Assembly (NCBI GenBank): GCA_029859505.1
Contig: JAOUCZ010000012.1
Coordinates: 1-38,209, forward strand
DNA from: Lysobacterales bacterium
GTDB taxonomy: Bacteria > Pseudomonadota > Gammaproteobacteria > Xanthomonadales > SZUA-36
Direction of reading: 5' to 3'
DNA: 38,209 bases
In this document: piece after piece, positions 1-38,209 of the stretch
Layout: every line of letters starts with the position of its first letter
Numbering within the stretch: position 1 is the stretch's first letter
Notes under the pieces: generated by a model
Seen by the model: the letters and a program-made list of their open reading frames with translations, nothing else
Databases searched by the model: none
What the model was told of the DNA's origin: nothing
Program-made: the position numbers and the translations under genes

Positions 1-1
1 T

Positions 2-139
2 GCAATGGCCCAGGGAATTTTACTGCGTCCAATAGGAAATGTTGTTTACTTCATGCCCCCTTACGTCATCAACGCCGATGAGATAAAGCTGATGGCGAAT
101 GTTGCCATGGCCGGTATCGATCTGGCGACCAGGGATTAG
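2..139 (+). CDS. bioA: C-terminal fragment of adenosylmethionine-8-amino-7-oxononanoate aminotransferase (BioA-like), truncated by window start
   Basis: Open frame from nt 2 to TAG at 137-139 reads [45 protein letters not shown], resembling the BioA C-terminus. Confidence 0.75.
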
Positions 140-148
140 TCCGGGTCC

Positions 149-877
149 GTGCGACAGTCACGTATCTATACGTCGCAAGTGTTGCTGACGGCAGACAGTG
201 TGGAGTTGGAAGAACCGGCCAGTCACTACCTGACTCGTGTGCTGCGATTGTCGGAAGGTGATTCTCTGGTATTGTTCAATGGCGATGGCAGCGATTACTC
301 GGCAGAAGTATCGGGGATCACAAAAAAGCATGTTCTGGTCCGGCTCCTGGGCAGCAAGAAACCCGGCAACGAATCACCCCTGAAAATAACCCTGGTACAA
401 GCGATCTGCCGTGGTGAACGAATGGATTATGTTTTGCAGAAGGCCACGGAACTGGGTGTGCACAGTATCCAGCCGCTAAAAAGTCATCGGATTGAAGTTC
501 GCCTGGATGAAACCAGGCAAGCCAAACGCATGAAACACTGGCAGGGTGTTGTCATTTCAGCCTGTGAACAAAGTGGCCGCGCACGGGTACCTGAAGTAAA
601 GACACCGCTTTCCCTGGCTGAGTGGGTGACAAGCACGGTTAAGTCGCCAGGTTTAATGTTGGATCCAGTGGCTGAGAAAAGGCTGTCTGATGTGTCTGTT
701 ACCCTGGATTCCATCTCCATCCTGGTAGGGCCTGAAGGTGGTTTTACCGATGAAGAAATATCCAGTGCGCGTGCAAACGACGTCATGCCGGTGTCATTGG
801 GCCCCCGGATTTTACGAACTGAAACTGCGGGTCCTGCGGCTATTGCAGTATTGCAAGCAAAAAACGGTGGCTTTTAG
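149..877 (+). CDS. rsmE: 16S rRNA (uracil(1498)-N(3))-methyltransferase RsmE
   Basis: 242 aa; motifs HYLTRVLR, QKATELGV, LVGPEGGFTDEE, LGPRILRTETA are typical of RsmE. Confidence 0.95.
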   Translation: MRQSRIYTSQVLLTADSVELEEPASHYLTRVLRLSEGDSLVLFNGDGSDYSAEVSGITKKHVLVRLLGSKKPGNESPLKITLVQAICRGERMDYVLQKATELGVHSIQPLKSHRIEVRLDETRQAKRMKHWQGVVISACEQSGRARVPEVKTPLSLAEWVTSTVKSPGLMLDPVAEKRLSDVSVTLDSISILVGPEGGFTDEEISSARANDVMPVSLGPRILRTETAGPAAIAVLQAKNGGF

Positions 878-912
878 ACGATTCAGGCTGGGGTAAATCT
901 GCGGTAATCGCT

Positions 913-1371
913 TTAATTATTATAAGCAGCCATCTCAACAGTACGTGTCAGGTCACCCAGGTCCGGTATGATTGCCTTAAGACCTTCAATAGCCACTTCA
1001 CTGAACACGGTGTCTGGCAGATCATCAAGCTCGGTTTCAAACAGTGTTTCAGCACGTGCTTTTTTGAGCTTGGGCAAGCCCTTAATGACCAGGCCTATGT
1101 AGTTAACCTGGGTCGATTCCCCCAGGGTTTTGATGATCAGGATACGTGACTTTGAAGTGATCTTCGTTCTGGTGCCTTTTAGCATTCGCTCGTAATTGAT
1201 CACAGGTACCTGCCAGCCATTCCAGGCTATTTCGCCCAACAGCCATGCAGGACCTTGCTTGAAAGGTTCGGGTGAAGCGAACTCCAGTATTTCACCGACC
1301 GCGCTGTTGGGCAGCATGACATAATTGTCTGTCAGTGGAGCCAGGATTGTTCGGATTTCTTCGTTTACCAT
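913..1371 (-). CDS. chpC: CheW-like domain protein, ChpC-like, end of Pil-Chp cluster
   Basis: 152 aa CheW-like sequence (VGEILEFASPEPFKQGPAWLLGEIAWNGWQVPVINYE) directly downstream of chpA, 1 nt gap. Confidence 0.75.
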   Translation of the reverse strand: MVNEEIRTILAPLTDNYVMLPNSAVGEILEFASPEPFKQGPAWLLGEIAWNGWQVPVINYERMLKGTRTKITSKSRILIIKTLGESTQVNYIGLVIKGLPKLKKARAETLFETELDDLPDTVFSEVAIEGLKAIIPDLGDLTRTVEMAAYNN

Positions 1372-1372
1372 T

Positions 1373-4300
1373 CTATTCCATCTCTTTGCGCAGCAGTGTT
1401 CTGACTTCCGATATCAACTCTGATTCTTTATACGGCTTGGAAAGATATGCGTTGGCACCCGCTTGCTTGCCCCGGTCCCGATGTTTCTTGCCTGCCCTGG
1501 AGGTGATCATAATGATGGGCACCTTGCGAAGTCTGGCATCGGCACGAACGTGCTCCGCGACCTGGTAGCCGTCCATGCGGGGCATTTCGATGTCAAGCAG
1601 CAACAGGTCGGGTACGCAGTCCTGCATTTTTTCAGTGGCCTCCACGCCATCTCTCGCGGTGATCACTTCAATGTCATAAGCCTCAAGGACACGGGTGGTC
1701 ACCTTACGCATGGTGATGGAGTCATCCGCCACCAGCGCCAAGGTTCTTTTTGGCCGTATATCAATGTTTTCAATGGGTGGTGCGGGGCGTGCTCCAGTCA
1801 GCACGGCCTGTCTGATCAATGGTCCCGCGTCGATGATGATGACAACCTGGCCATCTCCTGTGATGGTTCCGCCAAGAATACCCGGCACACTGTTGATCTG
1901 CGGGCCAACCGGTTTGACGACAATTTCCTTGTGGCCAAGAAGTGCGGACACCCGGAAAGCAGCACGTTGCTCGCCGGATTTGATCATCAGAATCGAGATG
2001 GTGTCTTCACCCAGCGGCGTTGTTGGTTCACCCAATAGCGGTTCCAGGTCAAGAATGGAGTATGACTCCCCGGCGAACTCATAAGCCGGTCTATCATGTG
2101 CCAGCAACTCCTCGTAATCGGCGGGCAGCATCCGCGCAACTCCGGCAACACTGGCGACCGGGATCATATAGGGATGCTCGCCGGCCGTTACGCTAATGAC
2201 CTGCATCACCGCCAGCGTGAATGGTATCCGGATGATGAAAGTACAGCCTTTGCCTTCTTCGGATTCGATCTCTATCGAGCCACCAATCTGTTTGATTTCG
2301 TTGCTGACCACATCCATGCCAACACCACGCCCGGAAAGGGTTGTGACGGTCTTGGATGTGGAAAAACCACTGTTCAGAATGAGTTGCTGTAACTGCTGAG
2401 GTGATCGCTCAGTGTCTTTGTCCATCAAGCCCTTCTCAATGGCGCGCTTCTTAATGGCCCCAAGATCTAAACCGGCTCCATCATCCTCAACACGCACGAT
2501 AAACTCGGTGGCTTCAGCTGCGACGGTTATGCTGATTTGCCCCTCTTCCGGCTTCTTGAGTTTTCGTCTTGCTGCGGGCTTTTCAATGCCATGTGCGATC
2601 GAGTTCCTTAGCAGATGCTCCAGTGGTGTGACAATCCTTTCCAGTACATTACGATCAAGCTGGTCACCACCACCGGTCATACGTAATTGCAGACGTGCGC
2701 GCTTTTTGGTTTCCTTGGCCGAGGTGCGTATGATCCGGCGCAGGCGCGGAGCGATGGTACCGAAATGCACCATTCGGGTTTGCATCAATCCTTCCTGCAG
2801 GTCTTTGCTGACCCGGGATTGCTGCACAAGCAGGGCTTCGGATTTGCGCGCCGAGGTGTCGAGTAATTCCTGTAGATTTAATAGATCTGAAACAGACTCC
2901 GTCAGGCTGCGCGATAATTGTTGCATGCCTGAGAAACGGTCCATTTCCAGTGGATCAAATTCTTCCGTGCCATCCGGCGCTTCCTGCTGATAGCGCGAAC
3001 GTATCTGGGTTTCAGTTTCAATTTCAAGTTTGCGGAACTGCTCCCGTATACGTGAGACGGTTACATCAAACTCCTTCAAATGGTCGCGCATCTGCCCGAC
3101 TTGTTGTTCAAGATGAGAGCGGAAAATACTGATTTCGCCAGCTGAATTGACCAGTGAATCAAGTAGGTCTGCATTGACACGGATCTGTTGTGAACCTGCG
3201 GTCTCCGCACTTGGTTCTTCACTGAACTCGGGTTCGCTCACTGGAACTGCAACATCAAGTATTTCCTGCAGTTCTTCAGGTGCAGGATCGATTGTAACCT
3301 GCTCCTGGAATGTTGCTTCAGGCTGCGTAGGCAATGCGGACAGGTCTTCGACTTGCTGGTTAAATAGTTTTAAAACATCTCCAGCCTGTGGTATTTCTCC
3401 CTGGCTGGCTTGCTCAGTCCACACGTTCAAACGGTCGCAACCCTGCTCCAGTACTTCAATTGCAGAAACCGTTGGGGACAGCGATTGGCCAGCAATACGC
3501 TCCAGCAACGTCTCCATGGAATGGCTGAGGTCGCCCAGGGCGTTGACACCAGCCATGCGAGCACCGCCTTTAAAGGTATGTATCTCACGCTGCAGGTTCT
3601 GGACGATTTCCAGGTCTGAAAGGTCGTCGCGCCAGGTATTCAGAAGTGAGTCACAACGCTCCAGAACCTCCGTTGCCTCTTCAAGGAAGATGCCCAGTAT
3701 CTCGCTGTCCACCTGTTCAATTGCAGCTTCTGCCGGCTCTTCTGCTTCTTCTTCTACTTCTTCTACTTCTTCTACTTCTTCTACTTCTTCTACTTCCTCT
3801 TCTACTTCTTCTACTTCCTCTTCTACTTCTTCTACTTCCTCTTTTACTTCTTCCTCTTCTGCCTCGCTGTGCTCTTCAATTGCTTCGGTGATTTCTGCTG
3901 CCTGTTCGCTTTCAGAAGTTTCAGGTTCCTGTACGGGCTCTTCCTGCTGTTCCGGTTGTGGAACTTCGTATTCAACTGTCAGAGCAATTAGTTGCTCAAT
4001 CTGGTTTTCCTCATCACCAGCGAGTTCTGCTTCCGGATCGCCTTCATGCACTGCCAGGCATGTTTCAAAGTGAGCCAGGCTGGTGGCAACCATCCACATT
4101 GCAGTGTCGCTGAATGCCTTCCCACTCTGGCGTTGTGCTTCAAGAAAACCTTCCAGTGTTTTGGCGACGTCCGATTCCCTGCCCAATGGATCGAGAGCGG
4201 TGGTTCCGGCAATAGTATGAATGGCGATAACTTCGTCTTCGTTTGCAGTACTGTTTCGGTCCCTTGAGATGCGCTCCATCAGGCCAGACAGAACAGCAAG

Positions 4301-6646
4301 CTTTTCAGTCAGCTCCTTACTTACCAGTTCTTTCAGAGTAGGTTTGGTAGCCTTCTCAGTGGCGCCGGCAGCTGTTGGTTCCGTTTTGGTAACGGCATCA
4401 CTTGGCAACAGGACAGCGATCGAAGGCGGTAAGGCCTCGCCCAGGGCTGTCCAGTCAGGTGGATTACCAGCGGCAATGCTGTCTGCCTGCAGGGAAAGCG
4501 CTTCAATCGCTTTGGGGGTCAGTTCCGAAGGCTCCTGTTTTAGTCTTTGCTGCATGGCAGGTAGTACAGCCTCGGCCAGGCGGACTACACGTACAACATC
4601 TTCAACTGATTCGATGCTGCCTTCCAGCAAGTGATTGAGAAGCTCTTCGATGTGCCAGGAAAAATCACCCAACTCATTCGCACCCACCATGCGCCCACTG
4701 CCCTTAAGTGTATGGAATCCACGGCGAATTTCGGTTAACAGCTCGGAATTTTCCTGATGTTGCATCCACTGAGGAATCCGCTCACCTAACATTGAGGCAA
4801 CGGTTTCGTATTCCTCAAGGAATACATCCAGCAATTCAGGGTCAATTGTCAGTGGTTGTAATGTGCCACCGTCATCAGGTTTGCGTTCTGTTTGCCTGGG
4901 TGTTGGTACTGCCGGAGTTACCTTGACCGCTTCCATTTCCCCAACTGGCAGTCGCTCAAGGCGTTCTTTGAGTATTTCGAAAAATCGCTGACGATTGTCC
5001 TGGTGATCACGACAGCCAGCAAGGTAGAGCTCGAATGCCGCAACCGCATCGGTGACGATTTCCAGTTTGTCTGGCTCTACGGCAGACTCCGTCCTTGCGT
5101 GACGCAGCAGGTTGTCGAGTGCATTGCGTAATTTCAGTGCCAATGATGCCGTTTCTGATTCACCAATTAATTCCAGGGCGCCTGCAATATGTTCCATTGG
5201 GCTGTTAAAATCTGCGTCAGAATCACCTTTGAAATGACTACGTACACCATCTTGAACGTGGTGGAGGCTGGTAACGGTCTCGCCCAGCAAATGCGTACGG
5301 ATTCGGCGTATCTCGTGCCCGGGCAGATCAATATAGGCCTTTTCCTGGTCTGCCAGAAGTGGCTCACCAAGGGTGGTGATCTGTTCTTCCAGAACGGATT
5401 CAACCCGTATCAGTTCCCCCGCTAACTCCATCAACACTGATTTATCTGAATCAACGTCGGAGTCTGATTCGGGGTTTTCGTCGACTGCGAATGCCGGTAT
5501 CAGTTTCTCGATGGATTGAGAGGAATCACCCAGGCCCATCATTTTTAAAGTGTCTTTGAGCCTCAGCAGGGCTTCATGACTCTGTTCTCGACTTTCGGGT
5601 CTTATTTCACCGGTCCGCAACTCGAGATCAAGAGCATCCTTGACCAGGGAGAACTCATCTCGAACTGCTGCACCCAGTGATATATATAGCTCGCGATTGC
5701 GGCCCGTGACCGCTCCGCGGGCACGAATCAAAACGTCGCGATCGGGTACAAGTTCCTGAAGCTGGAATCGTTCCCGGAGTTGATCCACCGCTTCACTACC
5801 CGGCTTAGCCTGTGCGATATGAAACAACAGGGCCTGGGAGAGGGCGTTGGCCGATTCAGCATCGGTGGTCTCTTCGCCACCCTCAGATAGAGTCTTGATA
5901 ATCAGGTGCAAACGGGCAAAAAGGCGCCGCAGGTGCATATCATTATCGGTAACACCATCAAGTAAGCCGCCAATCACTTTTGCTGCGATCCACCACAGGC
6001 GCCGCAGGTCTATTCTATTGAGGCGATGGTGCAGTGTTTCACATACTGAGAGCAGCGGTGACAGCCGTTCAATGTCCTGTTGTTGCTGCAACCAGCGAAG
6101 CAGGGCGCTTTCCCACTGGCGGCGCATACGCTGGGCAAATTCGCCAAAGGGTTCATCGAAGACTGGCTGGTGCTCACCTGCGCCGATTTCCAGTTCCGGT
6201 AACGGTACATCCAGGCTGGGGGCGAACAGTGTGGCTTCGGATACAATGTTGGCATTGTAAGCAGCACGTAACTCGTTAATTACCGGCAACAATAAAATGG
6301 GTAGATCATGGTGACCGGCTTGTAAGCGGTCCAGGTATGAAGGTACCACAACGATGGCATCCATCATGGCGCCATATGCTTTTTGCCGGTCGCGGATATT
6401 TGAGTCCCTGAGTTCATCGCAAACCGAGATCATTTCTTCGATCACGAGTGTGGCACCTTGCAACATCAAAGCCTCGAAGGTGTACTTTAACTGAAGCAGG
6501 TGCTCTGCGGTATTTTCGACAGCGTCACTATTACTGGCACTGTTGGCAATGTGTTCAACCTGGGTGCGGATCTGGTTCAGGTGTTTGTCCAGATCCGGGC
6601 GAACCCAGGTCAATACAGTGCTTACATTTGAGCCTTCTAGTAACAT
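1373..6646 (-). CDS. chpA: Hybrid CheA-type histidine kinase ChpA/PilL with multiple Hpt domains, CheW-like domain and C-terminal receiver
   Basis: 1757 aa; Hpt motifs FHTLKGSGRM and IHTFKGGARM, HATPase motifs (LLRNSIAHGIEKP, VEDDGAGLD, GRGVGMDVV), CheW-like region and C-terminal REC (VADDSITMRKVTTRVLE...LLDIEMPRMDGYQ...MITSR). Confidence 0.95.
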   Translation of the reverse strand: MLLEGSNVSTVLTWVRPDLDKHLNQIRTQVEHIANSASNSDAVENTAEHLLQLKYTFEALMLQGATLVIEEMISVCDELRDSNIRDRQKAYGAMMDAIVVVPSYLDRLQAGHHDLPILLLPVINELRAAYNANIVSEATLFAPSLDVPLPELEIGAGEHQPVFDEPFGEFAQRMRRQWESALLRWLQQQQDIERLSPLLSVCETLHHRLNRIDLRRLWWIAAKVIGGLLDGVTDNDMHLRRLFARLHLIIKTLSEGGEETTDAESANALSQALLFHIAQAKPGSEAVDQLRERFQLQELVPDRDVLIRARGAVTGRNRELYISLGAAVRDEFSLVKDALDLELRTGEIRPESREQSHEALLRLKDTLKMMGLGDSSQSIEKLIPAFAVDENPESDSDVDSDKSVLMELAGELIRVESVLEEQITTLGEPLLADQEKAYIDLPGHEIRRIRTHLLGETVTSLHHVQDGVRSHFKGDSDADFNSPMEHIAGALELIGESETASLALKLRNALDNLLRHARTESAVEPDKLEIVTDAVAAFELYLAGCRDHQDNRQRFFEILKERLERLPVGEMEAVKVTPAVPTPRQTERKPDDGGTLQPLTIDPELLDVFLEEYETVASMLGERIPQWMQHQENSELLTEIRRGFHTLKGSGRMVGANELGDFSWHIEELLNHLLEGSIESVEDVVRVVRLAEAVLPAMQQRLKQEPSELTPKAIEALSLQADSIAAGNPPDWTALGEALPPSIAVLLPSDAVTKTEPTAAGATEKATKPTLKELVSKELTEKLAVLSGLMERISRDRNSTANEDEVIAIHTIAGTTALDPLGRESDVAKTLEGFLEAQRQSGKAFSDTAMWMVATSLAHFETCLAVHEGDPEAELAGDEENQIEQLIALTVEYEVPQPEQQEEPVQEPETSESEQAAEITEAIEEHSEAEEEEVKEEVEEVEEEVEEVEEEVEEVEEVEEVEEVEEEAEEPAEAAIEQVDSEILGIFLEEATEVLERCDSLLNTWRDDLSDLEIVQNLQREIHTFKGGARMAGVNALGDLSHSMETLLERIAGQSLSPTVSAIEVLEQGCDRLNVWTEQASQGEIPQAGDVLKLFNQQVEDLSALPTQPEATFQEQVTIDPAPEELQEILDVAVPVSEPEFSEEPSAETAGSQQIRVNADLLDSLVNSAGEISIFRSHLEQQVGQMRDHLKEFDVTVSRIREQFRKLEIETETQIRSRYQQEAPDGTEEFDPLEMDRFSGMQQLSRSLTESVSDLLNLQELLDTSARKSEALLVQQSRVSKDLQEGLMQTRMVHFGTIAPRLRRIIRTSAKETKKRARLQLRMTGGGDQLDRNVLERIVTPLEHLLRNSIAHGIEKPAARRKLKKPEEGQISITVAAEATEFIVRVEDDGAGLDLGAIKKRAIEKGLMDKDTERSPQQLQQLILNSGFSTSKTVTTLSGRGVGMDVVSNEIKQIGGSIEIESEEGKGCTFIIRIPFTLAVMQVISVTAGEHPYMIPVASVAGVARMLPADYEELLAHDRPAYEFAGESYSILDLEPLLGEPTTPLGEDTISILMIKSGEQRAAFRVSALLGHKEIVVKPVGPQINSVPGILGGTITGDGQVVIIIDAGPLIRQAVLTGARPAPPIENIDIRPKRTLALVADDSITMRKVTTRVLEAYDIEVITARDGVEATEKMQDCVPDLLLLDIEMPRMDGYQVAEHVRADARLRKVPIIMITSRAGKKHRDRGKQAGANAYLSKPYKESELISEVRTLLRKEME
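3746..3865. repeat. Short tandem repeat (9/12-nt units, cttctactt-type) encoding (E)EEV repeats of the ChpA linker
   Basis: Plus strand shows repeated ttctacttc/ttcctcttctac units; minus-strand translation EEEVKEEVEEVEEEVEEVEEEVEEVEEVEEVEEVEEE. Confidence 0.9.
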
Positions 6647-6708
6647 CAGCCGGCTCCCGAAGCTTCTATGCCGAAGGATGGATCTGGCTTGTTGGTCATT
6701 ATTCTCAT

Positions 6709-8742
6709 TCAGTCTTCTTCTGGTAATTTGAAGTCGGTTACTGAATCGCTGAGTTGCATGACAAGCTCAGCCAGTTCATCTACTGACTGCGCAGCCAGTG
6801 TACTGCCTTCGGACGCCTGGATAGACAGCTCCTGCACGCTCTTCATCAATACTGAAATATCAGTGGCTGTCGCGGACTGTGCGTGAGCCTCTTCCGAAAT
6901 ATCGGCTATCAAATTTGACAAATCTGATGATACCAACTGGATCTGCTCCAGCGCTGTTCCCGCATCTTCCGCCAGGCGGGCTCCACTAACAACCTCTGAT
7001 ATCGTTGACTCCATTGATACAACTGCTTCATAAGTATCAGTCTGAATAGTCTGTACCAGGGACTCAATTCTTCGGGTGGAGTGGGTGGCGCTTTCTGCCA
7101 GTTGTTGAACCTCATCGGCCACCACAGCAAACCCCTTGCCGGCCCCTCCCGCTGAAGCTGCCTGTATAGCAGCATTTAGAGCAAGTACATTGGTTTGCTC
7201 GGCAAAGCCATTGATTAATTCCACGATATCACCGATCTCCTGAGTCGATTCACCCAGTCGCTTGATACGCTTGGAGGTCCCCTGGATTTGGTCACGAATG
7301 GTATCCATACCATTGATGGTTTCCCTGACTTTCACTCCACCTGTATGCGCAATGTTCAGAGACCTGTGGGCTACTTCAGTAGACTCGCTTGACCGATTGG
7401 CCATGCTGTCAAACGACAGTGCCATTTTTTCTACATTTTTTGTTGCCTCACCAACCTGTGCAGCCTGTTCGGCTGCCGCCTTGGCCAGTTCCGAAGTTGA
7501 TTTTCGGGTTTTCACGGCAGAGCCGGCAACTTCATGGGCGGTGAACTTGATGCCCTTGACCAGTTCACGTAATTGTTCTATCGCAAAATTAACCGAGTCC
7601 GCAATCGCACCGGTAATGTCTTCGGTGACCGTTGCCTGTACTGTGAGGTCACCATCGGCAAGGGAGCTCATTTCATCCAGCAGTTGCAGAATGGCTTCCT
7701 GGTTTTTCTTGTTGTTTCTTGCCGCGATTTTTGCCCGTCGGCGCTCTGCAGAAAGAAATGAGTACACCAGTATCCAGACCATGGACACCATCACTGCCAA
7801 ACCGATGACAGCCGCGGTCAAGGATGGCCATATCCGCGATTGCGGTAGCATTGCGATAGAGCTTTTAAGGGAAATCGCGTTATCAAAGACCTCGCGGCTT
7901 CCAAGAAAGATTTCATCTGCTGCACCGCGAACTTCAAACAGATCACTGGAAGAGTCGAGGATGGTGCCAATTTGCGGCTTGATGTTTTCAAACAGTGTCT
8001 TGACCTTTCCCAGGGACTGAAGTGCTGTTGTGTTACGCACCTGGGTAATCCCCAGTCCCGAGTTGCCCCGTAACAGGGCGGTTAGCACCTGCTCGAACAA
8101 ACGCTGGTCCTTGGCGAGGTTCTCAGCGGCACTGACTGCATTGCTTCCACCTTGCAGGACCTCCGAAACGCGCCGTAGAATCCGGTCTGCCAATACCAAT
8201 TGACGACTCGCAAAGACCAGCTGGTTTGACGGAGCACCACTTTGTGTAAGGGCTTTAATAGCAGAGTCGGTGTTCTTCTGGATGCCAGGAATGTTGTCCT
8301 GAACAACATTGCTTGCCATTGCAAGCTCCAGTATCAATTTTTCTCGGTCAAGAATACTCGAGGCATTGGTACTCATGCGGTCCCAGCTCAGGTTAAGCTG
8401 TTTCATCGGCATCGTAACAGCCCGGGGAGTAGGTGGCAGGTCGCCCGAGACAGAGCCGGAGCGTAAAGTCCTCATTGCAGCTGCGATGGCCTTGCGGGAG
8501 CTACCAAGTTCGAGAAAGGCATCAAGATTGCCTGCAGCTGCCTCGCCGGCCGATTTGGCCAGTTGCTGGGATGTGACCTGAACATCCGTCACATGAGACA
8601 TCCACTCCTGCTCGTTTTGTGCATCGTTTGCGAGTTTGAAGAATGTGGTTGCAACAAAAATTAGCGAGACAATCAGTAAACCTGTCGCCATGAGAAGACT
8701 CATGGAACGTTGGCTTTTAATTTTTGGTTGTGATTTATTCAT
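6709..8742 (-). CDS. pilJ: Methyl-accepting chemotaxis protein PilJ
   Basis: 677 aa; N-terminal TM, PilJ-type periplasmic region, MCP signalling hairpin EIVELINGFAEQTNVLALNAAIQAASAGGAGKGFAVVADEVQQLAE. Confidence 0.95.
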   Translation of the reverse strand: MNKSQPKIKSQRSMSLLMATGLLIVSLIFVATTFFKLANDAQNEQEWMSHVTDVQVTSQQLAKSAGEAAAGNLDAFLELGSSRKAIAAAMRTLRSGSVSGDLPPTPRAVTMPMKQLNLSWDRMSTNASSILDREKLILELAMASNVVQDNIPGIQKNTDSAIKALTQSGAPSNQLVFASRQLVLADRILRRVSEVLQGGSNAVSAAENLAKDQRLFEQVLTALLRGNSGLGITQVRNTTALQSLGKVKTLFENIKPQIGTILDSSSDLFEVRGAADEIFLGSREVFDNAISLKSSIAMLPQSRIWPSLTAAVIGLAVMVSMVWILVYSFLSAERRRAKIAARNNKKNQEAILQLLDEMSSLADGDLTVQATVTEDITGAIADSVNFAIEQLRELVKGIKFTAHEVAGSAVKTRKSTSELAKAAAEQAAQVGEATKNVEKMALSFDSMANRSSESTEVAHRSLNIAHTGGVKVRETINGMDTIRDQIQGTSKRIKRLGESTQEIGDIVELINGFAEQTNVLALNAAIQAASAGGAGKGFAVVADEVQQLAESATHSTRRIESLVQTIQTDTYEAVVSMESTISEVVSGARLAEDAGTALEQIQLVSSDLSNLIADISEEAHAQSATATDISVLMKSVQELSIQASEGSTLAAQSVDELAELVMQLSDSVTDFKLPEED

Positions 8743-8759
8743 TCATTTTCCTATGCTGC

Positions 8760-9302
8760 TCAGGCCGCAGCGCCATTTAGGAACTCGTTTGTTGAAAACA
8801 GGATATCCAGATTCAGTTCCTGCCAGACGTCTTTACCGGACCGATACTGCTTTTGCACATAATTCATCATCGGGGAACTCTTCGGTAATCTGATGTTCTT
8901 GCCTTCGTCACTGACAAAATGACGTTGACCGAATACCTCATCTACAAGCAAACCAACGGGCCGCCCATGCAGGCTTGCTGCCAGAAGTCGTGTGCGCATG
9001 GAAACAGTTGATCTTCTCCCGTTAAGAAACCAGGCAAGATCAATAATGGTCAACAGGTCACCACGAACGTTGGCCAGGCCCAGTATCCATGGCTTGGTGC
9101 CAGGCACAGGAGTGAATGCCGGAATCGGCAGAAACTCATGTACTTGTTGCACGTTACAGGCCAGACGTTCATTGCCGATACGAAAAATGACACCGGCCCA
9201 TTCACCACTGTTTTCCTGCCCGTCAATCTGGCCCGGTTCGAAGTCCAGGCTTCGCCGTTCGTAATCCAGCAGTTTTTCAAGCGATGTATTAACGGTGCTC
9301 AT
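8760..9302 (-). CDS. pilI: CheW-like adaptor PilI
   Basis: 180 aa CheW-like protein (FRIGNERLACNVQQVHEFLPIPAFTPVPGTKPWILGLANVRGDLLTIIDL) between pilG and pilJ. Confidence 0.9.
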   Translation of the reverse strand: MSTVNTSLEKLLDYERRSLDFEPGQIDGQENSGEWAGVIFRIGNERLACNVQQVHEFLPIPAFTPVPGTKPWILGLANVRGDLLTIIDLAWFLNGRRSTVSMRTRLLAASLHGRPVGLLVDEVFGQRHFVSDEGKNIRLPKSSPMMNYVQKQYRSGKDVWQELNLDILFSTNEFLNGAAA

Positions 9303-9359
9303 GATTTTTGACCCCGAGGATTATGATTCTTGGACCCGGAAACACAGTATGTTTTGGTA

Positions 9360-9830
9360 TCAGGGTGTGGCGTGTTGCTTGACTGCACCCAGCAACTCAT
9401 CACGTGTAAAGGGTTTGGTCAGGTATTGATCCGAGCCAACAACTCTGCCGCGTGCCATATCGAACAGGCCGTCTTTACTGGTGAGCATGATGACGGGTGT
9501 ATCACGAAATTCGGCATTATTTTTTATGATGGCGCAAGTCTGGTAACCATCAAGACGTGGCATCATGATGTCGACAAATATCAGGTCGGGGTGGTGACGG
9601 GTGATTTTGGATAATGCCTCAAAGCCATTCTCGGCTGTAATGACTTCACAGCCCTTATTCGAGAGCATCGTGTCCGCCGAGCGACGTATTGTCGCACTGT
9701 CGTCAACCACAAGAATGCATAGCTTTTTAGATTCGGCAACAGATTCATTTACATCTGTTTCTGGATTTAGTTGTTCCTGGCTCATACGTGTCTTCCCTGG
9801 TGTTGCGACGTCTACAGCGATTCCGTTCAC
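9360..9830 (-). CDS. pilG: Pilus response regulator PilG (single REC domain)
   Basis: REC domain ILVVDDSATIRRSADTMLSNKGC...FVDIMMPRLDGYQTCAIIKNN...MLTSKDGLFDMARGRVVGSDQYLTKPF is PilG-like; adjacent to gshB/tonB as in Pseudomonas. Likely true start is the internal MSQEQLNPE (near 9782). Confidence 0.85.
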   Translation of the reverse strand: MNGIAVDVATPGKTRMSQEQLNPETDVNESVAESKKLCILVVDDSATIRRSADTMLSNKGCEVITAENGFEALSKITRHHPDLIFVDIMMPRLDGYQTCAIIKNNAEFRDTPVIMLTSKDGLFDMARGRVVGSDQYLTKPFTRDELLGAVKQHATP

Positions 9831-10050
9831 TGTGTTCCGCGCGATAATGAGGCCAAATCCCCTCCCTCATCTCGATGTCTTACAATTAGTTTACCCTTAG
9901 AAAAGAGAGGTTTCCAGCCTGTTGTAATTTTTCAGGAATGTTCTTCATATTATTGAGCGGCAAGGGTTTTAGTTAATTTGGGTGTTTTCATGGCTGGAAT
10001 AGCAATGGCAGGCGCATGATAATGGTACATCACAAAGGACGGATTTTGTT

Positions 10051-11025
10051 ATGTCACAAACTGGAAAAGCAAACTCGATGGGAATGAAAACGGGCGTTGT
10101 CATGGACCCCATCGAAGGGATTAAAACCTATAAAGACTCTACCTTTGCGATGCTTCTGGAGGCTCAGCGGCGCGGTCATGCACTTTACTATATGGAGCCT
10201 GGAGATCTTTTTGCCAAAGACGGCCGGGTGTTTGCCGATATGCAACAACTCGAGGTTCGGGATAATACGACGGACTGGTTCAGTTTGACCCCTGTGGGTA
10301 GCAGACCGTTGGACGAACTGAATGTTTTGCTGATGCGCCGTGATCCACCTTTTGATATGGATTATATCTATACGACCTACATGCTGGAGTTGGCTGAAAA
10401 GGCCGGCACGCTGGTCATCAACCGGCCGCAAAGCCTGCGGGATGCGAATGAGAAATTTTTTATCACCAATTTTCCGCAATGCTGTGTACCGATGGTCATC
10501 AGCAGTTCCTCCAGCCTGATAAGGGAATTCGTTTCACAGCAGGGACGTTGCGTGGTCAAGCCGTTGGACGGTATGGGTGGTGAATCCATTTTTCAGGTTA
10601 GCGATTCTGATATGAACCTGAATGTCATTCTTGAGACCATTACCCAGCATGACGCAAGGCCGGTAATGGCTCAGAGGTATATCGATGAAATCTCCGAGGG
10701 GGACAAACGCATACTGATAGTAAACGGTGAACCGGTGCCCTATGCATTGGCACGATTTGCAGGTGAAGGTGATTTTCGGGGTAACCTGGCCAAAGGCGGC
10801 AGCAGCAAGGGCGTTCCTTTAAGTGAACGGGATCGCTGGATTTGTTCGCAGGTAGCGCCGGAGTTGAAGAAACGCGGTATTCTGTTTGCCGGTCTGGATG
10901 TGATCGGTGACTGGCTTTCAGAGGTGAATGTGACCAGCCCTACCTGTATTCGTGAATTAGATGATGAGTTCGGCCTTAACATCGCAGGGCAGCTTTTTGA
11001 CAGCATTGAGGAAATACTGACTTAG
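10051..11025 (+). CDS. gshB: Glutathione synthase
   Basis: 324 aa; MKTGVVMDPIEGIKTYKDSTFAMLLEAQRRGH, ATP-grasp motifs VVKPLDGMGGESIF, GGSSKG, LDVIGDWLSEVNVTSPTC. Confidence 0.97.
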   Translation: MSQTGKANSMGMKTGVVMDPIEGIKTYKDSTFAMLLEAQRRGHALYYMEPGDLFAKDGRVFADMQQLEVRDNTTDWFSLTPVGSRPLDELNVLLMRRDPPFDMDYIYTTYMLELAEKAGTLVINRPQSLRDANEKFFITNFPQCCVPMVISSSSSLIREFVSQQGRCVVKPLDGMGGESIFQVSDSDMNLNVILETITQHDARPVMAQRYIDEISEGDKRILIVNGEPVPYALARFAGEGDFRGNLAKGGSSKGVPLSERDRWICSQVAPELKKRGILFAGLDVIGDWLSEVNVTSPTCIRELDDEFGLNIAGQLFDSIEEILT

Positions 11026-11027
11026 CC

Positions 11028-11888
11028 ATGTCCGTCGTCCAGGCCAGCAATGACCGAATCACCGTCAGTTTTCTGATGGCGCTGGCTCTGCATGCGGCGA
11101 TATTGCTGGGTGTTGGATTCATACTTGATTTCAAACCCCTGACTCACCCGTTGGAAACACTGGATGTGGTGCTGGTTAACTGGCGTTCCGAATCAAAACC
11201 GGATGAAGCGGACTTCCTGGCACAGGCTTCACAGCAGGGTGGAGGTGAGTCCACCGAAGCAAGCCGGCCTTCACAGAAGGAAACCGGAACATCTCCGGGG
11301 CCGGCGGAAGGTGACGATCCTATGGACCAGCAGGAGCAGACTTCCAGCGTCGCTGATGCGGCACGCAAGCAGATACTGGTGGAAGATGATCAATCTGATT
11401 TCACTCAGCAAATAACCAGTATAGAGCAACCGGAACCCCCCTTACCCAGCGCTGCAACCCTGATGCAGGAAAGTATGACGATGGCAAAACTGCAACCCGG
11501 CATTCAGCGCGACCGGGAGTCGCTTTCGAAATTGCCGCGGCGCAAATGGATATCAGCGAATACACGTGAATACGAGTTTGCGGCATATATGCAAGCCTGG
11601 GTGGCCAAAGTGGAAAGGGTTGGCAATTTAAACTACCCAGAGGAAGTCAGGCGTCAGCAATTGACGGGAGATCTGATTATGACGGTGGGCATAAACCTGG
11701 ACGGCAGCGTCGAAAGTATTGATGTTCAACGCAGTTCCGGAAAACCACAACTGGATCAGGCTGCGACACGGATTGTACGTCTGGCTGGCCCTTATTCGCC
11801 TTTGCCGGATCATATCAAAGCGTCTGTGGATGTTTTACATATCACACGTACCTGGCAATTTTCACGTAACTTTTCGGGTATAGATTAG
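11028..11888 (+). CDS. TonB family energy transducer-like protein
   Basis: 286 aa; N-terminal TM, variable linker, C-terminal TonB-like domain (YPEEVRRQQLTGDLIMTVGINLDGSVESIDVQRSSGKPQLDQAATRIVRLAGPYSPLP); 2 nt after gshB. Confidence 0.85.
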   Translation: MSVVQASNDRITVSFLMALALHAAILLGVGFILDFKPLTHPLETLDVVLVNWRSESKPDEADFLAQASQQGGGESTEASRPSQKETGTSPGPAEGDDPMDQQEQTSSVADAARKQILVEDDQSDFTQQITSIEQPEPPLPSAATLMQESMTMAKLQPGIQRDRESLSKLPRRKWISANTREYEFAAYMQAWVAKVERVGNLNYPEEVRRQQLTGDLIMTVGINLDGSVESIDVQRSSGKPQLDQAATRIVRLAGPYSPLPDHIKASVDVLHITRTWQFSRNFSGID

Positions 11889-12029
11889 CCGCCGGATTGG
11901 TTTTTTACAGACATATGTCCGGGGGCTTCGATCAATCTGTATAATTCAGGGACACACAAATCATTTTCTTCCAGTTTGATCTGAGCGCGTTGCTTGTTTT
12001 GATTGTAAACCAGACTAATATTTGATGAT

Positions 12030-12611
12030 ATGAATACTAAGTCGCAAGATGTTGTCAGTGGTTATTTACAGCAGCAAATGCTGATTGCAATGCCGGCCAT
12101 GGCTGACCCTAATTTTTCACGTAGTGTGACACTGCTGTGCCAGCACAATGAAGAAGGGGCGATCGGAATCACTATCAACCGTCAGTCATCATTTTCACTG
12201 GGTGAGCTTTTGATGCAGCTCAATATTCCCTGTGCAAGTGAGGAAATATCTTCAGTAGCTGTACTCGAAGGCGGTCCTGTCAGTCCTGACCACGGTTTTG
12301 TACTACATACGCCTATTGAAGGATATGATTCAAGTATTCTGATCAATGACGATATCATGGTGACCACCTCCCGTGATGTTCTGACAGCGATAGCCGCGGG
12401 TAAAGGTCCGGAAAAATTTCTCGTTGCACTCGGTTATGCCGGTTGGGGTGACGGTCAGCTTGAGTTTGAGATGCGTCAGAATGCATGGCTGTCAGTTCAG
12501 GCAGATAAGGCAATCCTGTTTGAGTCCGCCCTGCCTAAGAGGTGGGAGAACGCTTTGGGAAAACTGGGTATCAACATCAGCGACCTGCACGAGGTCGGTG
12601 GTCATGCCTGA
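12030..12611 (+). CDS. yqgE: YqgE/AlgH family protein (UPF0301)
   Basis: 193 aa; QQMLIAMPAMADPNFSRSVTLLCQHNEEGAIGITINR...LEGGPVSPDHGFVLH...LGYAGWGDGQLEFEM. Confidence 0.95.
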   Translation: MNTKSQDVVSGYLQQQMLIAMPAMADPNFSRSVTLLCQHNEEGAIGITINRQSSFSLGELLMQLNIPCASEEISSVAVLEGGPVSPDHGFVLHTPIEGYDSSILINDDIMVTTSRDVLTAIAAGKGPEKFLVALGYAGWGDGQLEFEMRQNAWLSVQADKAILFESALPKRWENALGKLGINISDLHEVGGHA

Positions 12612-13041
12612 TGACAATACCAAGCCGTCGGGTACCATCATCGCGTTTGATTTTGGTTTCCGGCGAATAGGTGTTGCTGTCGGCCAGACACTGACGGGAT
12701 CTGCCAATGCGCTTGCGGTGGTTCCGGTCTCAAATCAACCGGACTGGCAAACAATTTCGGGTATTCTCAGCGAATGGAAACCGGTCGCAGTGGTCATCGG
12801 TTTGCCGCTGGCTGCTGATGGCGGAGAAACGGACATGTCAAAGGGCGCCCGGCGATTTGGCCGGCAGCTTGAAGGTCGTTTCGGTGCATCTGTGTTTTAT
12901 GAGGACGAACGACTGACATCATTCAGTGCCGAGCAACGTTTTGTTGATGCCCGGTCACGGGGTGGAATGCGGCGAAAAGACGCGGCACTGAAAGACGCCA
13001 TGGCGGCGCAGATCATTCTTGAGAGCTGGCTGCAAGCCTGA
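12604..13041 (+). CDS. ruvX: Putative pre-16S rRNA nuclease / Holliday junction resolvase-like RuvX (YqgF)
   Basis: ATG at 12604 overlapping the yqgE stop; IIAFDFGFRRIGVAVGQ, VVIGLPLAADGGETDMS, YEDERLTSFSAEQ, KDAALKDAMAAQIIL. The ORF-track start at 12424 is an out-of-family N-terminal extension. Confidence 0.93.
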   Translation: MPDDNTKPSGTIIAFDFGFRRIGVAVGQTLTGSANALAVVPVSNQPDWQTISGILSEWKPVAVVIGLPLAADGGETDMSKGARRFGRQLEGRFGASVFYEDERLTSFSAEQRFVDARSRGGMRRKDAALKDAMAAQIILESWLQA

Positions 13042-13062
13042 AGCCATCGCGAAAAATTTCCC

Positions 13063-13112
13063 GGCAAATAAAAAACCGCTCCGCGCCGTAAGAGGGTTAA
13101 CAGCGGGAGCGG
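13063..13112 (-). terminator. Candidate intrinsic terminator for minus-strand transcription (downstream of the LytTR regulator)
   Basis: On the minus strand, CCGCTCCC..(loop)..GGAGCGG followed by TTTTTTATTTG; stem arms at 13076-13082 and 13106-13112. The loop is large (about 23 nt). Confidence 0.4.
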
Positions 13113-13345
13113 CGTTAAGCAAAGTCAGGAGCGTCGGTCAGACGATGATCAGGGAGAAAATTTCCCGGCTTTGCTTATTCAGTACTTATGACGCATCAAA
13201 CCACCAATACGTTACAAATTAACCAGCTGATGAATACAACAACACCACGGTTATCATTTTGGACAAGGTTGCGGATAATTGGTTGTGCACATAGTCATGA
13301 ACTGCGGTGAAAGGTTTTGATCGGGGGATGAAGCGAGCGAAACGA

Positions 13346-14170
13346 CTATTTGAATAGTACAAGTTTGTCTTTATAGGTGCGGGAAAGTTTTACACGGTGA
13401 CCGGACATCAGGGTAAGAAAATATTCACCGTTAATATGCGATTCCATTTCACGAACGTGCTTGATGTTGACAATGGTTGAGCGATGGATGCGTTGAAGTA
13501 TGCTTTCATCCAGTTCTTTCTCAAGCTCTTTCATGGTTTTGCGCATAATATAAGTGGTGCCATTGGCCTGCACACACATGTAGTCACCGGCTGCGTCTAT
13601 CCACTCAATATCCTCCTGGTTCACCCAGGTGGTACGTCCGGCGTCCCTTATTGCGAGACGTGAAGGTTCTTTGGGCATAAGGTCCGCAACATTCTTTTCC
13701 TCCAGCTCTGCAAAACTGCTGATCGTTTCACCGCTGAACTGACTGACCAGTTCAAGCAGCTGGCGTTTTTGTATAAGCGCGCGCTTCTGATTAAGATTGT
13801 CACGTACTTTTTCCAGGACCTGATGCAAGCGCTCTTCGTCAATGGGCTTGAGAATGTAGTCAAGCGCATTGGCCTCAAAAGCCTGTACTGCGTACTCGTC
13901 ATAGGCGGTCAGGAAAAGAATAACGGGCATGGTTTTAATATCGAGTTGCTGCACGACCTCGAAACCGTTAATGCCTGGCATCTGAATATCCAGGAAAACC
14001 AGGTCGGGGGATTTTTCTTCAATGAGTGTCAGGGCCTCGCGGCCATTATTGGCCTCACCAACAATTTCGATGTCCGCGATGTTCTTAAGACGATGTGCCA
14101 GACCACGACGTGCGAGGGATTCGTCATCCACAATCAGGGTCTTAAGAAGATGCTGGCTGTCTGCTGTCAA
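13346..14170 (-). CDS. LytTR-family response regulator (AlgR/LytR type)
   Basis: 274 aa; REC (LIVDDESLARRGLAHRL...LVFLDIQMPGINGFEV...DYILKPI) plus C-terminal LytTR (VNQEDIEWIDAAGDYMCVQANGTTYIMRKTMKELE...RIHRSTIVNIKHV). Confidence 0.93.
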   Translation of the reverse strand: MTADSQHLLKTLIVDDESLARRGLAHRLKNIADIEIVGEANNGREALTLIEEKSPDLVFLDIQMPGINGFEVVQQLDIKTMPVILFLTAYDEYAVQAFEANALDYILKPIDEERLHQVLEKVRDNLNQKRALIQKRQLLELVSQFSGETISSFAELEEKNVADLMPKEPSRLAIRDAGRTTWVNQEDIEWIDAAGDYMCVQANGTTYIMRKTMKELEKELDESILQRIHRSTIVNIKHVREMESHINGEYFLTLMSGHRVKLSRTYKDKLVLFK

Positions 14171-14317
14171 GGTTTCGAAAGTTTCCGGTTAAACTCAATC
14201 CAAGAAGTACAGCTTATCATTCCTGACGGCTGCTGCAATATAGATGTCACTTTGAGCGTAAAAATTACTTCTTTCGATGATCATGAAACGAATCTGCCCG
14301 TTTCAAAAAAATGCAGA

Positions 14318-15829
14318 TTACCCGGCATCCATCACGGAACTCAAACGTCTGTAGGCAATCGCCTCTGCGAGATGTTCTGACTGAATTTCGTCATTCCGGC
14401 TGAGGTCGGCTATGGTCCTTGCCACCTTTAAAATACGATGACAGGCCCGCGGTGAAAGGTAGAGTTGTTCTGCGGCGTGTTCGAGCAACCGCAATGACTC
14501 ACCTTCAATATGACAGAATCTGGCAAGGTCGGCATTGGTCAGTAAAGCGTTGGGTTTGTCGGCACGTTGATGCTGTATTTGCCGCGAGGCGATGACGCGC
14601 TCACGCACGCTTGCCGAGCTTTCGATGTTGTCAGTTGGCGCGCTCAAAATGGAGGTTTGGGGACGAAGCACTTCTACCTGGATATCTATCCTGTCCAGCA
14701 GCGGCCCGGAAACCCGGTTCTTATAGCGCTGGATTTGTTCGCCACTGCAGTTGCATCGGCCGCTGTCGTCACCCGACATACCGCAGGGGCATGGATTCAT
14801 GGCAGTAATCAGCTGAAAGCGGGCCGGAAAAGTAGCGCGTCTGGCTGCTCTCGAAATGACAATGCGTCCGGATTCGATCGGCTCACGCAGAGTTTCAAGC
14901 GTATGCCGGCCATATTCGGGAAGCTCATCAAGAAACAGCACACCATTGTGTGCCAGTGAAATTTCGCCCGGCCTGGGACGTGACCCGCCTCCTGCCAGTG
15001 CAACACTGCTGCAGGAATGGTGTGGTGTCCTGAACGGGCGAATGCCCCACAGGCGATGATCCAGGCCCGTGTGGCTGACCGACGCCAGGGCTGCGACTTC
15101 AAGTGACTCAGACTCTGTCATCGGCGGTAGGATTCCGGGTAATCGTGATGCCAGTAACGTTTTTCCAGTTCCTGGCGGGCCGGCCATTAGCAGGTGATGA
15201 CCGCCAGCGGCGGCCACCTCCAGCGCACGCTTTGGACCCGGTAGCCCAATGACATCGCAAAGATCAGGAAGTTTGGGAGGCTGGACCCTTGATTGTGGCT
15301 CACATGGTTCAAGTGTTTGACCACCCATGATCCAGTTGGCGATTTCAAGCAATGTCGCCCCGCCATATTTCTCACCACCCTTTACCAGGGCTGCCTCGGC
15401 CGAGTTGGAGTCTGGAATGATGAGGGTTCTATTGCAGTCACGTGAGCGTATGGCCGCCGGCAAAACGCCCCGGACCGATCTCAACTCACCATTAAGTGAG
15501 AGTTCACCCAGAAACTCACAATCATCGAAGCGTGTACCCGGAATTTGCTGGGAAGCGGCTAGTATACCCAGGGCGATTGGCAGGTCGAAGCCACCACCTT
15601 CCTTTGGCAGGTCGGCCGGAGCAAGGGAAACCGTGATCCGGCTTTGAGGCCATTTGAAGCCGGAGTTGATCAGTGCCGCCCGGACACGGTCTTTGGATTC
15701 CCTGACAGCAGTTTCCGGAAGTCCGACGAGATGCATACTCGGTAACCCGCCCGACAAGTGAACTTCCACCCTGATCAGCGGTGCCTCTACACCCGCACAA
15801 CCGCGACTGTGTACCAGTGATAATCCCAC
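14318..15829 (-). CDS. comM: YifB/ComM family Mg-chelatase-like AAA ATPase
   Basis: 503 aa; SRGCAGVEAPLIRVEVHLSGGLPSMHLVGLPETAVRESKDRVRAAL, Walker A GPPGTGKTLLASRLPGILPP, FRTPHHSCSSVALAGGGSRPRPGEISLAHNGVLFLDELPEY. Confidence 0.96.
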   Translation of the reverse strand: MGLSLVHSRGCAGVEAPLIRVEVHLSGGLPSMHLVGLPETAVRESKDRVRAALINSGFKWPQSRITVSLAPADLPKEGGGFDLPIALGILAASQQIPGTRFDDCEFLGELSLNGELRSVRGVLPAAIRSRDCNRTLIIPDSNSAEAALVKGGEKYGGATLLEIANWIMGGQTLEPCEPQSRVQPPKLPDLCDVIGLPGPKRALEVAAAGGHHLLMAGPPGTGKTLLASRLPGILPPMTESESLEVAALASVSHTGLDHRLWGIRPFRTPHHSCSSVALAGGGSRPRPGEISLAHNGVLFLDELPEYGRHTLETLREPIESGRIVISRAARRATFPARFQLITAMNPCPCGMSGDDSGRCNCSGEQIQRYKNRVSGPLLDRIDIQVEVLRPQTSILSAPTDNIESSASVRERVIASRQIQHQRADKPNALLTNADLARFCHIEGESLRLLEHAAEQLYLSPRACHRILKVARTIADLSRNDEIQSEHLAEAIAYRRLSSVMDAG

Positions 15830-15882
15830 AACCCACCCCCGATCCGATCATGACTTGAACGGTGCTTGATTCAATGTCGTGA

Positions 15883-16479
<597 letters not shown>

Positions 16480-16484
16480 ATATA

Positions 16485-17357
16485 ATGGATAAGAAGATCA
16501 GGGCAGGTGTCATTGGCCTGGGCGCGATGGGTGTACCCATGGCTCGTCATCTTGCGAATTCCGGTGTTTTAGACATGGTGTGGAACCGCACAAGCAGCAC
16601 GGCTGAAACAGTTTCAAAGGAAACCGGTGCGCTCAAAGCCGAAACGCCGGAGCGGTTGGCTACTGCCTGCAATGTCATTCTGACCTGTGTTTCTGCCGAT
16701 CAGGATTTGCTGGATGTCGTTGAGCAATTGCTGCCGGGTGTTAAACCCGGATCAGTACTGGTGGATACATCAACAGTCAGTCCGGTAACCGCAAAAAGGG
16801 TGGCTTCCAGCCTGAAGAATGTTGGCGCTGGGTTTGTGGATGCCCCCGTTTCAGGCGGCGTTGAAGGTGCAAAAAAGGGAACTTTATCTGTCATGGCAGG
16901 TGGTGATTCCGCCACTATTTCGCGGATTATGCCAGTGCTGGAGGCCATTTCGGCGACGGTTACACATATGGGTCCGGTTGGTTCCGGGCAGGCAACAAAG
17001 GCGGTAAACCAAGTCATGATAGCCGGTATCGCCGAGGCGGTTTGTGAAGCACTTGCATTTGGAGAGAAACTAAATCTGCCTTCGGAGCGTCTATTATCTA
17101 TAGTGAGTGCAGGAGCAGCCGGGAGCTGGTTTCTGGAGCATCGTGGAGAGACCATGCTTAAAGATAGTTTTGATGTTGGATTCAAACTGTCGCTGTTGCT
17201 CAAAGACTTGCTGATTTGCCAGGACTTGGCACGGGAATTGAATATCACTATGCCGACAACCGAAGCTGCAATTAGGGATTATCGAGAATTGGTAGCGTTG
17301 GGTGATGGGGATCATGATATCTCCGGACTTATTCGACTGAAACGCGGCATAGACTGA
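16485..17357 (+). CDS. NAD(P)-dependent beta-hydroxyacid dehydrogenase (3-hydroxyisobutyrate dehydrogenase family)
   Basis: 290 aa; VIGLGAMGVPMARHLANSG, FVDAPVSGGVEGAKKGTLSVMAGGD, GSGQATKAVNQVMIAGIAEAVCEALAFGEK. Confidence 0.93.
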   Translation: MDKKIRAGVIGLGAMGVPMARHLANSGVLDMVWNRTSSTAETVSKETGALKAETPERLATACNVILTCVSADQDLLDVVEQLLPGVKPGSVLVDTSTVSPVTAKRVASSLKNVGAGFVDAPVSGGVEGAKKGTLSVMAGGDSATISRIMPVLEAISATVTHMGPVGSGQATKAVNQVMIAGIAEAVCEALAFGEKLNLPSERLLSIVSAGAAGSWFLEHRGETMLKDSFDVGFKLSLLLKDLLICQDLARELNITMPTTEAAIRDYRELVALGDGDHDISGLIRLKRGID

Positions 17358-17383
17358 TAGCACGAAGAAGATTTGAAGGAAAT

Positions 17384-19585
17384 ATGAAACAGGGTCAATC
17401 ATTTTTATCTGCAGTACTGACGGAGCTTAACCGTCGAAAAGTTCTTCGCACTCTGGGTGCTTACGCAGTGGCCGTATTTGTTGTGCTGCAGTTAATGGAT
17501 GCGGCAGTAGAACCACTGCGGCTTCCGGATTGGCTACCAACTCTCCTGGTAATTGTATTGATTTTGGGTTTCCCGCTGGTATTCATCCTCGCCTGGCATT
17601 TCGATGTTACGGCTGATGGTGTCAAGAAAACGCAAACTGTCAGTATCCTGACACGTGCACAAAACGCCCTGCTGTTCAGCATGATGATGCTGGGTATGTT
17701 TGGGCTTGGTTACGGTTTTTACGGTTATTACTCCAATGTATTTACAGATGGCGGCTCCGGTGAGTTGCAAACCCTGGCATCGCAACAGCGTGAATTTGTT
17801 GCACCGGAAAATTCCATTGCCGTATTGCCATTTGCGGACCTGTCTGAAGACGGCAGCCAGGGTTACTTCTCTGATGGTATTGCGGAGGAAATTCTGAATG
17901 TGCTGGCAAAGGTGAACGGCCTGCATGTCGCTGCCCGTACCTCATCGTTCGCTTTTCGTACGCCTGACAAGGACATTCGTGAAATTGGCCGTCTTTTGAA
18001 TGTCGGTACGGTACTTGAAGGAAGCATACGAAAGTCGGGAGACCGCATCAGGTTGACCGCCCAGTTAATCAATGTTGAAGACGGTTATCACATCTGGTCT
18101 AACTCGTACGACAGGCAGCTGGATGATGTATTTGCCATTCAGGATGAAGTCGCAAGCGCCATTGCAACGGCACTGGTCGATTCATTTGCAGGGCTTGAAC
18201 AGAAACCTGCTTCCAGAACCCGTAACCTGGCGGCTTTTGAAGCGTATAGAACCGGGCGGTTACACTGGTGGCGTCGTTCACCTGATGAGTTACAAGAGGC
18301 GATTACCCTGTTTGCCAAGGCGCTGGAGCATGACCCGGCATTTGCACCGGCTTATGCAGCAATGGCTGATTCATGGCTGTTGTTATCGATGTATGGCAAT
18401 TTGACCAATCTGAAAGCCACTGAGCGAGCCATGCCAATGATAGAAAAGGCACTGGAAATCGACCCGGAATCCGCAGAAGCTTTTGCTGCACTTGGGCTCG
18501 CCCGCATGCAGATTGGACAAGATGATGCCGCAGAATCCGCATTGCGTCAGTCTATCAAGTTGGACGATGACTATGTCCCTGCTTATCTCTGGCTTGGTGG
18601 TTTGTTGGGCAAAAGCGGCAGATTGCCGGAACAGAGCCAGATTTTGCAACAGGCGATGGTAATCGACCCGCTGAATGAGCTGCTGGCAATTAATGTTGCC
18701 AGCAACCTGACAAGGCAGGGTGATTACCAGGCAGGAAAAGAGTTACTGCAAGACCTGGTTTCCCTGCGTCCTGATTCTGCAACCTTGTTGAGAATTATGG
18801 CAGATCATGCGATTAATAGCGGTGACCTGGTTCAAGGCTGGCGGTATGCCAGCCGATCCTATGATCTGGAACCTGACAGCCCCGTGGTCATACAAACACT
18901 GGCAGGTGCCTGGGCGAGTGTTGGAGTAACCGATAAGGCAGAGAGCCTGTTACTTGATGGGCTGGAGATTGCCGGTAACAATTCTGGTTTGCAATCCAAC
19001 TATTTTTTCCTGTTGCTTGAACAAGGCAGGCTTGAAAAGGCCGAGAGTCTGTTGGTTAAGCAATATGGAGACTCAATTGAAGGGCTGCCTGAACAACTGC
19101 AGCAGTACTATTATTTCCAAAAGGGCATGATCAGCCTGGTAGCAGGCGAAACCGCTGCGGCCAGAGGCTTTTTTGAAAATGCTATCCACGATGAGTTTGA
19201 TCAGTCATGGAATGGTAAACAGGTCATGTACGCGACTATTTTATCCGCATTGCACTATGCCGCCGGCAATACAGAACTCGCGGAGCAAACACTGGTAAAT
19301 GCTGAACGCTCGGTTCGCCGGGCCCGGATCAACGGTGTGGATGATGCCGATATTTATTACACGGAATCCAGTATTTATGCACTGAGGGGAGATTCAGAGG
19401 CGGCTCTTGAAAGCCTGCAAATGGCCTATGAACGCGGTTTCAGGTGGGTTTGGATGCTTGAGTTCGATGCACGTCTGGAATCGCTGCATACCGAGCCGCA
19501 GTTTGCTGAGATCAAGCAAAAAATTGAAAGGGACATCGTTCAGGCACGGACCGAAGTAGAGACGTTTGCACTCGCAGTACGTTAA
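17384..19585 (+). CDS. Membrane-anchored TPR protein with FlgO-like/adenylate-cyclase-associated domain
   Basis: 733 aa; two predicted N-terminal hydrophobic stretches, then IAVLPFADLSEDGSQGYFSDGIAEEILNVLAKVNGLHVAARTSSFAF...LNVGTVLEGSIRKSGDRIRLTAQLINVEDGYHIWSNSYDR, then TPR-like repeats. Confidence 0.85.
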   Translation: MKQGQSFLSAVLTELNRRKVLRTLGAYAVAVFVVLQLMDAAVEPLRLPDWLPTLLVIVLILGFPLVFILAWHFDVTADGVKKTQTVSILTRAQNALLFSMMMLGMFGLGYGFYGYYSNVFTDGGSGELQTLASQQREFVAPENSIAVLPFADLSEDGSQGYFSDGIAEEILNVLAKVNGLHVAARTSSFAFRTPDKDIREIGRLLNVGTVLEGSIRKSGDRIRLTAQLINVEDGYHIWSNSYDRQLDDVFAIQDEVASAIATALVDSFAGLEQKPASRTRNLAAFEAYRTGRLHWWRRSPDELQEAITLFAKALEHDPAFAPAYAAMADSWLLLSMYGNLTNLKATERAMPMIEKALEIDPESAEAFAALGLARMQIGQDDAAESALRQSIKLDDDYVPAYLWLGGLLGKSGRLPEQSQILQQAMVIDPLNELLAINVASNLTRQGDYQAGKELLQDLVSLRPDSATLLRIMADHAINSGDLVQGWRYASRSYDLEPDSPVVIQTLAGAWASVGVTDKAESLLLDGLEIAGNNSGLQSNYFFLLLEQGRLEKAESLLVKQYGDSIEGLPEQLQQYYYFQKGMISLVAGETAAARGFFENAIHDEFDQSWNGKQVMYATILSALHYAAGNTELAEQTLVNAERSVRRARINGVDDADIYYTESSIYALRGDSEAALESLQMAYERGFRWVWMLEFDARLESLHTEPQFAEIKQKIERDIVQARTEVETFALAVR

Positions 19586-19606
19586 GTCAGAAACAAACAA
19601 TCCAGC

Positions 19607-21688
19607 TTAAACCCCGGCAAAACGGGAAGCATCACCGATCCAGCGGCGGATCAGTTTTTCCGCCTGTTTGGGGTGCTGTTTCAAGAGCTTGTCAGCGACC
19701 GCAGGTATCATTTTCAGCAGACTGGCATCACGCGCGAGGTCGGCAACCCGAAACAGCAGCATTCCGGTTTGCCGGGTTCCGAGAACCTCGCCTGGGCCAC
19801 GTAATTCAAGATCCTTTTCTGCAATCTGAAAGCCATCTGAAGTTTGCCGCATAATTTCCATACGTTGTTTTGCAAGATCACCAAGTGGCCGGTTATACAT
19901 TAAGACACAACTGGATTTTGCGCTGCCGCGCCCGACCCGTCCGCGCAATTGATGGAGTTGAGCCAGCCCCAACCGTTCTGCATTTTCTATGATCATCAAC
20001 GAGGCATTTGGCACATCTACGCCAACCTCGATCACGGTCGTTGCGACCAGCAAGTGAATGCCGCCACTTTTGAATTCATCCATTATCTTTTGCTTATCAA
20101 CCGGCTTCAGACGGCCATGGATCAGGCCAATGTTGAGCCCTTTCAAGTCGTTCTGAAGGTGCCTGGCTACATCTTCGGCTGCCTGGGCCTCGATGACATC
20201 AGACTCTTCAATCAATGTACATACCCAGTAAGCCTGCTGATTACCCGCGCATGCGTTTGCAACACGCTGAATAATTTCGTCGCGGCGTTCATTGGACATG
20301 ACCACCGTTGTTACCGGTTTTCTTCCGGGGGGTAACTCATCGATAACAGAGACATCCATTCCGGCATATGCCGTCATTGCCAGAGTACGGGGTATGGGCG
20401 TCGCCGTCATAATCAACTGGTGGGCCTGCTGATCGAATTTACCCCCTTTTTCCAGCAGATCCATGCGCTGACCGACACCGAAGCGGTGTTGCTCGTCGAC
20501 GATAACCAGTCCAAGGCGGTTAAATTTAACCCCCTTTTGCATCAGGGCATGGGTTCCGATGACAAGCTCTGCATCGTTACTGATTCTTTGCAAGGCTTCG
20601 GCCCGCTTCTTACCGGTGACTTTGCCGCTTAGCCACACGGGTTTGATTCCCAACGGTTCCAGCCATGCGCTGAAGACCCGGAAATGTTGTTCCGCAAGTA
20701 ACTCGGTTGGGGCAGTGATGGCGGTCTGATACCCATTATCCACCGCTCTCAATGCTGCCAGTGCCGCGATCACGGTTTTCCCCGAGCCTACATCACCATG
20801 AACCAGTCTTAACATCGGCCTGCTTTGTTCCAGGTCGACATGAATTTCCCTGGCTACCCTCTCTTGCGCTCCGGTCAGTTTAAAAGGTAGTCGTTCTCTG
20901 AAGTCGTTTTCAGCCGGGAGACCAGGCGGCATCGAAGGCGCTTTTCGTGACCGTTGTAATCGATGCAGTTTCTGCATGCTCAGGTTGTGAGCCAGCAACT
21001 CCTCAAGGGCAAGGCGCTTCTGAGTGGGGTGGTCGCGCTGGATCAGTGCGGCAACGTCTGCTTCGGGTGGCGGGCGGTGTATATAATCCAGTGCGTCAAC
21101 CAGGGGCATCAAATTTAGTCGATCCAGCAATGAAGTGGGCAGTAGTTCTTCAAGTTCAAGCTGGTTCCGGCGCATTAATGCCAACGCCTGGTCTGTCATT
21201 TTGATCCAGTTTTTCTGCCCCAAGCCCTCGGCACTGGGGTACACAGGTGTCAAACGGTCGGCCACAGGTTCTTCGCCCCGTCCGCTGAGGCGCTGATAAG
21301 ACGGATGTATCATTTCCAGGCCCTGGTAGCCGGCCTTGACCTCGCCAAAACAACGTAACTGCGTGCCACTCGCCAGTTGTTGTTTCTGGTAAACACGAAA
21401 ATGGAAAAATCGCAGTGTAATACGTCCGGTACCGTCAAACAGTACCACCACAAGCATGGAGCGGCGACCGCGCACGATAGCGGAATGCTCAACTCTGCCC
21501 TCGATCAAGACACGTTGGCCCGGTGTGCAGCTGCCTATATCGTGGATGCGGGTACGATCTTCATAGCGAATGGGAAGGTGGAATAATAAATCCGATACCT
21601 GGCTGATCCCAAGAACCTCCAGTTTTTCCGCAAGCTTTGGCCCAACACCCTGCAGGTCAGTCAAAGCCATGGGTCTGGTGGAAGTCAA
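19607..21688 (-). CDS. recG: ATP-dependent DNA helicase RecG
   Basis: 693 aa; LTGAQERVAREI, MLRLVHGDVGSGKTVIAALAAL, VDEQHRFGVGQR, MTATPIPRTLAMTAYAGMDVSVIDELPPGRKPV. Confidence 0.98.
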   Translation of the reverse strand: MTSTRPMALTDLQGVGPKLAEKLEVLGISQVSDLLFHLPIRYEDRTRIHDIGSCTPGQRVLIEGRVEHSAIVRGRRSMLVVVLFDGTGRITLRFFHFRVYQKQQLASGTQLRCFGEVKAGYQGLEMIHPSYQRLSGRGEEPVADRLTPVYPSAEGLGQKNWIKMTDQALALMRRNQLELEELLPTSLLDRLNLMPLVDALDYIHRPPPEADVAALIQRDHPTQKRLALEELLAHNLSMQKLHRLQRSRKAPSMPPGLPAENDFRERLPFKLTGAQERVAREIHVDLEQSRPMLRLVHGDVGSGKTVIAALAALRAVDNGYQTAITAPTELLAEQHFRVFSAWLEPLGIKPVWLSGKVTGKKRAEALQRISNDAELVIGTHALMQKGVKFNRLGLVIVDEQHRFGVGQRMDLLEKGGKFDQQAHQLIMTATPIPRTLAMTAYAGMDVSVIDELPPGRKPVTTVVMSNERRDEIIQRVANACAGNQQAYWVCTLIEESDVIEAQAAEDVARHLQNDLKGLNIGLIHGRLKPVDKQKIMDEFKSGGIHLLVATTVIEVGVDVPNASLMIIENAERLGLAQLHQLRGRVGRGSAKSSCVLMYNRPLGDLAKQRMEIMRQTSDGFQIAEKDLELRGPGEVLGTRQTGMLLFRVADLARDASLLKMIPAVADKLLKQHPKQAEKLIRRWIGDASRFAGV

Positions 21689-21766
21689 TGCTGGAATTGC
21701 CGCATCCCCAGGGGGCTTCCCGGGTGTCTGTCTGATATGACCGTTGATAGGATCATGTCAGATTCA

Positions 21767-22147
21767 TCAGGCTCCCAGTATGGCATCCATTTCGACATTA
21801 ACTCCCTTTGGCAGGGCAGACACTTCGACGGCGGCACGTGCAGGATAGGGCGCGCTGAAATACTGACCCATGATGTTGTTGACCTGTGGGAAATCGCTCA
21901 TGTCGGTTAGAAATACACCCAGTTTCACAATATCATCCAGCGTTCCGCCAGCAGCGGTGCAAACGGCTGAAAGATTGTCGAATACCCGTCTGATCTGGGC
22001 TTCGATTCCACCCTCGACAACCTCCATGCTAGCGGGGTCAAGCGGAATCTGTCCGGAAATGAAGACCAGGTCCTTATGTTTGACGGCCTGTGAGTATGTG
22101 CCTATGGCCTGTGGTGCCTTATCGGTACTGATTATGTCCTTGCTCAT
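21767..22147 (-). CDS. ridA: RidA family (Rid) deaminase
   Basis: 126 aa; [34 protein letters not shown]...[23 protein letters not shown]; typically linked with spoT/recG. Confidence 0.95.
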
Positions 22148-22174
22148 TTGAAGTGCTCCCGCCTGTTCAGTTCT

Positions 22175-24310
22175 TCAGGCATTAATTCGGCTGACACGGG
22201 TCACATTGCGGTTACGTCTTAACCGTCGCATGACGTGTGCCATATGATCACGATCTCTTACACTAATGATAAACAGCAACTTGGCGATTTCCCGGTTTGA
22301 CTCGGGTTGCTCGATCAGCTCAATATTACTGCCGGCTTCGCCAATGCTGGTTGATATGTTGGCCAGAACACCGGGGACGTTTTTGGCCAGTATGTGTAGG
22401 GCGACTTCGAACATTCCACGCCGGATAGGTGCCCAGGTCACATCTATGCAGTGATCCGGGTGTTTACGAAACTCCCTTACATTCCGGCAGTTTACACGGT
22501 GAACGACCACTCCCTTACCGGCAGACAGGTAACCCATGATGTTATCACCGGGTACTGGACGGCAACAGGCGGCGAACGTCACTGCACTGCCTTCTGACCC
22601 GGCAATAGAAAGTGCTTCGGTCTGTTCATCGGAGCCGAGTGTGTTACTCACCTCAGGCGCAAGCTTAGCGGCCACTACGCTTGATAGCAGGTTGCCCAGT
22701 GACAGTTCTGTCAACAGGTCTTCCTGGCGCTTAAAGTTATTGTCTTTCAGATACTGGTTCATACGTTTTGCAGGTACCGCATCAAGGTCGGAACCGCGGC
22801 TATTAAGAGCTGTTTCCAGCAAGCGCAGGCCAAGAGCCACTGTATCCGCCTGCTCAAGACTCTTGATGTAATAACGTATGGCCGTTCTTGCTCTTGCGGT
22901 ATTTACAAATTCGAGCCACTCGGGAATGGGATGGGCGTTGTCATCGGTAATCACCTTGACGGTCTGCCCGTTTTCCAGTCGGGTCGACAATGGGACTTCA
23001 ACTTTGTCCACCAATATGCTGCGTGTTTTGTTACCGACACCTGTATGGATGGCATATGCGAAGTCAAGGGCCGTTGCGCTTCTTCGCAGGTCAATAATCT
23101 TCCCTTTGGGTGTAAATACGAAAATCTGGTCTGGAAACAGATCTGATTTTGCGCCGTCCAGAAACTCCATTGAATCGTTGCTGTGACGTTGTACTTCAAC
23201 CAGTTGCATCAACCATTCACGCGCCCGCACCTGGGCTGATCCAGAGGACGTTTCACCGCTCTTGTAGCGCCAGTGAGCGGCCGCACCCTGTTCGGCCAGA
23301 ACATCCATCTCGCCGGTGCGGACCTGGATTTCAACGGGAAGGTTAAATGGGCTGTTAAGTGTTGTGTGCAAAGACTGGTAACCGTTGGCCTTTGGCAGGG
23401 CAATATGATCTTTAAATCTTCCGGGTTTGGGGCGGTAAAGTCCGTGAACTGCGCCGAGGGCAAGATAACAATGCGGTTCAGAATGCGTGATGATACGAAA
23501 CCCATACACATCATTAACTTCAGAAAAGGAGAGATCTTTGGCAAGCATTTTCCGGTAAATGCTATAGGGTGTCTTCTCCCTGCCCTTGATATCACAGGGA
23601 ATGCCTGCCTCGTTCATTTTTCTTTTCAACGCCTTATGGATATCCGCGATGATCTCTTTACGGTCACCTGTAACGGTGCTGATGTGCTCGGCAATGGTGC
23701 GATGCCGCCAGGGGTAGAGGTTGGCGAAACCCAGGTCCTGCAACTCTGACTTGATGCTGTTCATGCCGAGGCGGTCGGCGATGGGAGCATATATATCCAG
23801 CGTTTCGCGTGCGATTCTGCGACGCGATTGCGGGTTCATTGAGCCCAGCGTACGCATATTGTGCATTCTGTCTGCCAGCTTGATAAAGATGACTCTCAAG
23901 TCCCGCGACATCGCCAGCATCAGCTTGCGGAAGCTCTCCGCATCAGCTTCGTGCCGGGTTCGGAACTTCATTTTATCGAGCTTGGTCACCCCTTCCACGA
24001 GATCAGCAATCTCTTCACCAAATCGGGATTCGATTTCCTGCCGGGTTAGCGGGGTGTCTTCGATGGTGTCGTGCAGGATGGCTGCAGCCACACTGCCGTA
24101 ATCCATGCGCATATTGGCGAGGATGCGGGCTACGGCGACCGGGTGAAATATATAGGGCTCGCCGGTTTTACGGGTCTGGCCCTCGTGCGCACTGGCGCCA
24201 ACTTCAAATGCACGGAGAATAATGGCGACCTTTTCCGGTTCAAGGTAGGTATTGAGAAGGTCCCTTAGATCAAGAACCGGCTCCGGTAAACCTGTCATGG
24301 TCGCCAGCAT
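22175..24310 (-). CDS. spoT: Bifunctional (p)ppGpp synthetase/hydrolase SpoT
   Basis: 711 aa; HD hydrolase (HEGQTRKTGEPYIFHPVAVARIL...ILHDTIEDT), synthetase (YSIYRKML...DVYGFRII), TGS and ACT domains; next to rpoZ. Confidence 0.97.
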   Translation of the reverse strand: MLATMTGLPEPVLDLRDLLNTYLEPEKVAIILRAFEVGASAHEGQTRKTGEPYIFHPVAVARILANMRMDYGSVAAAILHDTIEDTPLTRQEIESRFGEEIADLVEGVTKLDKMKFRTRHEADAESFRKLMLAMSRDLRVIFIKLADRMHNMRTLGSMNPQSRRRIARETLDIYAPIADRLGMNSIKSELQDLGFANLYPWRHRTIAEHISTVTGDRKEIIADIHKALKRKMNEAGIPCDIKGREKTPYSIYRKMLAKDLSFSEVNDVYGFRIITHSEPHCYLALGAVHGLYRPKPGRFKDHIALPKANGYQSLHTTLNSPFNLPVEIQVRTGEMDVLAEQGAAAHWRYKSGETSSGSAQVRAREWLMQLVEVQRHSNDSMEFLDGAKSDLFPDQIFVFTPKGKIIDLRRSATALDFAYAIHTGVGNKTRSILVDKVEVPLSTRLENGQTVKVITDDNAHPIPEWLEFVNTARARTAIRYYIKSLEQADTVALGLRLLETALNSRGSDLDAVPAKRMNQYLKDNNFKRQEDLLTELSLGNLLSSVVAAKLAPEVSNTLGSDEQTEALSIAGSEGSAVTFAACCRPVPGDNIMGYLSAGKGVVVHRVNCRNVREFRKHPDHCIDVTWAPIRRGMFEVALHILAKNVPGVLANISTSIGEAGSNIELIEQPESNREIAKLLFIISVRDRDHMAHVMRRLRRNRNVTRVSRINA

Positions 24311-24323
24311 GCAAAAAACTCCG

Positions 24324-24587
24324 TCAGGGCGCTAGATCGTCCTCCATCGGACTCATCTCAAACTCCTCAGCAGCTTCGATCTTGGCCTGAAGAACATCCA
24401 CGCCTTCAGCATCGATAAGGCCTTCCGCGATTTCGCGCAAAGCAATTACAGTGGGTTTGTCGTTTTCTTCCTGGACCAAAGGTTCGGCACCATGGCCAAT
24501 CTGTCGTGCGCGTTTTGTTGCGGTCAAAACCAGTTCAAAACGGTTATCGATGTTCTTAAGGCAGTCTTCTACGGTAATTCGTGCCAT
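24324..24587 (-). CDS. rpoZ: DNA-directed RNA polymerase omega subunit
   Basis: 87 aa; [30 protein letters not shown]. Confidence 0.97.
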
Positions 24588-24625
24588 TTTAAATCCTGTG
24601 TATGTGTTAGACGGAACCGTGAATT

Positions 24626-25261
24626 TTATCTCCTTCCGAGCTGTTGTGCCAGAAGTAGGTGTTTTTTATTTACTTTATGTGGTTTCTGATTGCGATAATC
24701 ATTGATGATTGAGCGCAGTTCTTCAAGCGCTGTGTCAAAGTTGTCATTGACAACCAGGTGATCGAATTCGGCCCAATGAGATATTTCGGACTGCGCGTCT
24801 CTCATCCTGCGTTGTATTACTTCTTCACTATCCTGTCGGCGAGCGGTCAACCTTTCCCGTAAGACTTCAAGGGAAGGGGGAATGATAAAAATCAGGCAGC
24901 ACTCCGGAAACGTATTTCGTACCTGGCGAGCGCCTTGCCAATCGATTTCAAGTATGACATCGCGATCCTGCTCGAGTTGTAATGCGACCGAGTTGCGGTT
25001 GGTTCCATAGTGGAAATCAAATACCCGGGCGTATTCCATAAAGTCGCCATCATTGACCATTTGGTCATATTCCGCTTCGGACACAAAATAGTAATGCTGA
25101 CCGTCAATCTCGCCCGGTCTTGCGGCACGGGTGGTATGGGAGATGGACAGTACCAATCGCGGATCTTGCTTCAACAGCGCGTTCACCAGGCTGGTTTTTC
25201 CGCCTCCGGAAGGTGCAGCAATAATAAAAAGGCTGCCTCTGTGGGCGTTGCTATTCGACAT
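24626..25261 (-). CDS. gmk: Guanylate kinase
   Basis: [51 protein letters not shown]. The preferred start MSNSNAHRG at 25261 overlaps the yicC stop (25251-25253); the ORF track extends to 25276. Confidence 0.95.
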
Positions 25262-26120
25262 TCTGTACCTGCTCACGCATTTGTTCTATCAGAACTTTCA
25301 GATCCACGGCGGCTTGCGTGGTACGTTGATCGATCGACTTTGAGCTGAGTGTGTTTGATTCGCGGTTGAACTCCTGCATCAGGAAATCCAGCCTGCGGCC
25401 AACCGGTTCTTCCAGTTCCAGCACCCGGTAAACCTCTTCAACATGTGCATCCAGCCGGTCCAACTCCTCGTCTACATCAATTTTCTGACTTAGGATAACG
25501 ACTTCCTGTTCAACCCTGCCCGGATCAAGCGGCTGTTTCAGGTCAGCTACACGCTCCAGCATTTTTTGTTTCAGCGCAGTGCGTATTTCCGGCAGCCAAC
25601 GTCTTACATTGCCCGTTAGTTCCGCAACTCCCGTCAGTCGTTCACGGATGGCGTTGGCCATTTGTTCGCCTTCGCGTCCCCGCCCCGCCTGTAGTTCCCT
25701 GGCCGCTTCGACCAGCAAATCCATTGCTGCTTTGTGCAAGGGTGCAGGATCAGGTCGTTTTTCCTCAATCAAGCCGGGCCATTTAATCATCTGGCTGATA
25801 TTCACCTGTTGCTCAATACCTGCCAGCCGGGCAACTTCAGCTTGTACTGCAAGAAGCTCCTTTGCCAATCCCTGGTTCAGTTCCAGTCCACTGCTGCTGG
25901 CACCTGGTTCCGTATTGAAACGCAAAGTGGCTTCGATTTTCCCGCGACTCAAATACTGTCCAAGGCAGGTTCTGATATCAGATTCCAGCGGGCGAAATTC
26001 TTCCGGCAGGCGTAAGCCAAAATCAAGGTAGCGGTGATTAACAGAGCGCATTTCCCAGCTCAGGCGACCAAAATCATATTGGTGCTCAACGCGGGCGAAA
26101 CCAGTCATACTTCGAATCAT
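25251..26120 (-). CDS. yicC: YicC family endoribonuclease-like protein
   Basis: MIRSMTGFARVEHQYDFGRLSWEMRSVNHRYLDFGLRLPEE...EVVILSQKIDVDEELDRLDAHVEE...GRRLDFLMQEFNRESNTLSSKS; the ORF track starts 12 nt upstream at 26132. Confidence 0.95.
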   Translation of the reverse strand: MIRSMTGFARVEHQYDFGRLSWEMRSVNHRYLDFGLRLPEEFRPLESDIRTCLGQYLSRGKIEATLRFNTEPGASSSGLELNQGLAKELLAVQAEVARLAGIEQQVNISQMIKWPGLIEEKRPDPAPLHKAAMDLLVEAARELQAGRGREGEQMANAIRERLTGVAELTGNVRRWLPEIRTALKQKMLERVADLKQPLDPGRVEQEVVILSQKIDVDEELDRLDAHVEEVYRVLELEEPVGRRLDFLMQEFNRESNTLSSKSIDQRTTQAAVDLKVLIEQMREQVQNVE

Positions 26121-26245
26121 TTCTTTTTCCACTTTGCAGACAGTGGCACAATGTTAACGGTTAGCCTGCGGGGAGGCTATCTGAGAATAGAAACCTTTGT
26201 TAATTAACCCCGTATTCTTTTGAACCAGATAAACAGGACCAGCCA

Positions 26246-26962
26246 ATGAGACCCAGTGGTAGACAGATAGACGAGTTACGCCCTGTCAGTATTTTACGCA
26301 ACTACACCTGTCACGCTGAAGGATCGGTGCTGATTGCCTGCGGCAATACCAGGGTTTTGTGTACCGCCTCAGTTGAAAGTAAGGTCCCTCCTTTTCTGAG
26401 GGGTAGTGGTGAAGGCTGGGTCACAGCGGAGTACGGTATGTTGCCGAGGTCTACAGGTTCAAGGATGCGCCGTGAGGCATCTTCCGGTAAGCAGGGCGGA
26501 CGGACTATGGAGATCCAAAGACTTATTGGCAGGTCTTTGCGGGCGGTAGTCGATCGTGGCGCCCTCGGCGAACATACGATTACCCTGGATTGCGATGTAT
26601 TACAGGCAGACGGTGGAACCCGGACAGCAGCCATTACCGGTGCCTATGTGTCGCTGGTTGATGCCTGCAGATGGCTACTCTCCAAAAATAAAATTAAAAA
26701 AGACCCCATACATGGCCAAGTAGCCGCTGTTTCAGTCGGAATATTCAATAATACCCCGGTACTTGACCTCGACTATCCGGAGGATTCACGCGCAGAAACT
26801 GATATGAATGTTGTGATGAATGACGGTGGCGGATTTATTGAATTACAGGGTACAGCAGAGGGTCATGCATTCCGCAGAGAAGAATTGGATCAACTGCTGG
26901 ATCTGGCAGATAAAGGGATCAGATCGCTCATGGAAGCGCAGTCTGCAGCATTGTCAGACTGA
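26246..26962 (+). CDS. rph: Ribonuclease PH
   Basis: 238 aa; [44 protein letters not shown]...[22 protein letters not shown]. Confidence 0.98.
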
Positions 26963-26982
26963 TTATCAGGCCTGCACACATC

Positions 26983-27603
26983 ATGAACCGGGAATACGTT
27001 CTGGCCAGTGGCAACAAGGGCAAGTTGCGCGAAATTATGGCCATGCTCGACCCTCTGGGCTTTGTCGTTCGCCCGCAAAGTGACTGGCAGGTACCGGAGG
27101 CAGCAGAAACAGCCAGCACGTTTATCGAGAACTCACTGATCAAGGCTCGCCAGGCCACCGGACATACCGGATTGCCCTGCATTGCCGATGACTCCGGACT
27201 GGTGGTGCCAGCGCTCAATGGTGAGCCGGGTATATATTCTGCCCGTTATGCCGGGAGCGACGCGAATGATGAGGCCAATAATCGTAAACTCCTTTCTGAA
27301 CTTTCCGGCAAACAAGGTGCGGCGCGTGATGCTTATTTTTTTTGCGCCATGGTCCTTGTGCAATCGGTTGATGACCCTGCACCATTATTGGCGACCGGGC
27401 AATGGCATGGACGCATTCTGTTGACAGCACAAGGTGATGGCGGTTTTGGTTATGACCCCCTGTTTGGTATCAGCGGTAGTATGGATGATGGTAGCTGGCA
27501 GTCTGCAGCTGAACTGCTTCCAGAAGAGAAAAGCCAAGTCAGTCATCGTGGACAGGCACTAAGGGAACTGGTGAGACAGTTAAGTGTATTGTCAACCCTA
27601 TAA
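26983..27603 (+). CDS. rdgB: XTP/dITP diphosphatase (RdgB/HAM1)
   Basis: 206 aa; YVLASGNKGKLREIMAML...TFIENSLIKARQATGHTGLPCIADDSGLVVPALNGEPGIYSARYAG...GDGGFGYDPLF. Confidence 0.98.
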   Translation: MNREYVLASGNKGKLREIMAMLDPLGFVVRPQSDWQVPEAAETASTFIENSLIKARQATGHTGLPCIADDSGLVVPALNGEPGIYSARYAGSDANDEANNRKLLSELSGKQGAARDAYFFCAMVLVQSVDDPAPLLATGQWHGRILLTAQGDGGFGYDPLFGISGSMDDGSWQSAAELLPEEKSQVSHRGQALRELVRQLSVLSTL

Positions 27604-27870
27604 GGTAGAATCAGTGGTTACCAGAATGTTCAGCACAAGGCATGCTCGCGCAGGCATAGTGGTTCTACGTCAAGCGAATGTACCAAGAGTAGGCACCTCC
27701 AGGTGACGCCGTGATGGACATTCTGGTAACCACCCGTAGGGCGAGCACACAAGCTGTCATCTGCTGCGTTAACGTTTCTCGATATAGAACCACTATGTCT
27801 TCAAACCGCTGCCTTGCAGCTAACAGCTTGTGAACTCGCTGATCCTGCCTTATAGGGCTGACATTACACT
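27583..27870. repeat. ~288-bp intergenic element with 32-bp imperfect terminal inverted repeats and internal nested inverted repeats (MITE-like or structured element)
   Basis: Left arm 27583-27614 agtgtattgtcaaccctataaggtagaatcag versus reverse complement of 27839-27870 agtgtaatgtcagccctataaggcaggatcag (28/32). Internal inverted repeats: 27614-27629/27718-27733 (16/16), 27655-27667/27785-27797 (13/13), 27741-27763/27817-27839 (19/23). Confidence 0.8.
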
Positions 27871-27881
27871 AGGTGAGAGGA

Positions 27882-29039
27882 ATGACCGGATTATTACGTA
27901 ACCCGCCTTTAAGCCTGTATGTTCATATGCCATGGTGTGTAAGCAAGTGCCCCTATTGTGATTTTAATTCACACACCAAACCGGATGAGTTCCCTGCAGA
28001 TGACTATATCCGGGCCCTGGTAGCAGACCTCGAACAGGACCTTCCGCTGGTCTGGGGGCGTCCGGTGCAGAGCATTTACTTTGGAGGCGGTACACCAAGC
28101 CTGTTTTCAGCTGATCTGATCGCAGATTTTCTTTCAGCAGCGAGAGCACGGCTGGATGTAAGACCCGATGTGGAAATCACGCTGGAAGCCAATCCCGGGA
28201 CGATTGAGCATGATAGTTTTAGCGCCTATGCCCAGGCCGGCATCAACCGTGTTTCCCTGGGTGTACAAAGTTTTGACGACAAACTGCTTAAGTCCATCGG
28301 ACGTATTCATGGCCGGGGTGAAATAGAGCAAAGTTTAAAATCTTTGAGTTCAGCTGGAATCACCAATTTCAATATCGACCTGATGTTTGCACTTCCCGGC
28401 CAGAGTCCTGATCAATCGAGGCACGATATTGAATTGGCGATCAACGCCGGGCCGTCCCATATCTCCTTTTACCAGTTAACCATTGAACCCAATACGGCGT
28501 TTGCAGCTCAACCACCCGTGTTGCCTGTCGATGATATGGCCTGGGATATGCAACAAAGCGGTTTAGACCTTCTTGAAGCCAATGCGTATGGACAATATGA
28601 GGTATCCGCATTTGCGCAATCTGAAAAGCAAAGCCGTCATAATGTGAACTATTGGCGGTATGGTGATTTTCTGGCTATTGGTGCCGGGGCACATGGAAAA
28701 ATTACAACAGCGGCTGATGGAAGGGTGCAACGCTACGCCAAGCACCGGCACCCCAGGCGCTATTTGCAGGGCTTGCAAAATGGGGACTGGCGGGCGGAAA
28801 CGCGTGTGTTGAGCGACGAGGAGCTTGTTTTCGAGTTTTTTCTCAATCAATTGAGGCTCAAACAAGGGGTCACTATCGATGACTTCAGCTTGCGCACCGG
28901 TCTGCCTTGGAGTGTGGTTGAATCACGTGTAAACACAGCCCTTGAAAAAGGCTTGCTGGAGGTTCGTGACAAGCGTGTCTGCCCTACAGACCTGGGGTGG
29001 AGGTTTGTGAATGATACCCAGCAGATATTTTTGCCCTAA
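27882..29039 (+). CDS. hemW: Radical SAM heme chaperone HemW (coproporphyrinogen III oxidase-like)
   Basis: PPLSLYVHMPWCVSKCPYCDFNSHT (radical SAM CxxxCxxC), SIYFGGGTPSL, LGVQSFDDKLLKSIGRIHGRGE. ATG 27882 is preceded by a gagagg RBS-like sequence; the ORF track begins at GTG 27873. Confidence 0.95.
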   Translation: MTGLLRNPPLSLYVHMPWCVSKCPYCDFNSHTKPDEFPADDYIRALVADLEQDLPLVWGRPVQSIYFGGGTPSLFSADLIADFLSAARARLDVRPDVEITLEANPGTIEHDSFSAYAQAGINRVSLGVQSFDDKLLKSIGRIHGRGEIEQSLKSLSSAGITNFNIDLMFALPGQSPDQSRHDIELAINAGPSHISFYQLTIEPNTAFAAQPPVLPVDDMAWDMQQSGLDLLEANAYGQYEVSAFAQSEKQSRHNVNYWRYGDFLAIGAGAHGKITTAADGRVQRYAKHRHPRRYLQGLQNGDWRAETRVLSDEELVFEFFLNQLRLKQGVTIDDFSLRTGLPWSVVESRVNTALEKGLLEVRDKRVCPTDLGWRFVNDTQQIFLP

Positions 29040-29111
29040 GATGTCTTGCATTGCTTGGTGTGGGTCGTTAAACTAGCCGGCTCTTTAGCCTATTGAATAC
29101 CGGAAATTGTC

Positions 29112-29354
29112 ATGAAAGCTGACACGCATCCAGATTATCGTGAAGTGGTTTTTCAAGATCTATCATCAGATTTTGCATTCCTGACACGATCTACTGTAAC
29201 AAGTAAAGAAACCATAAAATGGGAAGATGGTAATGAGTACCCACTGATCAAAGTGGAAGTCTCCAGCGCATCTCACCCTTTTTATACCGGCAAGCACAAG
29301 CTGATGGATACCGGTGGTCGCGTAGACCGTTTTAAACGCCGTTACCAGAAGTAG
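29112..29354 (+). CDS. rpmE2: Type B 50S ribosomal protein L31
   Basis: 80 aa; [29 protein letters not shown]...[28 protein letters not shown]; lacks zinc-binding cysteines. Confidence 0.96.
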
Positions 29355-29374
29355 CTCCGACAGATAAAAACACG

Positions 29375-29407
29375 GCCCGGTATGGCTTTGTCCATTCCGG
29401 GCTTTTT
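29375..29407 (+). terminator. Rho-independent terminator after rpmE2
   Basis: GCCCGGTATGG-ctttgt-CCATTCCGGGC hairpin (10/11 paired) followed by TTTTT. Confidence 0.88.
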
Positions 29408-29524
29408 GTTGTGCGCGTGAAGGGAAAAAATTTGCAAATTGTGAGATACTCGCAGGCCAATATATGTTGAAGAATCTAATTGATTCTCAGTCGTAATACC
29501 CGATAAAGCATAAGGAGTGTTCCA

Positions 29525-30814
29525 ATGTCCGATCAACGCGTAACCGTCACAGACGAGACTAGTGGCAAAAGCCTTGAATTGCCTATCATCAAAGGTACTG
29601 ATGGTGAGCCCTGTTTGCAGATAAAGGCCTTACCTTCAACATTGGGATATTTCACTTATGATCCGGGATATACAGCTACCGCAAGCTGTACCAGTAAGAT
29701 CACCTTTATTGATGGCGGGAAAGGCATATTACGTTATCGCGGGTACCCGATTGAACAACTGGCAGAGAATAGTTCCTTTCTGGAAGTTGCTTACCTTTTG
29801 CTGGAAGGTGAATTACCTACAGCTGATGAATTCAAAGATTTCCAGCAAGACATCACTTACCACACGATGATTCATGAGAGATTGAAGTCCTTCATCGGCG
29901 GCTTTCATTATGATGCGCACCCGATGGCCATGATGGCCGGTGTCGTGGGTTCGCTGGCCGCGTTTTACCATGACAAGATGGACATGGAGAATCCGGAACA
30001 CCGCATGCTGGCGGCCAAACGCATGATAGCCAAGATGCCTACTATTGCCGCTGCATGTTACCGGCACCACATGGGTTGGCCGACCGCTTATCCGAACAAC
30101 TCGCTGAATTACACAGAGAACTTCCTTGACATGATGTTCTCTGTTCCGACCGAAGAATACAAAGTCAGCAAGGTCGCCGCCAAGGCATTCGATCTGCTGT
30201 TTATATTGCATGCAGATCATGAGCAAAACGCCAGTACGTCTACTGTCAGGTTGGTAGGTTCTACAGGTGCGAATCCATATGCCAGTGTTGCCGCTGGAAT
30301 TTCGGCACTGTGGGGGCCCGCCCATGGTGGTGCCAATGAAGCGGTATTGACCATGCTGGATGAAATTGGAGACGTCTCACGTGTAGGCAAATTCATTGAC
30401 CGGGCTAAAGATAAGAATGACCCGTTCCGGTTGATGGGCTTTGGACACAGGGTTTATAAGAACTTTGATCCCAGGGCGACGCTTATCCGAAAAGCGGCTT
30501 ACGAGGTATTGGAGGAGTTGGGCACCACTGATCCATTGTTGGAACTGGCAATGGAGTTGGAGAGAATTGCATTGCAGGATGACTACTTCATTAGCAAAAA
30601 ACTCTATCCGAATGTCGATTTCTACTCCGGTATTATTTACAAAGCGCTGGGTATTCCAACCAGTATGTTCACGGTCATGTTTGCGATTGCAAGAACAGTC
30701 GGCTGGGTTTCTCAATGGTTGGAGCAGGAAGAAGTGGGAACACCAATTGGCCGCCCGAGACAGGTTTATGCCGGAGCGCCGGAGCGCGACTATATACCGG
30801 TTCAATCACGCTGA
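29525..30814 (+). CDS. gltA: Citrate synthase (type II)
   Basis: 429 aa; [101 protein letters not shown]. Confidence 0.98.
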
Positions 30815-30850
30815 TATAGCCCTGGAGCCTTTGGTTAATCCAGCACACTT

Positions 30851-31627
30851 TTAGATGTTTGTGGGTAAGCCAGAGGCCTCCTGACTACCGGCCAGCAGAT
30901 CCTCTACCTCTGACAGGGGTGCCCGTTTTTGCGGGCGCCCGTCTATCGGGCTGGGTGGTGCCTGGCGTAAATCCTTACAACTGAACAAGGCTAGTTCTAC
31001 CTCGACGTCTTCAACATCTGTGACCAATAGCTGTACCAGGCGATGGCTGTCGTTATTCCACCGTATTTTCCGTTGCTCATTTCGGAAAACAACTCCATTG
31101 TCGAGCAGGTGGATTACAACCGCATCGGTTGGATCGTTAAAGACATGCAATGATACCCGTGCGAATTCGTTAGCAGTACCTTCGAGCACCGGCCCCACCA
31201 ATCGCGGACAAAATGCCTCCAGAGAACGCATCACCCTCAATGCAATTTTTCGCACTTTTTCAAGGTGAAGGAAATGCTGACGACCCCCATAAAACCCCTG
31301 GTACGCACGTAACTCGCTTTCAACTTCAGCATTACTGGGCATGCTGGTGCGCATATCTATGCAAAGCCGCTCCGCTGCTTTTTGCTTGGCAGCCCGATAA
31401 TTAAAAAGTGACTGTGTAGACATGATGCGTGCTGCTTCTGCAGCGATGGCCCGGCGTATCTGGCTGACTTTTTTAGTATTGTGATCGGGAAACTTGTCAG
31501 AAACTGTCGTATGGATCCTCTTCCTTAACGGCATCAGATTGATCTCCTTCAATTGCGTCTTCCATTGGAGGAAGACTTCCCATGTCGAATATTTCCATGA
31601 TTGCGTCAGGATTCTCAATCCTGGCAA
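30851..31627 (-). CDS. Conserved hypothetical protein (possibly nucleotidyltransferase-like); start uncertain
   Basis: 258 aa open frame; a conserved-looking core AEAARIMSTQSLFNYRAAKQKAAERL...PRLVGPVLEGTANEFARVSLHVFNDPTDAVVIHLL...PPSPIDGRPQKRAPLSEVEDLL. The N-terminal part overlaps the 3' end of ponA, so the real start is probably downstream. Confidence 0.65.
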   Translation of the reverse strand: MPGLRILTQSWKYSTWEVFLQWKTQLKEINLMPLRKRIHTTVSDKFPDHNTKKVSQIRRAIAAEAARIMSTQSLFNYRAAKQKAAERLCIDMRTSMPSNAEVESELRAYQGFYGGRQHFLHLEKVRKIALRVMRSLEAFCPRLVGPVLEGTANEFARVSLHVFNDPTDAVVIHLLDNGVVFRNEQRKIRWNNDSHRLVQLLVTDVEDVEVELALFSCKDLRQAPPSPIDGRPQKRAPLSEVEDLLAGSQEASGLPTNI

Positions 31628-33299
31628 GTAAGCCCGTTACCGGATCAATCCGCGCCTGGGTTATCCCTTCTGGAATTTCCAGTATCTGGTCCGGAACATC
31701 ATCTAAAGCCACCCGCATATAGTCTATCCAGATTGGCAGGGCTGCCTTACCTCCGACCTCATAGCGGCCCAACGGTTCGTGACTGTCAAAACCCACCCAG
31801 ACAGATGTAACAATCTCATCGTTATAGCCGGAAAACCAGGCGTCCCGCTGCTCATTGGTGGTTCCTGTTTTACCGGCAAGATCGCTACGGCCCAATTCCA
31901 TGGCTTTTTTACCGGTTCCACGCCTGACCACGTCCATCATGATGGATCGAATCAGAAAAGCGTTTTGCTCGGTAATTACCCGTGGGGCTGCTGAAGGCTT
32001 CGCCACCATGTTCTTTGCCTGGAGTTTTTCCTGTTCCTTAATAAGAAGGTTTTCTTCAGCTTCAAGCTGTAAGGGTCTGAAGCTCGGTTCCATTTGCTCT
32101 GCGACTTCGATTTGACCGCTATCTGTTCCTGTGTCGAACTCACACTCTTCGCAAACTATCCGGGGGCTCGCGACAAATCGCACGATACCGTTGGCGTCAA
32201 TTATGTGCTCTATAAAATAGGGGTCGATCAAGTGGCCACCGTTAGCGAACGTTGCATATCCCCTGGCTAAGCTCAATGGCACAAGTGAAGCACTGCCAAG
32301 TGCCATCGACAAATTGCCCGGTAACTCCGCTGGGTCAAATCCGAAGGAACTGATGTAGTTAGATGCATAGGGGATGCCGATCTCTCTTAATAGCCTGATC
32401 GAAACCAGGTTACGGGAATTGACCATGGCCTCACGCAAACGCGTGGGTCCAAAAAACTTCTCGCTAAAGTTTTGTGGCTTCCAGTCTCTTTCCAATTCAG
32501 CGTCACTGAATACAATGGGTGCATCATTAATAACACTTGCGGGAGTTTTGCCCTTAGCCAGTGCTGCCGAATAGATAAATGGCTTGAAGCCTGAACCCGG
32601 TTGACGACGGCTCTGAACGACACGATTAAATTTGCTGCGTGTGTAATCAAAACCGCCGACCAACGCCTTGATGGAGCCATCCCGCGGGCTCAGTGAGATC
32701 AGCAACGCCTCCGGTTCCGGTAGTTGAGCCAGTTCGCGCCGGCCCTCGTCCCGCAGACGAGTGCGGATAATATCGCCAGGCTGTACTACATCGCCCACGC
32801 TTTTGGGCTCAAACCCGATCCGGTCGCGGCTGATAAACTTTCTGGCCCACAGCATATCGTCAAGCGTCAGTGCGATGGTCTGCCCGTCAACCTGATATAC
32901 CAGGGCGATATCTTCATCCACTTCGATGACCAGTCCAGGTGTTAAACCTGCAACTGCTTTATAAGGTCGCAGAATCTCCCCCCAGCTATCCGTGGTCGTG
33001 TTCTCTTGCAGGTCGATTCGCGCTTCAGCACCACGGTATCCATGCCGGTGATCATATTCCTCAAGACCATCTATCACGGCCTGGTTGGCGGTTGTTTGAA
33101 AACTTGAGTTAATGGTCGTGTAAACCTCGAATCCGCCGGTATAAGCGGACTGACCAAATCTGGCCAGCATATCTTTTCTCACCATTTCAGCAAGATAAGG
33201 TGCGGAAACTTCCGTCGTGGCTCCATGATAAAAAGCAGTATTTTTTTCATTTTTTGCCTGTTGATACTCAGGTTCACTAATGAACTCCAATTCCAGCAT
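31497..33299 (-). CDS. mrcA: 3' portion of penicillin-binding protein 1A (transpeptidase part), separated from its 5' part by an apparent 1-nt frameshift
   Basis: 600 aa; SRRQPGSGFKPFIYSAAL, VNSRNLVSIRLLREIG, GKTGTTNEQRDAWFSGYN; begins MLELEFISEPEYQQA, which continues the upstream fragment's YVLG. Confidence 0.93.
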   Translation of the reverse strand: MLELEFISEPEYQQAKNEKNTAFYHGATTEVSAPYLAEMVRKDMLARFGQSAYTGGFEVYTTINSSFQTTANQAVIDGLEEYDHRHGYRGAEARIDLQENTTTDSWGEILRPYKAVAGLTPGLVIEVDEDIALVYQVDGQTIALTLDDMLWARKFISRDRIGFEPKSVGDVVQPGDIIRTRLRDEGRRELAQLPEPEALLISLSPRDGSIKALVGGFDYTRSKFNRVVQSRRQPGSGFKPFIYSAALAKGKTPASVINDAPIVFSDAELERDWKPQNFSEKFFGPTRLREAMVNSRNLVSIRLLREIGIPYASNYISSFGFDPAELPGNLSMALGSASLVPLSLARGYATFANGGHLIDPYFIEHIIDANGIVRFVASPRIVCEECEFDTGTDSGQIEVAEQMEPSFRPLQLEAEENLLIKEQEKLQAKNMVAKPSAAPRVITEQNAFLIRSIMMDVVRRGTGKKAMELGRSDLAGKTGTTNEQRDAWFSGYNDEIVTSVWVGFDSHEPLGRYEVGGKAALPIWIDYMRVALDDVPDQILEIPEGITQARIDPVTGLLARIENPDAIMEIFDMGSLPPMEDAIEGDQSDAVKEEDPYDSF

Positions 33300-33985
33300 A
33301 CGCCCAGGACATAATTCCTGCGGTCCATGGCGCGATCGGGAGAGGTGATCGGGTTAATTCTGGATGGTGCTTTGGGGAGCGCGGCGAGCATGGCGCATTG
33401 GGCCAGGCTTAGTTCGTTTACAGGCTTGCCATAATAGACATCCGCCGCAGCGCCAACACCATAAGCCCGATGGCCGAGAAGAATTTTGTTCAGGTAAAGC
33501 TCAAGAATCTCATCCTTTGACAGTTTGTCTTCAATTTTGAGTGCAAGAAATATTTCCTTGATCTTCCGTGTATAGGTTTTTTCAAGAGTAAGGAAAAAAT
33601 TTCGTGCCAGTTGCTGGGTGATTGTACTTCCGCCTACCGACTTCTCTCCTGTTGTTATCAGGGTCCAAACGGCACGGGTAATTCCCTGGTAATCAACACC
33701 CGGATGAACCCTGAATCGGGCATCCTCACCGGCGATAAAAGCGTTTGTCAGATACAGGGGCATTTCCTCGATCTGAACCGGAATTCGACGCTTTTCCCCA
33801 AAAACACTGATTAATTTGGCATCGGATGTGTAAACTCGTAAGGGTGTTTGTAGTTGCACATCACGCAGTGTTTCAACGTCCGGAAGGTCTTTTGAAACAA
33901 TAAGATACGTGACAAGAAGCGTGGTCATCCCCAAAATAAATGCGACGAGCAGAATGCGAAAAATTAAACGAAGTACTTTTTTCAA
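33179..33985 (-). CDS. mrcA: 5' portion of penicillin-binding protein 1A (TM + glycosyltransferase GT51); frame lost near 33301
   Basis: 268 aa; FIAGEDARFRVHPGVDYQGITRAVW, GGSTITQQLARNFFLTLEKTYTRKIKEIFLALKIE, YLNKILLGHRAYGVGAAADVYYGK; becomes unrelated (VCWNWSSLVNL...) after YVLG. Confidence 0.93.
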   Translation of the reverse strand: MKKVLRLIFRILLVAFILGMTTLLVTYLIVSKDLPDVETLRDVQLQTPLRVYTSDAKLISVFGEKRRIPVQIEEMPLYLTNAFIAGEDARFRVHPGVDYQGITRAVWTLITTGEKSVGGSTITQQLARNFFLTLEKTYTRKIKEIFLALKIEDKLSKDEILELYLNKILLGHRAYGVGAAADVYYGKPVNELSLAQCAMLAALPKAPSRINPITSPDRAMDRRNYVLGVCWNWSSLVNLSINRQKMKKILLFIMEPRRKFPHLILLKW

Positions 33986-34223
33986 AACGGTATCCTGCTA
34001 TGATTAGGTCTGTGACAAGGAATTTTAGTTGATAAATCCTCCTCCGGATAGCAGGAGAAGGGACAGAAAAATGAAACGCCGCATCGGTCAGGGAAGTAAC
34101 CGGTTATGACGAGTGTTGACAATTCGCTTTTCCAGTCGTTCCCTAATGTTTGTTCTCAAACAACCTTTTGCACAGGCATATCTGACTAATATTCGAAAAT
34201 ACCGCTGTGGTGTTTGAGTATTT

Positions 34224-35354
34224 GTGAGTTTTCTGTTAAAAACAACTATAAGAAGTCTCAGTAAACCATTGGCAAGGAAAAGGAATGGGGGAGTCTTGAA
34301 ACTGTTTGGAAAAAAAACAGATCCAGTTATAGGACTGGATATTGGCTCGACAAGTGTGCGTCTGCTGCAATTGTCCAGTCATGGGTCCGGATATCGGATT
34401 GACCACTTTGCTGTAGAGCCTCTCGGCGAAGGCGTGGTGGTTGATAAGGCTGTACAGGACGTTGAAGCCATCTCGAACGCCATTTCTCGTGCGATCAAGA
34501 CGTCGGGCACTCGTGCCAAGTCCTGCGCCATAGCGGTTTCCGGTTCGGCCGTATTCACCAAGACAATCAGTCTGCCGTCAGATTTGGCAGAAGCTGATAT
34601 TGAAAGTCAGGTGCAAATCGAGGCCAATCAATATATCCCTTACCCGCTTAATGAGGTCAGCCTTGATTTTGAAGTGCTGGGGCCTTCGGCGCGCAATGCG
34701 GATCTGATTGATATTCTGCTCGCAGCAAGTAAGAGTGAGAACGTCGAAAGCCGGCAGGATGCTATTGATGCTGCAGGTTTGAAAACAAAAGTTGTCGACG
34801 TCGAGGCTTTCGCGATAGCAAACGCATTCGAACTGATACGAAAACGCGATGGTGTAAACCGTAGTGAGGCTGTCGGATTGTTTGATATCGGTTATGACCT
34901 GACCACATTACTGGTGATCAAGGGTAACCAGGTGATCTATACACGTGATCATCCATTTGGCGGGCATCAGTTACTGGAAGAAACCCAGCGTCGTTACGAC
35001 ATGACTGCGGAACAAGCTGGCTTTTTTGAGCGCAACGAGCAAGCGCCGGACGATTTTGAAGAAGAAGTTCTGGAACCATTCCAATTGAACGTCGTTCACC
35101 AGATCAGCCGTGCATTGCAGTTTTACGCCTCGAGTAACGAATATTCCAACATTGGTACGATTTACCTTTCCGGCGGCACCGCATCACTTAGAGGTCTGGC
35201 ACCCATGGTTCAGCAGGAACTTGGGATGACAACGCGGATCGCCGATCCTGTTTCCGGCATGGATATCGCACAGAATGTGGCTGTAACCGCGATTAAGCGC
35301 AATGCCAATAATCTGATGATCGCCATGGGCTTGGCTTTGAGAGGGTTTGACTGA
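34224..35354 (+). CDS. pilM: Type IV pilus inner membrane/assembly protein PilM
   Basis: FGKKTDPVIGLDIGSTSVRLLQLSSHGSGYRIDHFAVEPLGEGVV...; actin-like ATPase. The true start may be the TTG/GTG region near 34295 rather than ATG 34224. Confidence 0.95.
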   Translation: MSFLLKTTIRSLSKPLARKRNGGVLKLFGKKTDPVIGLDIGSTSVRLLQLSSHGSGYRIDHFAVEPLGEGVVVDKAVQDVEAISNAISRAIKTSGTRAKSCAIAVSGSAVFTKTISLPSDLAEADIESQVQIEANQYIPYPLNEVSLDFEVLGPSARNADLIDILLAASKSENVESRQDAIDAAGLKTKVVDVEAFAIANAFELIRKRDGVNRSEAVGLFDIGYDLTTLLVIKGNQVIYTRDHPFGGHQLLEETQRRYDMTAEQAGFFERNEQAPDDFEEEVLEPFQLNVVHQISRALQFYASSNEYSNIGTIYLSGGTASLRGLAPMVQQELGMTTRIADPVSGMDIAQNVAVTAIKRNANNLMIAMGLALRGFD

Positions 35355-35959
35355 TGGCCAGAATTAATTTATTGCCATGGCGGGAAGAAAAACGCAGGGA
35401 ACGGCAACGACAGTTCATGTCTTCCTTACTTCTGACGGCTATTTTGGGTGTCGTACTGGTATTTTTCGCCGGTTTCGTTTTTGACCAGAAAATTTCGCAT
35501 CAGCAATCCAGAAATGAAATGGTTCAGAGAGAAATCAAGGCGCTGGAAATTCGGATAAAGAGAATCGAAGAACTTGAGCGGACACGGGCACGCCTGATTT
35601 CACGTAAACAGGTTATCGAACGCTTGCAGGCCAGTCGCTCCACGACCGTGGAGTTGATGGATAAGCTGGCAAAAACGATTCCTGTTGGTGTAACCCTGAC
35701 GACCATTCAGCAACAGGGCAAAAACCTCGCGCTGATTGGTACCAGTCAATCCAATGCGAGGGTGTCGGCCTATCTGAGGCAATTGGAAAAAAATGATTTG
35801 TTCCTTAGTCCTCAGTTGGATTACGTGCGAACGGCATCTAATCCCGTTACCGCCACTGAACCTTATCAGTTCAGTATCAAGGTTCAGTTACGCCCACCAA
35901 AATCTGCGGATGAAGAAGATGGTTTTGATGATCCGGATGGTCAGGGAGGTACAGCATGA
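35354..35959 (+). CDS. pilN: Type IV pilus assembly protein PilN
   Basis: MARINLLPWREEKRRERQRQFMSSLLLTAILGVVLVFFAGFVFDQKI; between pilM and pilO. Confidence 0.96.
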   Translation: MARINLLPWREEKRRERQRQFMSSLLLTAILGVVLVFFAGFVFDQKISHQQSRNEMVQREIKALEIRIKRIEELERTRARLISRKQVIERLQASRSTTVELMDKLAKTIPVGVTLTTIQQQGKNLALIGTSQSNARVSAYLRQLEKNDLFLSPQLDYVRTASNPVTATEPYQFSIKVQLRPPKSADEEDGFDDPDGQGGTA

Positions 35960-36600
35960 TTATCCAAGACCTCAGGGACGTCGACTTTTCGGATATTGGC
36001 GCTGCAACAACCGCGGTTAAGTCTATCTTGCTTTCAGTTTTGTTAATTCTGTTACTTGTCGCAGGCTACTTTCTCTTGATTGACGATAAGAAGGTTGAAT
36101 TGGAGCAGTCCCGACAACAGGAGCTGGTGTTACTGGCTGATTTTGAATTCAAGCAGCAAAAAGCAGCCAACCTGGAAGCTTATGAACAGCAGTTGGTAGA
36201 TATGCAGGAACTGCTGGAAACCATGTTCAGGCAACTGCCAAACAAAACAGAGATGGATAAGCTGCTGGTAGATGTTTCCCAGACTGCCCTGGCAGCGGGA
36301 ATTGACGTACAGCTGTTCGAACCACAAGCGGAAGCTTTTCAGGACTTTTATGCAGAGCGTCCGATCAGTGTCAGGATGTTGGGTGATTATCATGAGTTCG
36401 GAGATTTTGTCAGCGGCGTTGCGGCGCTGCCCCGGGTTGTGATTTTGACAATGCATGACATCTCATTGAAACGCGCTGGGTCAGGTCAAAGTCGTTTCGG
36501 TGACTCGGAAGGGCGACTGATTTTGGAAGGCCGGGTCAAGACCTATCGTTATGTAGATGAAGATGAAGTTGCTCAGAGAGCGGCGGAGCAAGCACCATGA
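35956..36600 (+). CDS. pilO: Type IV pilus assembly protein PilO
   Basis: 214 aa; single TM then coiled coil and LLETMFRQLPNKTEMDKLLVDVSQTALAAGIDVQLFEPQ; 4-nt overlap with pilN. Confidence 0.95.
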   Translation: MIIQDLRDVDFSDIGAATTAVKSILLSVLLILLLVAGYFLLIDDKKVELEQSRQQELVLLADFEFKQQKAANLEAYEQQLVDMQELLETMFRQLPNKTEMDKLLVDVSQTALAAGIDVQLFEPQAEAFQDFYAERPISVRMLGDYHEFGDFVSGVAALPRVVILTMHDISLKRAGSGQSRFGDSEGRLILEGRVKTYRYVDEDEVAQRAAEQAP

Positions 36601-37136
36601 AACGTATTGGCAAACAGATTCGACATGTTGCCGGCATGGTTTTGGTCGCTGCACTTCTGGTTGGGTGCAGTGAAAGCATGAGTGACCTGGAACAGTATAT
36701 TGCTTCAGTTAAAGCAAGACCGGCTGATCCGATTTCACCAATTCCACCGGTTAAAACATACACACCTTATGAATATGAAGGGATGATAGGCCGCGATCCG
36801 TTCCTCCAGTCGATATCCGAAGGCAGTGATGATGTTCGCGCCTCGAGAGGTACCGGGCCTAGACCGGATTTTGAAAGGTCTAAAGAATACCTTGAGCGTT
36901 ATGAGCTTGATACCTTGTCAATGGTCGGGACGTTTAGCAACGATGAATCTTACTGGGCTTTGGTGCGTGATCCTGAAGGGGTCATTCACCGCGTACCGGT
37001 TGGAAACTACATTGGCAAGAACCATGGCCAAGTGGTCAATATTAGTAGTACAGAAGTAAATTTGAGTGAACTGATTTCGGATGGCGCGGATGGCTGGCTT
37101 GTCAGGGAAGCTTCCATCGCTTTGGGTGAGGGATAA
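36597..37136 (+). CDS. pilP: Type IV pilus assembly lipoprotein PilP
   Basis: 179 aa; lipobox VAALLVGCSE, YEYEGMIGRDPF, LDTLSMVGTFSNDESYWALVRDPEGVIHRVPVGNYIGKNHGQVVNI. Confidence 0.96.
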   Translation: MKRIGKQIRHVAGMVLVAALLVGCSESMSDLEQYIASVKARPADPISPIPPVKTYTPYEYEGMIGRDPFLQSISEGSDDVRASRGTGPRPDFERSKEYLERYELDTLSMVGTFSNDESYWALVRDPEGVIHRVPVGNYIGKNHGQVVNISSTEVNLSELISDGADGWLVREASIALGEG

Positions 37137-37177
37137 TCCGCTTAGCGCATGGAAAGCGCGACTTTGAGGGTACAGCC

Positions 37178-38209
37178 ATGCACAGCAAAAAGGATATTAC
37201 ATTGAAAGGGATACTGACCGGTATGTGGGGACAGTTTATGGATAGCAGAAGGACTGGAATTCATTTGGGTTTGGGCTTGGCTTTGTTGTTATTGCCCGCT
37301 TTATCAGCATGGGCATCAAGTGATGTTACAGCGGCGGATTACAGCAGTAATGCGGAAGGTGATGTGGTGATCACATTGTCAACCGATGGCGATGATCCGA
37401 ATGTCAGCGTGTTTGCGACGGAAAGCCCGGCGCGAATTATTCTGGATTTGGCAGATACAAGCAGTCAGGTTGATGCGAGTCCTGTCACTGTCGGTATCGG
37501 ACCGGTGCAGAAGTTCACAACACTGGCGGCCGGTGGCCGAACCCGGGTTATGGTGGATCTATCCAAACTCGCAACCTACGACTACCAGTCAGGAAATGGC
37601 CAGGTTGTTTTGACAATAGCCGGGAACGGTGAGGGCTCTACCGCACCACGCAGTAGTAGTGGTACCGCGAAGTTTACGGTTGAGAACATTGATTTCCGGC
37701 GTGGTGGAGATGGTCAAAGCAAGGTGATTATCAGTCTCGATCAGGACAGCTCAAACATATCGGTCAATTCTCGCGAAGGCGGTTTATCAATCGACGTTTT
37801 TGATACCCATCTGCCGGATGAGTTGAATCAGAGACTTGATGTTGTGGATTTTGCAACACCTGTACAAATTATTGATTCAGAAGAATTAGGCAGTGCTGTT
37901 CGGGTTGAACTGGAAGTAGCCGGTCTTTATGAGCACATGGCATATCAACAAGATAATGACTGGATCATTGAAGTCTCGGAACTCAAGGCGGCACAGATAG
38001 ACGCGTCCAAGGAGATCGTTGAGTTTTACCAGGAGAAAGAATACGAAGGCGCCAGGGTAACTTTCAACTTCCAGGACATACCGGTACGTTCCGTACTGCA
38101 GTTGATAGCCGATGTCTCAAATCTCAATATCGTTGTTGCTGACAATGTGAGTGGCAACCTGACACTCAGACTGACCAATGTGCCCTGGGACCAGGCGCTG
38201 GATATTGTA
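37178..38209 (+). CDS. pilQ: Type IV pilus secretin PilQ, N-terminal part (AMIN domains, secretin N domain), truncated by window end
   Basis: Own translation from ATG 37178: MHSKKDITLKGILTGMWGQFMDSRRTGIHLGLGLALLLLPALSAWASSDVTAADYS...VTFNFQDIPVRSVLQLIADVSNLNIVVADNVSGNLTLRLTNVPWDQALDIV; open to the window edge, so absent from the ORF track. Confidence 0.94.
   Translation, partial: MHSKKDITLKGILTGMWGQFMDSRRTGIHLGLGLALLLLPALSAWASSDVTAADYSSNAEGDVVITLSTDGDDPNVSVFATESPARIILDLADTSSQVDASPVTVGIGPVQKFTTLAAGGRTRVMVDLSKLATYDYQSGNGQVVLTIAGNGEGSTAPRSSSGTAKFTVENIDFRRGGDGQSKVIISLDQDSSNISVNSREGGLSIDVFDTHLPDELNQRLDVVDFATPVQIIDSEELGSAVRVELEVAGLYEHMAYQQDNDWIIEVSELKAAQIDASKEIVEFYQEKEYEGARVTFNFQDIPVRSVLQLIADVSNLNIVVADNVSGNLTLRLTNVPWDQALDIV

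Follow-up and report, generated by a model that had tools for sequence, protein, structure and literature searches.

What is the symmetrical sequence that separates rdgB from hemW in this member of the Lysobacterales, and how was it brought there? The window (the whole stretch of 38,209 nucleotides that was analysed) was originally predicted to have an insertion at this place in an otherwise tight operon, either a dispersed structured repeat or a mobile element of the non-autonomous kind, and a comparison with relatives lacking the element had been proposed. The junction was read in every same-genus genome where hemW was found. In all eight of these genomes (G001-G007 and G009), rdgB and hemW abutted or overlapped without the element. 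Removal of the 289 nt at 27583-27871 joined AGACAGTTA to GGTGAGAGGAATG, colinear and equal in length with AGAAAGTTGGGTGAGCGTGATG of G007, and TA remained at both edges, which revealed a TA target-site duplication. A single extra A followed the left TA in the window copy. Since the junction was empty in eight genomes of the genus, colinearity was restored without the 289 nt, and TA was duplicated, the element is, as judged by sequence comparison, a mobile insertion, and the prediction of an insertion into a tight operon was borne out. The whole insertion measured 289 nt, and the element proper, with the TA duplications excluded, covered 27583-27869 (287 bp). The features of the locus were as follows.

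26983-27603, plus strand: rdgB (Ham1/ITPase family; PF01725, 192 bits), 3' end replaced by the element (...RQL-SVLSTL*)
27581-27582, no strand: left TA target-site duplication; flanks colinear with the empty junction of G007 once 27583-27871 was removed
27583-27614, plus strand: left terminal inverted repeat, 28/32 against the right repeat, containing the rdgB stop codon (27601-27603)
27614-27733, plus strand (sense plus): left hairpin, module A, with arms 27614-27636/27711-27733
27683-27705, plus strand: 23-nt insertion CCAAGAGTAGGCACCTCCAGGTG in module A, missing from the 266-bp form in the alignment of full copies
27741-27839, minus strand (sense minus): right hairpin, module B, with arms 27741-27764/27816-27839
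27839-27870, minus strand: right terminal inverted repeat, pairing with the left repeat
27870-27871, no strand: right TA target-site duplication, from the empty-junction comparison
27882-29039, plus strand: hemW (radical SAM, HemN_C; PF04055 and PF06969), ATG at 27882

The insertion altered the end of rdgB. The reading frame of the relatives ran up to or into the start of hemW, whereas RdgB of the window lost its last residues, gained SVLSTL and then ended within the left repeat, at a stop codon provided by the element. The claim that the element fills the intergenic space needs one correction: it is not purely intergenic, because the rdgB stop lies inside it. The close overlap of the two genes was lost in the window copy, and the ribosome site GAGAGG upstream of the hemW ATG was retained downstream of the insertion.

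The predicted symmetry was confirmed. The outer arms were complementary at 28 of 32 positions (88%) and were the only matches to the terminal motif in the window, with none in 100 shuffles. Three inverted repeats were nested between them, formed by the arms of the two hairpins listed above and by 27652-27674/27778-27800. Compared with shuffled sequences, the fold reached z values of -10.3 for the plus strand and -10.9 for the minus strand. The inward symmetry noticed earlier at 27655-27667 and 27785-27797 also proved real, as these segments formed the apices of a single hairpin module that is present in two inverted copies. Modules A and B were copies of a hairpin of ~95 nt with the invariant internal loops CAAGGC...AACGC and GGCATAG-loop-CTACGTC. 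In each element, a short linker separated hairpin A from hairpin B, which lay in the opposite orientation, and an outer repeat bounded the pair on either side. Either strand is able to fold into a three-way junction, in which the two hairpins stand head to head within the outer inverted repeat. As predicted, the element held no gene, and no separate frame of at least 80 aa was found inside it among the open reading frames of the window. Elsewhere, at 1373-6646 on the minus strand, the window contained an open frame of 1757 aa.

A search of 100 relatives with the 289-bp query found the element in full in G002, G005, and G007, in diverged form in G009, and as fragments elsewhere. The copies in the sister genomes occupied other loci with identities of 77-86%. 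When aligned, they fell into forms of 266 bp and 289 bp, which differed by the 23-nt insert, and had CTAG-type ends. Their terminal repeats were ~34 bp long with the consensus CTAGTGTASTGTCAMCC, and changes in these repeats were often matched on the opposite side, which is what a folded or symmetrical element should show. G130, a genome in a single contig, carried nine 272-bp elements at unrelated sites; these were 97-100% identical and all had CTAG ends, which indicated that they had moved recently. Length variants that bore additional nested hairpins were also present, as were remnants of 50 bp running from repeat to repeat. The expectation of other copies was thus met in related genomes, whereas the 400-contig draft assembly of the window's own genome yielded only one relic (C240:24049-24145) beside the window copy. 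Together with the absence of genes, the eight empty junctions and the TA duplication, the multiple copies in sister genomes supported the original reading. As separate observations, the ~50-bp remnants at L056:1501-1550 (G005:C1) and G585:C1:2552930-2552980 had the left repeat fused to the right, as if the hairpins had been precisely deleted; five loci (L185, L186, L187, L188, and L189) carried bigger forms of 337-547 bp with extra hairpins inserted within a module; and in G005, the same terminal repeat was found in solitary or short forms with unrelated bodies (L041, L045, L049, L058, and L060).

The hairpin was found far beyond the genus. A covariance model built from 14 modules (R1) kept 32 pairs, 22 of which had double changes, and detected the module in 68 of the 199 genomes of the order. 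A degenerate hairpin pattern matched at least 120 stretches in public genomes; carriers among the matches listed included Wenzhouxiangella, Alcanivorax, Microbulbifer, Ferrimonas, Thioalkalivibrio, Selenomonas, Nitratifractor, Marivirga, Muribaculaceae, Gemmatimonadetes, Acidobacteriota, and an Omnitrophota MAG. In an alignment of 30 diverse hairpin cores (A3), 89.5% of the cells were paired, and the covariation score was 0.681, against 0.186 +/- 0.015 for shuffled and at most 0.174 for slid alignments. The loop letters were fixed in the search pattern, so the conservation of the loops partly reflected the selection of hits; the stem covariation was not so affected. A second model from 30 diverse modules (R2) had hits in 119 of the 399 sampled genomes of the phylum (61 of 213 genera) and none in the remaining 280 at the same threshold. 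In the window, R2 matched module A at 27623-27701 on the plus strand with 32.1 bits, a score lowered by the 23-nt insertion, and module B at 27750-27830 on the minus strand with 71.9 bits (E 4.2e-18), where R1 matched 27742-27837 (minus strand, E 1.4e-19). Many of the hairpin loci L201-L320 lay at contig ends, which implied that short-read assemblies break at the palindromes and that copy numbers from drafts are underestimates.

The borders of these elements were less uniform. Copies in HyVt-560 and Selenomonas had TA boundaries, CTAGTG ends were also found on elements from several phyla and TAGGGC ends on others, and the duplications in the complete genome G585 were mostly TNA, not TA. At L400-L419 of G585, three families shared one hairpin and had different terminal repeats; the duplications of family A were mostly TNA (TTA, TGA, TCA, and TAA), and its copies were frequently positioned directly 3' of stop codons. 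The element was not matched in the phage collection searched, the general hairpin pattern was not found in IMG/VR contigs, and plasmids gave only partial matches, in Photobacterium and Variovorax. Rfam gave no match to 27400-28100 at E up to 1 and none at the gathering score for 18 element-bearing loci.

Wobbles in the stems favoured one strand. The sense-strand stems contained 45 G-U against 7 A-C oppositions, and the genus set contained 53 against 1. Near the core, the ratio was 35:2, whereas at more than 13 nt from the core it was 16:16; part of the G-U excess was concentrated at a few positions. A repeat recognised as a duplex would give roughly equal numbers of both, so selection seems to act on one strand in its folded form (RNA or ssDNA).

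The earlier reader could not name a family for the element; the closest one found was the Correia (CREE/NEMIS) element of Neisseria, which was linked through the shared hairpin. Correia elements are gene-free, intergenic, multi-copy sequences with inverted repeats ending in TATAGTG, TA ends and target duplication, and a stable hairpin, and their transposase is not known (PMC2649163, PMC5039591, PMC2229807). Three contigs of a viral collection that carry the Correia end as described in the literature (PMC2649163, PMC5039591) served as test sequences. Two of them (L321 and L322) were matched over the full model length by R1 (37.8 bits, E 1.7e-7) and by R2 (34.8 bits, E 2.3e-7), whereas L323, a 155-bp Correia form with a known longer insert, was matched by neither. 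The two hairpins had the letters CAAGGC, CGCAG, CAAG, and CAACGC in common, and the Correia apex differed by one inserted base and a G-C/C-G swap. At 35-38 bits, the match is moderate and the kinship remains putative. Like Correia, the window element is gene-free and multi-copy, with inverted repeats, TA duplication, and a hairpin matched by R1 and R2; both have TAGTG-type ends and TA at their borders. The conserved hairpin core of Correia was thus present over the full length of both models, as was its TA target duplication, which was supported by the empty-site comparison and by copies in other lineages. In contrast, Correia consists of one hairpin of ~70-157 bp whose stem is the terminal repeat, whereas the window type, at 266-289 bp, has two inverted hairpins inside an additional outer repeat. 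The 155-bp Correia form contains an insert of 50 bp that includes an IHF site, and the window element a different one of 23 nt. The window element is a relative of CREE and not CREE in the strict sense, because its ends (CTAGTGTASTGTCAMCC) differ from the 26-bp Correia repeat (TATAGYGGATTAA...) and only TAGTG is common outside the hairpin. Processing of Correia transcripts by RNase III is known (reviewed in PMC10969869). By analogy, transcripts across the window element would probably be cut or stabilised at the hairpins, and hemW would be uncoupled from rdgB; processing by RNase III itself is only a fair guess.

The element is very probably a non-autonomous, TA-inserting hairpin transposon (MITE) that belongs, in a two-hairpin form, to a widespread Correia-like family. 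Mobility, dispersal in multiple copies, TA duplication, removal of the final codons of rdgB, cross-phylum conservation of the hairpin, covariation, and the Correia match were all observed, whereas it is an inference that an enzyme encoded outside the element moves it in trans. This inference was drawn because IS630, Y1, and DUF4096 were missing from carriers, no longer element with matching ends was found, and no transposase recurred nearby. The transposase with matching TIRs that the original prediction suggested looking for was not found in the genus, in G130 and its relatives, or in complete G585. No longer elements with matching TIRs were present in the first two sets, and all 33 TIR pairs of complete G585 were at most 282 bp. 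Among 80 named hairpin loci, no transposase recurred beside the hairpins, and the largest cluster of neighbours covered 7 loci with apparently unrelated host genes. The mover, or a host factor that it requires, would probably read one strand in its folded state (RNA or ssDNA), since the hairpin loops and not the terminal repeats were conserved between lineages and the wobbles favoured one strand. A single mover for all lineages was not established, because the G585 duplications were mostly TNA.

An ordinary MITE, generated by internal deletion of one insertion sequence of the IS630 or IS5 type whose transposase acts through the terminal repeats, with the hairpin as a remnant, was considered rather unlikely. 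The ~34-bp terminal repeats agree with such an origin; the TA duplication and CTAG target resemble IS630, and the TNA duplications of G585 resemble some IS5 groups. However, IS630 (PF13358) was missing from most of the carriers tested, among them G000, G002, G007, G009, G071, G122, G166, and G177, and that of G130 had different ends (TTATTAACCCGGC); IS630 was thus rejected as the mover. IS5 was likewise rejected (for the DUF4096 type only), being absent from 19 of 22 carrier genomes. The lack of any longer element with the same TIRs also stands against this origin, and a hairpin that is a mere remnant should not have kept stem covariation and unchanged loops in different phyla. RUP and other IS630-type MITEs likewise have TA duplication, terminal inverted repeats, and no gene, but the window-type repeats were unlike the IS630 ends of G130.

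Movement as ssDNA by a hairpin-reading Y1 (TnpA-REP) transposase, as for a REP/BIME-like or IS200/IS605-type element, appeared improbable. The conserved hairpin with internal loops, the strand-specific wobbles and the insertion beside a fixed dinucleotide fit this mechanism, but Y1 (PF01797) was missing from G000, G009, G062, G122, G157, G176, and G177, mostly genomes with many copies. With 7 of 17 carriers lacking it, one of them 99% complete, Y1/RAYT could not be the universal mover. No orientation bias was seen between the replication halves of G585 (9+/12- against 11+/11-, p 0.76), although the test is weak since most elements have two opposed hairpins. REP/BIME/REPIN sequences with RAYT (Y1) are likewise small mobile hairpins between genes, sometimes in inverted pairs; they are far shorter (20-40 bp), and carry GTAG or CGTC tags (PMC3733652), and several element-rich genomes lacked Y1. 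ERIC/IRU of enterobacteria is likewise a multi-copy intergenic palindrome with TA ends (PMC2229807). Descent from a cis-regulatory element retained vertically at this locus, suggested by a strong fold between co-directional genes, was refuted by the empty junctions of all eight other genomes of the genus that were examined, and with copies at unrelated loci and neither a promoter-like nor a terminator-like site between 27450 and 28000 it is scarcely credible, although the element may have been co-opted locally.

The window element and the hairpins of many phyla would then constitute one widespread Correia-like superfamily of non-autonomous elements, of which the window copy is the two-hairpin variant. 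MITEs and Correia were already known. Neither Rfam nor the open-licence literature searched contained the two-hairpin form or a hairpin family that spans phyla, and a unification in subscription journals is not excluded. To our knowledge, Correia elements have been regarded as a peculiarity of Neisseria, with no known mover since 1988. With a hairpin shared by Correia and many phyla, and found in ~30% of the sampled phylum genomes, the question of the mover becomes testable in non-pathogenic hosts. The shared hairpin is a sign that supposedly separate repeats form one widespread family, and its model lets annotators recognise many unannotated insertions that alter gene ends and operon spacing. 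A bolder reading, offered only tentatively, places the hairpin at the core of a cross-phylum selfish nucleic acid. It would move when one strand in its folded form (RNA or ssDNA) is recognised by an enzyme or host factor that is widely distributed but not yet identified, and Correia and the window element would be two of its local branches. Lineages differ in their outer repeats and even in their target duplication (TA or TNA), as though various transposases could be recruited by the hairpin.

Two IS630-type elements of ~1.1 kb were observed in G130:C1 near 589000 and 848000 (L145 and L148). Both flanks of the former contained perfect repeats of 36-37 bp at a spacing of ~70 bp, resembling a CRISPR array.
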